From: Flavobacterium difficile
GTDB lineage: Bacteria; Bacteroidota; Bacteroidia; Flavobacteriales; Flavobacteriaceae
Assembly (NCBI RefSeq): GCF_011392115.1
Contig: NZ_JAAJBT010000002.1
Location: 496,001-560,000 of the forward strand
DNA length: 64,000 nucleotides
Reading direction: 5' to 3'
Below the pieces are notes generated by a model. The model was not told the origin of the DNA. It searched no databases and saw only the letters and a list, made by a program, of their open reading frames with translations. Below are positions 1 through 64,000 of the stretch, one piece after another (position 1 is the stretch's first letter; the number at the start of each line of letters is the position of its first letter). A program made the translations under genes and the position numbers.

Positions 1-1176
1 GATGTAATTGAAGAAGGTGACGAAGAATTAATTCTTTTTATTTCAGGTCTTCCAGCATCTATTGTATCGAGTAATAATTCTATTGTTAGACGTGTTGCAG
101 ACACCGATTTTCAAGTAGCTAACTTTGGAACACCTTTAGCACCAACTTACGGTCAAGTTGCGAGTACAGCGCCACCTGGATATTACGCTTCTTTAGAAGG
201 TTTATCTGGTGCAGCATTGAAACAGGCTTTACAAGATATTATTGTTAATTCTTCTGTTAGGTTGCATAGTTATGCTGATATGTGGGATATTATTAGAGTT
301 GCAGACACCAATCCGTTAAACAGCGGGCAAATTTGGGACATGTATTTAGAAATTCCTATGTCGAAACTAGATCAACAAAATAGTAGTAGTATCGTTGGAA
401 AGTGGAACAGAGAACATATTTTTCCTCAATCGCGTGGTGGTTTTGTTGTGGCTGAAGGCGATTTTGCTGATGGAATAGGATTTTGGCTTTCAACAAGTGC
501 AGCTGCTACGGTTGATGGTGTGTCAGATGCACATCACATTAGAGCGGAAAATGGTCAAGAAAATTCATCCAGAAATAATAAAAATTATGGAACAACCAAC
601 TCGGCAACGGTTTATGCTGGTCCGGCTGGTACTCAAGGTTCATGGCGAGGTGATGTAGCTAGAGCTTGTTTTTACATGGCGGTTCGATTTAACGGATTGA
701 ATGTTTTAAATGGCGATCCAAGTGAAAATAATGCGGGAAATCCTTCAGGAAATATTGGAGATTTAGCTACTTTATTAAGTTGGAATATTTCCGATAAAAG
801 TGACGATTACGAAATGAGTAGAAACAATTATGTACAAACTTGGCAGAATAATAGAAATCCGTTTATAGATTATCCTTTGTTAGCCGATTATATTTTTGGT
901 GCTAATTTTGGTCAGCCTTGGTTTGCTGCTTTATCTTCTGAATCTTTTGATGCATCAGAAGTAAAAGTTTTTCCTAATCCAGCTTCAGAACATATTTTTG
1001 TATCCGGATTATTAAGTAGTTCAAAAGTTGAAATTTTTTCTGTTTCTGGAGCAAAAGTATTCGAGAAAATTATAAATCAAGATCAAATGATTCCAATTGA
1101 TTTTGAAACCGGAATGTATTTTGTAAAAATTAGTAATGAAGACAAACAAATAGTAAAAAAAATAATAGTGAAATAA
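1..1176 (+). CDS. Secreted endonuclease I family nuclease, T9SS sorting domain, 5' truncated
   Basis: The reading frame is open from base 1, so the gene starts outside the window; the first internal start-like codon (TTG at 217) lies inside the nuclease domain and is not the true start. The first ~60 residues (EEGDEELILFI) look like the end of a Calx-beta-like domain. The next part (YYASLEGLSG, then WNREHIFPQSRGG around window residue 135) matches the endonuclease I/NucM family, with the catalytic His in REHIFP. The last ~75 residues (VFPNPASEHIFVSG ... GMYFVKI) form a type A T9SS C-terminal sorting domain, so the protein is probably exported and attached to the surface or released. The expected role is non-specific extracellular DNA/RNA degradation for nutrients. 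Confidence 0.9.
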   Translation, partial: DVIEEGDEELILFISGLPASIVSSNNSIVRRVADTDFQVANFGTPLAPTYGQVASTAPPGYYASLEGLSGAALKQALQDIIVNSSVRLHSYADMWDIIRVADTNPLNSGQIWDMYLEIPMSKLDQQNSSSIVGKWNREHIFPQSRGGFVVAEGDFADGIGFWLSTSAAATVDGVSDAHHIRAENGQENSSRNNKNYGTTNSATVYAGPAGTQGSWRGDVARACFYMAVRFNGLNVLNGDPSENNAGNPSGNIGDLATLLSWNISDKSDDYEMSRNNYVQTWQNNRNPFIDYPLLADYIFGANFGQPWFAALSSESFDASEVKVFPNPASEHIFVSGLLSSSKVEIFSVSGAKVFEKIINQDQMIPIDFETGMYFVKISNEDKQIVKKIIVK

Positions 1177-1243
1177 CGTAAAATTGTTTCATTATCAATA
1201 TTTTTGTAAAAAATAACAACATCAATATATTTAATTTATTAAA

Positions 1244-2179
1244 ATGAAAGTAACAATAGTAGGAGCAGGGAATGTAGGTGCATCATGTGCAGACGTAATT
1301 TCATACAGAGGAATTGCAAGTGAAGTAGTATTATTAGACATTAAAGAAGGATTTGCAGAAGGAAAAGCAATGGACATCATGCAATGTGCTACAACTACAG
1401 GTTTTAACACACAAGTTTCTGGAGTAACTAATGATTATTCTAAAACAGCTGATTCAGATGTAGTGGTTATTACATCTGGAATTCCAAGAAAACCAGGTAT
1501 GACTCGTGAAGAGTTAATCGGAATTAATGCTGGAATTGTAAAATCAGTGGCTGAAAATATCTTAAAATTTTCTCCAAATACAATTATTGTTGTAGTTTCT
1601 AATCCTATGGACACTATGACTTACTTAACATTAAAAGCTACAGGTTTACCTAAAAACAGAATCATTGGAATGGGTGGTGCTTTAGATAGTTCTCGTTTCA
1701 AATATTATTTATCAAAAGCGTTAAACAAACCAGCTAACGATGTACAAGGAATGGTTATTGGTGGTCACGGTGATACTACAATGATTCCATTAACACGTTT
1801 GGCTTCTTATAATGGTGCGCCAGTGGCTAACTATTTATCTCAAGAAGAATTAGAAAAAGTTGCTGCTGATACTATGGTAGGTGGAGCGACTTTAACAGGT
1901 TTATTAGGTACTTCAGCTTGGTATGCGCCAGGAGCTTCTGTTGCCTATTTAGTAGATTCTATCTTAAACAACCAAAACAGAATGATTGCTTGTTCAGTTT
2001 TATTAGAAGGTGAATACGGACAATCGGATATTTGTTTAGGGGTACCATGTATTATTGGTAAAAACGGTGTAGAAGAAATCGTTGACGTAAAGTTAAACGA
2101 AGCTGAAAAAGCAACTTTCGCTAAATCTGCAGATGCTGTTAGAGCCATGAACGGAGATTTAAAAGCGGTTTTAGCTTAA
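1244..2179 (+). CDS. mdh: Malate dehydrogenase
   Basis: NAD-dependent malate/oxaloacetate interconversion in the TCA cycle, cytoplasmic. The 311 residues match the length of the LDH-like bacterial malate dehydrogenases. Visible motifs are the Rossmann loop GAGNVG at residues 7-12, the substrate-binding arginines in GIPRKPGMTREEL (~80-92), VSNPMD (~118) and the catalytic histidine region GGHGDTTM (~173). It stands alone, with its own terminator downstream. A TATTTTTG -7-like box lies at 1199-1206, but no well-placed -33 TTG is visible. Confidence 0.96.
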   Translation: MKVTIVGAGNVGASCADVISYRGIASEVVLLDIKEGFAEGKAMDIMQCATTTGFNTQVSGVTNDYSKTADSDVVVITSGIPRKPGMTREELIGINAGIVKSVAENILKFSPNTIIVVVSNPMDTMTYLTLKATGLPKNRIIGMGGALDSSRFKYYLSKALNKPANDVQGMVIGGHGDTTMIPLTRLASYNGAPVANYLSQEELEKVAADTMVGGATLTGLLGTSAWYAPGASVAYLVDSILNNQNRMIACSVLLEGEYGQSDICLGVPCIIGKNGVEEIVDVKLNEAEKATFAKSADAVRAMNGDLKAVLA

Positions 2180-2203
2180 TCACTTTTCAACTATAAATAT
2201 ATG

Positions 2204-2235
2204 GCCTACAGGAATTTTCTTGTAGGCTTTTTTTA
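2204..2235 (+). terminator. Rho-independent terminator after mdh
   Basis: A 7-bp perfect stem GCCTACA / TGTAGGC with a 10-nt loop is followed directly by a T-rich tract. It lies 25 bases after the mdh stop codon. Confidence 0.85.
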
Positions 2236-2409
2236 TTTCTATAGTTTTATAGATTTGACGGATTTAATTTTTTTTGGATAAGGTTGATTATTTTACGCAG
2301 TTTTTTATTTTGCAAGCATTTTGCACAACCATGCGTTCACTACGGTTAAATTTTCAAGAAGATTGGAAGAATTTTTGGGTATCTCTGTGGAATTGTATAA
2401 ATTTATAAA

Positions 2410-3090
2410 ATGAAGCAAAAAATTCAAATATCCATTCCAGAACCTTGTCAGGAAGGTTGGCAAAATATGACGCCTGTTGAAAAGGGCAGGTTTTGTGCGT
2501 CTTGTCAGAAAACGGTTTTAGATTTCACTTATTTATCAGACAATGAAATTATTAAATTGGTTTCTAAAAATGATGCTTTATGTGGAAGAATTAACGTTTC
2601 TCAATTGAATAGAAATTTAATCGAAACCAAAACAAAATCCAATTATTTTGGGTATTTCGCGACTTCAGTTTTAGCGTTTTTAGGTTTAGGAACTTCTACT
2701 ATTGTCGCACAAGAAAAACCTGAACAAGAACAAACAGATTTAAAATATTTGAATAAAGCTACTGATTCTGTAACAAGAATTACTGTTACTGGTGTGGTTT
2801 CTGAATATGAAGGAAAACCTTTTCCAGGAGTAACGATTGTAAGAAAAAATACTGTTGAAGGCACTCAAACTAATGGTAAAGGAGAATATTTAATTCAAGC
2901 AGCTTTAGGTGATATTTTAGTTTTTAGTTATCTCGGTTATAAGGAATATGAGATTATTGTTCAATCGAATAAAATGAATGTTAATTTATATAAAGATGAT
3001 AATATAGTAATAGAAGGTTATTTTATAACTTTAAAAAAGCGCACTTTCTTCGGAAGAACATTTCAAAAAATCGGCAATTGGTTGAGATAA
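2410..3090 (+). CDS. Cys-motif plus carboxypeptidase-like regulatory domain protein, membrane-anchored
   Basis: 226-residue protein of a family common in flavobacteria. The N-terminal ~40 residues hold a conserved pattern (C-x-x-GW ... GRFC-x-x-CQK-V-x-DFT) that resembles a small metal- or redox-type cysteine motif. One hydrophobic segment follows at ~79-98 (FGYFATSVLAFLGLG). After it comes a CarboxypepD_reg-like beta domain (TGVVSEYEGKPFPGVTI ... GEYLIQA ... FSYLGYKEYEI, ~124-190), the fold used at the N terminus of SusC/TonB-type proteins. With no barrel attached, an envelope or sensor role is only inference. The 230 bases before it contain the mdh terminator and a degenerate ACGCAG-containing stretch that recurs after the gene. 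Confidence 0.7.
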   Translation: MKQKIQISIPEPCQEGWQNMTPVEKGRFCASCQKTVLDFTYLSDNEIIKLVSKNDALCGRINVSQLNRNLIETKTKSNYFGYFATSVLAFLGLGTSTIVAQEKPEQEQTDLKYLNKATDSVTRITVTGVVSEYEGKPFPGVTIVRKNTVEGTQTNGKGEYLIQAALGDILVFSYLGYKEYEIIVQSNKMNVNLYKDDNIVIEGYFITLKKRTFFGRTFQKIGNWLR

Positions 3091-3143
3091 TTTTTTCACG
3101 CAGATTGGAAGGATTTAATAGATTTCCTTTGCGTTCTTATCGG

Positions 3144-3656
3144 TTACCTCTTCAAACTTCTTTTTTGTTTATAATAGGCTTTTGTAGCAATGTATAACGT
3201 TTTGTCCAATTCGGCGAAAATAGTTCCATTTTTATCTGTGATATGTAGAATTTTGGTGTAATCCATTTCGTTTTCTTCTTTTACTTTTTTTAGGATTTCT
3301 TCCATTTCTGTAGTTGAAAACTCAAACGTTGCAAAAGCATCTTCATAAGCTGGTCGTTTGAATTTGATATTCGTTTTTTTATCCCAAACTACAAAATCTT
3401 TACCCAAAATTTGCATCAATTGTATCATATAAATGGGATCGGTGGCAGCAAATAAACTTCCACCAAAAATGGAGCCTACATAATTTCTGTTTTTATAGGA
3501 TAACGGAATTTTAATTTTCACCACATGTAAATCTTCAGAAGCGAAAATAATTTTTCCACAACTTCTTTTATACATTGGAGAAATGTTAAACAATACTCGG
3601 AAAAGTGTTGCTTTTTTGAAATACTTGTTTAAAAATGTAAAAAGTTTATCGTACAT
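3144..3656 (-). CDS. DUF4442 hotdog-fold thioesterase-like protein
   Basis: 170 residues. The central segment (RNYVGSIFGGSLFAATDPIYMI) matches DUF4442, a hotdog-fold family related to acyl-CoA thioesterases (YiiD C-terminal type). The start codon lies one base after the stop codon of the upstream nitronate monooxygenase gene on the same strand, so the two are almost certainly cotranscribed. The substrate is unknown; an acyl-thioester is a family-based inference. Confidence 0.82.
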   Translation of the reverse strand: MYDKLFTFLNKYFKKATLFRVLFNISPMYKRSCGKIIFASEDLHVVKIKIPLSYKNRNYVGSIFGGSLFAATDPIYMIQLMQILGKDFVVWDKKTNIKFKRPAYEDAFATFEFSTTEMEEILKKVKEENEMDYTKILHITDKNGTIFAELDKTLYIATKAYYKQKRSLKR

Positions 3657-3657
3657 G

Positions 3658-4608
3658 TTATACTGTTAATTTCTTTACAATTTCAGAAACAGGTAAAATA
3701 GCATGTGTGTTTTCAATACTTGGTCCGGCAACCCAAACAGTTTTATAAGTTACTTCTGTTGCAGCTTTTTCTGTGGCTTTCATTCCAATGTAAAAACGAA
3801 TCATTTTGACCCATTTTTTCAAACTCTTATTTTTATTCAAAACTTGTTCCAACCAAGTGGTTTTGGTTCCTACTTTTTGAACATAAGGTGTATTGATAAC
3901 AGAACATGGTGTGCCTGAAATACGTTCTGTCATTACAATATCTTTGGCTCCATAATCTACACAAGCTTGCTTGTATTCTTGAGAAACACCAGATTCAATT
4001 GAAGCGATAAACGGACTTCCCACCGAAACTCCAATCGCACCATAAGAAAGCATTTTATCAATATCCGATTTTTTGCTCACACCACCAGCAGAAATAACGG
4101 GTAGAGTAGTACCTTCGTTCAGTTGTTTGATTAATTCCTCTGGATTGATATTTCCTCTGTGACCACCCGCTTGATTGTTTACTGCTACTAAAGCATCTGC
4201 ACCTAAACTTTCTACTTTTTTAGCAAAACTTAAATCGGTTACATCGCAAAAGACTTTAATTCCCACTTTATGCGCTTCATTGATAGTTTCTTCTGGTGAA
4301 CCTAATGAAGTTAAAATAAAATCGACTTTTTCTTCACATAAAACACGTAATTGTTCTTTGTATTTTACATTTGATTTATTTACAATTAAATTGAAACCAA
4401 AACTTCCACCTTCAACTTTAGCTTCTTTTAATTCTAAAATTGCACTTCTTAATTCTTCCAGAGTTCTGTAGTTTAATGCCGGGATACAACCTGCAACACC
4501 ACTTTTCATACCTTCAATTACCATTTTTGTATTCGACACCAAAAACATAGGCGCCATTATGATTGGATGTTTTACATTCAGAATTTCTGTTAAGTGTAAT
4601 TTTTGCAT
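3658..4608 (-). CDS. Nitronate monooxygenase (2-nitropropane dioxygenase family)
   Basis: 316-residue FMN-dependent TIM-barrel enzyme that oxidises nitronates such as propionate 3-nitronate. Motifs seen: HPIIMAPMF near the N terminus, NNQAGGHRG (~143-151) with the family histidine, and the FMN phosphate-binding region ISAGGVSKKSD ... GVSVGSPFIAS (~170-205). It is the first gene of a two-gene operon with the DUF4442 protein. A perfect palindrome and a -7 box lie directly upstream and suggest repression by a MarR-like regulator encoded elsewhere. Confidence 0.88.
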   Translation of the reverse strand: MQKLHLTEILNVKHPIIMAPMFLVSNTKMVIEGMKSGVAGCIPALNYRTLEELRSAILELKEAKVEGGSFGFNLIVNKSNVKYKEQLRVLCEEKVDFILTSLGSPEETINEAHKVGIKVFCDVTDLSFAKKVESLGADALVAVNNQAGGHRGNINPEELIKQLNEGTTLPVISAGGVSKKSDIDKMLSYGAIGVSVGSPFIASIESGVSQEYKQACVDYGAKDIVMTERISGTPCSVINTPYVQKVGTKTTWLEQVLNKNKSLKKWVKMIRFYIGMKATEKAATEVTYKTVWVAGPSIENTHAILPVSEIVKKLTV

Positions 4609-4624
4609 AAGAATTAAGTTTTTT

Positions 4625-4658
4625 CAAATATACTAAAAAAAATATATGCACGCATATA
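4625..4658 (-). promoter_or_regulatory. Promoter and palindromic operator of the nitronate monooxygenase operon
   Basis: On the minus strand a -7 box TATATTTG (4625-4632) matches TAnnTTTG exactly. The palindrome TATATGC-AC-GCATATA (4643-4658) is centred 18 bases upstream of it, where a -33 element would sit; no TTG is present there. This placement suits a repressor site. A MarR-type regulator is inferred only from the shape of the site. Confidence 0.55.
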
Positions 4659-4756
4659 AAAAAAAACTATCTAAATAATTTAGTTTGAGATTCTGATAGG
4701 AGTTCAGGATGGCAAACTTTCTATTTTTAGATAGTTTCAAATTTTAAGAGAAAGAA

Positions 4757-5347
4757 TTATTTTTTTGGATCGTAACGTCTGGTTGTAGTGTTAAACTTAT
4801 ATTTATTGATTTGTGTTTTAGTAGATAAAAATACCTCAAAATCTTTTGTTAAAGTGAATTCAAAACCTTCTCTACGTGTTTTTTCAATAGTTTCAGTAGC
4901 TGTAGATTTTCCTAATTGTTTAATTTCTTTTATGTTGGTAACGGTTTGAATATTTCCTAAAATTTTGACTTTTGTTGCAGATAAATCCCAAATTTCATTA
5001 GATGTAATTAAAGCATCTTCTTTTTTAAGTTTGGTTTCTGTAATTATATTTTCGGTATAAGAAAAGTGATATAATTTCACGCCTGAAACTGTAAAAGATT
5101 TAATTTTAAAATTGTTTGGTTGTTGTGCTTTGTCTTTTGTTGTGATATCTTTTAAAATGATATTTTCTTTCTTTCCAGCATTGTCAATAATTATGGCTAG
5201 TTTTTGTTTGCCACCTTCGGTGATAATTTCAGCTTTTAAATTTTCAAAAGTAGCTAAAGCAGAAGAAGTTGCAGCTTTTGGTTTTGCTTTTTGTGCCAAA
5301 CTTAATGAAGTAGAAATAAAAAGCAGCGCAAATAATACGTTTTTCAT
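4757..5347 (-). CDS. Exported protein of unknown function
   Basis: 196 residues with a clear Sec signal peptide (MKNVLFALLFISTSLSLAQ, cleavage predicted after ~residue 19). The mature part is lysine-rich and predicted mostly beta, with no motif I recognise. It faces the same way as the rhodopsin gene upstream but is separated from it by a terminator, so it is probably its own unit. Function unknown. Confidence 0.6.
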   Translation of the reverse strand: MKNVLFALLFISTSLSLAQKAKPKAATSSALATFENLKAEIITEGGKQKLAIIIDNAGKKENIILKDITTKDKAQQPNNFKIKSFTVSGVKLYHFSYTENIITETKLKKEDALITSNEIWDLSATKVKILGNIQTVTNIKEIKQLGKSTATETIEKTRREGFEFTLTKDFEVFLSTKTQINKYKFNTTTRRYDPKK

Positions 5348-5396
5348 TGTGTTGTGTTTTTTGATTTTGGTCTTCCAATGTACAAATTATTTTCAA

Positions 5397-5428
5397 TAAA
5401 AAAACCGTGCTAAAAAAATTAACACGGC
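5397..5428 (-). terminator. Terminator of the rhodopsin gene
   Basis: Read on the minus strand, GCCGTG and CACGGT can pair around an AT-rich loop and are followed by a run of T (A at 5397-5404 on the plus strand). It lies 26 bases beyond the rhodopsin stop codon. Confidence 0.75.
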
Positions 5429-5453
5429 TTTCTTCTTAAAATAAACTAAAAAC

Positions 5454-6167
5454 TTAATCTTTCTGCGATTGAACCGCTAAATTGTATATAACTAATCCGA
5501 ATCCGATTTTATTAATGGCATCCGCAATGTTGTAAGCAATGTCTACACTTCCTTTACCTAAAATGCTTGTGTACCATCCGTCAGTTCCTAACATGTATCC
5601 TAATGGATAAATGGCCCAACCTACTAATACAAACCAGCATAAAATTTTGTGTGCAGCTAAAACATTACCTCCAGCATTTTTTGCTAATTTGGCAGCAGAA
5701 CCTAACCATATTTCATAAACAATTACAAAATATGCTAATCCTGAAATTCCACCCCAAAGTGCCGCCTGGTCTGCATATACTGTTTCTCCTAAGTAACCTG
5801 TAACTAACATGATTACAGACAGCACAACCATTTTCCATAATAAATTTGTTTTTGCTCCCGCTACTTTTAAAATTAAATAGAATTCTAAACACATTAAAGG
5901 CACAGTTAAGATCCAATCTACATATCTAAAAAAGGTTGGTGATTCTCCAACTTCTGCCCAATATTCTTTCATGTAGAAATAATGTACAGCAGCAATAAAT
6001 GTAATCAATCCTGAAACTAAAACGGAAGTACGCCATTTTTTGTCAAATTGATTTAACGATAAAAAGAAAAAAGCTGATGCAGCCATCATAGCCATACAGC
6101 CTACAAAAAATGTGAATCCAACGTAATCGTCAGACATCATCTTAGAAATTAAACTAAAGTTTGTCAT
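5454..6167 (-). CDS. Proteorhodopsin-type light-driven proton pump
   Basis: Seven-helix retinal protein of the proteorhodopsin group. Helix C reads RYVDWILTVPLMCLEFYLIL: aligned to green proteorhodopsin this gives D97 (acceptor), T101 and E108 (donor), the DTE signature of outward proton pumps, with Met at the tuning position 105, typical of green-absorbing flavobacterial forms. Helix B keeps the histidine (AAVHYFYMK) and helix G the Schiff-base lysine (DAINKIGFG). I start at the ATG at 6167 (MTNFSLISKM, 237 aa), directly behind an AT-rich flavobacterial leader; the ATG at 6212 lies upstream of the likely transcription start region, and starts at the double Met ten residues later are also possible. 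It is divergent from blh, which makes its chromophore. Confidence 0.95.
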   Translation of the reverse strand: MTNFSLISKMMSDDYVGFTFFVGCMAMMAASAFFFLSLNQFDKKWRTSVLVSGLITFIAAVHYFYMKEYWAEVGESPTFFRYVDWILTVPLMCLEFYLILKVAGAKTNLLWKMVVLSVIMLVTGYLGETVYADQAALWGGISGLAYFVIVYEIWLGSAAKLAKNAGGNVLAAHKILCWFVLVGWAIYPLGYMLGTDGWYTSILGKGSVDIAYNIADAINKIGFGLVIYNLAVQSQKD

Positions 6168-6201
6168 AATGTTTGTTTTATTATTAATAATTTGGTTAAT
6201 T

Positions 6202-6275
6202 TGTTTAATCAAAGTTAGAAATTGTTAAACAAAAAAACAAATATTTGTTTAATTATTTTTATAAATTATTAAACA
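6202..6275. promoter_or_regulatory. Rhodopsin/blh divergent promoter with two identical palindromes
   Basis: The 120-base gap holds TGTTTAA at 6202 and 6246, and TTAAACA at 6225 and 6269, giving two copies of TGTTTAA-N16-TTAAACA exactly 44 bp apart. The rhodopsin promoter on the minus strand reads TTG (6238-6240), 20-bp spacer, TAACTTTG (6210-6217), so the first palindrome covers its spacer and start region. The second lies just before the blh start codon. Flavobacterial carotenoid and rhodopsin genes are often linked to MerR-family regulators; none is in this window, so the binding protein is unknown. Confidence 0.7.
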
Positions 6276-6287
6276 AAATTTAAAAAA

Positions 6288-7181
6288 ATGAGCAAATACG
6301 ATAGTTTAGCGATAGTAATAAGTTTTTATAGTTTGTGGATATCGAGTTATTTATCAGATATTTACGAGGTAATTTTGGGAATTATCTTGATTTTAACCTT
6401 CGGAATTTATCATGGAGCGAATGATATTTTGATTTCAAGTAAATTTTTATCTAATGGAAAAGCAAAAAACAGTATAACAATTTTAGTTTTTTATGTTTTT
6501 CAAGTACTCTTAGCCTTACTGTTATTTTATCTTTCACCACTTTTAGGATTGCTTTTATTCATTTTGGCTAGTTCGTATCATTTTGGAGAGCAACAATTGA
6601 GTTTTTTAAAAACTATTTTACCCGAAACCTATTTAAGAATTTATGCTTTAAGTTACGGACTTATGTTGTTTTTTCTTTTATTTATGATGCATCCAGCAGA
6701 AGTAGTAGCTATAGTGAAGCAAATAACTTTTTTTACAATTGATGCACAACATATATATTATGGTTTTGTAATATTTATGTGTGTTTTTTTACTTTTTACT
6801 TTTTTAGTCTTAATTGCTTATCCTAAAAGTAGAGGATCTTTGTTTTATCAATTTCTTTTTTTAGGAGTGTATGCTATAATTTTTAAAGTTTCTTCTTTAA
6901 TATGGGGATTTGCTATTTATTTTATCGTTTGGCATAGTATTCCTTCCATGCAATTGCAGACTATATTTATTTACGGCTCATTATCAAGATTTCACTTTTT
7001 TAAGTATGTAAAAGATGCGTTCTTATATTGGATACTTTCGGTACTTGCGATTGGATTATTTTATTACTTTCAAAGTACATCTAAGTTTTTCATTACGGTT
7101 ATTTTTTCTTTTTTTTCTGCTATTACTTATCCGCATGCTTTTGTCATATTCAAAATGTTGCAACAAAAAAAAACCGAGTAA
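6288..7181 (+). CDS. blh: Beta-carotene 15,15'-dioxygenase, Brp/Blh family
   Basis: 297-residue multi-span membrane protein that cleaves beta-carotene into two retinals for the adjacent rhodopsin. Family features seen are the YHGANDIL motif (~45-52), SSYHFGEQQ (~97-105) and the late histidine segment IVWHSIPSMQ, supplying the iron-binding histidines, within about eight hydrophobic helices. It is transcribed away from the rhodopsin gene across a shared operator region. No carotenoid (crt) genes are in the window, so beta-carotene must come from elsewhere in the genome. The stop codon is inside the terminator stem. Confidence 0.93.
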   Translation: MSKYDSLAIVISFYSLWISSYLSDIYEVILGIILILTFGIYHGANDILISSKFLSNGKAKNSITILVFYVFQVLLALLLFYLSPLLGLLLFILASSYHFGEQQLSFLKTILPETYLRIYALSYGLMLFFLLFMMHPAEVVAIVKQITFFTIDAQHIYYGFVIFMCVFLLFTFLVLIAYPKSRGSLFYQFLFLGVYAIIFKVSSLIWGFAIYFIVWHSIPSMQLQTIFIYGSLSRFHFFKYVKDAFLYWILSVLAIGLFYYFQSTSKFFITVIFSFFSAITYPHAFVIFKMLQQKKTE

Positions 7182-7199
7182 TTGCTTACTCGGTTTCTT
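7163..7199. terminator. Bidirectional terminator between blh and dnaK
   Basis: The stem AACCGAGTAA / TTACTCGGTT closes a 4-nt loop TTGC. On the plus strand only a short T run follows; on the minus strand a run of nine T follows (A-run at 7164-7173). It is therefore a better terminator for dnaK than for blh and probably serves both. The stretch from 7200 to 7263 is AT-rich with short GTAAAT repeats. Confidence 0.8.
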
Positions 7200-7263
7200 A
7201 AAAATTTAATTTATTTTTTACTTGTAAATCTTACTTCGTAAATCGTAAATTTTCATTTGTAAA

Positions 7264-9144
7264 TTATTTTACTTCCTCGAATTCTACATCTTGAGTTGTA
7301 TCACCTGAAGCTTGTGGTTCTGCTTGTGCAGCTCCTTGAGCGTCTCCAGTATTGTACATTTCAGCTGATGCGTTTGTCCAAGCTGTATTGATTTTTTCTA
7401 AAGCAGGCGTAATTGCAGCAACATCTTTTGCTTCGTAAGCCATTTTTAATTCAATTAAAGCTAAGTTGATAGCAGTTTTATTATCTTCAGATAATTTTTC
7501 ACCGAATTCAGCTAATTGTTTTTCTGTTTGGAAAATCATTGAATCTGCTTCGTTTACTTTATCTGCAGTTTCTTTAGCAATTTTGTCTGCTTCAGCATTT
7601 AATTCTGCATCTTTTTTCATTCTTTCGATTTCTTCAGCTGTTAAACCAGAAGAAGCTTCGATACGAATATCGTGAGATTTTCCAGTTCCTTTGTCAGTTG
7701 CAGAAACTTTAATGATACCATTTGCATCAATATCGAAAGTTACTTCAATTTGAGGAATACCTCTTGCTGCTGGTGGAATACCATCTAAATGGAAACGACC
7801 AATAGTTTTGTTATCTGCCGCCATAGTTCTTTCTCCTTGAATTACGTGAATTTCAACACTTGGTTGGTTATCAGCAGCTGTAGAGAATACTTGTGACTTT
7901 TTAGTTGGGATCGTAGTATTGGCTTCAATTAATTTAGTCATTACGTTACCCATAGTTTCAATTCCTAATGATAAAGGTGTAACGTCTAATAACAATACAT
8001 CTTTTACATCACCAGTTAAAACTCCACCTTGAATAGCAGCACCAATAGCTACAACTTCATCAGGATTAACTCCTTTAGATGGTTTTTTGTTGAAGAATTT
8101 TTCAACTTGTTCTTGGATCACTGGGATACGAGTAGAACCTCCAACTAAGATAACTTCATCAATATCAGAAACTGATAAACCAGCATCTTTTAAAGCTTTA
8201 GCAACTGGCTCCATTGAACGTTTCACTAATGAATCTGCTAATTGTTCAAATTTAGCACGAGTTAAAGTTTGTACTAAGTGCTTAGGTCCTGAAGCCGTAG
8301 CCGTTACGTATGGTAAATTAATTTCTGTTTGAGCAGAAGCAGATAATTCAATCTTAGCTTTTTCAGCAGCTTCTTTTAAACGTTGTAAAGCGGTTGGGTC
8401 TTTTCTTAAATCTAAACCTTCAGCAGCGTTAAAGTCGTTTGCTAACCAGTCAATAATCACTTGGTCAAAATCATCTCCACCTAAGTGCGTGTCTCCGTTA
8501 GTAGATAATACTTCAAAAACACCATCTCCTAATTCTAAGATAGAAATATCAAAAGTACCACCACCTAAATCGAATACTGCAATTTTTTGATCTGTACCTT
8601 GTTTGTCTAATCCGTAAGCTAATGCCGCAGCAGTTGGCTCATTGATAATTCTCATTACTTTTAAACCAGCAATTTCTCCAGCTTCTTTAGTAGCTTGACG
8701 TTGTGCATCGTTAAAATATGCAGGAACAGTAATAACTGCCTCTGAAACTGAATGACCTAAATAGTCTTCAGCAGTTTTTTTCATTTTTTGCAAAGTCATT
8801 GCAGATAATTCTTGTGGCGTGTATAAACGACCATCAATATCAACACGTGGTGTGTCATTATCACCTTTAACTACTTTGTAAGCAACAGTAGAAGCTTCTT
8901 TAGCACTTTCCGAAAACTTGTTACCCATAAATCTTTTTACCGAAGCAATAGTTTTAGTTGGGTTAGTTACAGCTTGTCTTTTTGCAGCGTCTCCAATTTT
9001 AATTTCTCCACCTTCCACAAATGCAATTACAGATGGTGTAGTTCTTTTTCCTTCTGCATTAGCAATTACAACTGGTTCTCCACCTTCCATTACAGAAACA
9101 CAAGAATTGGTTGTACCTAAATCGATTCCAATAATCTTACTCAT
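7264..9144 (-). CDS. dnaK: Hsp70 molecular chaperone DnaK
   Basis: 626-residue cytosolic ATP-dependent chaperone. The nucleotide-binding domain begins [13 protein letters not shown] and contains [15 protein letters not shown] (~190) and the VGGSTRIP signature (~335). The linker [16 protein letters not shown], the substrate-binding domain and a Gln/Ala-rich tail ending in EFEEVK follow, at normal family length. No dnaJ or grpE is adjacent, as is usual in flavobacteria. A sigma-54-like element lies 53 bases upstream. Confidence 0.98.
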
Positions 9145-9196
9145 TTTGTTTAATTTTAAATTTTATTCGGTTTATTTTTAAACTCGTAATGGATAA

Positions 9197-9213
9197 GTCA
9201 AGTTTTGTGCCAA
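9197..9213 (-). promoter_or_regulatory. Sigma-54-like -24/-12 element upstream of dnaK
   Basis: On the minus strand the sequence reads TTGGCAC-AAAAC-TTGAC. This matches the RpoN consensus TGGCAC-N5-TTGC except for the last base. It is 53 bases from the dnaK start codon, a plausible promoter distance. A weaker TATCTTGG (-7-like, one mismatch) overlaps the upstream side, so a primary-sigma promoter cannot be excluded. Confidence 0.4.
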
Positions 9214-9310
9214 GATAAAATATCCTTGAAAATTGGCAGAAAATCATTTGTTGGCATATTTTTATCTGACAAACTGTCATTTATACAAAAGCTAACGTGT
9301 TGGTTTTCTG

Positions 9311-9691
9311 TCAGAAAGTGTTTCTTTTTTTGTAACTGTTAAAGAAGATAATGGTAAGAAATGCCATCGTGTAAATGATCAAATCTTCAAATGAAAAAGT
9401 AGTTCCTGCTACAATTCGTAAAATCTTATTTTTTTCTAAATCAAAATAAGACAAAATTTGAAAGTATTGAATAATTTCAACAATAAAAGCAAATACTAAA
9501 ACACCTAAAGCTATTTTATTCTTGTTCGCATTCAAAAAACTCAATACAAAGTAATAGACTAAAAAAATAACCAAATAATCTCCAAAATAAGGGCGAATGA
9601 ATTTATCTTTAATAAATAGCGCGATAAGTACTTCCAAACAAAATATTGTAAGGAAAATTAAAAAGTTTTTTAAGTTAAATTGAAACACCAA
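9311..9691 (-). CDS. DUF2809 family membrane protein
   Basis: 126 residues with four predicted membrane helices. The arrangement fits DUF2809: an N-terminal helix, then FIRPYFGDYLVIFLVYYFV, AFIVEIIQYFQIL and a C-terminal GTTFSFEDLIIYTMAF. Molecular role unknown. Its start codon is three bases after the stop of the upstream serine hydrolase on the same strand, so the two are probably cotranscribed. Confidence 0.8.
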   Translation of the reverse strand: MVFQFNLKNFLIFLTIFCLEVLIALFIKDKFIRPYFGDYLVIFLVYYFVLSFLNANKNKIALGVLVFAFIVEIIQYFQILSYFDLEKNKILRIVAGTTFSFEDLIIYTMAFLTIIFFNSYKKRNTF

Positions 9692-9694
9692 AAA

Positions 9695-10765
9695 TTAATT
9701 GATTACTGCGTTTATTTTTTGCCAAAGTGCATTGTCAAAACCAGAAACCGCAAAACTTGGATTTAAAGGATCTGAGGCATCGCCCATTCTGATAATTACC
9801 ATTTTTTTACTTGGAATAACATAAATTCTTTGGTCTTCCGCACCCATAGCTGCATACATTTCTGCTGGAGCACTAGAAACTAAACTTCCATTAAAAACGG
9901 TTTGTTCGCCCGGAACCATGTAGCTATTTTTTCCATTTAACCACCATAAATAGCCGTAAGAGGGATTGATATTTTGAGATGTATTAATACTTTCATTGAA
10001 AAAAGTCTCATTGATAATTTGTTCATTTTTCCATTTTCCTTTATTCAATGCTAATAAACCAAATCGGGCCATACTTCTTGTGTTACTATGGTATATTTTA
10101 TAAATAAGACCATTGTTCCAAAAACCATCCATGCCTATTTTGTTTTTTAATTTGGCATTAAAATACGCTTCAAAATTTTGATTACTAGCTGCTCCAACTA
10201 CATCCATTAGTTTTTGAAATACGTTATGATACGACCATCTTGTACCAGCATCAGCTAAATAAGTTAAATTTGAGGTTAAAACTAGTTCTGAATTATCGTT
10301 TAAACCAGATGTCATGGTTAGTAAATTTCTAGATGTAATTAAGTTTTCTTTCGCTAATGGCTCACTTGTCCAACCGTTACCTAAATAATCTGAAACTTTG
10401 TTATTGATAGAAAGTAAATTTTCTTGTTGTGCAATGCCTGTCATGGTAGCAACTAATGTTTTTCCAGCGCTGTTCCATTGCCATGTTGCATTTGGAGTGT
10501 GACCGTTAAAATATTCTTCCATTACAATTCTACCATTCACAAGAATCATAAATGATTTGGTATGTTTGTCAATTAAAAAATCTTTTAAAGGTTGAATTTG
10601 AGATTGGTTCCATCCTAAACTAGAAACTGATTTTGTTTCCCAATTAGTATCTGTATTTGATGGAAAGTACATGGTTTCAACGTTTGTTTCCTCAATAACT
10701 GGTTCACTATCGTTACATCCTAAAAAAGGAAGAAATAACAATAAAAAAAGTCTAGAATTTTTCAT
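9695..10765 (-). CDS. Serine hydrolase lipoprotein, beta-lactamase/class C fold
   Basis: 356 residues. The N terminus is a lipoprotein signal (LPFLGC, lipidated Cys17), placing the mature enzyme on a membrane. Active-site motifs of the class C/DD-peptidase family are present: S99-A-G-K102 (SxxK) and Y179-H-N (YxN); the third motif is a degenerate region near IPSKKMVIIRMG. These proteins are usually esterases or peptidases; beta-lactam hydrolysis should not be assumed. It is cotranscribed with the DUF2809 gene downstream. Confidence 0.85.
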   Translation of the reverse strand: MKNSRLFLLLFLPFLGCNDSEPVIEETNVETMYFPSNTDTNWETKSVSSLGWNQSQIQPLKDFLIDKHTKSFMILVNGRIVMEEYFNGHTPNATWQWNSAGKTLVATMTGIAQQENLLSINNKVSDYLGNGWTSEPLAKENLITSRNLLTMTSGLNDNSELVLTSNLTYLADAGTRWSYHNVFQKLMDVVGAASNQNFEAYFNAKLKNKIGMDGFWNNGLIYKIYHSNTRSMARFGLLALNKGKWKNEQIINETFFNESINTSQNINPSYGYLWWLNGKNSYMVPGEQTVFNGSLVSSAPAEMYAAMGAEDQRIYVIPSKKMVIIRMGDASDPLNPSFAVSGFDNALWQKINAVIN

Positions 10766-10811
10766 AAAAAAAAGTTTAGTTTAAGTTTAGACTTTCACAA
10801 AGTAAAAAGGT

Positions 10812-11696
10812 TTAAGTCGATTTAAAAATAATATTTTTATTAAATACAATTATTGAAATCCCGATTAAACTATAAGCAATGAATTGCGAAAACTGAATGT
10901 CTTCTTTAAAATAAAATATTGCTAAAATAAAATTGATTAGCGGATTGGTGTACATTAAAATTCCAACTGCGGAAGAATTCATTCCTTTTAAAGCGTATAA
11001 ATTCAAAAATAAAGGAAGTATTGTAAATAAACCTACGATTAATCCCATCATGGAATAAAATAAACTTTCAGATGGAATTGCGGCACTAAACATCGGATAA
11101 AAAGGCAGTAATACCAAACTAGCAATGACTAATTGAATAGTTAAAACTAAGAATTTATCAAACTCATTATTGCGTCGTTGACTGATTAAATACAAAGCAA
11201 AAGAAACCGCTATAACAATGCTATATAGGATTTCAGTTAAATGACCGTATGATAAAATACCGCAACTCACCACACAAAGTGCAACTGCTAACCATTGCCA
11301 ATTGTCCAGTTTTTCTTTTAAAATAACAAATGCCAAAACAGTTGTAATAATCGGACAAATTAAATAGGCTAGAGAAGCCGATTGCAACGTTACATGATTA
11401 ACGGCATACATAAATAAGAACCAGTTAAATACTAGTAAAAAACCGCCAGCACAAGTAAGTAAAATGGTATTTCGTTTTTTCTTTTTAGAAAAAGATTGAA
11501 ACAATTCTAAACTCTTTTTTAGTAAGTTGATTCGAAAGGTAAAATTAATAACCAATAAAGCTGTGGTGGAAAAAAAGACACGATAAAATAATATATCTAA
11601 AGAAGGGTAATCGTGTAAAGGTTTTAAAGCTAAACTGAAAAATCCCCATATGATAAAAGCTAATAAAGCGGATGCGTAGTATTTGTTAAACTTCAT
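10812..11696 (-). CDS. rarD: RarD-type EamA/DMT transporter
   Basis: About ten membrane helices in two EamA repeats, with the RarD-like opening (FIIWGFFSLALKPL, LDILFYRVFFSTTALL). RarD proteins are linked to chloramphenicol sensitivity in pseudomonads; the real substrate is not known. A TTG at 11711 would add five residues, but it lies inside a perfect -7 box (TATCTTTG, 11709-11716, minus strand), so I start at the ATG at 11696 (MKFNKYY, 294 aa). This leaves a very short leader. Confidence 0.85.
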   Translation of the reverse strand: MKFNKYYASALLAFIIWGFFSLALKPLHDYPSLDILFYRVFFSTTALLVINFTFRINLLKKSLELFQSFSKKKKRNTILLTCAGGFLLVFNWFLFMYAVNHVTLQSASLAYLICPIITTVLAFVILKEKLDNWQWLAVALCVVSCGILSYGHLTEILYSIVIAVSFALYLISQRRNNEFDKFLVLTIQLVIASLVLLPFYPMFSAAIPSESLFYSMMGLIVGLFTILPLFLNLYALKGMNSSAVGILMYTNPLINFILAIFYFKEDIQFSQFIAYSLIGISIIVFNKNIIFKST

Positions 11697-11861
11697 GCGT
11701 TTTTTTTGCAAAGATAAAGATTAATGTGTCAAAAAAACGATGTGTCAATGTGCCAAATAAAAGTTAAATTTCCATCTTCTAATTAAGCTTTTTTTGAAAT
11801 ATAGATTTATGAAATTTCAAAAAATTTTTATAATTTTTGAAATCTGTGTTTCTTTTTAAAA

Positions 11862-11907
11862 AACTTTCAACTTCCAACTTCTAACTTCCAACTTAATACT
11901 ATCTTTG
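11862..11907 (+). repeat. AACTTCY heptad repeat and promoter of the DEAD-box helicase
   Basis: Five 7-bp units (AACTTTC, AACTTCC, AACTTCT, AACTTCC, AACTTAA) occupy 11862-11896. A perfect -7 box TATCTTTG (11900-11907) begins three bases later, 17 bases before the start codon, so the heptads take the place of a -33 element. Similar arrays lie before sdaA and panB. Confidence 0.7.
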
Positions 11908-11924
11908 TAGCTCAAAATACAAAT

Positions 11925-13235
11925 ATGACATTTCAAGATTTAAATTTACATAGAAATATACTTCAAGTTTTAGTAGAAGAAAAATATACTAATCCAACTC
12001 CTATTCAACAGCAAGCCATTCCTATTATTTTAGAAGAACACGATTTAGTAGGTTGCGCACAAACAGGAACAGGAAAAACAGGTGCATTCGCCATTCCAAT
12101 TTTAAATTATTTACATCCAATTGTAGGTTCAAAAAACAAAAGAAAAGTAATTAGAACTTTAGTTTTAGCTCCAACACGTGAATTAGCACACCAAATTCAA
12201 GATAGTTTTGCCACTTACGGAAAATACATGAATACCAAATCGATGGTGATTTATGGAGGAGTAAGTCAAGTGCCACAAGTTCAACAATTAAAAGAAGGTG
12301 TCGACATATTAATTGCTACTCCAGGTCGTTTTTTAGATTTGAATAAGCAAGGATTTTTAGATATGAATAATTTACATCATTTAGTAATTGATGAAGCCGA
12401 TCAAATGTTAGACATGGGTTTCATTAACGATGTAAAGAAAATCATTAAAATACTTCCTGAAAACCGTCAGACTTTATTGTTCTCAGCAACGATGCCTGTA
12501 GCGATAAGAGAATTAGCAGATCAGTTTTTGAAAAAACCAAAATATGTAGCTGTAGCGCCAGTTTCGAGTACGGCAGAAAGAGTGAACCAAAAAGTATACA
12601 TGGTTCAAAAAGAAGACAAAAGAAAATTATTGATTCATTTAATTGAACAAGAAAATATAAATAATGTGTTGGTTTTCGTAAGAACGAAACACAGTGCTGA
12701 TAATGTAGTAAAAGCCTTAAAAGCGAAAAATATTTCAGCGGAAGCAATTCATGGAAATAAATCTCAAAATAACAGAATTAAAGTTTTAGATGGATTTAAA
12801 AGTCAAGAAATTTCTGTTTTAGTAGCCACAGATATCGCAGCTCGGGGTATTGACATCGATTTATTGCCTTATGTGATCAATTTCGATTTGCCTAATATTC
12901 CAGAGACTTATGTTCATCGAATTGGTAGAACTGGTAGAGCGGGAAATGAAGGTTTAGCGATTTCCTTTTGTGGTAAAGATGAATTGCCTTATTGGAAAGA
13001 TATTGAAAAATTAACACGTCAGCAAATTAAAGTGGTTAAAGACAATCCCTATCCATTCAGAGCCTTCACTGAAGACGAACTAAAAAATAAAGAAACGGAT
13101 ACGCGTGGCAAGAAAAAACCAGTAAAACAAAAACAAAATCACGCTCCAAAGGCGACTAAAAGTGCCAAGACTACTGATTCTTCAAATTCAAGAAAATCAG
13201 AAGGAGCAAAAAAGAATAAAAAGCGTTGGTATTAA
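11925..13235 (+). CDS. DEAD-box RNA helicase, RhlE-like
   Basis: 436-residue ATP-dependent RNA helicase. Seen in order: Q motif (NPTPIQQQAIP, ~22-32), Walker A AQTGTGKTG (~45), PTRELA (~84), TPGRFLD, DEAD (DEADQML, ~151), SAT, then the C-terminal lobe with ARGID and HRIGRTGRAG. A basic, low-complexity tail (~375-436, KKPVKQKQNHAPK) probably helps RNA binding. The likely role is ribosome assembly or mRNA turnover. It is a single gene with its own promoter. Confidence 0.94.
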   Translation: MTFQDLNLHRNILQVLVEEKYTNPTPIQQQAIPIILEEHDLVGCAQTGTGKTGAFAIPILNYLHPIVGSKNKRKVIRTLVLAPTRELAHQIQDSFATYGKYMNTKSMVIYGGVSQVPQVQQLKEGVDILIATPGRFLDLNKQGFLDMNNLHHLVIDEADQMLDMGFINDVKKIIKILPENRQTLLFSATMPVAIRELADQFLKKPKYVAVAPVSSTAERVNQKVYMVQKEDKRKLLIHLIEQENINNVLVFVRTKHSADNVVKALKAKNISAEAIHGNKSQNNRIKVLDGFKSQEISVLVATDIAARGIDIDLLPYVINFDLPNIPETYVHRIGRTGRAGNEGLAISFCGKDELPYWKDIEKLTRQQIKVVKDNPYPFRAFTEDELKNKETDTRGKKKPVKQKQNHAPKATKSAKTTDSSNSRKSEGAKKNKKRWY

Positions 13236-13240
13236 TATAA

Positions 13241-13544
13241 GAGCCAAGTAGAAAGAGCCAAGTAGAAAGAGCCAAGTAGAAAGAGCCAAGTAAAAAGAGC
13301 CAAGTAAAAAGAGCCAAGTAAAAAGTAAAAAGAGCCAAGTAAAAAGAGCCAAGTAGAAAGTAGAGATGCGATTCATCGCGTCTGATATTAAATTGGTTTT
13401 TGCAAATTTAAAAAATAAAAATAGCCAAGTAGAAAGAGCCAAGTAGAAAGAGCCAAGTAGAAAGAGCCAAGTAGAAAGTAAAAAGAGCCAAGTAGAAACT
13501 AGAGATGCGACTCATCGCGTTTGATATTAAATAGGTTTTTGCAA
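13241..13544 (+). repeat. Composite array: 14-bp repeats plus a 44-bp hairpin unit, twice
   Basis: Two blocks make up most of the gap between the helicase and sdaA. Each has tandem copies of a 14-bp unit (AGAGCCAAGTAGAA, with AGTAAAAA variants; eight copies in the first block, five in the second). Each ends in a 44-bp unit (13362-13405 and 13501-13544) that differs at only a few positions between blocks. The 44-bp unit contains a short hairpin, GATGCGAT-TC-ATCGCGTC (13365-13382; 13503-13520). No credible gene lies in it. Confidence 0.85.
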
Positions 13545-13647
13545 GATATTAAAATTGAAAAGGAATAAGTTCAGTCTTGAATTTCTTCCTTTTTTTGTGC
13601 GATTTTCAAACTGTAACAAATCTATTTAAATTAGTTTCAAAAATTTT

Positions 13648-13688
13648 CACTTCCTACTTCTAACTTCCAACTTCAAATATTATCTTTG
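13648..13688 (+). repeat. AACTTCY heptad repeat and promoter of sdaA
   Basis: Four heptad units (CACTTCC, TACTTCT, AACTTCC, AACTTCA) cover 13648-13675. A perfect -7 box TATCTTTG (13681-13688) follows, 20 bases before the sdaA start codon. The layout is the same as in front of the DEAD-box gene. Confidence 0.7.
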
Positions 13689-13708
13689 CTACTATAACGA
13701 TTTAGTAT

Positions 13709-15127
13709 ATGGAATGTATTTCAGTTTTTGATATGTTAAAAATAGGCGTAGGGCCTTCAAGTTCTCATACTTTAGGACCATGGCGTGCTGCAGAACAATT
13801 TTTAGCAGAATTACGAAGTCAAAATATAATTGATGCTGTTCATCGCGTAAAAGTCGATTTGTATGGCTCATTGTCGTTAACTGGAAAAGGTCATGCTACA
13901 GATTTAGCCGTAATGTTAGGTTTAAGCGGTGCCGATCCAGAATACGTGCCTATTGATGCGATTGATTCCATTATAGAAGATATCAAAACGAATAATGAAT
14001 TACTTTTAGATAACGAATTCAAAATCCATTTTAATATAGTTTCGGATATCTTTTTCAACAAGAATTTTTTGCCATTTCATGCAAATGGATTAATTTTTAC
14101 AGCCTATACTAACGACTCGGAATACAGTTCCACTTTTTATTCAATTGGTGGTGGTTTTGTAGTTAAGGAAGAAGAAGATACGAATTCAAAATCTGACATT
14201 AAATGTGCTTTTCCTTTTCCTATTGATAAGGCAACAGAGTTGTTAGATTTTTGTCATTCCGAAAATAAAAAGGTTTCTGAAATCGTATATGAAAACGAAA
14301 GATCGATGCGTTCCGAAGAAGTAATTCACTCCGAATTACTACGCATTTGGCACACGATGTTAGAGTGTATGTATATCGGTTCACATACAGAAGGTACTTT
14401 ACCTGGCGGATTAAATGTTCGAAGAAGAGCCTACGATATGCATACCAATTTAATTGGAATTGCCAATTACAATTCTCCACAAGAATGGTTGCAATGCATT
14501 CGTCAAACTGAAGTTAAATTCCGACAAATTTTAAAATGGGTTTCTTGTTTTGCTTTGGCTGTTAATGAAGTAAATGCATCTTTAGGTCGAGTAGTAACAG
14601 CGCCAACAAATGGAAGTGCTGGTGTTATTCCTGCTGTTTTAATGTATTATTTGGTAATTGAAAATCATACAGCTGGAGAAAAAGAAATCAAACAATTTTT
14701 AATGGTAGCTGGAGAAATTGGAAGTATTTTCAAAAAAGGGGCAACAATTTCTGCAGCAATGGGTGGTTGTCAGGCAGAAATAGGTGTATCATCAGCTATG
14801 GCAGCTGGTGCTTTATGCGAATTAATGGGCGGAACGCCAGACCAAGTTTTAGTTGCTGCTGAAATCGCAATGGAACATCATTTAGGTATGACCTGCGATC
14901 CAATTGGTGGTTTAGTGCAAGTGCCTTGTATTGAGCGCAATACGATGGGAGCGATTAAAGCCATAAACGCTGCTGAATTAGCTTTAGAAACCGATGCTAA
15001 AAACACGTTAGTGCCATTAGATAAAGTCGTTGCAACAATGTGGGAAACCGCAAAAGACATGAATTCAAAATACAAAGAAACTTCCGAAGGTGGCTTGGCA
15101 ATTGGTGTAGGTTTAGCGGATTGTTAG
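13709..15127 (+). CDS. sdaA: L-serine ammonia-lyase (iron-sulfur L-serine dehydratase)
   Basis: Converts L-serine to pyruvate and ammonia using a 4Fe-4S cluster. The 472-residue single-chain form has an N-terminal beta domain ([28 protein letters not shown]) and a C-terminal alpha domain with [22 protein letters not shown] and [16 protein letters not shown], which carry the cluster cysteines. Its stop codon is separated by one base from a lipoprotein gene downstream, so read-through into that gene is likely. Confidence 0.95.
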
Positions 15128-15128
15128 A

Positions 15129-15923
15129 ATGAAGGAGAAAAGACATATAGTAATATACTTCCTGCTACTTGGGCTTTTAATTCAATGTAAAGAGAAAGAT
15201 AATGAATTTATTGTTAAATCAAGAAAAAAAATAATTGTCTTTGCCGAAAATATAAATGAAAATTTTGTAGGGAAAGATGAAGCCAGATTAATAATATATT
15301 CAGATAGTTCTTATTTTTGTGAATCTATTATTTCACATGTTAATTATGAAAAACAGGAAAAATTTAAAGGTCGCTTGCAATTAAAAAAAGATACTATTGA
15401 ATTTTTTTCACGTTTTAAATTAATAAATTCTAACAAAGCAGTTATTAAAAATAATTTTATTGAGTTTGTCGATGGTGATTCAGATTTTAAAATTGAAATT
15501 AAAAATAGCCTTTTGAATATTAAAAGTAAATTAAACTTAGAAAGGTATCAAAATTATGCGTTTTTTTCATTTAATGAAGAATTTCAAAAACCCATTAATT
15601 ATGGATATAAGCCTAAAACCATAAAACCTTATGATTTAGAACAAAGTGAGCTATTTCAGATCGATACTATTTTAAAGAAGTGTTTCACTGAAAATAAAAA
15701 AAAACTTAGAAAAAAGGAAAATTACATCTTTCAATGTATAGCGGTTTTAAATCAAAATCAAGAAAAAGAAGTTTGGGTAAGTTGTTATTGTAAAAATAAC
15801 AATAGAGAAGAAAATTACAAATATAGGTTGATTGATATGTGTGATGGTGGTAATTGTAATGTACATCTGAAAGTAAACCTAACTAAAAATGATTATACAG
15901 AATTAAATATTGCAGGTTTTTAA
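15129..15923 (+). CDS. Lipoprotein of unknown function
   Basis: 264 residues. The N terminus is a lipoprotein signal (IYFLLLGLLIQC, Cys20). The body is rich in Lys, Asn and Glu, with a late cysteine cluster (WVSCYCKNN, ~216-224; CDGGNC, ~239-244) that could form disulfides or bind metal. No family is recognised. It starts right after sdaA and is likely cotranscribed, but no functional link is evident. Confidence 0.65.
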   Translation: MKEKRHIVIYFLLLGLLIQCKEKDNEFIVKSRKKIIVFAENINENFVGKDEARLIIYSDSSYFCESIISHVNYEKQEKFKGRLQLKKDTIEFFSRFKLINSNKAVIKNNFIEFVDGDSDFKIEIKNSLLNIKSKLNLERYQNYAFFSFNEEFQKPINYGYKPKTIKPYDLEQSELFQIDTILKKCFTENKKKLRKKENYIFQCIAVLNQNQEKEVWVSCYCKNNNREENYKYRLIDMCDGGNCNVHLKVNLTKNDYTELNIAGF

Positions 15924-15965
15924 TGAAATTCTAATTTAAGAAAATTCATTTTTATTACAAAATAA

Positions 15966-17030
15966 TTATTTAGTCTTCTTCAACGCCATAATTTCAATTT
16001 GTAATTTCTTGATTTCCTTACTTAAATCTTGATTCTCTTCAATGGATTGATGAATGGTTAAATCTATATTTTGGATGTTATTTTGATCAAAAAAAGCAGT
16101 AATATTTTGTTCAATTTTTGCATCAAATGTTGGTGTAGAAATGTCTAATTCAATGCTTTTTAATTCCGAATTGATGTCATAATTTATGACATGATATTTG
16201 TTTTCAATTTGATTTGTAATGATGTGTTCCACTTTCGATTGAAACATATTTTGGACAGCTAAAACATAGGCAAAATATGCTGCAGGAACGATCGCTAAAA
16301 TTCCTAAAACAAAAAACCAACCATTTGCATGTTTGATATTTTGAGCTACATGTTTCTGAAATTTTAAATATTTAGTCATTAATAACGTTCCAAATCCAAT
16401 GAATAACGAGTTAATACTATAGGTGTACAATCCGCCTAAAAAATAATCTAAGTTTAAAGTTGCTAATCCAAAGCCAGCGGTACATAATGGTGGAATACAA
16501 GAAGTTGCCACTGCTACTGCGATAATTACTTGTGTGCCACTTTCTCTAGAAATGGCCAACATAGCTGCCAAACCACCAATAAATGCAAGTAATACATCAA
16601 AAAACGTAGGTTTTGAAAAACTAATTAGTTCTTCTGTTTCAATGGAATACGGATTAATTAAATAGTATAATGTAGAAAATATAACGCTGACCAAAACAAT
16701 TCGCAAGGCATTTTTTAAACTGGTTTTGAATAAATCTGAATTTGAAATTCCTAATGAGAATCCAATTCCAAATACTGGTCCCATTACAGGTGATAGTATC
16801 ATGGCTCCAATTACAGCACTTTTAGAGTTTATGTTTAAACCAATGCATGAAATAATTATAGCAAAAACCAATAGCCACAAATTTTTACCTTTAAACTCAA
16901 CACCTTCTTTAATTTCTAAATAGGTAATTTGTTCAGCTTCTTGAGTGGATTTTAAATCAAATAGTTGTCTAATATAACGTTTGATTATGTTTAGTTTTTG
17001 TCGCATTTCATTTTTGATTTTAAAACTCAA
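15966..17030 (-). CDS. DUF389 family membrane protein
   Basis: 354 residues. After a soluble N terminus (~1-45) come six to seven hydrophobic helices containing the DUF389 signatures SKSAVIGAMILSPVMGP (~68-84) and ATSCIPPLCTAGFGLA, then a C-terminal soluble domain with a terminal coiled coil. Function unknown. The start overlaps the end of the porin gene by 11 bases, so they form one operon (NTF2-like protein, porin, DUF389), suggesting an envelope role. Confidence 0.85.
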   Translation of the reverse strand: MSFKIKNEMRQKLNIIKRYIRQLFDLKSTQEAEQITYLEIKEGVEFKGKNLWLLVFAIIISCIGLNINSKSAVIGAMILSPVMGPVFGIGFSLGISNSDLFKTSLKNALRIVLVSVIFSTLYYLINPYSIETEELISFSKPTFFDVLLAFIGGLAAMLAISRESGTQVIIAVAVATSCIPPLCTAGFGLATLNLDYFLGGLYTYSINSLFIGFGTLLMTKYLKFQKHVAQNIKHANGWFFVLGILAIVPAAYFAYVLAVQNMFQSKVEHIITNQIENKYHVINYDINSELKSIELDISTPTFDAKIEQNITAFFDQNNIQNIDLTIHQSIEENQDLSKEIKKLQIEIMALKKTK

Positions 17031-18075
17031 AACTCATTGTAGTAGTAATAGAATAGTTGTTATTTTTGCTTCCTAAATCGAAATTATTTTCCGTGGCATG
17101 ATACCATTTTCCTTCGGTTCTAATTTTAAATTTCGAATTCGGTAAAAAATCAAAATTAATTGAATTTCCAATAGTTTCGAAAGGAAAAAGACTCGAAATA
17201 ATCGCATTTTTTCGGTCTTGATAATATTCAATTCTATAAGCCATTTGCCATTTTGAATTGATTGTATATTGTGTGATTAAAATTGGACTCCACCAAGTTG
17301 CCTTCTCATTATTTTTAGAAGAAATATCCTGAATTCCATAATCTATTCCAAAAATAGAACGCCATTTTGAATTCCAAGTTGCATCCCAATAAAAATTACT
17401 AAAATAACGCATGTTAAAATTGCCAGCATAAGCCTCTTTTCCTAAAAAAGTACTCCAATTTAATGTGTTTTTGTTGTTGGGTTTATAAACTAATTGTGTG
17501 CCAAATGAAGGTGCTATATCGCTTTTTGGTTTTTCAATGTGTTGCCAGCCGTTGGTGATTAATCCGGCTAGACTCCATTTTTCATTAAATTGATGATTTA
17601 ATTTTACACCAGTCATGTAATAGGGAGAATTTTCAGCTAAAATAGAGCGAGTTGCCGTTAAATTGGCGTGAGTTATAGCAGATTCAAATCCAATATAACT
17701 AGGTAAAATTCCTGCTTCTAAAGTTGTAGTTTGACTCTTATTTAAGAATACACCTAAATACGCTTCGTTTAAATATTTTATACTTTCTGAAGCATAATTA
17801 TCCTCTACATAAGTTCCAGCATGTGCAGAAATTTTCGCATACACATTTTCATAATTGATAGTTGCTCTTATTAAAGCAATGTTTACGTTAAAGCTATTTT
17901 GTCTGTTGTAATTATATAAAAAATTTTGCTTAAATTTCGATTCAGGTTGGTCAAAATCATAAGAATAATAGGTATCAATAAAACCTGAAACATCGATTTT
18001 TACTTTTGAAATACTGTCTTGTGCATTTGTAGCTAAACCAATAAAAATGCTGACTAATAAAATTATTTTTTTCAA
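17020..18075 (-). CDS. Outer-membrane beta-barrel porin (OmpL/BBP2-like)
   Basis: 351 residues with a signal peptide (MKKIILLVSIFIGLATNAQ). The mature part alternates aromatic and polar residues in many short beta strands (FIDTYYSYDF, NYENVYAKISAHAGTYVED) and ends with a terminal phenylalanine (TTTMSFEF), the outer-membrane barrel signature. The opening DVSGFIDTYYSYDF and the DxNNxPYYMTG-like segment (AENSPYYMTGVKL) are typical of the putative beta-barrel porin-2 family. It is the middle gene of a three-gene operon. Confidence 0.82.
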   Translation of the reverse strand: MKKIILLVSIFIGLATNAQDSISKVKIDVSGFIDTYYSYDFDQPESKFKQNFLYNYNRQNSFNVNIALIRATINYENVYAKISAHAGTYVEDNYASESIKYLNEAYLGVFLNKSQTTTLEAGILPSYIGFESAITHANLTATRSILAENSPYYMTGVKLNHQFNEKWSLAGLITNGWQHIEKPKSDIAPSFGTQLVYKPNNKNTLNWSTFLGKEAYAGNFNMRYFSNFYWDATWNSKWRSIFGIDYGIQDISSKNNEKATWWSPILITQYTINSKWQMAYRIEYYQDRKNAIISSLFPFETIGNSINFDFLPNSKFKIRTEGKWYHATENNFDLGSKNNNYSITTTMSFEF

Positions 18076-18078
18076 ATT

Positions 18079-18540
18079 CTACTTTTTTCTTCTAGTATCT
18101 ATAATATGAACAATTTTCCAAATATTGTTTTCCAAAAGCAAAGTAAAGGAATTTGTACCAAAATGACTTAGTTTATCATTAACATAAAATTCATAAGGCG
18201 TCCAAACATTTGCCATTGAGCCATCAACTTGAATGTTATAATTTAAAATACGCTCTTCAATTTTAAGGTTTTTGGGTAGGGAAGCTATTGATTTGTAAAA
18301 TTTTTCATTGGTTTCGAAAGATAAAGTTCCAATCGAATTTTTCTCCATAATAGATTGTAATTTCATTTCTTCATGGCAAACAGTCTTGATTTTTAAAGTA
18401 TCAGCCGATTGTAATCCTTCGAAAAAAATAGAAATGGTTTGTTTGATTTGCTTCGCCTGTTCACTATCGATCGGGTCTTTTTCTTGAGCTGAAATCGATA
18501 AACTAAACCCTAAAAACAATACAATAAGTAAGTATCTCAT
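18079..18540 (-). CDS. Secreted NTF2-like (lumazine-binding-like) protein
   Basis: Starting at the ATG at 18540, the protein (153 aa) begins with a clean signal peptide (MRYLLIVLFLGFSLSISAQ). A longer frame from 18657 would place 39 odd residues before the signal and overlap the opposing panB promoter, so I reject it. The mature part has the NTF2-like layout with SADTLKIKTVCHEE, YEFYVNDKLSHFGTNSFTLL and WKIVHIIDTRRK, as in the Lumazine_bd_2 group. It is the first gene of the porin/DUF389 operon, ending four bases before the porin start. Confidence 0.75.
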   Translation of the reverse strand: MRYLLIVLFLGFSLSISAQEKDPIDSEQAKQIKQTISIFFEGLQSADTLKIKTVCHEEMKLQSIMEKNSIGTLSFETNEKFYKSIASLPKNLKIEERILNYNIQVDGSMANVWTPYEFYVNDKLSHFGTNSFTLLLENNIWKIVHIIDTRRKK

Positions 18541-18581
18541 AATCATGTAAATTTTAAATATTGGTATTAAATGTAGAAAAA

Positions 18582-18681
18582 TTGTTACAATCCATATCTT
18601 TATATTAATTTTGTATTCATTAATTTTCAGAAAAGTGGTTCGAACCAAAACTTCCAACTTCTAACTTCTGACTTCTAACTC
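18582..18681 (+). promoter_or_regulatory. panB promoter with heptad repeats in the leader
   Basis: A -33 TTG (18582-18584), 21-bp spacer and -7 TAATTTTG (18606-18613) fit the Bacteroidota promoter. Heptads AACTTCC, AACTTCT, AACTTCT, GACTTCT and AACTCAA (18649-18681) end seven bases before the panB start. Here they lie in the untranslated leader, unlike at the helicase and sdaA genes. Confidence 0.6.
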
Positions 18682-18688
18682 AAAAAGA

Positions 18689-19507
18689 ATGTCTGTAGCA
18701 AAAAAAGATTATAAAAAAATTACAACAAAGTCGTTGATCGACATGAAAGCTAACGGCGAAAAGATTTCGATGCTAACGGCATACGATTTTACTATGGCTA
18801 AAATTGTGGATACTGCAGGAATTGATGTAATTTTAGTGGGAGATTCGGCAAGTAATGTTATGGCGGGTCATGAAACAACTTTACCAATTACTTTAGATCA
18901 AATGATTTATCACGCTAGTAGCGTAGTTAGAGCAGTTGATAGAGCTTTAGTTGTAGTAGATTTGCCTTTTGGAAGTTACCAATCAGATTCTAAAGAAGCC
19001 TTACGTTCTTCTATCAGAATTATGAAAGAAAGTGGCGGACATGCGGTAAAATTAGAAGGTGGCAGAGAAATTGAATCTTCTATTAAAAAAATATTAAATG
19101 CTGGAATTCCTGTAATGGGACATTTAGGTTTAACTCCACAATCTATTTATAAATTCGGAACTTACACCGTTCGTGCGAAAGAGGAAGAAGAAGCGGAACA
19201 ATTAATTGAAGATGCTAAAATGCTTGAACGAATTGGTTGTTTTGCATTAGTTTTAGAAAAAATTCCAGCCAAATTAGCACAAAAAGTAGCAGAAAGCATC
19301 TCTATTCCTGTAATCGGAATTGGTGCGGGTAGTGGAGTAGATGGTCAGGTATTGGTTTTACATGATATGGTTGGCATGACACACGAATTCAGTCCACGTT
19401 TCTTACGTCGTTATATGAACTTATTTGAAGACATGACAAAAGCAATCGGACAATATGTTTCAGATGTTAAGTCGGTTGATTTCCCAAATGCGAACGAGCA
19501 ATATTAA
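18689..19507 (+). CDS. panB: 3-methyl-2-oxobutanoate hydroxymethyltransferase
   Basis: First step of pantothenate synthesis: transfers a hydroxymethyl group from methylenetetrahydrofolate to 2-oxoisovalerate, giving ketopantoate. 272 residues, normal length. Motifs: [32 protein letters not shown] (metal-binding Asp), DLPFGSY, VKLEGG (metal-binding Glu), [10 protein letters not shown] and [19 protein letters not shown]. It is followed after 64 bases by a pseudouridine synthase gene on the same strand. Confidence 0.96.
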
Positions 19508-19571
19508 GTTAAAACTTATTATAAATATCAACTTGAGTTTTTGCAATTAAGCAACTCAATAACTAAAAAAA

Positions 19572-20261
19572 ATGAAAATAGTTTCAGATTCCAAAAATCT
19601 TCAAATCCTACATGAAGACAATCATATAATTGTAGTGAATAAGCGAGTTGGAGATATTGTACAAGGCGATAAAACCGGTGATGCACCTTTATCTGAAATT
19701 GTAAAATCGTATTTAAAAGTTGCTTATAATAAACCAGGTGAAGTTTTTTTAGGTGTGGTCCACCGTTTAGATCGACCAACAACTGGAATTGTGGTTTTTG
19801 CTAAAACTTCGAAAGCTTTAACACGTTTAAATGAGACGTTTAAAAACCGAGCCACTCAAAAAACCTATTGGGCAATTGTTAAAAATGCACCTCCAAAAAC
19901 AGAAGATACTCTAGTGCATTTCTTAAAAAGAAACACCAAAAACAATACTTCAAAAGCTCATTTGAAAGAAGTTCCGGAATCTAAAGAAGCCAAATTATCC
20001 TATAAAACAATTAAAAAATTAGACAATTATTTTGCATTAGAAATCGATTTACATACTGGGCGGCACCATCAAATTCGTGCACAACTTACCGCTATTGGTT
20101 GTCCCATTAAAGGCGATTTAAAATATGGTTTTGATAGAAGTAATCCAAACGGAGGAATTCATTTACACGCTAGAAAGCTAGTTTTAACGCATCCAGTAAC
20201 TAAAGATCTATTGGAGATTATTGCACCAGTACCAGAAGATGTATTGTGGAAATTAGTGTAA
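19572..20261 (+). CDS. RluA-family pseudouridine synthase
   Basis: 229 residues. The family motif HRLDRPTTGIVVFAKT (~63-78) carries the catalytic aspartate; GRHHQIRAQL (~173-182) is the second conserved block. No N-terminal S4 domain is present, as in short RluA forms. It modifies uridines in rRNA or tRNA; the exact site cannot be told from sequence. It is probably cotranscribed with panB. Confidence 0.9.
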   Translation: MKIVSDSKNLQILHEDNHIIVVNKRVGDIVQGDKTGDAPLSEIVKSYLKVAYNKPGEVFLGVVHRLDRPTTGIVVFAKTSKALTRLNETFKNRATQKTYWAIVKNAPPKTEDTLVHFLKRNTKNNTSKAHLKEVPESKEAKLSYKTIKKLDNYFALEIDLHTGRHHQIRAQLTAIGCPIKGDLKYGFDRSNPNGGIHLHARKLVLTHPVTKDLLEIIAPVPEDVLWKLV

Positions 20262-20284
20262 ACTACAGCTGAGAACGCCAAGCT

Positions 20285-20358
20285 AAATGTCTTGAAATGA
20301 TGAATCTTAAAGTCGAAATTATTTATGTTTATAAGACTTTAAAAACTTTTAGACATTT
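20285..20358 (+). other. Nested inverted repeats between the pseudouridine synthase gene and tpx
   Basis: An outer arm AAATGTCT (20285) pairs with AGACATTT (20351-20358). Inside it an inner arm TTAAAGTC (20307) pairs with GACTTTAA (20335). There is no T tract, so it is not a standard terminator. A TATTTTTG -7 box for tpx follows at 20383-20390. A 5' or 3' untranslated RNA structure is possible. Confidence 0.45.
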
Positions 20359-20409
20359 CACTTAACACTTATATATTTTTTGTATTTTTGAACCTTAAAA
20401 TTTAAAAAC

Positions 20410-20907
20410 ATGTCAACAGTAACTTTAGGAGGAAATCCTGTACATACAAATGGAACTTTACCAACAGTTGGTACTACCGCTCCACAATTTCAATTAGTAG
20501 GAAACGATTTATCAGAGGTTTCTTTACAAGACTATAAAGGTCAACGTGTTATCTTAAATATTTTTCCAAGTATCGATACTTCAACATGTGCGACCTCAGT
20601 TAGAACTTTCAATAAAATGGCAAACGATTTAGAAAACACAAAGGTATTGTGTATTTCTAGAGATTTACCTTTTGCTCAAAAACGTTTTTGTGGTTCAGAA
20701 GGATTAGAAAATGTGATAAATTTATCTGACTTCAGAGAAGGAACTTTCGGAAACGATTATGGTTTGACTTTAACTGATTCTGCTTTAAAAGGTTTGCATG
20801 CTAGAGCCATTGTTGTCCTTGATGAAAATGGTGTGATTTTGCATACAGAATTAGTGAGTGAAATTGCTAACGAACCTAATTACGAAGCCGCTTTAAAAGC
20901 CTTATAA
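20410..20907 (+). CDS. tpx: Thiol peroxidase (Tpx, atypical 2-Cys peroxiredoxin)
   Basis: 165 residues. Reduces hydroperoxides using thioredoxin. The peroxidatic cysteine is in SIDTSTCATSVRTF (~Cys60) and the resolving cysteine in AQKRFCGSEG (~Cys94), the Tpx spacing. The N terminus VTLGGNPVHTNGTLP is typical. It is the likely first gene of the run tpx-dgkA-ftsK-lolA, with a four-base gap to dgkA. Confidence 0.95.
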   Translation: MSTVTLGGNPVHTNGTLPTVGTTAPQFQLVGNDLSEVSLQDYKGQRVILNIFPSIDTSTCATSVRTFNKMANDLENTKVLCISRDLPFAQKRFCGSEGLENVINLSDFREGTFGNDYGLTLTDSALKGLHARAIVVLDENGVILHTELVSEIANEPNYEAALKAL

Positions 20908-20911
20908 TTTT

Positions 20912-21286
20912 ATGATTCAAGATAAAAGATTTGTTTCTGGTAGAATTAAAAGTGTAGGTTTTGCCGCAAAAGGTGCCTACAAATTAGTAACTACCGAACA
21001 CAGTGTAATGGTCCAATTTTCTATTATGATTATTATGATTGTTGCAGGATTTTATTTTAATATTTCAAGAGAAGAATGGATGATTCAAGTTCTAGCTTTT
21101 GGTTTAGTCATTGCCGTGGAAGGATTAAACACAGCTGTAGAAAAAATTGCTGATTTTGTTCATCCCGAATTTCATGATAAAATAGGTTTTATTAAAGATA
21201 TTGCTGCTGGTGCAGTTTTGTTTGCAGCATTTAGTGCCATCGCAGTTGGTACATTAATTTATGCTCCAAAAATATTCAATTTTTAA
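20912..21286 (+). CDS. dgkA: Diacylglycerol kinase (DgkA family)
   Basis: 124 residues, small integral membrane kinase that phosphorylates diacylglycerol (or undecaprenol, as in Gram-positive homologues) for lipid recycling. Three membrane helices and the signature FGLVIAVEGLNTAVEKIADFV (E..NTAxE) are present. The N-terminal KSVGFAAKGAYKLVTTEHS matches the amphipathic surface helix region. Confidence 0.92.
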   Translation: MIQDKRFVSGRIKSVGFAAKGAYKLVTTEHSVMVQFSIMIIMIVAGFYFNISREEWMIQVLAFGLVIAVEGLNTAVEKIADFVHPEFHDKIGFIKDIAAGAVLFAAFSAIAVGTLIYAPKIFNF

Positions 21287-21291
21287 AATTA

Positions 21292-23775
21292 ATGGCTAAA
21301 AAAGAAGTTTCAAATACAACCGAAAATAAATTAAGTAATTCAATTTTCAAAACATCACGTGGACAAAAATTCATAGTTGGTGTTTTGTTTGTTATTATTG
21401 CTATCATTTTATTGGTTTCTTTCGTTTCTTACTATGTTTCTGGCAACAACGATCAAAGTCAGATTAATGAATTAGGAAATAGGGAAGTGGCCGTTGAAAA
21501 TTGGTTTGGCAAAATTGGAGCTTGGTTGTCTGAACTTTTCTTGCACAAAGGTTTCGGAATTTCTTCTTTTATTTTTGTGAAAATATTCTTTTTAGTTGGT
21601 GCTTATTTAATTGTCGATTTGCCCTTAAAAAAACTAAGAAAGTCAACGTTTTGGGATTTGTATTTAATCATCACAATTTCAATTTTCTTTGGATTGTTGT
21701 GGGATTTTATTCCTCATTTATCTGGAATTATTGGTTTTGAAATCAATGATTTAATTCAGGATTATTCGGGAAAAATAGGTACGATATTATTGTTGATTTT
21801 TGCTACCATTGTATTTTTAATATTTAAAATTAAAGTTTCTCCAGATAAAGTAAAAGACTTTTTGGAAGCCAAAAACAATCCAGTTGAAGTAACTCCAGAA
21901 ATTGATAATTCAGAAGAAAATATTGCGCCTGTTGTCACAGAAAATAATGCTATCAAGGAAACTATAGTTCCAGTTTCAACGCTTAAAAAACCAATTGTTA
22001 CGGAAGAAGAAGATGACGAATGGACGAACATGCAAGTTATCAATCGTCCCGAACCAACTGCTTCATTTGAAATAGATAAAAAAGCATTAAAACCCACTAT
22101 TCAAAATTCATCGGAAATTCATTTAGAAGCTCAGAAACCTATTGTTGAAGAAGTTCTTCCAAAACAACCAGAACTAATTCAAACAGAAGATGCTTCTTTC
22201 GTAATTGAAAAACCAGAAGAAGAAGACATTGTTGAGGAAAGTTTAGCGCAACGCTTAGTGGAAGATTTTGGTTTGTTTGATCCCACTTTAGAATTGTCAA
22301 ATTTTAAAATGCCTTCTATAGAATTATTGAAAGATTATACAGGTGTTGGAATCACAATCAATCAAGCTGAATTAGAAGAAAATAAAAATAAAATTGTAGA
22401 TACGTTAAAAAACTACAAGATTGAAATCGCACAAATTAAAGCTACAGTTGGTCCGACGGTGACTTTATATGAAATTGTGCCAGAAGCTGGAATTAGAATT
22501 TCTAAAATTAAAAGCTTGGAAGATGATATTGCATTGTCTTTATCAGCACTAGGAATTCGTATTATCGCACCGATTCCTGGAAAAGGAACTATTGGTATTG
22601 AAGTTCCTAATGCTAATCCGTCAATGGTTTCTATGAAAAGTGCCATTGCATCGCCAAAATTCCAACAAGCAGAAATGGAATTGCCCATCGCTTTAGGAAA
22701 AACGATTTCTAATGAAACATTGGTAGTCGATTTAGCAAAAATGCCACACTTATTAATGGCAGGGGCAACAGGTCAGGGAAAATCGGTCGGATTGAATGCG
22801 GTTTTAACTTCGTTATTATACAAAAAACATCCTGCCGAAGTAAAATTCGTTTTGGTGGATCCTAAAAAAGTAGAATTGACGCTTTTTAATAAGATTGAGC
22901 GCCATTATTTAGCGAAACTTCCTGATACAGAAGAAGCCATTATTACTGATAATGCGAAAGTAATTAACACCTTAAACTCTTTATGTTTGGAAATGGATAA
23001 TCGTTATTCTTTATTAAAAGATGCGATGGTTCGAAATATTAAAGAGTATAATGAAAAATTTAAACAACGCAAACTAAATCCAGAAAACGGTCATCGCTTT
23101 TTACCTTATATTGTTTTAGTTGTTGACGAGTTTGCCGATTTAATTATGACGGCAGGAAAAGAAGTAGAACTGCCAATTGCACGTTTGGCTCAACTGGCTC
23201 GTGCTATCGGAATTCATTTAATTATTGCGACACAACGTCCATCTGTAAATGTAATTACAGGTATGATTAAAGCGAATTTCCCAGCAAGAATTGCTTTTAG
23301 AGTAACTTCTAAGATTGATTCTAGAACTATCTTAGATTCTGGTGGCGCCGATCAGTTAATTGGTCGTGGAGATTTATTGTTTTCAAACGGAAACGATTTA
23401 ATTCGTGTACAATGTGCTTTTGTCGATACACCAGAAGTTGAAAAAATATGTGATTTCATTGGTGCTCAAAAAGCCTATCCAGATGCCTACTTATTACCAG
23501 ATTATGTAGGAGAAGAAAGTGGCATAAAACTTGATATGGATATTTCGGAAAGAGATTCTTTATTTAGAGATGCCGCAGAAGTTGTAGTTTCGGCGCAACA
23601 AGGCTCTGCCTCATTAATTCAAAGAAAATTAAAATTAGGATATAACAGAGCAGGAAGAATTATTGATCAATTAGAAGCTGCTGGAATTGTTGGTCCTTTT
23701 GAAGGAAGTAAAGCCAGACAAGTTTTAATTAGCGATTTAACCTCTTTAGAAATATTTTTTAAAAACGAACAATAG
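21292..23775 (+). CDS. ftsK: DNA translocase FtsK/SpoIIIE
   Basis: 827-residue septal DNA pump that clears and resolves chromosomes at division. The N-terminal ~180 residues contain four membrane helices, then an acidic/proline linker (~190-320), then the motor. Walker A GATGQGKSVG is near residue 490, Walker B VVDEFADL near 613, and IATQRPSVNVITG follows. The C-terminal gamma winged helix (SLIQRKLKLGYNRAGRIIDQLE, ~766) reads KOPS-type signals. It begins five bases after dgkA. Confidence 0.97.
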   Translation: MAKKEVSNTTENKLSNSIFKTSRGQKFIVGVLFVIIAIILLVSFVSYYVSGNNDQSQINELGNREVAVENWFGKIGAWLSELFLHKGFGISSFIFVKIFFLVGAYLIVDLPLKKLRKSTFWDLYLIITISIFFGLLWDFIPHLSGIIGFEINDLIQDYSGKIGTILLLIFATIVFLIFKIKVSPDKVKDFLEAKNNPVEVTPEIDNSEENIAPVVTENNAIKETIVPVSTLKKPIVTEEEDDEWTNMQVINRPEPTASFEIDKKALKPTIQNSSEIHLEAQKPIVEEVLPKQPELIQTEDASFVIEKPEEEDIVEESLAQRLVEDFGLFDPTLELSNFKMPSIELLKDYTGVGITINQAELEENKNKIVDTLKNYKIEIAQIKATVGPTVTLYEIVPEAGIRISKIKSLEDDIALSLSALGIRIIAPIPGKGTIGIEVPNANPSMVSMKSAIASPKFQQAEMELPIALGKTISNETLVVDLAKMPHLLMAGATGQGKSVGLNAVLTSLLYKKHPAEVKFVLVDPKKVELTLFNKIERHYLAKLPDTEEAIITDNAKVINTLNSLCLEMDNRYSLLKDAMVRNIKEYNEKFKQRKLNPENGHRFLPYIVLVVDEFADLIMTAGKEVELPIARLAQLARAIGIHLIIATQRPSVNVITGMIKANFPARIAFRVTSKIDSRTILDSGGADQLIGRGDLLFSNGNDLIRVQCAFVDTPEVEKICDFIGAQKAYPDAYLLPDYVGEESGIKLDMDISERDSLFRDAAEVVVSAQQGSASLIQRKLKLGYNRAGRIIDQLEAAGIVGPFEGSKARQVLISDLTSLEIFFKNEQ

Positions 23776-23788
23776 ATTTTATACATAG

Positions 23789-24451
23789 ATGAAAAAATTA
23801 GTTACAATTACTGCAGTTGCAATATTTTTAGTTGCTTTTAGTACTAAAGAAGTGGAACAAAAAAAAGATGCTAATGTTGCCAAAAATTTATTAGATAAAG
23901 TTGTAGCTAAAGCCAAATCCTATAAGAATATGGATATCGACTTCAAATACGCTATTAACAATGCTAAGGAAAACATCAATCAGGAAAGTAAAGGAACTGT
24001 AATTTTACAAGGAAATAAATATCATTTGAGTTTCATGGGAATTACTAAAATTTTCGATGGGAAAAAAATATACACCATTGTTCCAGAAGATGAAGAGGTG
24101 ACAGTATCTAATCATGATGAAAATGATGCCAATGCGATGTCTCCAAATAAAATTTTTACGTTCTTCAAAAAAGGATTTAAGTATGCTATGGATATCAAGC
24201 AACCTGTAGCTGGAAAAACCATTCAATATGTAAAATTAACACCATCTAGTGTGGTAGATAAGCGTAAAGAAGTTTTAATTGGAATCGACACAAAAACCAA
24301 TCACATTTATAATTTGATTGAAGTTGGTAAAAACGGTACCAAAACAACTTTAACAGTTTCTTCGTTTAAATTTAACCAAACTTTACCGAAAAATCAGTTT
24401 ACCTTTGTAAAAGCGAAATATCCAAATTATTACATCAATAAAGCGGATTAA
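23789..24451 (+). CDS. lolA: LolA-like outer-membrane lipoprotein carrier
   Basis: 220-residue periplasmic protein with a signal peptide (MKKLVTITAVAIFLVAFSTK). The LolA-type half-barrel features include NLLDKVVAKAKSYKNMDIDFKY, KGTVILQGNKYHLSF, IFDGKKIYTIVPEDEEVTV and a final FKFNQTLPKNQFTFVKAKYPN. Such proteins ferry lipoproteins through the periplasm. It is 13 bases after ftsK, in the same operon, and before an LptF/G permease gene, consistent with an envelope-assembly group. Confidence 0.88.
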   Translation: MKKLVTITAVAIFLVAFSTKEVEQKKDANVAKNLLDKVVAKAKSYKNMDIDFKYAINNAKENINQESKGTVILQGNKYHLSFMGITKIFDGKKIYTIVPEDEEVTVSNHDENDANAMSPNKIFTFFKKGFKYAMDIKQPVAGKTIQYVKLTPSSVVDKRKEVLIGIDTKTNHIYNLIEVGKNGTKTTLTVSSFKFNQTLPKNQFTFVKAKYPNYYINKAD

Positions 24452-24510
24452 TTGTCAGATTACATTTTACATAGCAGATGTTTTTTGCTATAAATTTAGC
24501 ATAAAAATAA

Positions 24511-26517
24511 ATGAAAATTATAGATAAATATTTATTAAAATCTTTCCTGATTACATTTACTACGGTATTTGTAATCCTTTTTTTTATATTCGTTTTGCAA
24601 AGTATTTGGCTGTTTATCGCTGAATTAGCAGGAAAAGATTTAGATTTTGTAACCATTTTTAAGTTTATTTTTTATTATTCGCCTATAATGGTTCCTTTGG
24701 TTTTACCCTTGTCGATTTTATTGGCTTCAATTATGACATTCGGGAGTTTTGCAGAAAATTATGAATTTGCTGCCATGAAATCAGGTGGAATTTCGTTAAG
24801 ACGGGCGATGAAATTTCTAATTGTTTGTACGAGTGTTTTTAGTTTAATTGCATTTTTATTTGCTAATAACATAATTCCAGAGGCACAATACAGATTCGTA
24901 AACTTGAGAAAAAACATTCTTCAAACTAAACCAGCAATGGCTATTGGTGAAGGACAGTTTAATAAAATAGGTCCTACTACGACTATAAAAGTAGAAAAAA
25001 AATCAGGAGAAAATGGCGAGTTTTTAGAAGGCATCACGATGCATATGAAAAAGGGCGAGTTTGGACCTGTTACAACTGTAATTAAAGCTAAAAACGGTGT
25101 TTTAAAGAGTGATGAGTCAACCAATTTATTGCAATTAGATTTATTGGATGGTAATTATTATGAAGATATTCAACCTCAAAAAATAGAAGAAAGAGACAAG
25201 TTGCCCTTTGCAAAAAGTAGTTTTAAAAAATACACGATTAATATCGATTTAGCGCGACTTAATGGTAGTTCTGAAGAAGGTGGTGAAATAATCAATGCTT
25301 TCAATATGCTTTCCATGAGCGAATTGAAATATACTATTGACTCTCTTGATGTAAACTATAAAAAAGATGTTATTTCTTACAGTGAAAATATTGATAAAGC
25401 CTCTCAAAATTTAACCAATGTTTTGCAAGGTACCACAAGTCAATCGCCAGTAGCTATACAACCGACTACTAAAATTAAGGAGAACCTTTTAGAACTTTTT
25501 CCTAACGACAAACAGCTTATTTTGTTAGAGGTTGCGAAAAGTAATATTTCCAATACTGTTTTTTCTTTGGACAGTTACGAGAAAGATTTAGAAATGAAAA
25601 AGAAATATATTAATGATTTCTGGATTGCTTACTATGATAAAATTTTAGTCGCTTATTCTTGTTTGTTGATGTTTTTTATTGGCGCACCTTTAGGAGCTAT
25701 TATTCGAAAAGGTGGTTTAGGTTTGCCAATCGTTTTTGCGGTATTAATTTTCATCATCTTTAATTTTGCCAATACTTTTGGAAAAAAATTAGCAGGTCAA
25801 GATGCTATTCACCCTTTTCTTGGGGTAGCAGCGGGTGCATTACTTCTTACGCCTTTTGCAATATTATTTACTTATAGAGCCACAAATGATATGGGTTTAA
25901 CTATCGATTTAGATTGGTTGATAAATCCAATTAATAAGTTATTTAAGATTAAGAATTCTAACGATTTTAAATTTAATCAAAGTATCATTTCATTAAAAAA
26001 TATTTCTCTGGATTCTAACGATGAGGATGTGATTAAATTGAATTCATTTAATGAAGAAAGTCTTATTAGTGTTGTGAAAAATTATAAGCAATTTTCTTAT
26101 TCAAATGAATTTAGAATTAAAGCATTAAAGATTCTAGAACAAAAAGGTATTTCTCAAGAACAATTATTAGAAAGTAATAATTTGTATAATTTAGAGTATT
26201 TAAAACTAGTAAGTTATTCTGATTTATATAAGAAACAGACTTTATTAGCATTGCTATTTAATCTTCTTAGCTATACTGTGATTATTAATCTTTCAAATTT
26301 ATTGGTTTTGATATTCGGATTTATAAGTGTTATTTTAATGTATTATTTACTTCATAAATCATCTGAAACATTAAACGAAATTAAACGAATTACTAAAAGA
26401 GAAGATAGCTTTGTGCCTCCATTCATCGCTTATTTTTTTGGTTTGGTACTTTTTATATTTGTTTTTTCTTACAATAGATATCGACTTAAAGAAGTTATAT
26501 CTGAATTTAACAACTAA
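24511..26517 (+). CDS. LptF/LptG (YjgP/YjgQ) family LPS export permease
   Basis: Membrane component of the LptBFG transporter that extracts lipopolysaccharide from the inner membrane. The N-terminal six residues (MKIIDKYLLKSFLITF) are classical; three helices, a large periplasmic beta domain, and helices near residues 370-470 (FWIAYYDKILVAYSCLLMFFIGAPLGAIIRKGGLGLP) follow. At 668 residues it is longer than E. coli LptF/G (~360), with an extra C-terminal region of ~190 residues including two more hydrophobic helices, as seen in some Bacteroidota homologues. Confidence 0.9.
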   Translation: MKIIDKYLLKSFLITFTTVFVILFFIFVLQSIWLFIAELAGKDLDFVTIFKFIFYYSPIMVPLVLPLSILLASIMTFGSFAENYEFAAMKSGGISLRRAMKFLIVCTSVFSLIAFLFANNIIPEAQYRFVNLRKNILQTKPAMAIGEGQFNKIGPTTTIKVEKKSGENGEFLEGITMHMKKGEFGPVTTVIKAKNGVLKSDESTNLLQLDLLDGNYYEDIQPQKIEERDKLPFAKSSFKKYTINIDLARLNGSSEEGGEIINAFNMLSMSELKYTIDSLDVNYKKDVISYSENIDKASQNLTNVLQGTTSQSPVAIQPTTKIKENLLELFPNDKQLILLEVAKSNISNTVFSLDSYEKDLEMKKKYINDFWIAYYDKILVAYSCLLMFFIGAPLGAIIRKGGLGLPIVFAVLIFIIFNFANTFGKKLAGQDAIHPFLGVAAGALLLTPFAILFTYRATNDMGLTIDLDWLINPINKLFKIKNSNDFKFNQSIISLKNISLDSNDEDVIKLNSFNEESLISVVKNYKQFSYSNEFRIKALKILEQKGISQEQLLESNNLYNLEYLKLVSYSDLYKKQTLLALLFNLLSYTVIINLSNLLVLIFGFISVILMYYLLHKSSETLNEIKRITKREDSFVPPFIAYFFGLVLFIFVFSYNRYRLKEVISEFNN

Positions 26518-26535
26518 CAACAATACAACAAACTA

Positions 26536-27666
26536 ATGAGCAATACAATACAACTCAACACAATTGAAGAAGCGATAGAAGACATTCGTCAAGGTAAAAT
26601 GATCATTGTAGTTGATGATGAAGACAGAGAGAATGAGGGTGATTTCTTAGCAGCTGCTGATAAAGTTACGCCTGAAATGATTAACTTTATGGCTACACAT
26701 GGTAAAGGTTTAATTTGTGTGCCTTTAACTGAATCGAGATGTAAAGAATTAGAATTACATTCAATGGTGACCAACAATACCGACAACATGGAAACGGCTT
26801 TTACAGTTTCTGTTGATTTAAAAGGTAATGGTGTCACTACCGGAATTTCTGCGGCAGACCGATCTAAAACAATTGAAGCATTAGTAAATCCAGAAACCAA
26901 ACCTTATGAATTAGGCCGACCAGGTCATATTTTTCCATTAATCGCCCGTCAAGGTGGTGTATTAAGAAGAACCGGGCATACCGAAGCCGCAATTGATTTT
27001 GCCCGTTTAGCTGGCTTGTCATCAGCTGGGGTAATTTGCGAAATTATGAATGAAGATGGAACTATGGCGCGATTACCAGAATTGGTTGAAGTGGCTAAGA
27101 AATTCGATTTAAAATTAGTTTCTATTGAAGATTTGGTGGCATACAGAATGCAACACGATAGCTTAATTAAGAAAAAAGAAGATTTTGAAATTACAACACG
27201 TTTCGGAAACTTTAGATTAAGAGCGTATTTACAAGTGACTAACAAGCAAGTTCATATTGCGTTAACTAAAGGAAGTTGGAGTAAAGGTGAAGAAATTTTA
27301 ACTAGAATTAATTCTACACAAGTTACCAATGATATTTTAGGAAGCTTAACCGATACTTTAAATAAAAAGTTAGAAGACATTTTCAAAAAGTTTGAAGAAC
27401 ATGACAAATGTGCCATTTTATTTATCAATCAAGAATTACAATCTGTAGAATTGTTGGATCGTTTGGCAGATTTAAAACGCATGCAAGAAACAGGTGATTT
27501 TTCTACACCAAAAATTAAGATTGATACTAAAGATTTTGGTATTGGTGCACAAATTTTACACGACATAGACATTACAAAGATTAAATTATTAACCAACTCA
27601 TGGCAAAATAAACGTGTCGGAATGATTGGTTATGGACTAGAAATTACAGAATATTTAAATTATTAA
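26536..27666 (+). CDS. ribBA: 3,4-dihydroxy-2-butanone 4-phosphate synthase with degenerate GTP cyclohydrolase II domain
   Basis: 376 residues, riboflavin biosynthesis. The RibB half (1-205) is intact: DDEDRENEGDFLAAADK (~27-43) and RRTGHTEAAIDFARLAG (~138-154). The RibA half (206-376) keeps the fold (RFGNFRLRAYL, DFGIGAQILHDI, IGYGLEI). It lacks the zinc-binding cysteines: the place where active enzymes have C-LTGD-x-FGS-x-RCDC reads STQVTNDILGSLTDTL. It should therefore make the butanone phosphate but not open GTP, so another ribA is expected elsewhere. It is last in the tpx-to-ribBA run. Confidence 0.9.
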   Translation: MSNTIQLNTIEEAIEDIRQGKMIIVVDDEDRENEGDFLAAADKVTPEMINFMATHGKGLICVPLTESRCKELELHSMVTNNTDNMETAFTVSVDLKGNGVTTGISAADRSKTIEALVNPETKPYELGRPGHIFPLIARQGGVLRRTGHTEAAIDFARLAGLSSAGVICEIMNEDGTMARLPELVEVAKKFDLKLVSIEDLVAYRMQHDSLIKKKEDFEITTRFGNFRLRAYLQVTNKQVHIALTKGSWSKGEEILTRINSTQVTNDILGSLTDTLNKKLEDIFKKFEEHDKCAILFINQELQSVELLDRLADLKRMQETGDFSTPKIKIDTKDFGIGAQILHDIDITKIKLLTNSWQNKRVGMIGYGLEITEYLNY

Positions 27667-27735
27667 AAAAAAAGTTTGACTACTGATTATTGACAATCAG
27701 AAGGTTAAAAAAAACTTCTAAAAAAAGTGTAGTTT

Positions 27736-27769
27736 TTGTTTTTTTAATTAAAAAAAGCTTTTATATTTG
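27736..27769 (+). promoter_or_regulatory. Promoter of tRNA-Ser
   Basis: TTG (27736-27738), 23-bp spacer, TATATTTG (27762-27769). The -7 is a perfect TAnnTTTG; the spacer is at the long end of the accepted range. The tRNA begins 33 bases later. Confidence 0.6.
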
Positions 27770-27802
27770 CACTCGCAATACGGAAGTACTGCGAGTCTTA
27801 CT

Positions 27803-27890
27803 GGAGAAATGGCAGAGCGGTCGAATGCGGCAGTCTTGAAAACTGTTGACTGTAACAGGTCCGGGGGTTCGAATCCCTCTTTCTCCGCCA
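27803..27890 (+). tRNA. tRNA-Ser (anticodon UGA)
   Basis: 88 nt with the CCA encoded. The acceptor stem GGAGAAA pairs with TTTCTCC, then discriminator G and CCA. The anticodon loop CTTGAAA (27835-27841) gives UGA, reading UCA/UCG/UCU codons. A long variable arm (TTGACTGTAACAG) and a GGGTTCGAATCCC T arm confirm a class II serine tRNA. It marks the boundary between backbone genes and the accessory region to the right. Confidence 0.97.
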
Positions 27891-27895
27891 GTAGA

Positions 27896-27926
27896 AACCG
27901 ATTCAGAAATGAATCGGTTTTTTTTA
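27896..27926 (+). terminator. Rho-independent terminator after tRNA-Ser
   Basis: A perfect 10-bp stem AACCGATTCA / TGAATCGGTT closes a GAAA tetraloop and is followed by eight or more T. It starts six bases after the tRNA CCA. Confidence 0.9.
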
Positions 27927-28048
27927 TGGGTTCTATTTTAGATGTGAAAATTTTGTTAGGTGTTTACTAACCCTTTTTTTGATAGCTGTTTCTTCCTACT
28001 ATGTAGGCTTTATCTACTTAGTTGGTTCGGGATAGTTTGGGGACTGAC

Positions 28049-28237
28049 TTATTTTATATAACCTAATACATCTTCAACTTTTAGACCTGAATATTCGCAA
28101 TATTCTTTAATGGTAATGAATTGGTGTTTTTCTTTTCTAAAATACGCTTTGATGTCGTTAATAATGTTTCGCGCTTGTCTTTCGCTTTTTCCTGTGATTA
28201 GCATCACGTCGGATGTGTAAATGCAGATTCTCTTCAT
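28049..28237 (-). CDS. Small putative DNA-binding protein (ITGKSERQAR family)
   Basis: 62 residues. The stretch LITGKSERQARNIINDIK looks like a helix-turn-helix, and a second helix pair (TIKEYCEYSGLKVEDVLGYIK) follows. Small proteins with this layout are common in flavobacteria and often sit near genes like the one at 28477. It may be a regulator or excisionase-like factor; this is inference. The 240 bases between it and the next gene contain only an incidental open frame on the plus strand. Confidence 0.55.
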   Translation of the reverse strand: MKRICIYTSDVMLITGKSERQARNIINDIKAYFRKEKHQFITIKEYCEYSGLKVEDVLGYIK

Positions 28238-28476
28238 TTGTTTGGCTTAAAAATTACAATTGTTACTACTTTTTTTGGATTTGTAACTTCGTTTCGGTTT
28301 CATTTGGTTTTTGTTTTATTCTTATTAAGAACAGTACTAAAATACGCATTTTTTGGCTCGCTATTACGTGACAAATCGGCAATTTTATACCTTTTTGTTT
28401 GCATTCGGAAGTATCGCTTTTACTGAGTTTACGAGGCTGTTATCTTTGTGTATGTTTAATTTAAAAACGACTTAAA

Positions 28477-29226
28477 ATGGCCAAAAACACAAGTTTGTTT
28501 AGGATTGAAGGTACATTAGATAATGTGACTTTCTACAAAAGTGCTGACGGGTACTTAGTGCGCACCAAAGGTGGTGTAAGTAAAAAGAGAATTATGAATG
28601 ATCCGGCGTTTGTTAGAACCCGGGAAAACGGCAGAGAGTTTGGAAGAAGTGCAAGCTCTGGAAAGCTGTTGCGTGATGCTGTGGGGAGTTTTGTGTTTAA
28701 AGCGAAAGATAGTAAGCTATCGAGTCGCTTGATGAAAGTGATGTTTGACATTAAGAATCAGGATTTGGTATCGGTGCGGGGTGAACGTAATGTGGTGAAC
28801 GGTTTGGCTACTGCCACTGGTAAAGCCTATTTAAAGGGTTTCGATTTTAATATTCGAGCAACCCTTAAAAGTGTGTTTTTTAATCCGTTTGTAGTTGATG
28901 CGACAACTGGAATGCTAACTTTTACAGATTTGAATCCTATTGAAGCAATTCGTTTTCTAGAGGGTGCTACTCATTTTAGTTTGCAAAGTGGCTTTGTGAA
29001 TTTGGATTTTGCCACAGGCGCTTCAGCTATTACTTATAGTGCTGTTACAAATTTACCAATAAATGGTGCTGTTTCCACAATTACATTGACTCCAAGTGGG
29101 GTGCCGACCGGAACTGGTATTGAATTTGTTGTTTTGCTTCTTGAGTTTTTTCAAGAGGTGAATGGTGAACAGTATTCTTTGAATAACGGAGCTTTTAATG
29201 TACTAAATATTGTAGAGGTACTTTAA
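28477..29226 (+). CDS. Conserved Bacteroidota protein of unknown function (SLFRIEGTLDNVTFYKS family)
   Basis: 249 residues. The first ~120 residues (SLFRIEGTLDNVTFYKSADGYLVRTKGGVSKKRI, interrupted here only by reading) are basic and strongly conserved in a family I know from flavobacterial genomes; the second half is a predicted beta domain. No catalytic motif or signal peptide is visible. It ends in its own terminator and borders a repeat field. Role unknown; a link to genomic islands is suggested only by its neighbours. Confidence 0.6.
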   Translation: MAKNTSLFRIEGTLDNVTFYKSADGYLVRTKGGVSKKRIMNDPAFVRTRENGREFGRSASSGKLLRDAVGSFVFKAKDSKLSSRLMKVMFDIKNQDLVSVRGERNVVNGLATATGKAYLKGFDFNIRATLKSVFFNPFVVDATTGMLTFTDLNPIEAIRFLEGATHFSLQSGFVNLDFATGASAITYSAVTNLPINGAVSTITLTPSGVPTGTGIEFVVLLLEFFQEVNGEQYSLNNGAFNVLNIVEVL

Positions 29227-29276
29227 TTGGCTATAGATCTGCTGCAATTTTTTTATATTCTAAAAAGTAATGTTGG

Positions 29277-29305
29277 ACTCCCTGCTATGGTGGGGAGTTT
29301 TTTTT
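29277..29305 (+). terminator. Terminator after the 28477 gene
   Basis: Stem ACTCCC / GGGAGT with a 10-nt loop, then a run of eight T. The first repeat unit of the following array begins just after it, and the array ends with a second partial copy of the GGGGAGTTTTT side of this stem. Confidence 0.8.
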
Positions 29306-29310
29306 GTGGT

Positions 29311-29750
29311 GGATTGTGTGATTAGCTAGTGAGGTCCCTCCGATGTCGGGATGACAAGATAGTGGGGGTGGATTGTGTGATTAGCTAGTGAGGTCCCTCC
29401 GATGTCGGGATGACAAAAAAAGAGGGGATGACAAAAAAAAGAGGGGGTGGATTGTGGTGATGGATTGTGTGATTAGCTGGTGAGGTCCCTCCGATGTCGG
29501 GATGACAAAAAAAGAAGGGATGACAAGATAGTGGGTTGTGGATTATGTGATTTACTGGTGAGGTCCCTCCTGCGTCGGGATGACAAAAAAAGAGGGGGTG
29601 GATTGTGGTGATGGATTGTGTGATTAGCTAGTGAGGTCCCTCCTGCGTCGGGATGACAAAAAAAGAGGGGATGACAAGTTTGTGGGGGTGGATTGTGGTG
29701 ATGGATTGTGTGATTAGCTAGTGAGGTCCCTCCGATGTCGGGGAGTTTTT
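29311..29750 (+). repeat. Six-copy degenerate repeat field
   Basis: The 20-bp core GAGGTCCCTCCGATGTCGGG (or the variant ..CCTGCGTCGGG) occurs at 29331, 29390, 29482, 29560, 29633 and 29723, at 59-92 bp spacing. Cores are joined by AGGGGATGACAA, GGTGGATTGTG and TGATTAGCTAGT segments. The core can form an imperfect hairpin. The last copy runs into GGGGAGTTTTTG, a second copy of the preceding terminator's right arm, which suggests the field expanded inside the terminator. Purine-rich, no coding capacity seen. Confidence 0.85.
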
Positions 29751-29843
29751 GTTTTTTGTGTTTTAGCTTTTTACTGATTTCTAAATTAAACGTAACTATT
29801 TTATATGATTTCAGTTCGTTTTTAAACGAATTTTAGTTCTACT

Positions 29844-30040
29844 CACAAGGTTTGTGTATAAAAAAAATGTGTAAAGGCAAAAAAAAACACCAAATTTTAT
29901 GCTTAAGCGAAATCTTTCTCATTTCATTGTAACTACTTGATTACAAAAAAAATATTACATCAAAAAAGGAGTAGGAGTAGTGTTGTGCTCTTCGTTCTTC
30001 ATAAAAATCGTTCACAAGGTTGTACACAACTTGTGTATAA
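29844..30040. other. DnaA-box cluster, possible replication origin
   Basis: Two perfect DnaA boxes in minus orientation (TTATACACA, read as TGTGTATAA at 29853-29861 and 30032-30040) and one in plus orientation (TTGTACACA, 30020-30028) match TTRTNCACA. Each minus box lies in a longer shared word, CACAAGG followed by CTTGTG/TTTGTG-TATAAAA. The surroundings are very AT-rich, and a -7 box TATTTTTG for the next gene is at 30095-30102. The gene downstream encodes a helicase-loader-like ATPase, which favours an origin of an integrated element. The rest of 29751-30156 shows nothing else. Confidence 0.45.
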
Positions 30041-30156
30041 AAGTTAATTATTCTATTTTATTTTGCTGCTATAATTTTAAAACGTATTTATTATTATTTT
30101 TGTCTTTTAGAACATTTCAAATTAACTAACCGCCAAACCCATTAACATTTTCAGCC

Positions 30157-31674
30157 ATGAATTACATTACACACCTTACCACCTTTTTCGAAAAAGTTTT
30201 ACAAGAACCAGATTTCAAACCCATGCATATTAGCCTGTATTTGGCTATGTTTCAATCTTGGAACAAAAACCGCTTTCAAAATCCAATTGCTATTTCTAGG
30301 AATGACATGATACGAATTAGCAAAATTGGATCACCAACTCTATATGAAAATGGTTTAAAAAAATTAGATGAACAAGGCTACATTAAGTACCAACCTTCTG
30401 GTAGTCCATTTAAGCCAAGTTTGGTTCATGTTTTAGAATTGACTGAGGGATATCAGGTTAAAAAAATTAGAGTAAAAACCAGTTTAAAAATTGAACAAGT
30501 TGCTAAACAAGTTGTTAAACCTGTTACTGAACCCGTTGCTGAACAAGCACTAATAAAGCACTGTGCAAGTACTGAACAAGCTCTGGTATCATATATAAAC
30601 ATTAATAAACATTATAAACATAATAAAACTATTTATGGTCCACAAAAAAACATAAATGGAAAAAATGAAAATTCTTTTTTAAAAAATTCAGAAAAAGAAG
30701 AAAAAAAGTTGCGCGAAAAAAAGAAGTTGGAGTCCGAATTTAACCTTCCAATTTTAGAAAATGTCATCTCATTTTTTCAGGAAAACAACTACAGTCGAAT
30801 TGAAGCTACCACCTTTTTCAATTCTTTCGAAAAAAACGGATGGTTAGTGGGTGAACCTATCAAAATGGAAAATTGGAAAGCTGCAGCCCAAAACTGGATG
30901 CTTCATCAGGAAAACTGTTCCGCCCATTTTCGTAATCCTGAGCCAGCTAGTGTTGCGCCTAGCAGAAGTGTTGAAGCGCACCATCCTATGATTGGCCAAC
31001 TCGATACCCAGAACACGCTGCCGGGCAGTTGTACAACTTTTGAGGAAACTTTCGAGGATACAGCTACTGGTCGCATTTACCATTTTAACAGATGTGTTTC
31101 TTTTTTAACTTACCAAGGGAAAAAAAAATTTGGTCAGGCCTTCAAGATTTGTGAATCTGATTATTCAATTGTTCAACAGCTGCTTGTGTATGCCATTAGA
31201 GATGAAAAATCTGCTACTAAATTAAATATTAACTTAAACAAAGGTATTTTATTGTCTGGCAAAATTGGATGCGGGAAAACGGCTTTCATGCATTTGTTAA
31301 AACCTTTCTTTCCTCCAAAATTTGCTTACAAAATTACAACCTGCCGAGAAGTATCCTTTGCCTTTGCGAAAAAAGGTTCTGCAGCTTTGGAAATTTATAC
31401 CCCAAACACAAACCATCAGAACCGATTGACAGGCTATTGTTTTGACGATTTTGGCTCTGAACAACACATCAAACAATTTGGACACGATTCCAATGTAATC
31501 GCAAAAATAATTATGAGTCGCTACGCGCCATTTGTTGCCCACTCAACCGTTACCCATCTGACTACTCATTTATCAATGTTGGAAATTGAAACACTCTATG
31601 GCAGTATGTTTAGTTCTAAAATACTAGAAATGTTTAATGTTATTGCATTTAGTAATGAGTCAAGAGATAAATGA
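30157..31674 (+). CDS. Winged-helix plus AAA+ ATPase, helicase-loader/replication-protein-like
   Basis: 505 residues. The N-terminal ~110 residues (HISLYLAMFQSWNKNRF ... IAISRNDMIRISKIGSPTLYENGLKKLDEQGYIKY) form a winged helix of a type common in Bacteroidota mobile elements. A basic, low-complexity linker follows (~150-200, including KKNINGKNENSFLKN). The C-terminal domain has Walker A GKIGCGKT (~368-375) and a Walker B-like CFDDFGSE (~430), as in DnaC/IstB-type loaders. DnaA boxes lie upstream. I infer a replication or transfer initiation role for an integrated element; no integrase or relaxase is in the window. Confidence 0.65.
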   Translation: MNYITHLTTFFEKVLQEPDFKPMHISLYLAMFQSWNKNRFQNPIAISRNDMIRISKIGSPTLYENGLKKLDEQGYIKYQPSGSPFKPSLVHVLELTEGYQVKKIRVKTSLKIEQVAKQVVKPVTEPVAEQALIKHCASTEQALVSYININKHYKHNKTIYGPQKNINGKNENSFLKNSEKEEKKLREKKKLESEFNLPILENVISFFQENNYSRIEATTFFNSFEKNGWLVGEPIKMENWKAAAQNWMLHQENCSAHFRNPEPASVAPSRSVEAHHPMIGQLDTQNTLPGSCTTFEETFEDTATGRIYHFNRCVSFLTYQGKKKFGQAFKICESDYSIVQQLLVYAIRDEKSATKLNINLNKGILLSGKIGCGKTAFMHLLKPFFPPKFAYKITTCREVSFAFAKKGSAALEIYTPNTNHQNRLTGYCFDDFGSEQHIKQFGHDSNVIAKIIMSRYAPFVAHSTVTHLTTHLSMLEIETLYGSMFSSKILEMFNVIAFSNESRDK

Positions 31675-31965
31675 TACTTTTTCTTCAATCATGATAATAA
31701 TTGAGATATTCAGAATGAAATTAGAAATCTTTTTCTAAGGAGTCTTCCTCTTTTAAGAGTTGTTAAAGTCATAACCCGAAATTGAAACAAAATGAACAAA
31801 AGAACTACAATGTTTGCAAACTTAAATTAATATTTATGAGAAATTTTTGTTTTTCGAGCGATGCCTTAACTATTTTTAATTCTAAATAAATAAAATCTTT
31901 TCAGTATTCCTTACACCTTAAACTTAGCATAGTTTTTGGTATTTTTTATTATTTTTATAGTAAAT

Positions 31966-32009
31966 ACGGATTTCCTCATTTTTAAATCGATAGCTTTTTT
32001 GTAGATTTG
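31966..32009 (+). promoter_or_regulatory. ACGGA-type element and promoter of the NUDIX/helicase pair
   Basis: ACGGATTTCC (31966-31975) is a copy of the first ten bases of the perfect palindrome found before the Ter operon. A -7 box TAGATTTG (32002-32009) begins 36 bases after the element's first base, the same geometry as at 39842 and 60641. No -33 TTG is present at the usual place, which fits activator-dependent transcription. The rest of the 31675-32055 gap is AT-rich with no gene visible. Confidence 0.5.
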
Positions 32010-32061
32010 AAATTTTAAAATATATTTTAAAGAACAGTAAACACAATTAATTTTTTTGATT

Positions 32062-32466
32062 TTGAAAAAAGTAGAAGTAGTCGCAGCAATTATCCATTTT
32101 GAAGATGAAATTCTTTGTGTCCAAAGAGCAAAAAATAAATTGTCATATATATCTGAAAAATACGAATTTCCAGGTGGTAAAATTGAAGACAGCGAATCTC
32201 AAGAAGAAGCTCTAAGACGAGAGTTAGTTGAGGAATTAAATGTAATAGTCGACATACAATCTTTATTTTTAACAATTGTACATCAATATCCCGATTTTGA
32301 ACTAACAATGCATAGTTTCACATGCAAAGTAAATTCAAAAGAAATAACTTTAAATGAACATATTGCTTTTAATTGGTTAAAAGTAGATGAACTTGAAAGT
32401 TTGGATTGGGCAGCTGCAGATATTCCGATAGTAAAAAAATTAAAAAATAAAAAATATGCTCGATAG
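32062..32466 (+). CDS. NUDIX hydrolase (MutT-like)
   Basis: 134 residues from the TTG at 32062 (KKVEVVAAIIHFEDEILCVQR); a TTG six bases earlier is also in frame. The Nudix box GGKIEDSESQEEALRRELVEEL (split here: GGKIEDSESQ then EEALRRELVEEL) is complete, so it should hydrolyse a nucleoside diphosphate-linked compound; MutT-like members clean damaged dNTPs. Its last 11 bases overlap the start of the large helicase gene, which implies translational coupling and a shared task. No ATG start exists, so weak initiation is likely. Confidence 0.85.
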   Translation: MKKVEVVAAIIHFEDEILCVQRAKNKLSYISEKYEFPGGKIEDSESQEEALRRELVEELNVIVDIQSLFLTIVHQYPDFELTMHSFTCKVNSKEITLNEHIAFNWLKVDELESLDWAAADIPIVKKLKNKKYAR

Positions 32467-35400
32467 ATTTAAGGAAAGTTTATTTACCGGGTTTGTAGAT
32501 AAGGAAGTACTTTCTAATATAGCATATCAACCTGAATTGTTAGTTAATCAAAAAGAACCACCCAAGAAAATACTCACTACAATACTTAGGGAATTTGATT
32601 TGTGTACTGAATTTTATATTTCGGTTGCATTTGTCACAACTAGTGGAGTTGCAACTTTAATAAATCAACTAAAAATTTTAGAAGCTCGAGGTGTAAAAGG
32701 ATTTGTGTTAGTTTCACAATATCTTAATTTTACCCAACCAGAAGCATTAAGAAGATTAATGCATTTTTCTAATATAGAATTAAGAATACTTACATCCGAA
32801 AATGCCCACGCAAAAGGTTATATATTCAAAAATCAAACACATTACAACTTAATCGTAGGAAGTAGTAATTTAACTGCAAGCGCTTTATCTACAAATAAAG
32901 AATGGAACATTAAGTTGTCTGCCCTAGAAAATAGCGGTATTGTTCATAAAGTTCTTCAAGAATTTAAAGATGATTTCTATAAAGCTAAAGTAGTTACTCC
33001 CAAATTTATTGAGGAATATAATGAAGTTTACCAAAAACAGTATCTGCTAAGTAATGAGATTCTAAAAAACGAAAAAGAAGAAAATAAAATTGTTTTACCA
33101 AATATTATGCAAGAAGAGGCACTTGCAAATTTAGTAAAACTTCGACTAAAATCTAAAAATAAAGCCTTAATTATTTCGGCTACAGGCACTGGGAAAACAT
33201 ATTTATCGGCTTTTGATGCAAAAGCTTTTAACCCTAGGAAATTACTTTTTGTTGTACATCGATTGACTATAGCCAGAGAAGCAATGAAAACTTTTAAAAA
33301 AGTTTTTGGTAATTCGCGAAAAATGGGATTGTACTCTGGAAATATACAGGAATTGGATTGTGATTTCATATTTTCAACAGTTCAAACTATTTCAAAGGCT
33401 AATCATTTTGAACAATTTAGAGAAGATTTTTTCGATTATATTATCATAGATGAGACACATCGTTCTGCTTCTAAATCATACACGAGATTAATTAATTATT
33501 TCAAGCCAAAATTTCTCCTCGGTATGACAGCAACACCAGATCGTATGGATGGAAATGATATTTTTAAACAATTTGACCATAACATTGCATATGAAATAAG
33601 ATTAAATCGTGCTATGTCTGAAAATATGTTAAGTTCATTTCATTACTACGGAGTAACAGATCTAATAGTGGATGAAAAGTTAATCGATGATGCAACTAAT
33701 TTTAATCAATTGGTTTCTGATGAACGAATTAATCATATTATTGAAAAATCGAAATTTTATGGAAGCGATAATGGTATATTAAGAGGTTTGATATTTTGTT
33801 CACGAAAAGACGAGGCTAAAGAATTAGCTAGGTTATTAAACAAAAAAGGGTTAAAAACACAATCATTGACTGGTGATGATTCAGAGGAAATTAGAGCAAA
33901 AGCAATTGAACTTTTAGAAAGTGATAATTTAACACAAAAATTGGATTATATTATTACGGTTGATATTTTCAATGAAGGAATAGATATACCTAAGATAAAT
34001 CAAATTATAATGTTAAGACCAACAGAATCTGCGATAATTTTTATACAGCAATTAGGGAGAGGTCTCAGAAAAATTGAAGGAAAGGGTTATTTGACTGTAA
34101 TAGATTTTATAGGGAATTATCAAAATAATTATTTGATTCCCATAGCTTTATATGGCGATACATCTTACAACAAGGATACAATTCGAAAATTAATTACAGA
34201 GGGAAGCAAAATGATTCCGGGGGCTTCTACTATTAATTTTGATCAAATTACCAAAGAACGTATTTTTCAATCAATCGATTCAGCTAATATGCAATTATTG
34301 ACTGATTTAAAAAAAGATTATTATTTATTAAAATACAGGTTGGGAAGGACGCCTATGATGATGGATTTTGTTCAACAAAATGCAAGAGACCCATATGTTT
34401 TTATTGAATATTCTAAGTCATATTATAATTTTGTAATTAAAGTTGATAGTAATATAACTTCTAATTTAACAAAAGATGAAATTAAATTACTTGAACTTTT
34501 TTCAAAAGAAATAAATAATTCAAAAAGAGTAGAAGAAAGTATAATTTTGAAACATTTAATCGATGAGGGTAACTTAAGAATTTCAAAATTTAAAAAAATT
34601 ATTGAGAATAGGTATATGTATACAGTATCTGATGAAACAATTGCTTCTTGCCTTGTCAATTTGAATTTTGAATTTATTAGAGATAAAAAAAATAATAAAC
34701 TTCTAACAGTTAAAGAAATTTACGATTTAGATTTAGTATTCATTCATAACGATACTTTTTGCCTTTCAGATTCTTTTAAAAATTCCCTTCAAAATGTTGT
34801 TTTTAAAAATTTCCTTATAGATTCTACAGAGTATTCAATTTCACGATATGATGATCTATTCACTACTGAAAATTGGCAAAATGGTTTTATTTTATACAAT
34901 AAATATTCTAGAAAAGATGTTTTCAGAATTTTGAATTCAAGTGAAAATCCAGTTGCACAAAACGTTGGTGGATATTTAGTTAGTCAAGATAATTCTAATT
35001 GTCCAATATTTGTCAATTATCATAAAGAAGACCATATTTCAGAATCTACTAAATATGAAGATGAATTTGTAAATACCAGAGAATTTGATTGGATGTCTAA
35101 ATCTAACCGTAAAATAGAAAGTAAAGATGTACAATCTATCTTAGGTAAAAATGGAAAAATTCGGTTACCACTATTCATTAAAAAGAGTAATGACGAAGGT
35201 ACAGATTTTTATTACATGGGTGAAATGCAACCAAATTTGGACATGGTTATACAAGCTTCAATGAATAATGACAGGGGAGCAAAAGTATCTGTTGTAAAAA
35301 TAAGATTCAATGTCTTTCCACCAGTTTTGGATTCATTATATGATTATATAAATGATAATAGTTCTGAAACAACTCTAATGAAAGATGATAAAAATGTCGA

Positions 35401-35884
35401 AACTCCAGAACGGTTAGCTTTGGATTTAGAACCACAAAATGAACAAACAATTCCATTGTATAATTTTTATGCAGCAGCAGGTAGTTTTAGTGATTTACAA
35501 TCTGACAATGAATATTCTTTAATTAGTGCACCAAGTTTTATAAAAGACACAAAAGATTATTTTGCATGCAAAATTATTGGTGAATCGATGAATAGGGTTA
35601 TTCCAAATGGTTCAATAGCTTTATTTAAGTTTTACTCAGGTGGTAGTAGAAATGGCAAAATTGTATTGGTAGAAAATTTTGACATACAAGATTTAGATTT
35701 TAATTCAGCATTTACTGTTAAGACCTACACTAGCGAAAAAATTGTCACTGAAGAGGGATGGAGTCACACGAGAATTCAACTTTTACCTCACTCATTTGAC
35801 AAAACTTATTTGCCTATAAATATCAATGAAGATAATGGTGTTCAAATGAAAATTATTGGTGAGTATGTTTCTATCATTAAATAA
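32456..35884 (+). CDS. PLD-nuclease / SF2 helicase / DUF3427 protein with C-terminal LexA-S24 domain
   Basis: 1142 residues, domains in order. PLD-like nuclease (~20-190) with H118-A-K120 and GSSNLTASAL. SF2 helicase with SATGTGKT (241-248), DETH (332-335), GMTATPDRMDG (~356-366) and a second lobe with QQLGRGLRK (~532). A DUF3427-type region fills ~620-990. The last ~140 residues look like the LexA/UmuD S24 fold: Ala1008-Gly1009 in YAAAGSF, Ser1044 in GESM and Lys1089 in TVKTY, at spacings (35 and 45) close to LexA (34 and 37). I infer a DNA-processing defence or repair factor with a possible self-cleavage switch. Coupled to the NUDIX gene. Confidence 0.82.
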   Translation: MLDRFKESLFTGFVDKEVLSNIAYQPELLVNQKEPPKKILTTILREFDLCTEFYISVAFVTTSGVATLINQLKILEARGVKGFVLVSQYLNFTQPEALRRLMHFSNIELRILTSENAHAKGYIFKNQTHYNLIVGSSNLTASALSTNKEWNIKLSALENSGIVHKVLQEFKDDFYKAKVVTPKFIEEYNEVYQKQYLLSNEILKNEKEENKIVLPNIMQEEALANLVKLRLKSKNKALIISATGTGKTYLSAFDAKAFNPRKLLFVVHRLTIAREAMKTFKKVFGNSRKMGLYSGNIQELDCDFIFSTVQTISKANHFEQFREDFFDYIIIDETHRSASKSYTRLINYFKPKFLLGMTATPDRMDGNDIFKQFDHNIAYEIRLNRAMSENMLSSFHYYGVTDLIVDEKLIDDATNFNQLVSDERINHIIEKSKFYGSDNGILRGLIFCSRKDEAKELARLLNKKGLKTQSLTGDDSEEIRAKAIELLESDNLTQKLDYIITVDIFNEGIDIPKINQIIMLRPTESAIIFIQQLGRGLRKIEGKGYLTVIDFIGNYQNNYLIPIALYGDTSYNKDTIRKLITEGSKMIPGASTINFDQITKERIFQSIDSANMQLLTDLKKDYYLLKYRLGRTPMMMDFVQQNARDPYVFIEYSKSYYNFVIKVDSNITSNLTKDEIKLLELFSKEINNSKRVEESIILKHLIDEGNLRISKFKKIIENRYMYTVSDETIASCLVNLNFEFIRDKKNNKLLTVKEIYDLDLVFIHNDTFCLSDSFKNSLQNVVFKNFLIDSTEYSISRYDDLFTTENWQNGFILYNKYSRKDVFRILNSSENPVAQNVGGYLVSQDNSNCPIFVNYHKEDHISESTKYEDEFVNTREFDWMSKSNRKIESKDVQSILGKNGKIRLPLFIKKSNDEGTDFYYMGEMQPNLDMVIQASMNNDRGAKVSVVKIRFNVFPPVLDSLYDYINDNSSETTLMKDDKNVETPERLALDLEPQNEQTIPLYNFYAAAGSFSDLQSDNEYSLISAPSFIKDTKDYFACKIIGESMNRVIPNGSIALFKFYSGGSRNGKIVLVENFDIQDLDFNSAFTVKTYTSEKIVTEEGWSHTRIQLLPHSFDKTYLPININEDNGVQMKIIGEYVSIIK

Positions 35885-36085
35885 TTTTTAAATTAACAAT
35901 TACAAAAATTTTATAATCGAAAAAGTATTTTTTATTATAAATCAATATACTATTACAAAAAATAAGATTTTATATTTTTATAAAGCTTTATCTGTCCTAG
36001 TTATAGTAGGAATATTGATTTTCTTCCAGTAATAAAGTACTTGACAAGATGATAAAATAAAAATATCATTGTCTACGCAACACAA

Positions 36086-36122
36086 TTTTTGTCGCAATTA
36101 TCTCCTTTATTTGCGACAAAAA
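36086..36122. repeat. 12-bp perfect inverted repeat with 13-bp spacer
   Basis: TTTTTGTCGCAA (36086-36097) and TTGCGACAAAAA (36111-36122) flank a 13-bp spacer. It has no T-tract terminator form on either strand beyond the arms. The size resembles a tyrosine-recombinase core site with two arms. No recombinase gene is present, so this is only a suggestion. The rest of 35885-36273 contains the AbiEi operator and AT-rich sequence. Confidence 0.5.
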
Positions 36123-36225
36123 ACAAGTAAAAAAGACACATAAACCCTTTATGGTTAATAAATTACAAAGCATTAAAAAGCCAACAGGGGTTCGCAAATG
36201 AAAGAAATGCAATTGATAGTATATT

Positions 36226-36256
36226 TTGTAACAAATTTAGCATATATTTGTTACAA
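36226..36256 (+). promoter_or_regulatory. AbiEi operator/promoter
   Basis: The 10-bp perfect inverted repeat TTGTAACAAA / TTTGTTACAA (36226-36235, 36247-36256) has an 11-bp spacer. A perfect -7 box TATATTTG (36243-36250) overlaps its right arm. Transcription should start about ten bases before the AbiEi start codon. AbiEi proteins are known to bind inverted repeats and repress their own operons, so this is the expected operator. Confidence 0.65.
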
Positions 36257-36273
36257 CTTTTAAAGCTAAAGTA

Positions 36274-36867
36274 ATGAAAAGTGTTGAGGCTAAGATAGCA
36301 GAAAAAATAAAAAAAATTCCAAAAGGAAAACTAATATTTCCAGAGGATTTTCAGGAGTTAGGAACTTCTGAGGCAGTACGGTTAGCATTACATCGATTAG
36401 AAAAAGAAACTACCATTACAAGAGTAGCACAAGGAATATATGTTCGACCAAAAACCAGTAAATACATTGGTAAACTAACACCCTCCGCTGAAGAAGTCGC
36501 AGAAGCCATCGCAAAAAGAGATAGAATAAGAACACTTCCAACAGGTTCATACGCACTAAATGCATTGGGGTTGAGTACACAAGTGCCTATGAAAATTGTA
36601 TTACTTACAGACGGTTCTCCAAGAGAAATAAAGGTAGGTAAACGTACCATTAAGTTTAAAAAAACCACACCCAAAAACCTTTCGGCAAAAGGAGCTATTA
36701 GTAAATTAGTCATTCAAGCACTCAAAGAAATTGGACTAAACAACCAAACGCCTACAGAAGAAGAAAGAATAATAGAATTATTAAAAAAAGAAGATCCAAA
36801 AAATCTAATACACGACATTAAAATCGCACCAGTTTGGATTCAAAAAATAATGCAAAAAGCACTATAA
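36274..36867 (+). CDS. AbiEi-type antitoxin/regulator (DUF6088 family)
   Basis: 197 residues. The N-terminal winged helix (IFPEDFQELGTSEAVRLALHRLEKE, then ITRVAQGIYVRPK, split by reading) is the AbiEi-like DNA-binding part that contacts the operator just upstream. The C-terminal domain (TGSYALNALGLSTQVP, IKFKKTTPKN) is the antitoxin part. The stop codon is followed at once by the AbiEii start, so the pair is one operon. In known type IV systems the antitoxin acts without direct binding to the toxin. Confidence 0.85.
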   Translation: MKSVEAKIAEKIKKIPKGKLIFPEDFQELGTSEAVRLALHRLEKETTITRVAQGIYVRPKTSKYIGKLTPSAEEVAEAIAKRDRIRTLPTGSYALNALGLSTQVPMKIVLLTDGSPREIKVGKRTIKFKKTTPKNLSAKGAISKLVIQALKEIGLNNQTPTEEERIIELLKKEDPKNLIHDIKIAPVWIQKIMQKAL

Positions 36868-37905
36868 ATGACAAAAATAAATTTCTTATCGATACCAAAT
36901 CCCGACAAAAAAGTCATTTACCAACAACTAAGCGATGAATCAAAAATTCCACCTTTTGCCGTAGAAAAAGATTGGTGGGTAGTCCAAATATTGGCTACTA
37001 TTTTTGAAATGCCAATAGGTAAACATTTAGTATTCAAAGGCGGAACATCACTAAGCAAATCATGGAATCTGATAAGTCGTTTTTCAGAAGATGTAGATTT
37101 AGCCATTGACCCAAAATTTCTTGGTTTTGAAGGCGAACTAAAAAAGAAAGACATTACAGCCTTACGTAAAGCAGCAAATCAATACATATCAAATACATTC
37201 TATCCAGAGCTAATACAAAAAATGATAGAAAAAGGATTCACAAATCTAAACTGGGACATAATAAACACCCAAGAATCCGACCAAGATCCAAAAATAATAC
37301 TAATGTATTATCCTAACGTAATTGAATCCGTTGGGTACATACAACCAAAAGTCCAAATCGAAATAGGCTGTCGTTCCTTGAGAGAACCACAAAAAATAGC
37401 AGAATTTAATGCTTTAGTAGACGAATATTATCCTAATACAAATTTTGCAATGCCAAGTATAAAAGTTCCTACAGTGGTCCCTGAAAGAACATTTTTGGAA
37501 AAAATATTTTTATTACACGAAGAATTTAGCAAACCAACACAAGCCATAAGAATAGAAAGATTAAGCCGACACTTATACGATATCTATCAATTATCAAAAA
37601 CCGAAATAAAACAAAAAGCTTTAAACGATAACGAATTATACGAGACCATAGTCAATCACAGACACAATTTTACCCGAATCAGCAAAGTAGATTACAACAA
37701 GCATCAACCTCAAACTATAAATCCAATTCCACCAACAGAAGTTATAAAAGAATGGGAAGCAGATTATAATACCATGTTGACAGAGATGATTTATGACGAA
37801 GCTCCAACATTTCAAAAATTAATTGATGAAATAGCACAATTAAAAACAGAAATAAACAACTTAAATTGGAAAATGAAAACAGAATTTCCATTGCCAAAAT
37901 CATAA
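36868..37905 (+). CDS. AbiEii-type nucleotidyltransferase toxin
   Basis: 345 residues. Nucleotidyltransferase motifs are visible: VFKGGTSLSKSW (~55-66) with the GS/GT helix, and FSEDVDLAID (~71-80) with the two catalytic aspartates, plus VQIEIGCRS (~165) as the third acidic position. Homologous toxins block growth by adding nucleotides to tRNA and give abortive phage defence. A C-terminal helix may be coiled coil (LIDEIAQLKTEINNLNWKM). It directly follows AbiEi. Confidence 0.87.
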   Translation: MTKINFLSIPNPDKKVIYQQLSDESKIPPFAVEKDWWVVQILATIFEMPIGKHLVFKGGTSLSKSWNLISRFSEDVDLAIDPKFLGFEGELKKKDITALRKAANQYISNTFYPELIQKMIEKGFTNLNWDIINTQESDQDPKIILMYYPNVIESVGYIQPKVQIEIGCRSLREPQKIAEFNALVDEYYPNTNFAMPSIKVPTVVPERTFLEKIFLLHEEFSKPTQAIRIERLSRHLYDIYQLSKTEIKQKALNDNELYETIVNHRHNFTRISKVDYNKHQPQTINPIPPTEVIKEWEADYNTMLTEMIYDEAPTFQKLIDEIAQLKTEINNLNWKMKTEFPLPKS

Positions 37906-37910
37906 TAGCT

Positions 37911-38025
37911 TGTTATAATGGAAAATTAAGTACGTTTTAATCGTTTTAGTGGAAAATAATTGTCTTAATAGCTACATTTATTCGTTTTAATGGAAAATTT
38001 TTGATTAAAAGCTATGTTTTTTAGT
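37911..38025 (+). repeat. Decayed tandem repeat with TTTTARTGGAAAAT core
   Basis: Three copies of the core T-ATAATGGAAAAT / TTTTAGTGGAAAAT / TTTTAATGGAAAAT lie at about 37912, 37943 and 37984. The last two units are 41 bp apart and share CTTAATAGCTAC / ATTAAAAGCTAT flanks. Nothing else is seen from there to 38183. Confidence 0.5.
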
Positions 38026-38183
38026 CAACATCTTTAAACCCATTAAAACAAATAATAATTTTTGCAGATAGTAGAATAGGAACGCTTCGCTGAAGTAGTT
38101 TCACCCACCCAGTCCAACGCTCTACACTGAATTACTGGTATTTTGTCCATTTTTAGCACTTGTTTTATCCCAGTAAGTCAAAT

Positions 38184-38398
38184 AAAAAAAGACACTTTGG
38201 TTTTCATAAAAGAAGAAAAAAACATTCCGTTTTTAAGGTACGTCTCTTGAAAATGGGGTAAGCTCACTAATAAAGAGGAAAAAACACCCCACCCTACGGG
38301 CACCCCTCTTAAAAAGAGGGGAAGTTGGAACGGTAATTTTACACAATACTTCCACTCCTCGGAGGGTTGCCTGAAAGGCGGTGTGGAAAATGTTCCGG
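38184..38398 (+). repeat. Left copy of a ~210-bp direct repeat flanking DUF559
   Basis: Starts with AAAAAAAGACACTTTGG and contains ACGTCTCTTGAAAATGGGG, the palindrome CCCCTCTT-AAA-AAGAGGGG (38303-38321), CACAATACTTCCACTCCTCGG and the GCCTGAAAGGC hairpin. It is nearly identical to 38917-39128 apart from a handful of substitutions. Confidence 0.88.
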
Positions 38399-38422
38399 AA
38401 GGGTGCCAAGGTTTTTAATCGG

Positions 38423-38472
38423 TGAAAAAAAACACCCCGGCTTACAACCACCCCTCTTAAAAAGAGGGGAAA
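38423..38472 (+). repeat. Partial third copy of the DUF559-flanking repeat
   Basis: Contains AAAAACACCCCGGC, ACCCCTCTTAAAAAGAGGGG with the same palindrome (38451-38469), and ends 21 bases before the DUF559 start. Only the middle ~50 bp of the unit are present. Confidence 0.7.
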
Positions 38473-38492
38473 ATTATAAGTAAAAAACTAAA

Positions 38493-38918
38493 ATGAAAAC
38501 AGAAATAGTAACACATATAAACGGCAATCCTATTTTCAGAAGAAATATACCCATTCTGCCAGCCAATCAAGCATTGCGAAGTAGGGCTCGGGCACTACGA
38601 AAAGCTGGCGTTTTATCGGAGGTTATTTTCTGGAGACAAGTTCGTGCTAGAAGTTTTTGGAATATCGATTTTGACAGGCAACGAATTATTGGAAATTTTA
38701 TTGTCGATTTTTATGTAAAATCCTTAGGATTAATTATTGAAGTTGATGGCTCTAGTCATAATGATAATGAAGATTATGATGCAATGAGAGAAGAATTTCT
38801 AATTAATCAGGGATTGAATGTTTATAGAATTTCTGATTTTAGAGTAAAACAAGATCTAGATAATGTAATGAAAGAATTAGAAAATTATATTATAGCAAAT
38901 TATGGCGTATCAGAGTAA
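38493..38918 (+). CDS. DUF559 Vsr-like nuclease domain protein
   Basis: 141 residues. The segment EVIFWRQVRARSF, then IIGNFIVDFYVKSLGLIIEVDGSSH (FIVDFY Asp; IEVDG Glu/Asp), followed by MREEFLINQGLNVYRISDFRV, matches DUF559, related to Vsr/PD-(D/E)XK endonucleases. The N terminus (HINGNPIFRRNIPILPANQALRSRARALRKAG, seen in parts) is an added basic segment. It stands alone between near-identical repeats, and the right copy starts at its stop codon. I infer a nuclease linked to the spread or upkeep of the flanking repeats. Confidence 0.85.
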   Translation: MKTEIVTHINGNPIFRRNIPILPANQALRSRARALRKAGVLSEVIFWRQVRARSFWNIDFDRQRIIGNFIVDFYVKSLGLIIEVDGSSHNDNEDYDAMREEFLINQGLNVYRISDFRVKQDLDNVMKELENYIIANYGVSE

Positions 38919-39128
38919 AAAAGACACTTTGGTTTTCATAAAAGAAGAAAAAACATTCCGTTTTTAAGGTACGTCTCTTGAAAATGGGGTAAGCTCACTA
39001 ATAAAGAGGAAAAAACACCCCACCCTACGGGCACCCCTCTTAAAAAGAGGGGAAGTAAGAACGGTAATTTTACACAATACTTCCACTCCTCGAAGGGGTG
39101 CCTGAAAGGCGGGGTGGAAAATACTCCG
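38917..39128 (+). repeat. Right copy of the DUF559-flanking direct repeat
   Basis: Same content and order as 38184-38398: AAAAAAGACACTTTGG, the ACGTCTCTTGAAAATGGGG segment, palindrome at 39034-39052, CTCCTCGAAGGGGTGCCTGAAAGGC. It begins right at the end of the DUF559 gene. Confidence 0.88.
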
Positions 39129-39159
39129 TAGAAGTGTTCGTAGAGCGAAGAGGAAAATG

Positions 39160-39214
39160 TATATCAACATTTTGCCGTGAAATAACATAGTAAATGTTGA
39201 TAAATGTTGATATA
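39160..39214. repeat. AAATGTTGAT repeats, two direct and one inverted
   Basis: TATATCAACATTT (39160-39172) faces AAATGTTGATATA (39202-39214), and one more AAATGTTGAT precedes the latter directly. They lie 44 bases before the DUF2130 remnant and could be its old operator. Confidence 0.5.
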
Positions 39215-39257
39215 AAATATAAAAAACAAGAAACGCACCACTAAAAACTATAAAATT

Positions 39258-39596
39258 ATGAACGAAATTATATGTCCCCATTGTCATTAAGCCTTTAAAG
39301 TAGATGAAGCCGGTTATGCCGATATTCTGAAACAAGTTCGCGACCATCAGTTTGAAGAGGAACTTCAAAATCGGTTATCTTTAGCAGAAAAAGACAAATA
39401 AAGTGCTATACTAATTGCAGAAGCTCAAGTTCGTGAAGTTTTACTAGAACAGTTGATGCAAAAGGTTACTGCCATCGCCTTAAAAGTAACATCTAGTCAA
39501 GAGACGACAAGAATACTGAGTCAACAAACTAAAATTCCGGTAGGAAAATTTCTTTTAGATTCGCATCCTTCTGATGCAATGGAACTTATTTACTAA
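39258..39596 (+). pseudogene. DUF2130 gene remnant with in-frame stop codons
   Basis: Read from the ATG at 39258, the frame encodes MNEIICPHCH, stop, AFKVDEAGYADILKQVRDH, then QFEEELQNRLSLAEKDK, stop, SAILIAEAQVREVLLEQL and a tail ending before the TAA at 39594-39596. The first ~70 codons match the N terminus of DUF2130 proteins (zinc-ribbon start, FKVDE-GYADILKQVRD, coiled coil). Two stop codons and loss of the main domain show that it is inactive. The last ~45 codons are not recognised. 39597-39841 holds nothing I can name. Confidence 0.75.
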
Positions 39597-39841
39597 ACTA
39601 CTCAGTAAACGATAAACATCACTTTTTTCACCTCAATAAGTATATTTCCAGAAGAAAAAAAAGTTAATTGATTAAATTAATCAAAATATAGGTTAAGAAT
39701 AATATAATTTTCTCATTTCTACAGTTATTTTAAACGTAAACATTTTTACTTTATTACCTTGATTTAATTGATAATTCTATTCCATTCCAAATAGATTCTA
39801 ATCTTTTACATCGAATTAAAATTAAAATTTTTATTGATTTT

Positions 39842-39884
39842 ACGGATTTCCGTAAAATCATTTTTTTTTTATATGGTAGTTTTG
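39842..39884 (+). promoter_or_regulatory. Palindromic activator-like site and promoter of the Ter operon
   Basis: The perfect palindrome ACGGAT-TTCCGT-type 12-mer ACGGATTTCCGT sits at 39842-39853. It is followed by AAAATCA and a T run, then a -7 box TAGTTTTG (39877-39884). The palindrome centre is about 30 bp before the -7, near -42 from the expected start, a place typical of activator sites. A long leader (~125 nt) precedes terD. Confidence 0.6.
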
Positions 39885-40013
39885 AAAAGTAGAACTTGTT
39901 TAAGATTTGACGGGGATATATAAAAACACACAGTTATTACATTATAATTGGATTACGATATTAGATGAAAAACAATTCTCACGATACTAAAATTTTTACA
40001 TTATTTTTTTAAT

Positions 40014-40589
40014 ATGGCAATTAATTTACAAAAAGGGCAAAAAATTGATATTGGATTATCAAAAATTACCATTGGTTTAGGATGGGATCCTAATGAGGGT
40101 ACGGGTCATGATTTTGACTTAGATGCTTCAGCAATTATGATAGATGAAAATAGAAAATTACTTGGAGAAGAGTATTTTATTTTTTACAATAATTTGAATT
40201 CACCCGATGGTTCGCTGACTCATACAGGAGATGATCCAACTGGAGGAAATAGCGATGGTGATGATGATGAAGCAATTAAAGTTGACTTAAATAAGGTTCA
40301 TGAAAGAGTTCAAGAAATTTTGTTTGTAGTAACAATTGAAGATTTTGAAAGAAGAAAACAGAATTTCGGTCAAGTTAGAAACTCATACATAAGAATTGTT
40401 GACGATGCTTCTAATACCGAAATTGCAAAATATGAATTAGACGAAGATTTTTCAATTGAAACAGGTGTAGAGTTTGGTAGACTTTACAAGCGAAATGGAC
40501 AGTGGAAATTTGAAGCTTCTGGAATTGGATATAAAGCGGATTTAGGATACTTTTTGGAAAAATATTATTCAGGTCAAATAATTAAATAA
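40014..40589 (+). CDS. terD: TerD family protein (first copy)
   Basis: 191 residues, the calcium-binding TerD fold of tellurite/stress-response loci. Motifs: MAINLQKGQKIDI, IGLGWDPNEGTGHDFDLDASAIM (seen in parts), GSLTHTGDDPTGGNSDGDDDEA with the acidic metal-binding loop, and RKQNFGQVRNSYIRI. The end FEASGIGYKADLGYFLEKY is typical. It is the first gene of a co-directional operon running to ~50684. Confidence 0.93.
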   Translation: MAINLQKGQKIDIGLSKITIGLGWDPNEGTGHDFDLDASAIMIDENRKLLGEEYFIFYNNLNSPDGSLTHTGDDPTGGNSDGDDDEAIKVDLNKVHERVQEILFVVTIEDFERRKQNFGQVRNSYIRIVDDASNTEIAKYELDEDFSIETGVEFGRLYKRNGQWKFEASGIGYKADLGYFLEKYYSGQIIK

Positions 40590-41276
40590 TTGGAAATAAT
40601 AAAGTCAATAGATTTTTTAGTCGGACTTGGTTATAAACATATTTCATTTGATTTATGGTTGACATTGATTAAATCAAATCCAAATTATAAATCGAAGAGA
40701 AATCAATTATTTAAAGATTTTTTTGAAATAGAGTATAACATTGAAATAGTATCTCAAAAAGTTAGATACTATGATGTTGTTTGTAATTCCATCAATGAAA
40801 AGACTGGAAAAAATATAGATACAGATGAGATTTATCTTTTAATATTGAGTTCATTAGGTTATGATTTAAACAAATTGAACCGAAAAATGTTAGAGGAGTT
40901 TTATAAAGAATCGGAAAAGATTTTTTTTGAAAATGAACCAATGTTTATTAATAGTAATACACATCAAATTTTTAACGATTTAAAAAATAATGGTATAACT
41001 ATGAATGTTTTGAGTAATACAGGTTTCATTAAAGGAAAAACCTTAAGGTTGTTATTAGATAAAAATAATTTAGGTGGTTTTTTTGACTTTCAGATTTATT
41101 CTGATGAGTGTAATTATTCAAAACCTAATATTGAAATTTTCAACTTAGTTTATGATAGAATAGCGATTAAAAATAGTTTTTCTAAAAGCCAAGTTCTCCA
41201 CATAGGTGATAATTTGATAGCAGATTGTGATGGAGCAAAAGCTTTCGGATTTTCAACTTTACATTTTAAAAATTGA
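40590..41276 (+). CDS. HAD-superfamily hydrolase of the Ter operon
   Basis: 228 residues; the only workable start is the TTG directly after the terD stop. HAD motifs: FDLWLTL (D21 nucleophile; the usual second Asp is W23), MNVLSNTGF (Ser, motif II), YSKPNIEIF (Lys, motif III) and HIGDNLIADCDGAKAFGF (motif IV). Loss of the second aspartate occurs in other HAD subfamilies and may change the reaction. In Ter loci a HAD phosphatase with a PRTase is part of a predicted nucleotide-like metabolite module (Anantharaman, Iyer and Aravind). The end reaches the PRTase start region. Confidence 0.82.
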   Translation: MEIIKSIDFLVGLGYKHISFDLWLTLIKSNPNYKSKRNQLFKDFFEIEYNIEIVSQKVRYYDVVCNSINEKTGKNIDTDEIYLLILSSLGYDLNKLNRKMLEEFYKESEKIFFENEPMFINSNTHQIFNDLKNNGITMNVLSNTGFIKGKTLRLLLDKNNLGGFFDFQIYSDECNYSKPNIEIFNLVYDRIAIKNSFSKSQVLHIGDNLIADCDGAKAFGFSTLHFKN

Positions 41277-41280
41277 CAAA

Positions 41281-42087
41281 TTGAATAAATCATATAGTTT
41301 ACATAAAATAACTTCCAAAAGTAATTTAACCTTTAATCCTTCTGATTATAGTTGGTTTAAATTTGGTGATAAAGACTTTGCTAAAAAATTTGCTAAAGAA
41401 CTTTTCGATGGATTTATAATTAGTAACAGTAAAAAAATACTTGAACAAAATGAAATTATTATTTTGCCAAGTCCATATTTATCTATACCAACTGCTTCCA
41501 ATTTTTTGTGTTTTTATTTTAAAGAATTTCTAAACAAATTTCTATTTGAAAATAATAAAAAAGCAGCTATTGAATCAAAAATTTACAGAAATCAAACATA
41601 TGTTACAGATTATGGGAATCTTGATTTTGAAGATAGAGTTAAATTAATTTCAAATGACACCTATTATATAGACAAAGAATTTATAAATGGGAAATTTTGT
41701 CTTTTTTTAGATGATATTAAAATCACTGGTAGTCATGAGCATACAGTGAACAAAATCCTAAGTCAATATAATGTAAAAGGAGACTTTTACTTTCTTTATT
41801 TCGCTGAATTAGTAAACAAAGACATACATCCAAATATAGAAAATTACTTTAATTATTTCTCAGTAAAAGGTATTGAAGAAATTATTGATGTAGTTAACAG
41901 AGACAACTTTCAATTCAATACTCGAATTGTAAAGTATATTTTAAATTTAAATGAGGATGAATTAACGCTTTTGTTGAATAGTATAAATTCTCTCAGAAGA
42001 GAAGAGTTATTCCTATTATCAATTAGTAACAATTATCATCAAATAAGAGAATACAATAAAAATTTGACAACTATAAAAACAATTTAA
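41281..42087 (+). CDS. Phosphoribosyltransferase-like protein of the Ter operon
   Basis: 268 residues from the TTG at 41281; a longer form from a GTG at 41227 would overlap the HAD gene by 50 bases and is less likely. The PRPP-binding loop is FCLFLDDIKITGSHEHT (two acidic residues then TGS), the type I PRTase signature. Upstream, IILPSPYLSIPTASNF fits the strand-loop that binds pyrophosphate. The base substrate is not clear. Pairing with HAD and TerD suggests synthesis of a modified nucleotide-like compound; that is published inference for the family, not proven here. Confidence 0.75.
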   Translation: MNKSYSLHKITSKSNLTFNPSDYSWFKFGDKDFAKKFAKELFDGFIISNSKKILEQNEIIILPSPYLSIPTASNFLCFYFKEFLNKFLFENNKKAAIESKIYRNQTYVTDYGNLDFEDRVKLISNDTYYIDKEFINGKFCLFLDDIKITGSHEHTVNKILSQYNVKGDFYFLYFAELVNKDIHPNIENYFNYFSVKGIEEIIDVVNRDNFQFNTRIVKYILNLNEDELTLLLNSINSLRREELFLLSISNNYHQIREYNKNLTTIKTI

Positions 42088-42089
42088 AA

Positions 42090-42644
42090 ATGGCAATTAA
42101 TTTACAAAAAGGGCAAAGAGAAAATATTAACTCTCCTAGATTTACAATTGGACTTGGATGGGATACAAATGAATCTTCAACAGGGCAAGGTTTTGACTTA
42201 GATGCATCGGTATTTGTGTTAGGCGAAAACAAAAAATTACTTTCTGATGGTCATTTCATTTTTTACAACAATTTGAGCTCACCAGATGGTGCTGTGGTTC
42301 ATACAGGTGATAATTTAACTGGAGATGGAGATGGAGATGACGAACAAGTAAATGTTGACCTTGGTAAAATTGACAATAATGCATCTGAAATATGTTTAGT
42401 TGTAACTATTCATGATGCTGAGGTTAGAAAGCAAAATTTTGGTCAAGTAAGAAATTCGTTCATTAGAATATTTGATACAAATACTAATCAAGAAATTTTA
42501 AAGTATGAATTAGATGAAGATTTCTCAATTGAAACAGCTGTTGAGTTTGGAAGAATATACAAGAGAAACAATGAATGGAAATTTGAAGCAGTTGGTATGG
42601 GAATGAAAGGTGGATTACAAGATTATTTAAACAAGTATAACTAA
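42090..42644 (+). CDS. terD: TerD family protein (second copy)
   Basis: 184 residues and very similar to the first TerD at both ends (MAINLQKGQ; QVRNSFIRIFDTN; YELDEDFSIETAVEFGRIYKRN). The acidic loop is TGDGDGDDEQVNVDLGKI. It lies two bases after the PRTase gene. The repeats within the operon point to tandem duplication; the three TerD-like proteins may form hetero-oligomers. Confidence 0.93.
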   Translation: MAINLQKGQRENINSPRFTIGLGWDTNESSTGQGFDLDASVFVLGENKKLLSDGHFIFYNNLSSPDGAVVHTGDNLTGDGDGDDEQVNVDLGKIDNNASEICLVVTIHDAEVRKQNFGQVRNSFIRIFDTNTNQEILKYELDEDFSIETAVEFGRIYKRNNEWKFEAVGMGMKGGLQDYLNKYN

Positions 42645-42659
42645 TATAAAACAATAAAA

Positions 42660-43271
42660 ATGGCAATTAATTTAACAAAAGGTCAAAAAATTGATTTAAG
42701 AAAAAATTCAGGAGATTCACTAACAAATATTTGTGTTGGTGTTAATTGGGGTGCAATTGAAAAAAAAGGATTTTGGGGCAATACTAAGTTTGAATCAGTA
42801 GATTTAGATGCAAGCTGTATTACTTTTGATGATAACAAGAATCCGTTAGAGGTTATTTATTTTGGTAATTTAAAATCTGAAAATGGATCAATTAAGCATA
42901 GTGGTGATGATTTGGTTGGGGATACAGGTGGCGATGATGGATTGGATAATGAGATTATCTCTGTTGATTTGACTAAAATAAATCCAAACGTTTCTAAAAT
43001 AGCATTTGTATTAAATAGTTTTAAAGGGCAGGATTTTAAAATTATTCCATTCGCATCCATTCGCATCTATGAGGGAACCCCAACTAGGGTAAATGAAGTT
43101 TTTGCAACTTATGATATTGCAAATGACCCTACTTTTAGTGGTAAAGTTTCTATGGTATTAGGAATATTTTACAAGAGAAATGGTGAGTGGAAATTTAATG
43201 CTGTTGGTGAGCCTACAAATGATAGAGATTTAAAAGCTACAATTTTTTCAGTAATATCTAAATATCTATAA
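42660..43271 (+). CDS. TerD/TerZ-like protein (third copy, divergent)
   Basis: 203 residues, more divergent than the other two. It has an extra loop at residues 25-45 (CVGVNWGAIEKKGFWGNTKF) and the acidic segment GDTGGDDGLDNEIISVDLTKI. The N-terminal MAINLTKGQKIDLRK matches the TerD/TerZ opening. It ends one base before the first vWA gene. Confidence 0.88.
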   Translation: MAINLTKGQKIDLRKNSGDSLTNICVGVNWGAIEKKGFWGNTKFESVDLDASCITFDDNKNPLEVIYFGNLKSENGSIKHSGDDLVGDTGGDDGLDNEIISVDLTKINPNVSKIAFVLNSFKGQDFKIIPFASIRIYEGTPTRVNEVFATYDIANDPTFSGKVSMVLGIFYKRNGEWKFNAVGEPTNDRDLKATIFSVISKYL

Positions 43272-43272
43272 A

Positions 43273-43911
43273 ATGAGAAGATTACCAGTTTATTTATTGT
43301 TAGACACATCAGGTTCTATGAGTGGAGAACCTATTGAGGCCGTTAAAAATGGTGTTCAAGTAATGATTTCTTCACTAAGACAAAACCCACAAGCTATTGA
43401 AACAGCTTTTATTAGTGTTATTACTTTTGATAGTGTTGCACAACAAATTATTCCTTTGACTGATTTAGCTTCCTTTCAAATGGTAGATATTAAAGCAATA
43501 GGAGTTACCGCTTTAGGTGATGCGTTGAAACTAGTTTCAAATAAAATCGATAATGAGGTGGCAAAAACTACTATGGAACAAAAGGGTGATTGGAAGCCTT
43601 TAGTTTTCATAATGACAGATGGTATTCCTACAGATGATTGGCAATCAGGTTTAAACGAGTTTAAGCAACGTAAAACCGCTTTTACAGTAGCATGTGCGGC
43701 TGGTAGTGGTGCAGATACAAATATCTTAAAACAAATTACAGAAAATGTGGTTAGTTTAGATACAGCTGATAGTGCTAGTATTGGAAAATTTTTCCAATGG
43801 GTAACAGCTTCAATCGGTGTTTCCTCAACAAAAGTTGAAGATAGTGGAAAAGACGTTACTGGTCTTAATGAATTACCTCCACCTCCTGCAGAATTAAACA
43901 TTGTTGTATAA
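43273..43911 (+). CDS. TerY-type von Willebrand factor A protein 1
   Basis: 212 residues, a stand-alone vWA domain. The MIDAS motif is LLLDTSGSMSGEPIEA (residues ~7-22), with the threonine in VTALGDAL and the aspartate in MTDGIPTD. Such TerY proteins are adaptors in the TerY-P triad with a PP2C phosphatase and a kinase. No membrane segment. The tail ends in a proline-rich PPPPAELNIVV shared with the second vWA protein, a possible binding peptide. Confidence 0.88.
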   Translation: MRRLPVYLLLDTSGSMSGEPIEAVKNGVQVMISSLRQNPQAIETAFISVITFDSVAQQIIPLTDLASFQMVDIKAIGVTALGDALKLVSNKIDNEVAKTTMEQKGDWKPLVFIMTDGIPTDDWQSGLNEFKQRKTAFTVACAAGSGADTNILKQITENVVSLDTADSASIGKFFQWVTASIGVSSTKVEDSGKDVTGLNELPPPPAELNIVV

Positions 43912-43920
43912 AAGTTAGTT

Positions 43921-44079
43921 ATGTCAAAATTTGGTTTTTCATTTTCACTTTTAAGGTTATTAGGCATAACAGGTATGAAACAAAGTTTTGCTAGAAAAAC
44001 TGGTGTGCCTACAACAAAAGGTGGCTTGGAAAGAAAGTTAGGAAATATGTTAATTCGTTCGATATTTAGAAGAAAATAA
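43921..44079 (+). CDS. Small basic protein (52 aa) between vWA genes
   Basis: A short frame beginning ATG at 43921 (MSKFGFSFSLLRLLGITG) and ending in IRSIFRRK, stop at 44079. It is strongly basic with a hydrophobic start. It fits exactly between two vWA genes, nine bases after the first and two before the second, so it is surely translated with them. I recall similar small proteins near Ter vWA genes, but assign no function. Confidence 0.65.
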   Translation: MSKFGFSFSLLRLLGITGMKQSFARKTGVPTTKGGLERKLGNMLIRSIFRRK

Positions 44080-44081
44080 AA

Positions 44082-44717
44082 ATGAGAAGATTACCAGTTT
44101 ACTTTTTATTAGATACTTCAGGTTCCATGTATGGAGAACCTATTCATGCTTTAAATAATGCGCTTAGTGGTATGATAAATACACTAAGACAAGATCCACA
44201 GGCATTAGATTCGCTTTGGATTAGTATTATCACTTTTGATCGTGATGTTAATGAAGTTTGTCCGCTAACTGAATTAGCAATGTTTCAATTACCTGAGATA
44301 ACTTGTCCGCAAAGTGGTCCTACCCATACAGGAAAGGCTTTGGAACTACTTTACACTAAAGTGCAATCAGACATAAAAAAGAGCACAGAAAATCAAAAGG
44401 GTGACTGGAAACCATTACTTTTTTTGTTCACTGATGGTAAACCATCCGACATTCAATTATATAATGAAATTGCACCTAAAGTGAGAAACTTGAATTTTGG
44501 TGCTATTGTGGCATGTGCTGCTGGTAATTTAGCAGATGATTCAAAATTAAAAGTACTTACTGATGATGTTGTACATCTGGATAATGCGGATAGTGCTACA
44601 TTAAAACAATTCTTTAAATGGGTTTCTGAAACTATTGAACAAGGAAACAAGAGTCAAGGAACAGGTGAAAGTGTTGCATTACCACCGCCACCAAGTGAAA
44701 TAACATTAGTAATATGA
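44082..44717 (+). CDS. TerY-type von Willebrand factor A protein 2
   Basis: 211 residues; a paralogue of the first TerY protein (MRRLPVYFLLDTSGSMYGEPIHA; FTDGKPSD). It is missing the usual second Asp at the end of the last MIDAS segment (GKPSD instead of GIPTD) but keeps the core metal site. Tail: PPPPSEITLVI, the same C-terminal motif as protein 1. Its stop overlaps the next start in ATGA. Confidence 0.88.
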   Translation: MRRLPVYFLLDTSGSMYGEPIHALNNALSGMINTLRQDPQALDSLWISIITFDRDVNEVCPLTELAMFQLPEITCPQSGPTHTGKALELLYTKVQSDIKKSTENQKGDWKPLLFLFTDGKPSDIQLYNEIAPKVRNLNFGAIVACAAGNLADDSKLKVLTDDVVHLDNADSATLKQFFKWVSETIEQGNKSQGTGESVALPPPPSEITLVI

Positions 44718-44968
44718 TGAAAATAATTCCAATTGTATTAAATATTCTAATTATAGGGTTGTTTTTATATTCAAAATTATTGCCTTATAAAGATAAATTG
44801 AATCCTCAGTACAAAAAAATTTTTGACTTTTTCAATAGTTTATTTACTCCAATTTTTAATTTTCTAAAAAATATTATAAAACCATTTCAAGTTGGTTTTG
44901 GATTGTTTGTAGATATGTCACAAATTGTTTTATTAATTATTTTTCTACTACTTTTAAATTTGATTTAA
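44714..44968 (+). CDS. Small membrane protein in the Ter operon
   Basis: 84 residues with two predicted membrane helices (IPIVLNILIIGLFLY and FVDMSQIVLLIIFLLLLNLI). The start overlaps the vWA stop (ATGA). No family recognised. The position between vWA proteins suggests it anchors the signalling complex; this is inference. Confidence 0.6.
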   Translation: MMKIIPIVLNILIIGLFLYSKLLPYKDKLNPQYKKIFDFFNSLFTPIFNFLKNIIKPFQVGFGLFVDMSQIVLLIIFLLLLNLI

Positions 44969-44969
44969 C

Positions 44970-46016
44970 ATGAGAAAACTACCAATATACTTTTTAATAG
45001 ATGTTTCCGAATCAATGGTTGGAGAACAAATCCAATTTGTAGAAGATGGAATGGCAACAATTATTAAAGCAATAAAACAAGACCCACATGCAATTGAAAC
45101 CGTATGGGTGTCAATAATTGTTTTTGCAGGTCAAGCAAAAACGCTTGTACCATTACAAGAAATTGTAAGTTTCTATCCACCTAAATTTCCAATTGGCGGA
45201 GGAACTTCTCTAGGCAAAGGTCTAGGTCATTTAATGTACGAATTAAGAAAAAATACTGTAAAAACAACTTTCGAGCAAAAAGGAGATTGGAGACCAATCG
45301 TATTTTTGTTTACAGATGGCTTTCCAACTGATGATTCCAAAGAAGCTATTAATGAATGGAAACAAAATTGGGCTAAAACTGCTAATTTAGTTGCGGTTTC
45401 TTTTGGAGATGAAACAGATACAAAACTTTTGAGCGAATTAACCGAAAATGTATTGCATTTCAAAAACTCAACTGAAGAAGATTATAAAAAATTCTTCAAA
45501 TGGATTACCGACTCAATTAAAACAAGTAGTGTAAGTGTTGAAAGAAATGCTTCAGGTTTTGAATTAGCAGAAATGGATGGGAATACCCTTTCTAAAATTG
45601 ACCTAACAAAACAACCTACTCCAAATTTATACGTTGATAATAATTATGTGGTTTTGTCGGCTAAGTGCCAAAATTCAAAACGTCCTTATTTGATGAAATA
45701 TAGAAAACACATACAACCCTCGGGTTTTACAGGTCTTGAAACAAGATCTTATAGATTGGTTGGTGGTTTTCAAATAGATAACTCATATTTCGAACTCTCT
45801 GATTACTCACAAATCAATGCAAAAATAAATAGTGATGAATTAATGGGAGCTCCTTCATGTCCTTGTTGTGGAAATCAATTTGGTTTTGCAATGTGCCAAT
45901 GTGGTAAAATTCATTGTATTGGTGACGAGGAAGTTAGTATTTGTCCTTGGTGTGGAAATCAAGGAACATATACTTCAGGAGAAGGAGGATTCGATGTTAA
46001 TAGAACTTTAGGTTAA
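44970..46016 (+). CDS. TerY-type vWA protein 3 with C-terminal zinc ribbon
   Basis: 348 residues. The vWA domain has an altered MIDAS (DVSESMVGE instead of DxSGSM) and TDGFPTD. The C-terminal ~60 residues have four CxC/CxxC pairs (SCPCCGNQFG, CQCGKIHCI, ICPWCGNQG), a TerY-C zinc ribbon. It starts one base after the small membrane protein and ends one base before the PP2C gene. The loss of the MIDAS glycine suggests weaker or different metal binding. Confidence 0.88.
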   Translation: MRKLPIYFLIDVSESMVGEQIQFVEDGMATIIKAIKQDPHAIETVWVSIIVFAGQAKTLVPLQEIVSFYPPKFPIGGGTSLGKGLGHLMYELRKNTVKTTFEQKGDWRPIVFLFTDGFPTDDSKEAINEWKQNWAKTANLVAVSFGDETDTKLLSELTENVLHFKNSTEEDYKKFFKWITDSIKTSSVSVERNASGFELAEMDGNTLSKIDLTKQPTPNLYVDNNYVVLSAKCQNSKRPYLMKYRKHIQPSGFTGLETRSYRLVGGFQIDNSYFELSDYSQINAKINSDELMGAPSCPCCGNQFGFAMCQCGKIHCIGDEEVSICPWCGNQGTYTSGEGGFDVNRTLG

Positions 46017-46017
46017 A

Positions 46018-47544
46018 ATGTCATATACAAAAGACTATATAGAAAAACTTTTTACTGGAAACAATATTGCTTTAAATCAAAAGAATAAAGAAATATTTGA
46101 AAAGTTTATAATTGATGAAGAAATAATACAATCGGTTGAATTAATTTCTAACCAACAAAAAAGCATTATGGAAAATTGGAAAATTAGAGAAAGTATTAAT
46201 GATATTATAAATAATCAATTTCAAATTCCAAATGGAACGGTTGGAAAAAGTTATGATTATAAACTTGATTTTATCCAATTAAATTGGAGCAACATTATTT
46301 TCTCTGAATTTGAAGGTTTGGATGAAATGGGTTTGTCTTATGATAAAGATGAAGAGCGAATTTTTGGAACTCCTACAGCTATTGGTGATTTCAAAATAAA
46401 ATTGAAATTTAGATTAAAAGGGGAAAATGAAAATAGTACGTTGAATGAAAAAACAATAAATCTAATTATTAATGCTGACCCTAAATCACTTTGGCAAAAT
46501 AAAGAGAGTGATAAAACAGATAGATTTTGGAAGGAAGATAATGTTAATGTATTTGATAAATTAGGAACAAAGAATATAGTAGTTTCATCTAAAAGAGGTC
46601 GTTCTCATGCAAATGTAGGTTCATTTCGTGATGATGATTTTGCCTTTCAACATTTTGAAAAAACAGGTTGGAATGTTGTGGCAGTTTCAGATGGAGCAGG
46701 TAGTGCAAAAAATTCTCGTAAAGGTTCTGAAGTAGCTTGTAATGAGGTTGTTAATTTTTTTGAAGTTAATTTTAATAATGAAATTGTTGCTGATTTTGAC
46801 CAACTAATTTTAAATCATTACAACGATATCAATAGTAATCCTGCAGTTGTAGAACCATCAATTGAAGAAAATAATGTTACTGAAACATTAACTGATGCTG
46901 ATATTGAAACTAACGATAATACAGAAATAGTTATAGATGTTGAGGTTAAAGAATCAAACCAGGTTCAAATAAGTAAATTTATTTACAATCAATTAGGAGG
47001 TTGTGTTAAACACGTTTACAATAAATTAGAAGAATTCTCAAATAAAAATGAGTTTCCAATAAAAGAATTACACAGTACATTAATCTTTTCGTTATTTAAA
47101 AAATATGACTTTGGTTATGTTGTACTTTCATTTGGTGTTGGTGATTGCCCAATTGCAGTAATAAACAAAGATCTTACGGAATTCAAATTATTAAATTGGT
47201 TAGACGTGGGTGAATTTGGTGGTGGAACTAGATTTATTACAATGCCTGAGATTTTTACAAGCGATAAATTTTATACTCGCTTTGCATTAAAAATTATTGA
47301 TGATTTTTCATATTTGATGTTAATGACTGATGGAATTTACGATGCAAAATTTGTGGTTGAGGCTAATCTTGAAAAATTAGAAAAATGGAAAGAATTCATT
47401 GAAGACCTACAAGGTAATAATGAAGATAATGCAAAAGTGGTTTTTGAGGAATCCAATACCGAAATTGCAAACCAACTTTCAACTTGGATGGATTTTTGGA
47501 GTCCAGGAAATCATGATGATAGAACTTTAGCTATTGTATTTTAA
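46018..47544 (+). CDS. PP2C-type protein phosphatase with N-terminal Ig-like domain
   Basis: 508 residues. A putative Ig/cadherin-like domain lies at ~65-150 (GLSYDKDEERIFGTPTAIGDFKIKL). The PP2C domain follows with the metal-binding residues in VSDGAGSAKNSRKGS, FGVGDCPIAVI, LMTDGIYD and GNHDDRTLAIVF. It is the phosphatase of the TerY-P triad together with vWA protein 3 and the kinase. The insert ~285-320 is acidic and low in complexity. Confidence 0.88.
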   Translation: MSYTKDYIEKLFTGNNIALNQKNKEIFEKFIIDEEIIQSVELISNQQKSIMENWKIRESINDIINNQFQIPNGTVGKSYDYKLDFIQLNWSNIIFSEFEGLDEMGLSYDKDEERIFGTPTAIGDFKIKLKFRLKGENENSTLNEKTINLIINADPKSLWQNKESDKTDRFWKEDNVNVFDKLGTKNIVVSSKRGRSHANVGSFRDDDFAFQHFEKTGWNVVAVSDGAGSAKNSRKGSEVACNEVVNFFEVNFNNEIVADFDQLILNHYNDINSNPAVVEPSIEENNVTETLTDADIETNDNTEIVIDVEVKESNQVQISKFIYNQLGGCVKHVYNKLEEFSNKNEFPIKELHSTLIFSLFKKYDFGYVVLSFGVGDCPIAVINKDLTEFKLLNWLDVGEFGGGTRFITMPEIFTSDKFYTRFALKIIDDFSYLMLMTDGIYDAKFVVEANLEKLEKWKEFIEDLQGNNEDNAKVVFEESNTEIANQLSTWMDFWSPGNHDDRTLAIVF

Positions 47545-47559
47545 TTAAAATTTTAATAA

Positions 47560-49068
47560 ATGTCGACTATAACAGTTAAATCAATTCTTAACGGTGCTTC
47601 TTATCAATATGTTGATACAGGAGAACCTAAAAGTGGTACTGCAAAAAACGTATATTTTAGTCCCGACAAAAAATACGTAGTGGCTATTTTTAAAGAAAAA
47701 CAAGATTTTAATCAACTTGATCGATTAAAAAGAATTGCTAGTGTTCAATTAGAAAGAATAAAAAAAATGGACGGTGGTGATTTCTTTTTAGATGAAATTT
47801 TTAGATGGCCAACAGATGTTATTGAATACAATGGCAAAACAGGAATTATTGTTCCTATTTATAAATCAAACTATTTTTTTAAAAAAGGTTATAGTTCTCA
47901 AGATTTGATAAAAGGGGAGGAAAAAAACGGAAAATGGTTTGCGGGTGCAAAATTTAGAAACAAACAATTTCCATTAAGTTTAGACAATTCAGAATTAGGG
48001 AATTGGTTGAACTACTTTCAAATTTGTGTGAACATATGTAGAGGTGTAAAAAAATTACATCAAATGGGGTTAGCTCACTCTGATTTATCTTATAATAATG
48101 TACTTGTTGACCCAATAAATAAATCTGCTGTTATTATTGATTTGGATGGTATGGTTGTCCCTGGTGTTTATCCAGCTGAGGTAATAGGTACAGCTGATTT
48201 TATTGCGCCTGAAGTTTTGGCAACTAAACATTTGAGTATTACTGATCCTAATAGAAAATTACCCAATATTAGAACGGATTTACATGCTCTACCTGTATTA
48301 ATTTACATGTTTTTACTTCATAGACATCCATTAAAAGGAGGTAAAGTTCACGATTTAGACACAGAAAAAGATGACTTATTATCTATGGGAGAAAAGGCTT
48401 TGTTTATTGAACATCCTAGAGACAAGAGTAATCGACCAAAAATGAATCAGGTTTCTAAATGGGATCAGTATTGGTCAGATATAGATAAATTGCCATATAC
48501 AATTACTGGACCCTATTTGAAACCACTTTTTGATAAAGCATTTATAGATGGTTTGCATAACCCTATGGCTAGACCAACTGCAGAGGAATGGGAAACAGCA
48601 TTGCTTAAGACTTCCGACCTTGTACAAACATGTGGCAATAGTTCTTGTGAACAAAAATGGTATGTTTTTGATAATACGAATACCCCTAAATGCCCATTTT
48701 GTGGTACAAAGCATCAAGGAACATTACCTGTTTTGGACTTCTATTCGCAATTTAAAGAGGGCGTTTGGAAACCTGAAAACCATCGTTTAATGGTCTATAA
48801 CAACCAATACTTGTTCCAATGGCATGTAAATAAAAATATCATTAGAAATGAAAGATTAACAGCTGCTCAAAAAGTACCTGTTGGCTATTTCACTTTTCAC
48901 AATAACAAATGGGTTTTTGTAAATCAAAAATTAACGTCTTTAGTGGACAAAACAGAAAACATTGACATTCCAATTGGTGGAATGTTGGAATTAGCAGATG
49001 GAAAACAAATATTGCTTTCTAAAGAAGAAGGCGGTAGAGTAATGTTAATTACTTTAGCAAATAAATAA
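47560..49068 (+). CDS. Protein-kinase-like protein of the TerY-P triad
   Basis: 502 residues. The kinase lobe has a catalytic loop HSDLSYNNVLVD (~172-183) and DLDG in place of DFG (~193). A zinc ribbon follows at ~350-375 (CGNSSCEQKW ... CPFCGTKH), then a C-terminal beta domain (~390-500). No membrane segment. Ter-associated kinases of this form pair with PP2C and TerY. Activity is likely, but the DLDG change needs testing. A 30-base gap precedes terC. Confidence 0.85.
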   Translation: MSTITVKSILNGASYQYVDTGEPKSGTAKNVYFSPDKKYVVAIFKEKQDFNQLDRLKRIASVQLERIKKMDGGDFFLDEIFRWPTDVIEYNGKTGIIVPIYKSNYFFKKGYSSQDLIKGEEKNGKWFAGAKFRNKQFPLSLDNSELGNWLNYFQICVNICRGVKKLHQMGLAHSDLSYNNVLVDPINKSAVIIDLDGMVVPGVYPAEVIGTADFIAPEVLATKHLSITDPNRKLPNIRTDLHALPVLIYMFLLHRHPLKGGKVHDLDTEKDDLLSMGEKALFIEHPRDKSNRPKMNQVSKWDQYWSDIDKLPYTITGPYLKPLFDKAFIDGLHNPMARPTAEEWETALLKTSDLVQTCGNSSCEQKWYVFDNTNTPKCPFCGTKHQGTLPVLDFYSQFKEGVWKPENHRLMVYNNQYLFQWHVNKNIIRNERLTAAQKVPVGYFTFHNNKWVFVNQKLTSLVDKTENIDIPIGGMLELADGKQILLSKEEGGRVMLITLANK

Positions 49069-49098
49069 AAAATTCAATAACTCTTAATTATATTTAAA

Positions 49099-50121
49099 AT
49101 GGACAATCATCCTATTTTCGCAGAACATCCTTGGTTAATAGTAACCTTTGGAGTTGCAGTTTTATTCATGCTTTTATTAGATTTAGGAATCTTTAACAAA
49201 AAGAGTCATGAAGTTTCAAATAAAGAAGCAATTACATGGTCTTTAGTTTGGATTTCCTTAGCTATGGGGTTTAGTGGTTTAGTATTTAACTATGCAGGTG
49301 CATCTAAATTCTATGAGTTTCAATCAGCTTATTGGATTGAAAAAGCGTTATCGGTAGATAATTTGTTCGTTTTTATCTTAGTTTTCAAATTCTTCGATGT
49401 TGCTAATAAAAACAAACACAAGGTTTTATTTTGGGGAATTATAGGAGCATTAGTATTAAGAGCTATATTTATTTTCTCTGGAGCTTTCCTTATTGAATTA
49501 ACCTACTTAAATAAAATTTTAAGTTATATAGGAGTGGAGGGGTTTAAGTATAACATCAATATTATTATGACATTATTTGGTTTATTCCTTGTTTATGCAG
49601 GTATTAAATCATGGTCAGCAGGTGATGAAGATGAAGATGAAGACTATAATGATACAAGAGGAGCTAAATTAATCAGAAGTATTTTTAGCGTAAGTGACAA
49701 ATATGATGGAGATAAATTTTTTACTTATGAAAATGGTAAAAAATTAGCGACTCCATTATTGGTTGTGGTTGCGGTTATCGAATTTACAGATTTACTTTTT
49801 GCAGTAGACTCTATTCCTGCAATTTTTGCAATTTCAAATGACCCTTTCATTTTATATACTTCAAATATTTTTGCAATTTTAGGATTAAGAGCCTTATTTT
49901 TCTTATTAGATAATTTCATCCATTTGTTCAATAAACTACCATACGGATTAGCTGTAATTTTATCCTTCATTGGATTTAAAATGATAATAGCACCATTCTA
50001 TCATATCGAATCCGTTGTTTCATTAATGATAATTGGTGGAGTACTTTTAATTTCAGTAATTTTGTCAATAATATTTCCAGGTAAAAAGGATGAAGAAATT
50101 GAAGAAGAATTAGCAGATTAA
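49099..50121 (+). CDS. terC: TerC family membrane protein
   Basis: 340 residues, about nine membrane helices. Family motifs: FWIEKALSVDNLFVFILVF-type (seen as YWIEKALSVDNLFVF) and IEFTDLLFAVDSIPAIFAIS with conserved acidic residues in the membrane, thought to move metal ions. An acidic cytosolic loop (DEDEDEDYNDTRG, ~175-187) is present. It is the usual partner of TerD and vWA proteins. Confidence 0.94.
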   Translation: MDNHPIFAEHPWLIVTFGVAVLFMLLLDLGIFNKKSHEVSNKEAITWSLVWISLAMGFSGLVFNYAGASKFYEFQSAYWIEKALSVDNLFVFILVFKFFDVANKNKHKVLFWGIIGALVLRAIFIFSGAFLIELTYLNKILSYIGVEGFKYNINIIMTLFGLFLVYAGIKSWSAGDEDEDEDYNDTRGAKLIRSIFSVSDKYDGDKFFTYENGKKLATPLLVVVAVIEFTDLLFAVDSIPAIFAISNDPFILYTSNIFAILGLRALFFLLDNFIHLFNKLPYGLAVILSFIGFKMIIAPFYHIESVVSLMIIGGVLLISVILSIIFPGKKDEEIEEELAD

Positions 50122-50159
50122 ATAACATTAGTGACACAGATACTGATGCACATAAAAAA

Positions 50160-50684
50160 ATGTTAGAAATACCTATTAAATTTAATGATTTGAAATGTAA
50201 ATTGATTGATGGCGCAAATAGATTGTTAATTAAAACTAATAAAATTTTTGGTGATGTTTCATTTAATTCTGGGAAGTCAAATTTAACAAAACGAGGTAAA
50301 GAAGAATTAGACGAAATTGCAAGTTCTATTGAGACCGAAGTTAATGGATGGAAAAACTATTTGAATACCTGTAACGAACGTGTTCTTGAAAATGATGTAT
50401 TTGTAGTAGTTATCGATATAGTTGGTTATGCTGATGCAGTTGGAGGTTCTAAATTGAATTTATCACTATCAAAAGATAGAGCTTTGGAAGTGAAAAAACA
50501 ATTAGAAAATAAATTTTTTGAACTAGTTGAAAACAAAAGACCAAACATTGTCTTCAAGAAAATAAATGCAAAAGGTTATGGTGAAAAATTGCCACCAGGT
50601 ATTTCCGCATCAACAAATAACGATCCGGAAAGAAGAGTTTGTTATATTTATTCAGTTGTTGGACCATCAAAATTATTAAACTAA
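50160..50684 (+). CDS. OmpA-like domain protein without signal peptide
   Basis: 174 residues. The OmpA C-terminal-like fold is visible: GDVSFNSGKSNLTKRGKEELDEIASSI, IVGYADAVGGSKLNLSLSKDRALEVKKQL and YGEKLPPGISASTNNDPERRV (seen in parts), with the conserved Asp and Arg for peptidoglycan. There is no export signal, which is odd for this fold; the ligand may not be peptidoglycan. It follows terC by 38 bases and probably ends the operon. Confidence 0.72.
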   Translation: MLEIPIKFNDLKCKLIDGANRLLIKTNKIFGDVSFNSGKSNLTKRGKEELDEIASSIETEVNGWKNYLNTCNERVLENDVFVVVIDIVGYADAVGGSKLNLSLSKDRALEVKKQLENKFFELVENKRPNIVFKKINAKGYGEKLPPGISASTNNDPERRVCYIYSVVGPSKLLN

Positions 50685-50722
50685 TTTAAGATAATTACTT
50701 TATTAATGGTCTTGATTTTATC

Positions 50723-50756
50723 TGCCGCATTTTGTCAGAGCAAAACACTACTTTAG
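50723..50756 (+). promoter_or_regulatory. GCCG-TTTGTC promoter motif before the WYL regulator
   Basis: The motif reads GCCGCA-TTTTGTCAGAG, then TACTTTAG at the -7 position. It aligns base for base with the sites at 56133 and 56588: GCCG at 1-4, TTTGTC at 8-13, -7 box at 26-33. The WYL start codon is 22 bases downstream. Probably a binding site of the WYL protein itself. Confidence 0.55.
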
Positions 50757-50777
50757 CAAAATATAAATAATTTATTT

Positions 50778-51674
50778 ATGGCAAAAGTTGGATTCTATAA
50801 GCGATACTTATACATCATTGACCGATTAAAGTCGGTACCAAGTAACTTTCAGGAGTTGCATAAATATGTAATAAAAAGATTAGAAAATGACGATTTAGAT
50901 GATAAGTTCGAGTTTTCTATTCGTACGTTCGATAGAGATAAAAATGACATTTTCGATTTGTTCGGAATATTGATTCAATACAATCGTAAAGATAAAGTAT
51001 ATTACATCGATGAGGAAATAGAAGATCCTTCTGTTTCAAGAATGGTGGAAGCTTTTTCTATCCATGAAGCACTAAAAGAAGGAAATAAAATTAGCACTAG
51101 TATTTATTTGGAAAGTCGAAAAGCATCTGGAACCAACTTAATAAGTGGAATGCTGTACGCGATTCAAAACAACTTCCAAATAACATTTACACATACCAAA
51201 TTTTGGGACATGGAAATTACCCAGAGAATAGTTAAACCCATTGCTATAAAAGAAGCTCAACACCGTTGGTATTTAATTGGTCAAGATAACAAAGATGGTA
51301 GTATAAAGAATTTTGGTTTCGATAGAATTTCAGATTTAAGAATTTCAGACACCAAATTTAAACCGGTTGTTTTCGAAGTTGAAAAAGCCTACAAACATGC
51401 TTTTGGGGTTGAAACCTATGCACCCGAACAAAAGGTAATATTGGAATTTTCTTGGCAACAAGGAAACTATATCAAATCATTTCCTTTGCATAGTTCACAA
51501 AAAATAATTACTGATACCCAAGAAAAATTGGTAATTCAATTGCTACTTCATACTACCAACGATTTTACTATGGAGTTAATGCGATTTGGTGCCGAAGTAA
51601 AAGTTATCGAACCAGAAGTATTACGCAACACCATCAAAGACAGAGTAACAAATATGTTAAAACTATATAAATAA
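50778..51674 (+). CDS. WYL-domain transcriptional regulator
   Basis: 298 residues. An N-terminal helix-turn-helix (YIIDRLKSVPSNFQELHKYVIKRL, in parts) is followed by a WYL domain (ISTSIYLESRK, GMLYAIQNNFQITFTHTKFWD, HRWYLIGQDNKDGSIKNFGFDRI) and a C-terminal WCX-like region (EFSWQQGNYIKSFPLHSSQKI). WYL regulators sense nucleic acid or nucleotide ligands and control defence islands, such as BREX-linked BrxR. It opens the island and precedes a cotranscribed exonuclease by one base. Confidence 0.88.
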   Translation: MAKVGFYKRYLYIIDRLKSVPSNFQELHKYVIKRLENDDLDDKFEFSIRTFDRDKNDIFDLFGILIQYNRKDKVYYIDEEIEDPSVSRMVEAFSIHEALKEGNKISTSIYLESRKASGTNLISGMLYAIQNNFQITFTHTKFWDMEITQRIVKPIAIKEAQHRWYLIGQDNKDGSIKNFGFDRISDLRISDTKFKPVVFEVEKAYKHAFGVETYAPEQKVILEFSWQQGNYIKSFPLHSSQKIITDTQEKLVIQLLLHTTNDFTMELMRFGAEVKVIEPEVLRNTIKDRVTNMLKLYK

Positions 51675-51675
51675 G

Positions 51676-52152
51676 ATGAATACTTTTACAGCCATAGATT
51701 TCGAAACTGCTCAAGGCTACCGTTGGAGTATTTGTCAAGTTGGACTTGTTAGAGTTGAAAATGGTATAATTACTAAAGAACTAGATATTTTAGTGCAACC
51801 GCCTGATAACTATTATTGGTCCAATTTTACAACTATTCACGGTATTTCAGCAAAAGATACACGTCAATCTCCAACTTTTAAACAAGTTTGGCATCAGATA
51901 GAACCCTTTATTAAAAACCAAAATGTAATTGCTCATAATGGTTTTGGTTTTGATTTTCCAGTTTTGAGTAAGACACTAGAATATTATAATATGCCAACTC
52001 CTGAGTACAATAAATTTTGCACGTATAAAATATATAAATCAAATTTGGCTAATTTGTGCCAAGAACATAACATTCCACTAAATCATCATGATGCTTTGAG
52101 CGATGCAAGAGCTTGCGCGGAGTTGTATTTGAGATTTTTAAATAATAGATAA
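51676..52152 (+). CDS. DEDDh-type 3'-5' exonuclease (DnaQ-like)
   Basis: 158 residues. Exo motif I is TAIDFETAQG (Asp, Glu), motif II AHNGFGFDFPVL (Asp), motif III HHDALSDARACAEL (His, Asp). A small stand-alone exonuclease of this kind acts on single-stranded DNA or RNA. It begins one base after the WYL gene and precedes DUF262 genes, so it may be the effector nuclease of the island. Confidence 0.85.
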   Translation: MNTFTAIDFETAQGYRWSICQVGLVRVENGIITKELDILVQPPDNYYWSNFTTIHGISAKDTRQSPTFKQVWHQIEPFIKNQNVIAHNGFGFDFPVLSKTLEYYNMPTPEYNKFCTYKIYKSNLANLCQEHNIPLNHHDALSDARACAELYLRFLNNR

Positions 52153-52175
52153 AAAATAATTATAAAACATTAATT

Positions 52176-53504
52176 ATGAATGCAGTTAAAGTAGATAGCA
52201 TAACACTAGAAAATTTGTTAAATAATTATCAATTAGCCATTCCGGAATATCAAAGACCATATGTATGGACAGAAAGAGAAATAAATAAATTATTATTTCA
52301 ATTTTTAGAACATAAAAAAAGAATTGATTATAAGCCAAATTTTTATTTAGGAAGTATTGTACTGCATTTCGATGGTGAAAAACACAATATTATTGACGGA
52401 CAACAACGCATAACCACAATGCAAATTTTGAGTATTTTAAATAATGAAAATTCAAAATATAATATTAAATATAATCACCCAATTACTTTAAATCATATTA
52501 AGGAAAATTATAACTTTTTTAAAAGTAATAAAGAAGAATTAAATTTAATAGATTTTGATAAAATAAATGTAACAATTGTTATAACAAAAAGTGAAGATAT
52601 GGCATACAATTTTTTTGAAACCTTAAATACAGGTGGAAAAAGATTGGGTGGGACCGATATTTTAAAAGCTCATCATTTAAGAAGTATTTCTGAAAATGAT
52701 GAAAGAAATTCATATGCTTTAAAATGGGAAAAAAAACAAAAAAACCTCGAAACGGTAAACAGAATGTTGAGTAAAATTAGACGAATGGATTATTTAAATA
52801 AATCTAAATTTGTTCCTGATAAATTTACTGATGATAACAAATGGAAAAACGTTTTAACTGATGATTTTGCTGATAAAACTAAAAAAAGCAATAGAGATAT
52901 TGGTTATTCTTTTGTAGAGATTGAAGAAAATACACATACAATAACCGCAGATAAATATGCTATTAGACAACCATTAAATCAAGGTGTTAATTATATAAAT
53001 TACTTGTTGAATTTTACTGATGATTATAATTTTTTGTTTGAAACAGATGAATTAATTAAAAATAAATATTCATATTTTAATAATGAAATTATTGATGTTA
53101 TTGATGGTACAGTAGATTTAAGATATTTTTATCAACTAGCTTTACTGTGCTTTGTGGACAGATTTGGCAGGAAAAATGTATTAGAATTTTCGCTTTATCT
53201 TTTTAGATTTATTTATAGTTTACGATTAAATGACCTTTCAAGAGTTTATGAAGCAACCGTTAGAAATTATATAACAGAAACCTTAATTTTTGAACGGATA
53301 CTTAATGCTTATACTTATGAAGAAATATTAATTTTCTTAAAAACTTATGAAGTGAAAATAAGTACTAAAGAAATTTCAGGAGTAAAACAACGCTTTCATG
53401 AAAGAATCCATTTGTTTTTTAAAAATAATGCTGAAACAACCATTTCTAAAGAAAATTACGACCAAGATTTAATAATCGCTATCAAAAACTATCTAAAAAA
53501 ATAA
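52176..53504 (+). CDS. DUF262 (ParB-like NTPase) protein, short form
   Basis: 442 residues. N-terminal DUF262 motifs: AIPEYQRPYVWTEREINKLL (in parts), YLGSIVLHF, IDGQQRITTMQIL with the DGQQR catalytic signature. It ends in a helical region without a DUF1524 HNH nuclease. DUF262 proteins in GmrSD, SspE and BrxU use this fold to hydrolyse nucleotides and sense modified DNA. It is followed after four bases by a longer DUF262 protein. Confidence 0.85.
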   Translation: MNAVKVDSITLENLLNNYQLAIPEYQRPYVWTEREINKLLFQFLEHKKRIDYKPNFYLGSIVLHFDGEKHNIIDGQQRITTMQILSILNNENSKYNIKYNHPITLNHIKENYNFFKSNKEELNLIDFDKINVTIVITKSEDMAYNFFETLNTGGKRLGGTDILKAHHLRSISENDERNSYALKWEKKQKNLETVNRMLSKIRRMDYLNKSKFVPDKFTDDNKWKNVLTDDFADKTKKSNRDIGYSFVEIEENTHTITADKYAIRQPLNQGVNYINYLLNFTDDYNFLFETDELIKNKYSYFNNEIIDVIDGTVDLRYFYQLALLCFVDRFGRKNVLEFSLYLFRFIYSLRLNDLSRVYEATVRNYITETLIFERILNAYTYEEILIFLKTYEVKISTKEISGVKQRFHERIHLFFKNNAETTISKENYDQDLIIAIKNYLKK

Positions 53505-53508
53505 CTAG

Positions 53509-55452
53509 ATGAACTTTATAACAAATACAATCAATATACAATCAATAGTAGAAAAAAACTTTGAATTTTTAATACCTGTTTATCAACGTCCTTATGTTTG
53601 GGATGATACAGAAATAAAAAAATTGTTAGAAGATTTAAAACATAATTTTGAAGTTAACACAACTGAATATTTTGTTGGAAATACTTATGCCATAAAATCA
53701 AATAATGAAAACAAACCCAATCAATATGAAGTAATAGATGGACAACAACGTTTTACAACATTTTGGCTAATTTCTTTATGTTTTGAATTATTAAATGTTA
53801 AAACGAAATTAACCGAATACTTAAGAATTGAAAAAAACAAAGACATTCGCTTTGATTTTGATATTAGAAAAGAAGTTTACGAATATCTAAAAGGGCAATT
53901 AGATGGTTCAGCACATAGAAGATTTGAAAATGTTGAAAAACTTGAATTTTTAAAAAACATTGCTGCTGGTATTGAGACAATTAAAGGGATATTAAATTCA
54001 AGTACAGCAAGCCAAAATAAAATAAACTTGGAAGCTTTTGGAGATTATATCTATGAAAAAGTGATGTTTGTTTTTAATGAAGCACCTGAAAATACTGATT
54101 TAAACGCCTTGTTTGTTGCACTTGGAACTAGCGGTATACAATTGCAACAATCAGATATTCTTAAAGCTAGACTATTAGATAAAATAATCGAAAAAGATAA
54201 AAGAATTATTTATGCAAAAATTTGGGAAGCTTGCGAAAACATGAATAATTATTTTGAAAGTAATGTTAAAATTTCATTTCCATATGACACCAGCAAAGTG
54301 ACTGAAATTGATTTTAAAAAATATAATGCAGAAAAATTCAATTACAATTCGGATTTCGAAGAATTAAATATTGAAAAAGCTATTACTATTTCAGAAATAA
54401 TAGAACTTGATACAAGCGTAGAAATAAAAACAAAAAACAAATCTAATAGTAATACCGAATGTCGTTCTATTATCACATTTAATTTGTTTTTGTTACACGC
54501 TTTGCGAATTTTCAAAAAACAAATTCATTCAAATAATGATATTATTTCTATGGATAGTAAGAAATTATTAGAAATTTTTGACCACGAGAAGCAAGTTTTT
54601 AAAAATGAAAATGTAGAAGTAACCAGTAAAAATGTTAAAGATTTCTTTGAATTACTCTGGCAAATCAGATACAATTTTGACAAACACATTGTAAAATGGT
54701 TAAAAGACGAAGATGAAAGTACAGATGAAGATGAAAAACTACTTTTATCATATATCAATACTTCTAAAAATAACGATAAATCATATTTTTCAAGAAGCGA
54801 AAAAGAATTTTCAAGCATTCAAATGTTACAATCGGTTTTGTATTTTAATAATATGCCTACTCAATTTTGGTTAACACCTTTTTTAAGTTTTTTAATTGAA
54901 AATCATACAGTAACAGATGTTTCTATTTTAAAAGAATTAGAAAAAATAGACAATATTATGATTCCAGGTAACAAAAAAGAAATGACTTGGAATATTTTAA
55001 ATAATCAATTTTTGATGCCAAATTTTGAAAAAATAGCTTCAGATTTAAATATAAGTAGAGGCACTAGTTTTGATCATTACTGGTTTTATAAATTAGAATA
55101 TTTACTTTGGAAAAATTGGGATAAAAATGATCCAATGTTCAAAAAATATCGAATTACTTCAAAAAATTCTATTGAACATGTTTTTCCCCAAAATGAAGAA
55201 AATAAAAGTAAACTATTGAATATGAATTATTTGGATTCTTTTGGAAATCTAGCTTTGCTTTCGGTAAGTCAAAATTCTTCTTATAGTAATCAAGATGTAA
55301 ACAAGAAGAGAATTGATTTTTATAACAAATCAACTTTTGATTCTTTAAAACTAGCTAAAATTTACTCCAAAGATTCTTGGAATTCTGAAGAAATTAAACA
55401 CCATCAAGAAGAAATGATTTTAATCCTTAATGATCATTACAACAATCTATGA
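53509..55452 (+). CDS. DUF262-DUF1524 (GmrSD-like) HNH nuclease
   Basis: 647 residues. DUF262: FLIPVYQRPYVWDDTEIKKLL (in parts), YFVGNTYAI, VIDGQQRFTTFWLI. C-terminal DUF1524 at ~545-610: SIEHVFPQNEENKSK with the HNH histidine, then FGNLALLSVSQNSSYSN. This is the layout of GmrSD-type modification-dependent restriction enzymes. The stop overlaps the next gene's start (ATGA). The two DUF262 proteins may form one complex, with this one carrying the nuclease. Confidence 0.87.
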   Translation: MNFITNTINIQSIVEKNFEFLIPVYQRPYVWDDTEIKKLLEDLKHNFEVNTTEYFVGNTYAIKSNNENKPNQYEVIDGQQRFTTFWLISLCFELLNVKTKLTEYLRIEKNKDIRFDFDIRKEVYEYLKGQLDGSAHRRFENVEKLEFLKNIAAGIETIKGILNSSTASQNKINLEAFGDYIYEKVMFVFNEAPENTDLNALFVALGTSGIQLQQSDILKARLLDKIIEKDKRIIYAKIWEACENMNNYFESNVKISFPYDTSKVTEIDFKKYNAEKFNYNSDFEELNIEKAITISEIIELDTSVEIKTKNKSNSNTECRSIITFNLFLLHALRIFKKQIHSNNDIISMDSKKLLEIFDHEKQVFKNENVEVTSKNVKDFFELLWQIRYNFDKHIVKWLKDEDESTDEDEKLLLSYINTSKNNDKSYFSRSEKEFSSIQMLQSVLYFNNMPTQFWLTPFLSFLIENHTVTDVSILKELEKIDNIMIPGNKKEMTWNILNNQFLMPNFEKIASDLNISRGTSFDHYWFYKLEYLLWKNWDKNDPMFKKYRITSKNSIEHVFPQNEENKSKLLNMNYLDSFGNLALLSVSQNSSYSNQDVNKKRIDFYNKSTFDSLKLAKIYSKDSWNSEEIKHHQEEMILILNDHYNNL

Positions 55453-56075
55453 AATTCATAATCATTTCTGACACCCACGAACAACATAAAAACTTGACTT
55501 TACCAATAGGTGATGTCATCATTCATGCGGGTGATATAAGTCAACGTGGTAAAGAAAGTGAAATTTTAGATTTTCTGAATTGGTTTAAAGACTTAGATTT
55601 CAAGTACAAATTTTTCATTGCAGGTAACCACGATTTCTTTTTTGAAGCAACTTTAGAAAAAGACATTCAAAAGATCATTCCAGAAACCATTATTTATTTA
55701 TATAACAGTGGAGTAGAAGTAGAACATATTAAAATATGGGGTTCTCCAATAACACCTAATTTTTTTGATTTAGCATTTAATAGTGATAGAAGTGAATCCA
55801 TTTCTAAACATTGAGAACTGATACCTTCAGACACAGATATTTTAATTACTCATGGTCCCGCATATGGTCAACTAGATAAAACCACACGTGGAGAAAATGT
55901 TGGATGTGAAGATTTATTACATACTATTGAAAGTGTACAACCAAAAGTTCATATATGTGGACATATACACGAAGGTTATGGACAAACCACTTTATCGAAA
56001 ACAAAGTTTATAAATGCTTCTGTACTTAATGAAAAGTATGGTTTAACGAATTCGCCAATAACTTTTGAGCTTTAA
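55449..56075 (+). pseudogene. Metallophosphoesterase interrupted by one in-frame TGA
   Basis: The frame from 55449 encodes a calcineurin-like phosphoesterase: ISDTHEQHKNL, IIHAGDISQRG, FIAGNHDFFF, then after the TGA (55812-55814), ILITHGPAYGQLD, and HICGHIHEGYG. The stop lies in the usual KHWELIP sequence: H-stop-ELIP, so TGG (Trp) to TGA is the simplest change. The rest of the frame is intact through a TAA at 56073-56075 (208 codons). It may be a recent mutation, a sequencing error or stop readthrough. It overlaps the DUF262-DUF1524 stop. Confidence 0.85.
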
Positions 56076-56088
56076 ATATTATCTTAAT

Positions 56089-56114
56089 GGCACTTTTTTA
56101 AGTGTCGTTTTTTT
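56089..56114 (+). terminator. Terminator after the phosphoesterase gene
   Basis: Stem GGCACTT / AAGTGTC (one G-T pair) with a 4-nt loop, then G and a run of T. It ends the first transcription unit of the WYL island; the next gene has its own promoter motif. Confidence 0.7.
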
Positions 56115-56132
56115 ATGCAATAAATTTATAAC

Positions 56133-56165
56133 GCCGCCCTTTGTCTGATGCTCCAAGTAATTTTG
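56133..56165 (+). promoter_or_regulatory. GCCG-TTTGTC promoter motif before the FtsZ C-domain gene
   Basis: GCCGCCCTTTGTCTGATGC, TCCAAG, then the -7 box TAATTTTG (56158-56165). Nearly identical to the site at 56588 and aligned with that before the WYL gene. The start codon is 27 bases further. Confidence 0.65.
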
Positions 56166-56191
56166 TGTGATATAAACTTAAAAACAAAATT

Positions 56192-56578
56192 ATGGGACTT
56201 ATTCTTTCAGAAACTCTAAATATAGATTTTAAAAATATAATAAGTAATAATGATAACATTTTCATTGGTTCATCTGTTGTATCAGGAAATAATAGAGCTG
56301 AAAAAGCTATAAAAAAGGCTTTGCTTTCCCCTTTACACAAAGGTGCTACAATTACAAATAGTGAACATATAGTAGTGTTAATCAGTATTGGTTTGGAAGA
56401 AATGACTTTAGATGAAATAAGTGTAATCAGTGATTATGTCCAACAAGAATCAACCAATCAACCAAATATAATTTTGAATGTAACAGAAGATAATAATTTA
56501 GAAAATGCTATTGGAATTACCCTAATCGCTTCTGGTTTCAAAAGTAAAATAAATTTAACTGAAATTAATAACTCTTAA
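56192..56578 (+). CDS. Stand-alone FtsZ C-terminal-domain-like protein
   Basis: 128 residues resembling only the C-terminal half of FtsZ: IFIGSSVVSGNNRAEKAIKKAL, then SPLHKGATI, HIVVLISIGLEEMTLDEIS, NIILNVTEDNNLEN and AIGITLIASGF. These match the FtsZ T7-to-C-domain pattern G-x-NRA-x-x-A...AI.SPL, the DLTL-x-E helix and the final VT-IA-TGF strand. The GTP-binding N-terminal domain is absent. It may mimic or poison tubulin-like polymers; this is inference. It has its own WYL-type promoter. Confidence 0.72.
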   Translation: MGLILSETLNIDFKNIISNNDNIFIGSSVVSGNNRAEKAIKKALLSPLHKGATITNSEHIVVLISIGLEEMTLDEISVISDYVQQESTNQPNIILNVTEDNNLENAIGITLIASGFKSKINLTEINNS

Positions 56579-56587
56579 ATTTCAACT

Positions 56588-56620
56588 GCCGTACTTTGTC
56601 TGATGCTCTAAGTAATTTTG
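56588..56620 (+). promoter_or_regulatory. GCCG-TTTGTC promoter motif before the 56648 gene
   Basis: GCCGTACTTTGTCTGATGC, TCTAAG, then -7 box TAATTTTG (56613-56620). It differs from the 56133 site by four bases over 33. The start codon is 28 bases further. Confidence 0.65.
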
Positions 56621-56647
56621 TCTTATAACAATTAAAAACATAAAATT

Positions 56648-56878
56648 ATGGGACAAATGATCCAATTAGAAGAAGAGTTAATTCGCATCAACACTTCAAA
56701 AAACTGTATTGAATATTCAAACAATAATGTTAGAAGCTGGTATAATAGAAGCAGTGCATCTTCCATGATGGGAACCATGCAAGATTTAATTCACAATGGA
56801 AAAGAATTACTTGTTACGACATCAAAAGGGTTGTACTATTCAAATAATAAGGGAAGATCTTGGCATAAAAGAAGTTAA
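56648..56878 (+). CDS. Small Asp-box repeat protein
   Basis: 76 residues with two BNR/Asp-box-like repeats, YSNNNVRSWYNR and YSNNKGRSWHKR (S-x-N-x-G-x-x-W pattern), each preceded by a strand. The N-terminal MGQMIQLEEELIRINTSKN is a conserved opening I know from other Bacteroidota. It could be a two-strand sensor or adaptor; function unknown. It has a WYL-type promoter and ends five bases before the next start. Confidence 0.65.
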   Translation: MGQMIQLEEELIRINTSKNCIEYSNNNVRSWYNRSSASSMMGTMQDLIHNGKELLVTTSKGLYYSNNKGRSWHKRS

Positions 56879-56883
56879 TTGAT

Positions 56884-58029
56884 ATGATAGTTTATTACTG
56901 CTTTTTGGAGGTTTTTGATGAAGAAATCGGAAAATGGGAACATGTTAATAATCCCAATCAGCAACCTGAAGACTTACATTTTGGTCAGTTTTTTACTGAA
57001 ATGGATAGGGAAAGCTTGTTTTTCTTTTTTCTAGATGTAGAAAACCAACAGGAAGCAGTACTTTTTCCAAAATGGAAAGGTTTGCCAAATGACGTTTCTA
57101 ATTTTGTATTTAAAAATTATAATCATCTAGTAGAAGAAGTAAGTCTTTGTAATGTTGTATCCTATTTTGAATTAAATGAACTTTTAGATTTTAAATACGA
57201 TACCACGTTTAATCTTTATAAACTACCAAAATGGGAATACAAAAATTATAAGGAGTATAATTATGCCGATAAATTGAAACATAATAGGAAACAGATTTCT
57301 TATAAAAGTTATTTGGGAGATTCTTTTTTTGAAGACTTGAATGCTATTAAAAAACATGAACGTATTGGAAAGTGTCGAATAATTTATTTTGCAGATTCTG
57401 GAAATAGATGGCGTGAGGGTATAATTGAACCCGAACCTTATTTTAAAAGACATCATCATACAAAAATTGACTGTGATATAACCAAAGACGATTATGGTAA
57501 AATTGAATTATCGAATTATCTAATTCTGAGTAGTTTTATTGAAAAAAATGCCACAATTCAAAATGAAGAGGTTATTGAAAAGATGGAAAATTTGGGTATT
57601 AAAATAAGAAATGTTTTTTTAGATTATTTAAAAGGAATAATTCCCATTCAAGAGTATAATATAAACAACGCCCAATTAACGCAACAATTCTGGATTTTAG
57701 AAAAGCTTTATGCTTTTGGGTATCATAATGGTGTAGTTGATAATAAATCTATTGAAGATTTTTGTGGAGATTCTCCTATTTTTAATGATGGTGGTATCGA
57801 AGCAACGGAACATTTTTCACAGTATTCAAACTATGAAGATATTGAAGTGGATTGTGGTCGTTATGCATTTAAAAGTTTATTTGAATTTGAAAAATTCAAA
57901 TTAATTTTACGTGGCTTTTGTGAGAAATGGGAGGGAGAAATACAAATACTTTCCTGGTTGTTTTCAAGAATTAAAAAAACAGATAATTATGAAGATTTGC
58001 TTGAGGAACTTATGAAAAAATTAAACTAA
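56884..58029 (+). CDS. Protein of unknown function in the WYL island
   Basis: 381 residues, soluble, mixed alpha/beta. It begins MIVYYCFLEVFDEEIGKWEH and has a basic stretch (KWEYKNYKEYNYADKLKHNRKQ) and YFKRHHHTKIDCD with three histidines in a row. No recognised motif or signal. It is probably cotranscribed with the Asp-box protein (five-base gap). Possibly an effector or target of the island. Confidence 0.6.
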   Translation: MIVYYCFLEVFDEEIGKWEHVNNPNQQPEDLHFGQFFTEMDRESLFFFFLDVENQQEAVLFPKWKGLPNDVSNFVFKNYNHLVEEVSLCNVVSYFELNELLDFKYDTTFNLYKLPKWEYKNYKEYNYADKLKHNRKQISYKSYLGDSFFEDLNAIKKHERIGKCRIIYFADSGNRWREGIIEPEPYFKRHHHTKIDCDITKDDYGKIELSNYLILSSFIEKNATIQNEEVIEKMENLGIKIRNVFLDYLKGIIPIQEYNINNAQLTQQFWILEKLYAFGYHNGVVDNKSIEDFCGDSPIFNDGGIEATEHFSQYSNYEDIEVDCGRYAFKSLFEFEKFKLILRGFCEKWEGEIQILSWLFSRIKKTDNYEDLLEELMKKLN

Positions 58030-58229
58030 CTAAAGAGTCAACTATTTGGTATAGTAGTTTAAAAATTGAGTGTTACATATTTCTTTTGTTTTAACTAGTT
58101 TCAACAGCTATTAGCTCCCCTATAATTTTATTTTAATTATTTACTATTTGTTTGATAATTTAAAACAATTTGTAACCATAAATTCAAGTAGTATATTATA
58201 AAAGAAATTTTACTTAATCGGGGTTGTAT

Positions 58230-58505
58230 ACGGAAATCTGTAAAATATGTCTAAGTCAACATGCCGCTTCTTTTCTATTAGCAGTTCCGGTTGATCTACA
58301 AACGGTTTATATTGATATCTATCCGGATGTTAAGGATGGTATTAATTTATTGGTGTTTAAAGAAAAGGCTACATAGGCGTCAGAAAAGCTTTTAAGGGTT
58401 GAAAACAAGAATGATAGTGCTATAAATAATTTTGATTTATATTATAATGAAGAAGGAAGTTATTGTTCAACTTGTAAAAAAAAACACCTGCCTTTAGCAC
58501 TGTAA
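58230..58505 (+). pseudogene. Gene remnant with a degenerate ACGGA-type element
   Basis: The motif ACGGAAATCTGTAAAAT (58230-58246) is a one-mismatch copy of the palindrome before the Ter operon; no -7 box follows at the expected distance. A frame from 58260 (AASFLLAVPVDLQTVYIDI, continuing to a TAG at 58374 and then to a TAA at 58503) reads like broken coding sequence with CSTCKKKH near the end. The family is not recognised. The flanks 58030-58229 and 58506-58687 show nothing else. Confidence 0.35.
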
Positions 58506-58687
58506 TGTTTTGGATTTAGAGAGAATATCCTTCCAATCCAATGCGTTTTTTTATGAGGTACCATTTCAAATTCTTTAGGTTTATGTTTGAAAAATCTTTA
58601 TGTTAAAAAAACTACTACCTTAAAAACAAAATTATATCATTTTATTTTTATATTTTTGTTGTAAATAACAAGCATTATGTGCTTTTA

Positions 58688-59044
58688 ATGTGGTTTATGA
58701 TGGATATTTCAAGCAAAAACTGGTTAGAAATGAATGATAACGCGCTGATAGAAACGATTGGAGCTTTCGTAAAACACCATCGTTTAGCGCAAAATAAAAC
58801 TCAGCAGCAACTAGCTACAGCAGCTGGTATCAATCGTTCTACAGTGACCCAAATAGAAAATGGTGGGAAAATCAACTTGCAATCTTTATTGCAAGTACTG
58901 AGAGTGTTACACTTGCTACATGTGATGGATAGCTTCAACATACAAGAACAAGTAAGTCCGTTACAATTGGCTAAGTTGGAGCAGCAAAAGCGAAAAAGAG
59001 CTCGAAACACAGATAACAACCGTCCGAAAAAATCCGATTGGTAA
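58688..59044 (+). CDS. hipB: HipB-like antitoxin (HTH_XRE)
   Basis: 118 residues from the ATG at 58688; an in-frame GTG nine bases earlier and ATGs at 58697/58700 are alternatives. XRE helix-turn-helix: HHRLAQNKTQQQLATAAGINRSTVTQIENGGKINLQSLLQVLRVL (seen in parts). A basic tail (KRKRARNTDNNRPKKSDW) may contact DNA. It overlaps hipA by seven bases. It should bind its own promoter and neutralise HipA. Confidence 0.85.
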   Translation: MWFMMDISSKNWLEMNDNALIETIGAFVKHHRLAQNKTQQQLATAAGINRSTVTQIENGGKINLQSLLQVLRVLHLLHVMDSFNIQEQVSPLQLAKLEQQKRKRARNTDNNRPKKSDW

Positions 59045-60336
59045 TGATAACAACTGCATTTGTGAAAATTTGGGGAGAAACAGTAGGGGCAGTGGCTTGG
59101 GATGTCAACTCAGGTACAGCAAGTTTCGAATATGACCCTAAATTCATAGCTCAGAAAATAGATTTGGCACCTTTAAAAATGCCAATTTTAAATGGGTTAA
59201 ATAGAATTTTCTCTTTTCCAGAACTACGAAACACAAAAACTTTCAAAGGCTTACCAGGATTGTTAGCAGATGTTTTACCAGACGATTATGGTAACCAATT
59301 GATCAATACTTGGTTGGCACAAAACGGTCGTCCTGAAAACAGTATGAATCCGGTTGAAATGTTATGTTTCATTGGATCGCGAGGAATGGGAGCACTTGAA
59401 TTTGAACCCTCAATGTTAAAAGTAAATAAAAGAGCCTTTGATATTGAAGTCGCTGAATTAATTCAAATGTCACAAAAAATGCTAACTAAAAGAGAAGCAT
59501 TTGAAACGAATTTAGCCAAAGACGAGCAACAAGCCATGTTGGATATCCTTAAGATTGGAACTTCTGCAGGTGGGGCAAGGCCAAAAGCTATTATAGCTTA
59601 TAATGAAAAAACGGGGCAAGTGAAATCAGGTCAAACGTTAGCACCTAAAGGTTTTGAACATTGGTTACTAAAATTAGATTCCATAAGCGATGTACAATTT
59701 GGAGAAAGCAGCGGTTTCGGTAGAGTAGAAATGGCGTATTATTTGATGGCTAAAGCCTGCCAAATCGATATGATGGAATCCAGTTTGTTGGAAGAAAACG
59801 GAAGGGCTCATTTTATGACGAAACGTTTTGATAGAGAAGGAGGGGACCAAAAATACCATGTCCAAACATTGTGTGCGATGCAGCACTATGATTTTAATCA
59901 AATTACAAGTTTTAGTTACGAGCAATTATTTCAAACCATGCGTATGTTGCGATTACCCTATCCGCAAGCAGTGCAAATGTTTAGAAGAATGGTATTCAAT
60001 GTAATCGCAAGAAATTGTGATGACCATACCAAAAACTTTGCTTTTCGACTAAAAAAAGATTTAGAATGGGAATTGACTCCGGCTTACGATGTTTGTTTTG
60101 CTTATCGTCCCGATAGCAATTGGGTCAGCCAACACAATTTAAGCATTAACGGTAAAAGAACCCATATCACAAGAGATGATCTTATGGCAGTGGCGAAATC
60201 CATGAACATCAAAAAAGCAAATCGAATCATTGACGAAATTAATGAAACCGTCAACAATTGGTTCACTTTTGCTGCGCAAGTTAAGGTGGATGAAAAGTTA
60301 AAAGTCGAAATTGGAAATGCACATTTAATCCTGTAG
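59038..60336 (+). CDS. hipA: HipA-like serine/threonine kinase toxin
   Basis: 432 residues. Features: GTASFEYDPKFI and LPGLLADVLPDDYGNQLI (HipA N1 and couple domain), GTSAGGARPKAIIAY (P loop-like), HFMTKRFDRE (ATP binding), RNCDDHTKNFAF (catalytic Asp) and WELTPAYDVCFAY (metal-binding Asp). Such kinases phosphorylate tRNA-synthetase or related targets and cause dormancy. It is longer than E. coli HipA only at the N terminus. Coupled to hipB. Confidence 0.9.
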   Translation: MVMITTAFVKIWGETVGAVAWDVNSGTASFEYDPKFIAQKIDLAPLKMPILNGLNRIFSFPELRNTKTFKGLPGLLADVLPDDYGNQLINTWLAQNGRPENSMNPVEMLCFIGSRGMGALEFEPSMLKVNKRAFDIEVAELIQMSQKMLTKREAFETNLAKDEQQAMLDILKIGTSAGGARPKAIIAYNEKTGQVKSGQTLAPKGFEHWLLKLDSISDVQFGESSGFGRVEMAYYLMAKACQIDMMESSLLEENGRAHFMTKRFDREGGDQKYHVQTLCAMQHYDFNQITSFSYEQLFQTMRMLRLPYPQAVQMFRRMVFNVIARNCDDHTKNFAFRLKKDLEWELTPAYDVCFAYRPDSNWVSQHNLSINGKRTHITRDDLMAVAKSMNIKKANRIIDEINETVNNWFTFAAQVKVDEKLKVEIGNAHLIL

Positions 60337-60640
60337 TTATTTTAAGAAATAAATAAAAATACTATAGAATAAAATGGATGTGTTGTATTACAAAATACCA
60401 CTTTATTTAACAAAATCAGTATTGGATTATATCTAAAGCACTACAACAAGAATTAGACTATTATTTGTGATTTTTCACTACACTTACAAGATTTAAAGCT
60501 GTTTTAAATTATACCCTCTCAGTACAACTGCAAGAATTGTTGTTCACTTCCTCATGAAAATTAGCAAGCTACTTAATGACTTCCACTTTTTGGGCAATGA
60601 TAGAGCAGTAACCCTTACGAATAAATTTTCAATCAACGTT

Positions 60641-60684
60641 ACGGGAAATCCGTAAAATTATTTTTTTTTATACTCTTATTTTTG
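60641..60684 (+). promoter_or_regulatory. ACGG-palindrome and promoter of the HsdR_N-like gene
   Basis: ACGG-GAAAT-CCGT (60641-60653) followed by AAAATTA and a T run, then the -7 box TATTTTTG (60677-60684), 36 bases from the element's start. It is the same arrangement as at 39842. A ~125-base leader precedes the gene at 60811. The rest of 60337-60810 has no visible gene. Confidence 0.6.
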
Positions 60685-60810
60685 AAAACAGCTTGTTTCA
60701 CATAAGAATAGTGAAGTACTCATAGTCAAAAATCGATTTGAAGCAAGCTAAAACCGGTTTAAAAATCCGATTTAAGAAGCTACCAACCACTGAAAAGCAT
60801 AGCATAAGAA

Positions 60811-61332
60811 ATGATTGAATTCAATTTGGACAAATATTTGCCAAAAATAGTTTGGCAGGCCCAAGGCGCACAAAAATACCTTTGTAAGGTTAGAAAAATA
60901 TTACTAAACGTGACACCTGAGGAAACAAGGCGACAAGCTTTTTTAACTTATTTGATTGAAGAACAAAAGGTACCAGAACAGCAGTTGTTAGTGGAGGTTC
61001 CCTTGCCAAACCAACAAAATAAAATTGATATTTTAGTATTGGATGCTACTAATGCTCCACTTATCATTTATGAATGGTATAATGAAGCAGAAAAGGCAGC
61101 TACTAGCGCAATATCAACAGCAATAAAGTACTATGAAACCCTTCATACTATTGATTATGTTGGTGTAGTAAAAGGCAATCAGATTGATTTGGTGAGTTTT
61201 GTACACAATAGAGAAGAAGTGTTTGTGGTGAAGTATACCCAACACCCTACATATAGCAACTTGTGTAAAGGGAATGCCAATCCTTTCATTCAAACTCAAC
61301 CCCTAAGAGATTTCTTACATCCCTTGCACTAG
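60811..61332 (+). CDS. HsdR N-terminal-domain-like protein, catalytic lysine missing
   Basis: 173 residues resembling the HSDR_N_2 nuclease fold: ETRRQAFLTYLIEEQKVPEQQLLVEVPL (in parts), KIDILVLD with the Asp, APLIIYEWYNEAEKA. In active members the last strand reads E-x-K; here it is E-W-Y, so the lysine is lost. The rest of the protein is intact, so it may bind rather than cut DNA. It stands alone under the ACGG-type promoter. Confidence 0.7.
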   Translation: MIEFNLDKYLPKIVWQAQGAQKYLCKVRKILLNVTPEETRRQAFLTYLIEEQKVPEQQLLVEVPLPNQQNKIDILVLDATNAPLIIYEWYNEAEKAATSAISTAIKYYETLHTIDYVGVVKGNQIDLVSFVHNREEVFVVKYTQHPTYSNLCKGNANPFIQTQPLRDFLHPLH

Positions 61333-61979
61333 GAAAATACTATAACCGACAACTATCATTGCAGGAAACGAGCAAATTTTATTTGAAATAAATACCGAAA
61401 AGCACTTGCTAATGTTGAGGTAGTTGTTGATTAGCCCAGCAGAAATGTCTTAGGATACTCTTGATTTAAATTTGCACTCGGGTTGATTAGCCGTATTAGT
61501 TACTTTGTAAAAATTGTCATAGTAAAAAGTGTTTCGTGTGTTTTGAGATTTCAGATGGTATAGATTGTCAAATCGTTATAAACACTCATAAAACACCCAA
61601 AAAAAACTATTAATTTGAATACCAAGTTAAGATTGCATTTCGGATTCTGTTTTCGATAATAGTAATTGTTTGTAGTATCTCACAACAACTGCCGTATCTA
61701 ACAGAATATTATAATTGAAAAATGTGGTTGCATTTCCATTAAAAAGATAACTTAATAGCTGGTACATCCCTAATAAATCCTATATTAGTGGTGCATTTGA
61801 AATTAAAGTCACTTATTTCTAAAAAGAGCGTGGTTTTCATGCAACCAATAAAACTTTTTTTCAATTTCTATCCTACCATGGAAGCAAAAGTGTAGCGAGA
61901 AGTTTTCTTCATAAATTGTAGCAGGTGGTAGGAGAAAAGGTTAATTAAAAGAATAGATTCGAATCCTAAAAAAAAAGAA
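61333..61979. other. 647-bp gap without a gene
   Basis: AT-rich with no supported gene. Possible structures: CCTACCA / TGGTAGG (61872, 61927) and a TGGTTGCAT / ATGCAACCA pair (~61725 and ~61838), both weak. It may hold decayed genes. Confidence 0.5.
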
Positions 61980-62750
61980 ATGAAAATAGCCTTATTGATA
62001 GACGGAGACAATGCGCAAGCTTCTCTAATTCAGGAAATTATTGCAGAAGTGAGTAAGTATGGCAAAGCCACAATTCGAAGAATTTATGGAGATTGGACGC
62101 GTTCTGGCATGAACAGTTGGAAACCTATTTTAAATGAAAATTCTATAAATGCCATGCAGAATTTCGCTTATACTTCGGGTAAAAACGCCACGGATGGCGC
62201 CATGATTATTGATGCTATGGACATTCTTCATTCTGATGCTATTGATGGTTTTTGTATCGTTTCTAGTGATAGTGATTTTACTGGTTTAGCCAAACGAATT
62301 CGCGAACAAGGTTTGTTTGTGATGGGAATAGGACGCAGTACTACTCCTGTAGCTTTTAAAAATTCTTGTGAAATATTTACACAAACTGAAAACCTAATGG
62401 CAGTAGAGCAAGAAGTAGAAGAAGCACAGGAAGTGGTAACCCAATCCAAAACAAATAAGAAACGTGTTCCATCTTTAAAAACTGAAAAAAGTAAGGCTGG
62501 TCATGCAAAACTAAAAATCGACCGAGAAGATTTAATCAAAATAGACAAAGCTTTCAATTTAGCTTCCAATGAAGAAGACGGCACCCACATTGCCAAAGTC
62601 GGTATTATTTTAAGACAAATAGATCCAAGTTTTGATTCTAGAACGTTTGGGTTTAAAAACTTGTCGCAATTGTTTGAACATATAAAAAAGTATCAAGTAA
62701 TTAAGAATGATGTTAACGGTTTGAATCATCCTTTAGTGAAGTTAAAGTAA
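61980..62750 (+). CDS. NYN-domain ribonuclease-like protein with OST-HTH domain
   Basis: 256 residues. The NYN (PIN-like, LabA/DUF88) domain fills ~1-140 with LLIDGDNAQAS (Asp), DGAMIIDAMDIL (Asp), IVSSDSDFTGLAKRIREQG (two Asp). A basic linker (KTNKKRVPSLKTEKSKAG) leads to a C-terminal OST-HTH/LOTUS domain (~180-256; GTHIAKVGIILRQIDPSFDSRTFGFKNLSQLFEHI, in parts). It probably acts on RNA. A NUDIX gene follows 129 bases later. Confidence 0.87.
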   Translation: MKIALLIDGDNAQASLIQEIIAEVSKYGKATIRRIYGDWTRSGMNSWKPILNENSINAMQNFAYTSGKNATDGAMIIDAMDILHSDAIDGFCIVSSDSDFTGLAKRIREQGLFVMGIGRSTTPVAFKNSCEIFTQTENLMAVEQEVEEAQEVVTQSKTNKKRVPSLKTEKSKAGHAKLKIDREDLIKIDKAFNLASNEEDGTHIAKVGIILRQIDPSFDSRTFGFKNLSQLFEHIKKYQVIKNDVNGLNHPLVKLK

Positions 62751-62879
62751 TACTTAGTTCAAAATAAAAGTGTTTTGGAAAAGGTGTGTCGCTATTTAAT
62801 TATAATAATTGTAGCGCTTTGTTTTCTTTACAGCGTGGCTATTTCAAAACATTCCAACTATCAAACATAGTAAAAGAAT

Positions 62880-63278
62880 ATGAAAATTATTGATAAAATT
62901 GCTTGGATTGCTATTAAAAATAAAACCTTACTTTCTACAAAGAGTTATGGTAAAAAAGTATTTTATATTCCTGGTGGCAAACGCGAACAGGAGGAATCTG
63001 ATGCCGATACTTTGCTTCGAGAAATTGCTGAGGAACTTGATGTGTATTTGATTCAAAGTACCCTAAATTTTGTAGGTATTTTTGAAGCGCAAGCCGATGG
63101 TCATGAAGAAGGTACGGTGGTTCGCATGACCTGTTATACCGGAGCTTATACAGGCGTTTTAAAAGCATCTTCAGAAATTGAATGTTTTGAGTGGTTGCGC
63201 TATGCTGATAAAGATAAAATTTCAGAAGTGGATAAATTAATTTTTGACTTTTTATACGATCAGGATCTAATTGATTAG
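62880..63278 (+). CDS. NUDIX hydrolase
   Basis: 132 residues. Nudix box GGKREQEESDADTLLREIAEEL (in parts GGKREQEESDADTLLRE and IAEEL) is complete. N-terminal IDKIAWIAIKNKTLLSTKS is the usual strand. Substrate unknown. It is unlike the NUDIX at 32062 in its flanks, so not a recent duplicate. Confidence 0.86.
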   Translation: MKIIDKIAWIAIKNKTLLSTKSYGKKVFYIPGGKREQEESDADTLLREIAEELDVYLIQSTLNFVGIFEAQADGHEEGTVVRMTCYTGAYTGVLKASSEIECFEWLRYADKDKISEVDKLIFDFLYDQDLID

Positions 63279-63731
63279 TACTTTTTTCAAAATCATCCAC
63301 AACAAAATAATTTGGTATCTTTCTGTTTGGAAAACTATTTCATCGGAAACATTGCTATTAATAAAAAACTTTAAAGTGCAATCGCCTTTTTTTGGTCTTT
63401 AACTAACTATTAACGAGTGTAGTTCATAAAATGAATATAAGTTATGATGCCAATGAAATTAAGTTTGCTAATCAATCAATAAGTCGCCAATGGAAAATAC
63501 GTTAATACTAACTTTCACTTTCTTATAGAACTAGAATAAATGAAGTAATAACAATCAAATGAAACTTTTTCATACCTTTTTTTAAATATTCTATGACATT
63601 AATTTGATGCATACAATTATATATTACTAATTTTAACTTGTGTTTGTTTTTACAATACACACATGAATAAGTACCAACCCTATTAAAAAAAACACTAAAA
63701 CAAAAAAAAACACTAAAACAATAAAACCCGA
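63279..63731. other. 453-bp gap without a gene
   Basis: AT-rich, with A-runs and ACACTAAAACA repeats just before the next gene (63691-63724). No coding sequence above ~25 codons with a sensible start. Probably a leader or promoter region. Confidence 0.5.
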
Positions 63732-64000
63732 ATGAAAAAAATAATTTTTATAATTTTAACTAGTTTGACATTTCAAGCCAATGCTCAAAATTTATTTCCA
63801 ATTAAATTAGATAACTGTAAAACTGATAAATTTTGTCTTGACTGTGGTGATGTCAAAGCAGGATATGACGAAAAGGAGTTTTTGAAACTACAAGAAAAAC
63901 TAAACCAAGAATTAAACCTACAAGGTATTAAAGGTTCAGTTAAGTTTCAGATACTTGTTGATTCAAAAGGACGAGCTTGTGTATTGAGTCATACAGACCA
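63732..64000 (+). CDS. Exported TonB-C-like protein, 3' truncated
   Basis: 89 codons to the window edge. Signal peptide MKKIIFILTSLTFQANAQ-type (MKKIIFIILTSLTFQANAQ). The mature part has DNCKTDKFCLDCGDVK and KLQEKLNQELNLQGIKGSVKFQILVDSKGRACVLSH, which fits a TonB C-terminal-like beta domain with three early cysteines. A cell-surface or periplasmic role is inferred. Confidence 0.6.
   Translation, partial: MKKIIFIILTSLTFQANAQNLFPIKLDNCKTDKFCLDCGDVKAGYDEKEFLKLQEKLNQELNLQGIKGSVKFQILVDSKGRACVLSHTD

Follow-up and report, generated by a model that had tools for sequence, protein, structure and literature searches.

Protection of the chromosome from resident ATP-dependent restriction enzymes is known mainly from the type I systems of E. 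coli, where, according to the treatment in PMC4231737, no degron was found in HsdR. That such a nuclease must be removed when host sites lose their modification is established, as seen in the destruction of EcoKI HsdR by ClpXP (PMC4231737, PMC11109961). For the methyl-dependent enzyme SauUSI, the structural account in PMC7913695 places a coupler and an SRA domain that reads methylcytosine in the region matching DUF3427, names the residues of the 5-methylcytosine pocket and describes M829 as the residue inserted into the DNA gap. Autocleavage of the S24 type is described as exposing C-degrons for ClpXP (PMC7101444), and the 5-methyl-dCTP hydrolases named in PMC10742078 are Orf135/NudG and DCTPP1/RS21-C6.

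At positions 32062-35884 of the 64-kb window (the whole stretch of DNA that was analysed), a MutT-type NUDIX gene and an overlapping gene for a 1142-residue enzyme share 11 nt on the forward strand, which also holds all features located below. The NUDIX hydrolase gene (32062..32466), MutT/NudG-like and a member of the PADLOC candidate family PDC-S07 (1.9e-47), carries the Nudix box pattern and matches Pfam NUDIX at 7.3e-17; its TTG start was picked by comparison with relatives, the mechanical open reading frame beginning two codons earlier at 32056. The product of the larger gene (32456..35884) is a type IV restriction enzyme of the SauUSI type that carries an S24 module at its C-terminus. Judged from its sequence, the 5-methylcytosine-dependent enzyme proper comprises residues 1-965: the PADLOC model mREase_IV matches residues 2-965 (2e-236) and stops before the S24 module, while residues 2-925 are collinear with SauUSI 5-915 (PDB 7clg, E 5.6e-227) through PLD nuclease, SF2 motor, coupler and SRA.

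The PLD-type nuclease domain (residues 63-172, 32642..32971; PLDc_2 1.9e-10) carries HxK...GSxN at residues 118-138, and the SF2 helicase-like motor consists of RecA-like lobe 1 (ResIII, residues 216-363, 33101..33544; Pfam 1.4e-39), with DETH at 332-335, and lobe 2 (Helicase_C, residues 443-538, 33782..34069; Pfam 2.1e-13), with QxxGRxxR at 531-538. Both the PLD motif and the helicase motifs are intact, as seen by motif check and as invariant columns among 35 aligned proteins. The DUF3427 match (residues 682-965, 34499..35350; Pfam 2.3e-77) aligns with the coupler and SRA target-recognition domain of SauUSI, and the 5mC pocket, with residues named as in PMC7913695, is largely kept in a hand-read alignment (Y831, F841, D858 and W868 identical, I842 replaced by V and M829 by G). 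NUDIX, PLDc_2, ResIII, Helicase_C and DUF3427 all score above their Pfam curated cut-offs. An earlier note on this DNA had described a nuclease-helicase of a DUF3427 helicase family; its PLD and SF2 domains hold, while the label gives way to that of a SauUSI-type type IV restriction enzyme, in which the DUF3427 region corresponds to coupler and methylcytosine reader. The predicted role of such an enzyme is probably the shredding of foreign methylated DNA.

A linker (residues 966-999, 35351..35452), modelled for the most part with low confidence by AlphaFold2, leads to an S24/LexA-like self-cleavage module (residues 1000-1137, 35453..35866; Pfam Peptidase_S24 at E 3.7e-7 and 30.3 bits, where the curated cut-off is 23.3). 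The complete self-cleavage set can be read in the sequence, namely the predicted scissile bond Ala1008-Gly1009 (35477..35482), the predicted nucleophile Ser1044 (GESM, 35585..35587) and the predicted general base Lys1089 (TVKTY, 35720..35722). At sequence level the resemblance to LexA proteins of known structure is weak: a PDB search with the S24 part as a single sequence gave no LexA-type match, and with a profile of 18 modules LexA appeared only at E 0.059, outranked by an unrelated phage protein (E 0.025). With tblastn the module matched phage repressors, 34 records reaching E 0.1 or better and the best of them E 1e-7. An AlphaFold2 model of residues 973-1142, built from an alignment that included phage repressors, has the LexA fold (pLDDT 78). 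Foldseek ranks 1-33 for this model are all LexA, lambda CI or UmuD, with LexA and lambda CI in complex with RecA filaments among the high-ranking matches, and VIA-align to LexA gave a Z of 14.1. In the full-length model the pLDDT of the S24 part is mostly <50 and its placement on the core was not obtained. The C-terminal domain is thus, by Pfam match, conservation (see below) and predicted fold, a module of the S24/LexA type that has the cleavage site and the dyad required for cutting itself, which bears out the earlier note's claim of an autopeptidase-type domain and its expectation of an S24-like structure. Since Pfam at E 0.01 detects no HTH in the 1142-residue protein, it is an S24 fusion and not a LexA/CI repressor. 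A frame artefact was also considered and rejected, as module and body lie in one open frame in all eight SauUSI-S24 proteins.

The module was present in 2 of 80 related named SauUSI loci; five of the remainder are cut short, and 75 are complete at the C-terminal end. It is, from these comparisons, an add-on to the SauUSI core, and in a tree of 47 SauUSI-type cores a same-genus relative inside the S24 clade (L084) lacks it. The same S24 subfamily stands at the C-terminus of four classes of ATP-dependent nucleases: SauUSI (8), GIY-YIG/SLFN-g3 (19), HsdR (3) and type III Res (1), with one further fusion of unknown class. At L160 the HsdR-S24 gene shares a row with those for HsdM and HsdS, at L167 the Res-S24 gene follows a type III Mod gene, and a GIY-YIG/Schlafen-type helicase with an S24 end is encoded in the same genome as the window. 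All 19 SLFN members were assigned to their class by BLAST to L116, with Pfam run on two. The 32 fusions include L162, in which the contig ends inside the protein and the body is not seen (the unknown class), the SLFN-class L112 from Halomonas despite a frame break between module and body, and both of the near-identical L152 and L153. A 203-aa piece with the module and a VTAG site (L151) and repressor-size proteins were excluded, and repeat fetches were counted once (e.g., L082, L114 and L130 are L116; L115 and L148 are the window; L117 is L083; L129 is L110; L156 is L001).

Further searches with the module yielded little: tblastn against plasmids gave weak matches annotated as LexA- or XRE-type regulators, save one Halomonas record, and a viral scan with a single module sequence returned nothing useful. 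In the genome groups reached via named loci, the module was found in 1 of 395 (a 207-aa open frame, the only positive control of these searches), 0 of 289, 0 of 245 and 0 of 6. A literature search, in which some result sets were dominated by unrelated papers, brought up no description of S24-nuclease fusions.

Conservation across the 32 fusions, as the earlier note had anticipated for the dyad, is strict and exceeds chance: Ser, Lys and P1 Ala are kept in every protein, P1' Gly in 30 (Ser in L128, Thr in L167) and P2 Ala in 29, with Ala-to-Ser spacings of 34-38, Ser-to-Lys spacings of 44-45 and only 16 invariant columns out of 150. In a tree, a supported branch (98/98) separates the fusion modules from 12 phage repressors. 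These data bear on the very unlikely scenario that the S24 part is never cut and instead dimerises or docks on RecA filaments, bringing the nuclease to DNA that is single-stranded or being replicated. LexA-type domains do bind RecA filaments, as in the solved complexes among the Foldseek matches, and P1' Gly is lost in two fusions; however, docking would not require Ser, Lys and P1 Ala to be invariant over four nuclease classes.

We infer self-cleavage, a RecA trigger, an off-switch effect and a methylated nucleotide as the NUDIX substrate, and give an even chance to the reading that the gene pair encodes a 5mC-dependent restriction enzyme with two safety devices, a RecA-triggered S24 fuse and a NUDIX pool cleaner. 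In this mechanism, breaks in host DNA would give rise to RecA-ssDNA filaments, to which the S24 module would bind and thereupon cleave itself between Ala1008 and Gly1009. This would leave the nuclease-motor fragment with the C-terminus -YNFYAAA, a candidate -AAA degron, and ClpXP or a similar protease would destroy the fragment, so that restriction alleviation would be built into the enzyme. The degron is proposed because the predicted end resembles both the host tmRNA tag (GENTYALAA, ending in -YALAA) and LexA-type autocleavage degrons. As P2 Ala is also common in loosely aligned repressor-size S24 proteins (26 of 47), the -AA end may only reflect the general character of S24 sites. RecA and a ClpX zinc-finger protein are encoded in the same genome.

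The main rival holds that cleavage does the opposite: the S24 module, a dimerising domain in LexA, would keep the nuclease inactive until damage or infection, when RecA-driven cleavage would free an active SauUSI fragment. We regard this as unlikely, albeit with points in its favour, as cleavage of this kind activates UmuD (PMC8565304) and the freed fragment 1-1008 would be about the size of S24-less SauUSI enzymes, SauUSI itself being active. The predicted new C-terminus is, however, degron-like rather than stable. Restriction is moreover expected at DNA entry, ahead of much RecA filament, which counts against activation by damage. The HsdR and Res fusions also fit poorly, given that hosts can hold unmodified sites just during damage repair; these enzymes rely on methylation of the host DNA, so the nuclease would have to be removed, and damage-triggered activation would presumably endanger the chromosome. 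The comparative evidence leans towards cleavage switching the enzyme off.

Cleavage might also proceed without RecA, as slow constitutive turnover or triggered by the translocating motor, limiting the lifetime of the enzyme as in IrvR. This S24 protein with RecA-independent autocleavage provides a precedent (PMC7101444), and EcoKI HsdR is targeted by ClpXP during translocation (PMC4231737), yet the best fold matches, LexA, CI and UmuD, are all RecA-dependent (PMC8565304 for the dependence), and we consider this scenario quite unlikely. Several points weigh on the RecA-triggered fuse as well. Most SauUSI relatives manage without the module, the chromosome of the host normally offers a type IV enzyme no targets, so that alleviation is less obviously needed than with types I and III, and EcoKI alleviation by a recombining plasmid is reported to be independent of LexA cleavage (PMC11109961), so that other systems achieve alleviation with no S24 step. 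Control of the operon by the known Bacteroidota SOS-box motifs (GGA-N5-TCC and CTAA-N5-TTAG, taken from PMC8565304) was rejected, as no motif lies upstream of NUDIX and neither is enriched in the window (8 matches against 5.4 expected and 3 against 1.9, respectively, one of the latter, at 32669, inside the 1142-residue gene).

The second proposed device follows the core rather than the module. A NUDIX gene lies <=300 nt from the SauUSI gene in 55 of 80 loci, upstream in 40 and downstream in 15, on the same strand in 47 and on the opposite strand in 8 (one of the latter, L047, a 71-aa piece). A part for NUDIX in the S24 switch, as the earlier note had it, was rejected because 53 of these 55 loci are without a detected S24 module; the gene sits next to SauUSI genes whether or not they carry S24 and, by its distribution, goes with the SauUSI core. 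The closest PDB match of the NUDIX protein is 3gwy, a 'putative CTP pyrophosphohydrolase' (1.3e-41), and the profile scores for NudG and MutT are too close to tell the two apart (NCBIfam 80.4 bits, cut-off 156, and 79.4 bits, cut-off 97.9; PDB entries 49.4 and 53.6 bits). In the SLFN-S24 class a MazG-like (MazG/DCTPP1-like) gene directly adjoins in 19 of 19 cases, and for two of these the nearest PDB entries are DCTPP1/RS21-C6 and an unnamed pyrophosphatase. By analogy with known 5-methyl-dCTP hydrolases, whose types both resemble, the NUDIX and MazG-like neighbours may be guards of the host chromosome: NUDIX would clear the 5-methyl- (or hydroxymethyl-) dCTP that the breakdown of foreign DNA sets free, so that the chromosome stays a non-target.

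Tentatively, and at somewhat less than even odds, the undescribed S24 subfamily may be a self-destruct fuse, fired by RecA and exchangeable among ATP-dependent restriction nucleases of types I, III and IV and of the GIY-YIG/Schlafen class, paired in type IV and Schlafen enzymes with an enzyme of the 5-methyl-dCTP-hydrolase type, i. e., two independent guards against self-restriction. If true, S24 self-cleavage would no longer be confined to repressors and polymerase subunits but would include nucleases, and a module shared over several classes of DNA-cutting defence enzymes would perhaps be an internal off switch that prevents self-harm. With a built-in LexA-like cut site, the point mutants S1044A, K1089A and G1009D should split restriction from control, and a testable reason is suggested for nucleotide-pool cleaners beside methyl-dependent nucleases.

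Compared with known systems, the module shares its predicted fold, Ala-Gly site and Ser-Lys dyad with LexA, UmuD and lambda CI of the S24 family, in which it is attached to a DNA-binding domain or a polymerase subunit, whereas here it is carried by a nuclease-motor. SauUSI (953 aa) ends after its SRA domain and has no S24 module, and the term Nudix is absent from the main text of its structure paper (PMC7913695), while the present enzyme adjoins a NUDIX gene. The PADLOC models mREase_IV and PDC-S07 match the two genes, the former excluding the S24 module. NudG/Orf135 and DCTPP1/RS21-C6 are the enzyme types resembling the neighbours of SauUSI and Schlafen-type nucleases, respectively; in the portions of PMC10742078 and related literature consulted they carry no link to defence, whereas here their putative counterparts stand beside nucleases. 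Restriction alleviation of EcoKI by ClpXP would share the proposed purpose, namely to eliminate a dangerous ATP-dependent nuclease at times when the host DNA is endangered (PMC4231737, PMC11109961); for its HsdR, however, these accounts give neither a degron (PMC4231737) nor autocleavage, whereas here the proposed trigger lies inside the enzyme.

The NUDIX hydrolase gene (32062-32466, forward strand) overlaps the following gene for a 1142-residue protein (32456-35884, same strand), in which PLDc_2, ResIII, Helicase_C and DUF3427 were matched by Pfam. The PLD and SF2 parts of the nuclease-helicase described in the earlier note are thus retained, while its family can be refined to a SauUSI-type restriction enzyme: the nearest solved structure is S. 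aureus SauUSI (PDB 7clg, E 5.6e-227), which is collinear with query residues 2 to 925, and residues 2-965 are recognised by PADLOC as a type IV methyl-directed restriction enzyme. SauUSI is reported to be a dimer composed of a PLD nuclease, an SF2 motor, a coupler and an SRA domain, which shreds DNA containing 5-methyl- or 5-hydroxymethylcytosine (PMC7913695). Among the six SRA pocket residues named in that report, as read by hand from the SauUSI alignment, Y831, F841, D858 and W868 are kept, whereas I842 is changed to V and M829 to G. Given this collinearity and the mostly kept pocket, the body is that of a SauUSI-type enzyme, which probably reads methylcytosine, and the whole protein is, judged from its sequence, such an enzyme with an S24 module.

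This module, likened to LexA in the earlier note, indeed matches Peptidase_S24 above the curated Pfam cut-off (residues 1000-1137). A structure model of residues 973-1142 (pLDDT 78) had LexA, lambda CI or UmuD only as its first 33 Foldseek PDB matches, with LexA on the RecA filament at the top, and VIA-align to LexA gave Z 14.1 (rmsd 2.6 over 121 residues), well above signal peptidases (Z about 5 to 6). The predicted fold is therefore LexA-type, as had been proposed, although the underlying 15-row alignment included phage repressors that could bias the model toward LexA. In a full-length run without these repressors, the strand order of the S24 region was similar, however, with pLDDT mostly under 50, which lends the fold weak support and is uninformative on docking to the core. 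An identity as LexA or CI repressor was rejected because Pfam found no HTH in the 1142-residue protein.

Within SauUSI-type enzymes, the S24 part is by sequence comparison an add-on. Among the best 80 of 121 related loci, all from named genomes, it is present in L001 and L002 only, and since five others (L005, L025, L045, L046 and L059) run off their contigs before the module position, its frequency is 2 of the 75 loci that can be judged. Further genome searches yielded L117 (the same gene as L083), L152, L153, L154 and L159, bringing the SauUSI-S24 proteins to eight, the window's included. In a tree of 47 cores, all eight fall into one clade (95/100) that also includes the S24-less protein L084 from the window's own genus.

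The same module recurs on other nucleases. A search of the genome that contains the window gave a second match (47% identical), which ends a 730-residue protein C-terminally; this protein comprises a GIY-YIG nuclease, an SLFN-g3 (DUF2075) helicase and S24, each above its Pfam cut-off. Relatives of this protein were drawn from two genome searches; in 18 of 395 genomes phylum-wide the module was detected at E 1e-12 or better, and the class around one of these finds had it in 6 of 195 genomes, all six already among the earlier matches. On a Halomonas plasmid (L112), it follows a DUF2075-type gene after a frame break. Furthermore, it ends type I HsdR proteins (HSDR_N, SWI2_SNF2, T1R_D3) in L160, L161 and the viral-collection contig L168, and in L167 a ResIII protein located after a type III Mod gene. 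The gene order in L160 is HsdM, HsdS, a PtuA-like ATPase, a PtuB-like HNH protein (both named from NCBIfam matches below cut-off) and HsdR-S24; a Septu-like pair is thus nested within the type I row at L160 6036-14719 and, judged from open frames, at L161 1-8570. All four module-bearing classes (SauUSI, SLFN-g3, HsdR and Res) are nucleases with an ATP-dependent motor. A description of such fusions, or of their recurrence on four classes, was not found in searches of open PubMed Central papers, where absence is a weak indication.

The neighbourhood holds further features. Directly downstream of the restriction enzyme lies an AbiEi (DUF6088)/AbiEii type IV toxin-antitoxin pair (36274-37905), and on the Halomonas plasmid open frames resembling such a pair by eye follow the S24 nuclease (L112 7122-8808). 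Two 181-nt direct repeats, 96% identical (38217-38397 and 38948-39128), flank a DUF559 nuclease-like gene (38493-38918), with more 45-nt repeats in and between them, an arrangement that resembles a small cassette, either mobile or duplicated. After the defence genes, TerD, HAD and PRTase_3 genes form a Ter-type stress cluster (40014-42087), and between ORFs 28477-29226 and 30157-31674 a ~102-nt repeat occurs six times in imperfect form (29283-29776; 66-93% to the reference copy).

Across 32 fusions (8 SauUSI, 19 SLFN-g3, 3 HsdR, 1 Res and 1 cut by a contig end), the dyad expected for self-cleavage is conserved throughout, Ser and Lys each occurring in 32/32, as does P1 Ala; these are three of only 16 fully invariant columns out of 150. 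P2 is Ala in 29/32 and P1' Gly in 30/32, the exceptions being Ser (L128) and Thr (L167), while the spacing is 34 to 38 from Ala to Ser and 44 or 45 from Ser to Lys. At its cleavage site, the Res-S24 protein of L167 (3277-6435) has AVAT in place of AAAG/VAAG; this site may be drifting or may have been altered. In a midpoint-rooted tree, a supported branch (98/98) separates the modules from 12 phage repressors. Seven SauUSI modules cluster (99/100) and that of L002 lies outside, which may point to more than one event of module exchange.

Among the best 80 of 121 SauUSI loci, 55 have a NUDIX gene no more than 300 nt away, 40 of them on the upstream and 15 on the downstream side; 47 of the 55 NUDIX genes share the strand of the SauUSI gene. 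In all eight S24-bearing loci, the NUDIX and SauUSI genes overlap at the start of the latter. In the SLFN-g3 class, a short MazG-like gene takes this place: 18 of 19 cases have it directly upstream, and at the Halomonas locus it comes shortly after the module; MazG-like Pfam models scored above cut-off in 4/4 neighbours tested, and the nearest solved relatives of two are DCTPP1/RS21-C6 and 4qgp, an unnamed pyrophosphatase. Both Orf135 (NudG, a NUDIX) and RS21-C6/DCTPP1 are described as hydrolases of 5-methyl-dCTP, which according to the same source may primarily derive from degraded methylated DNA (PMC10742078). The SLFN-g3 nuclease may likewise be methyl-dependent. The genes found next to single SLFN-g3 genes include GmrSD (L118), Mrr (L119) and a C5 methylase (L129). 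The NUDIX and MazG-like families are unrelated but share this known activity; that one accompanies a methyl-dependent nuclease and the other a possible second one suggests that these neighbours prevent modified nucleotides from entering the host chromosome. We put this forward as a hypothesis, as profile and PDB scores do not separate the window's NUDIX, a match to the phage-defence candidate PDC-S07 (PADLOC), from MutT. A Priestia plasmid row (by annotation MutT, DUF3578, nucleotide pyrophosphohydrolase and DUF2075) had no S24 module in the module search of plasmids, hence such pool-cleaning neighbours do not need S24 either. In the genome that contains the window, the SLFN-S24 nuclease gene is followed by one for a further nucleotide-pool enzyme, 683 residues long and bearing a dCMP/cytidine deaminase domain (L116 6504-8555).

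LexA-type autocleavage is reported to uncover C-degrons, by which the fragments are delivered to ClpXP or other proteases (PMC7101444). The predicted N-terminal product of the 1142-residue protein ends YNFYAAA, and (A/V/I)(A/S)A is predicted in 31/32 fusions (AVA in L167); the window's genome has a tmRNA tag ending YALAA and encodes RecA as well as a ClpX zinc-finger protein. Self-cleavage would accordingly leave a nuclease fragment with a degron-like end for removal by a ClpXP-like protease, and we give roughly even odds that the module is a damage-fired fuse of this kind. The step from the module's anatomy to an off direction is inferred, and the -AA end may simply be what S24 domains prefer at their cleavage site. 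That cleavage instead activates the nuclease upon damage, as first envisaged, appears rather unlikely: HsdR and Res depend on host methylation, so that a damage-fired on switch would harm their hosts, whereas an off switch would fit the biology of restriction alleviation. Removal of the nuclease is preferred on these grounds, even if the need for alleviation is less plain for a type IV enzyme, which normally lacks targets in its own chromosome. A trigger other than RecA is conceivable, with IrvR as precedent (PMC7101444).

There are earlier descriptions of SauUSI, of S24 domains and of restriction alleviation. EcoKI alleviation by a recombining plasmid is described as independent of LexA cleavage (PMC11109961), and in E. 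coli, ClpXP is reported to destroy HsdR when the cell's own DNA gains unmodified sites, which shields the cell from its type I enzyme (PMC4231737, PMC11109961).
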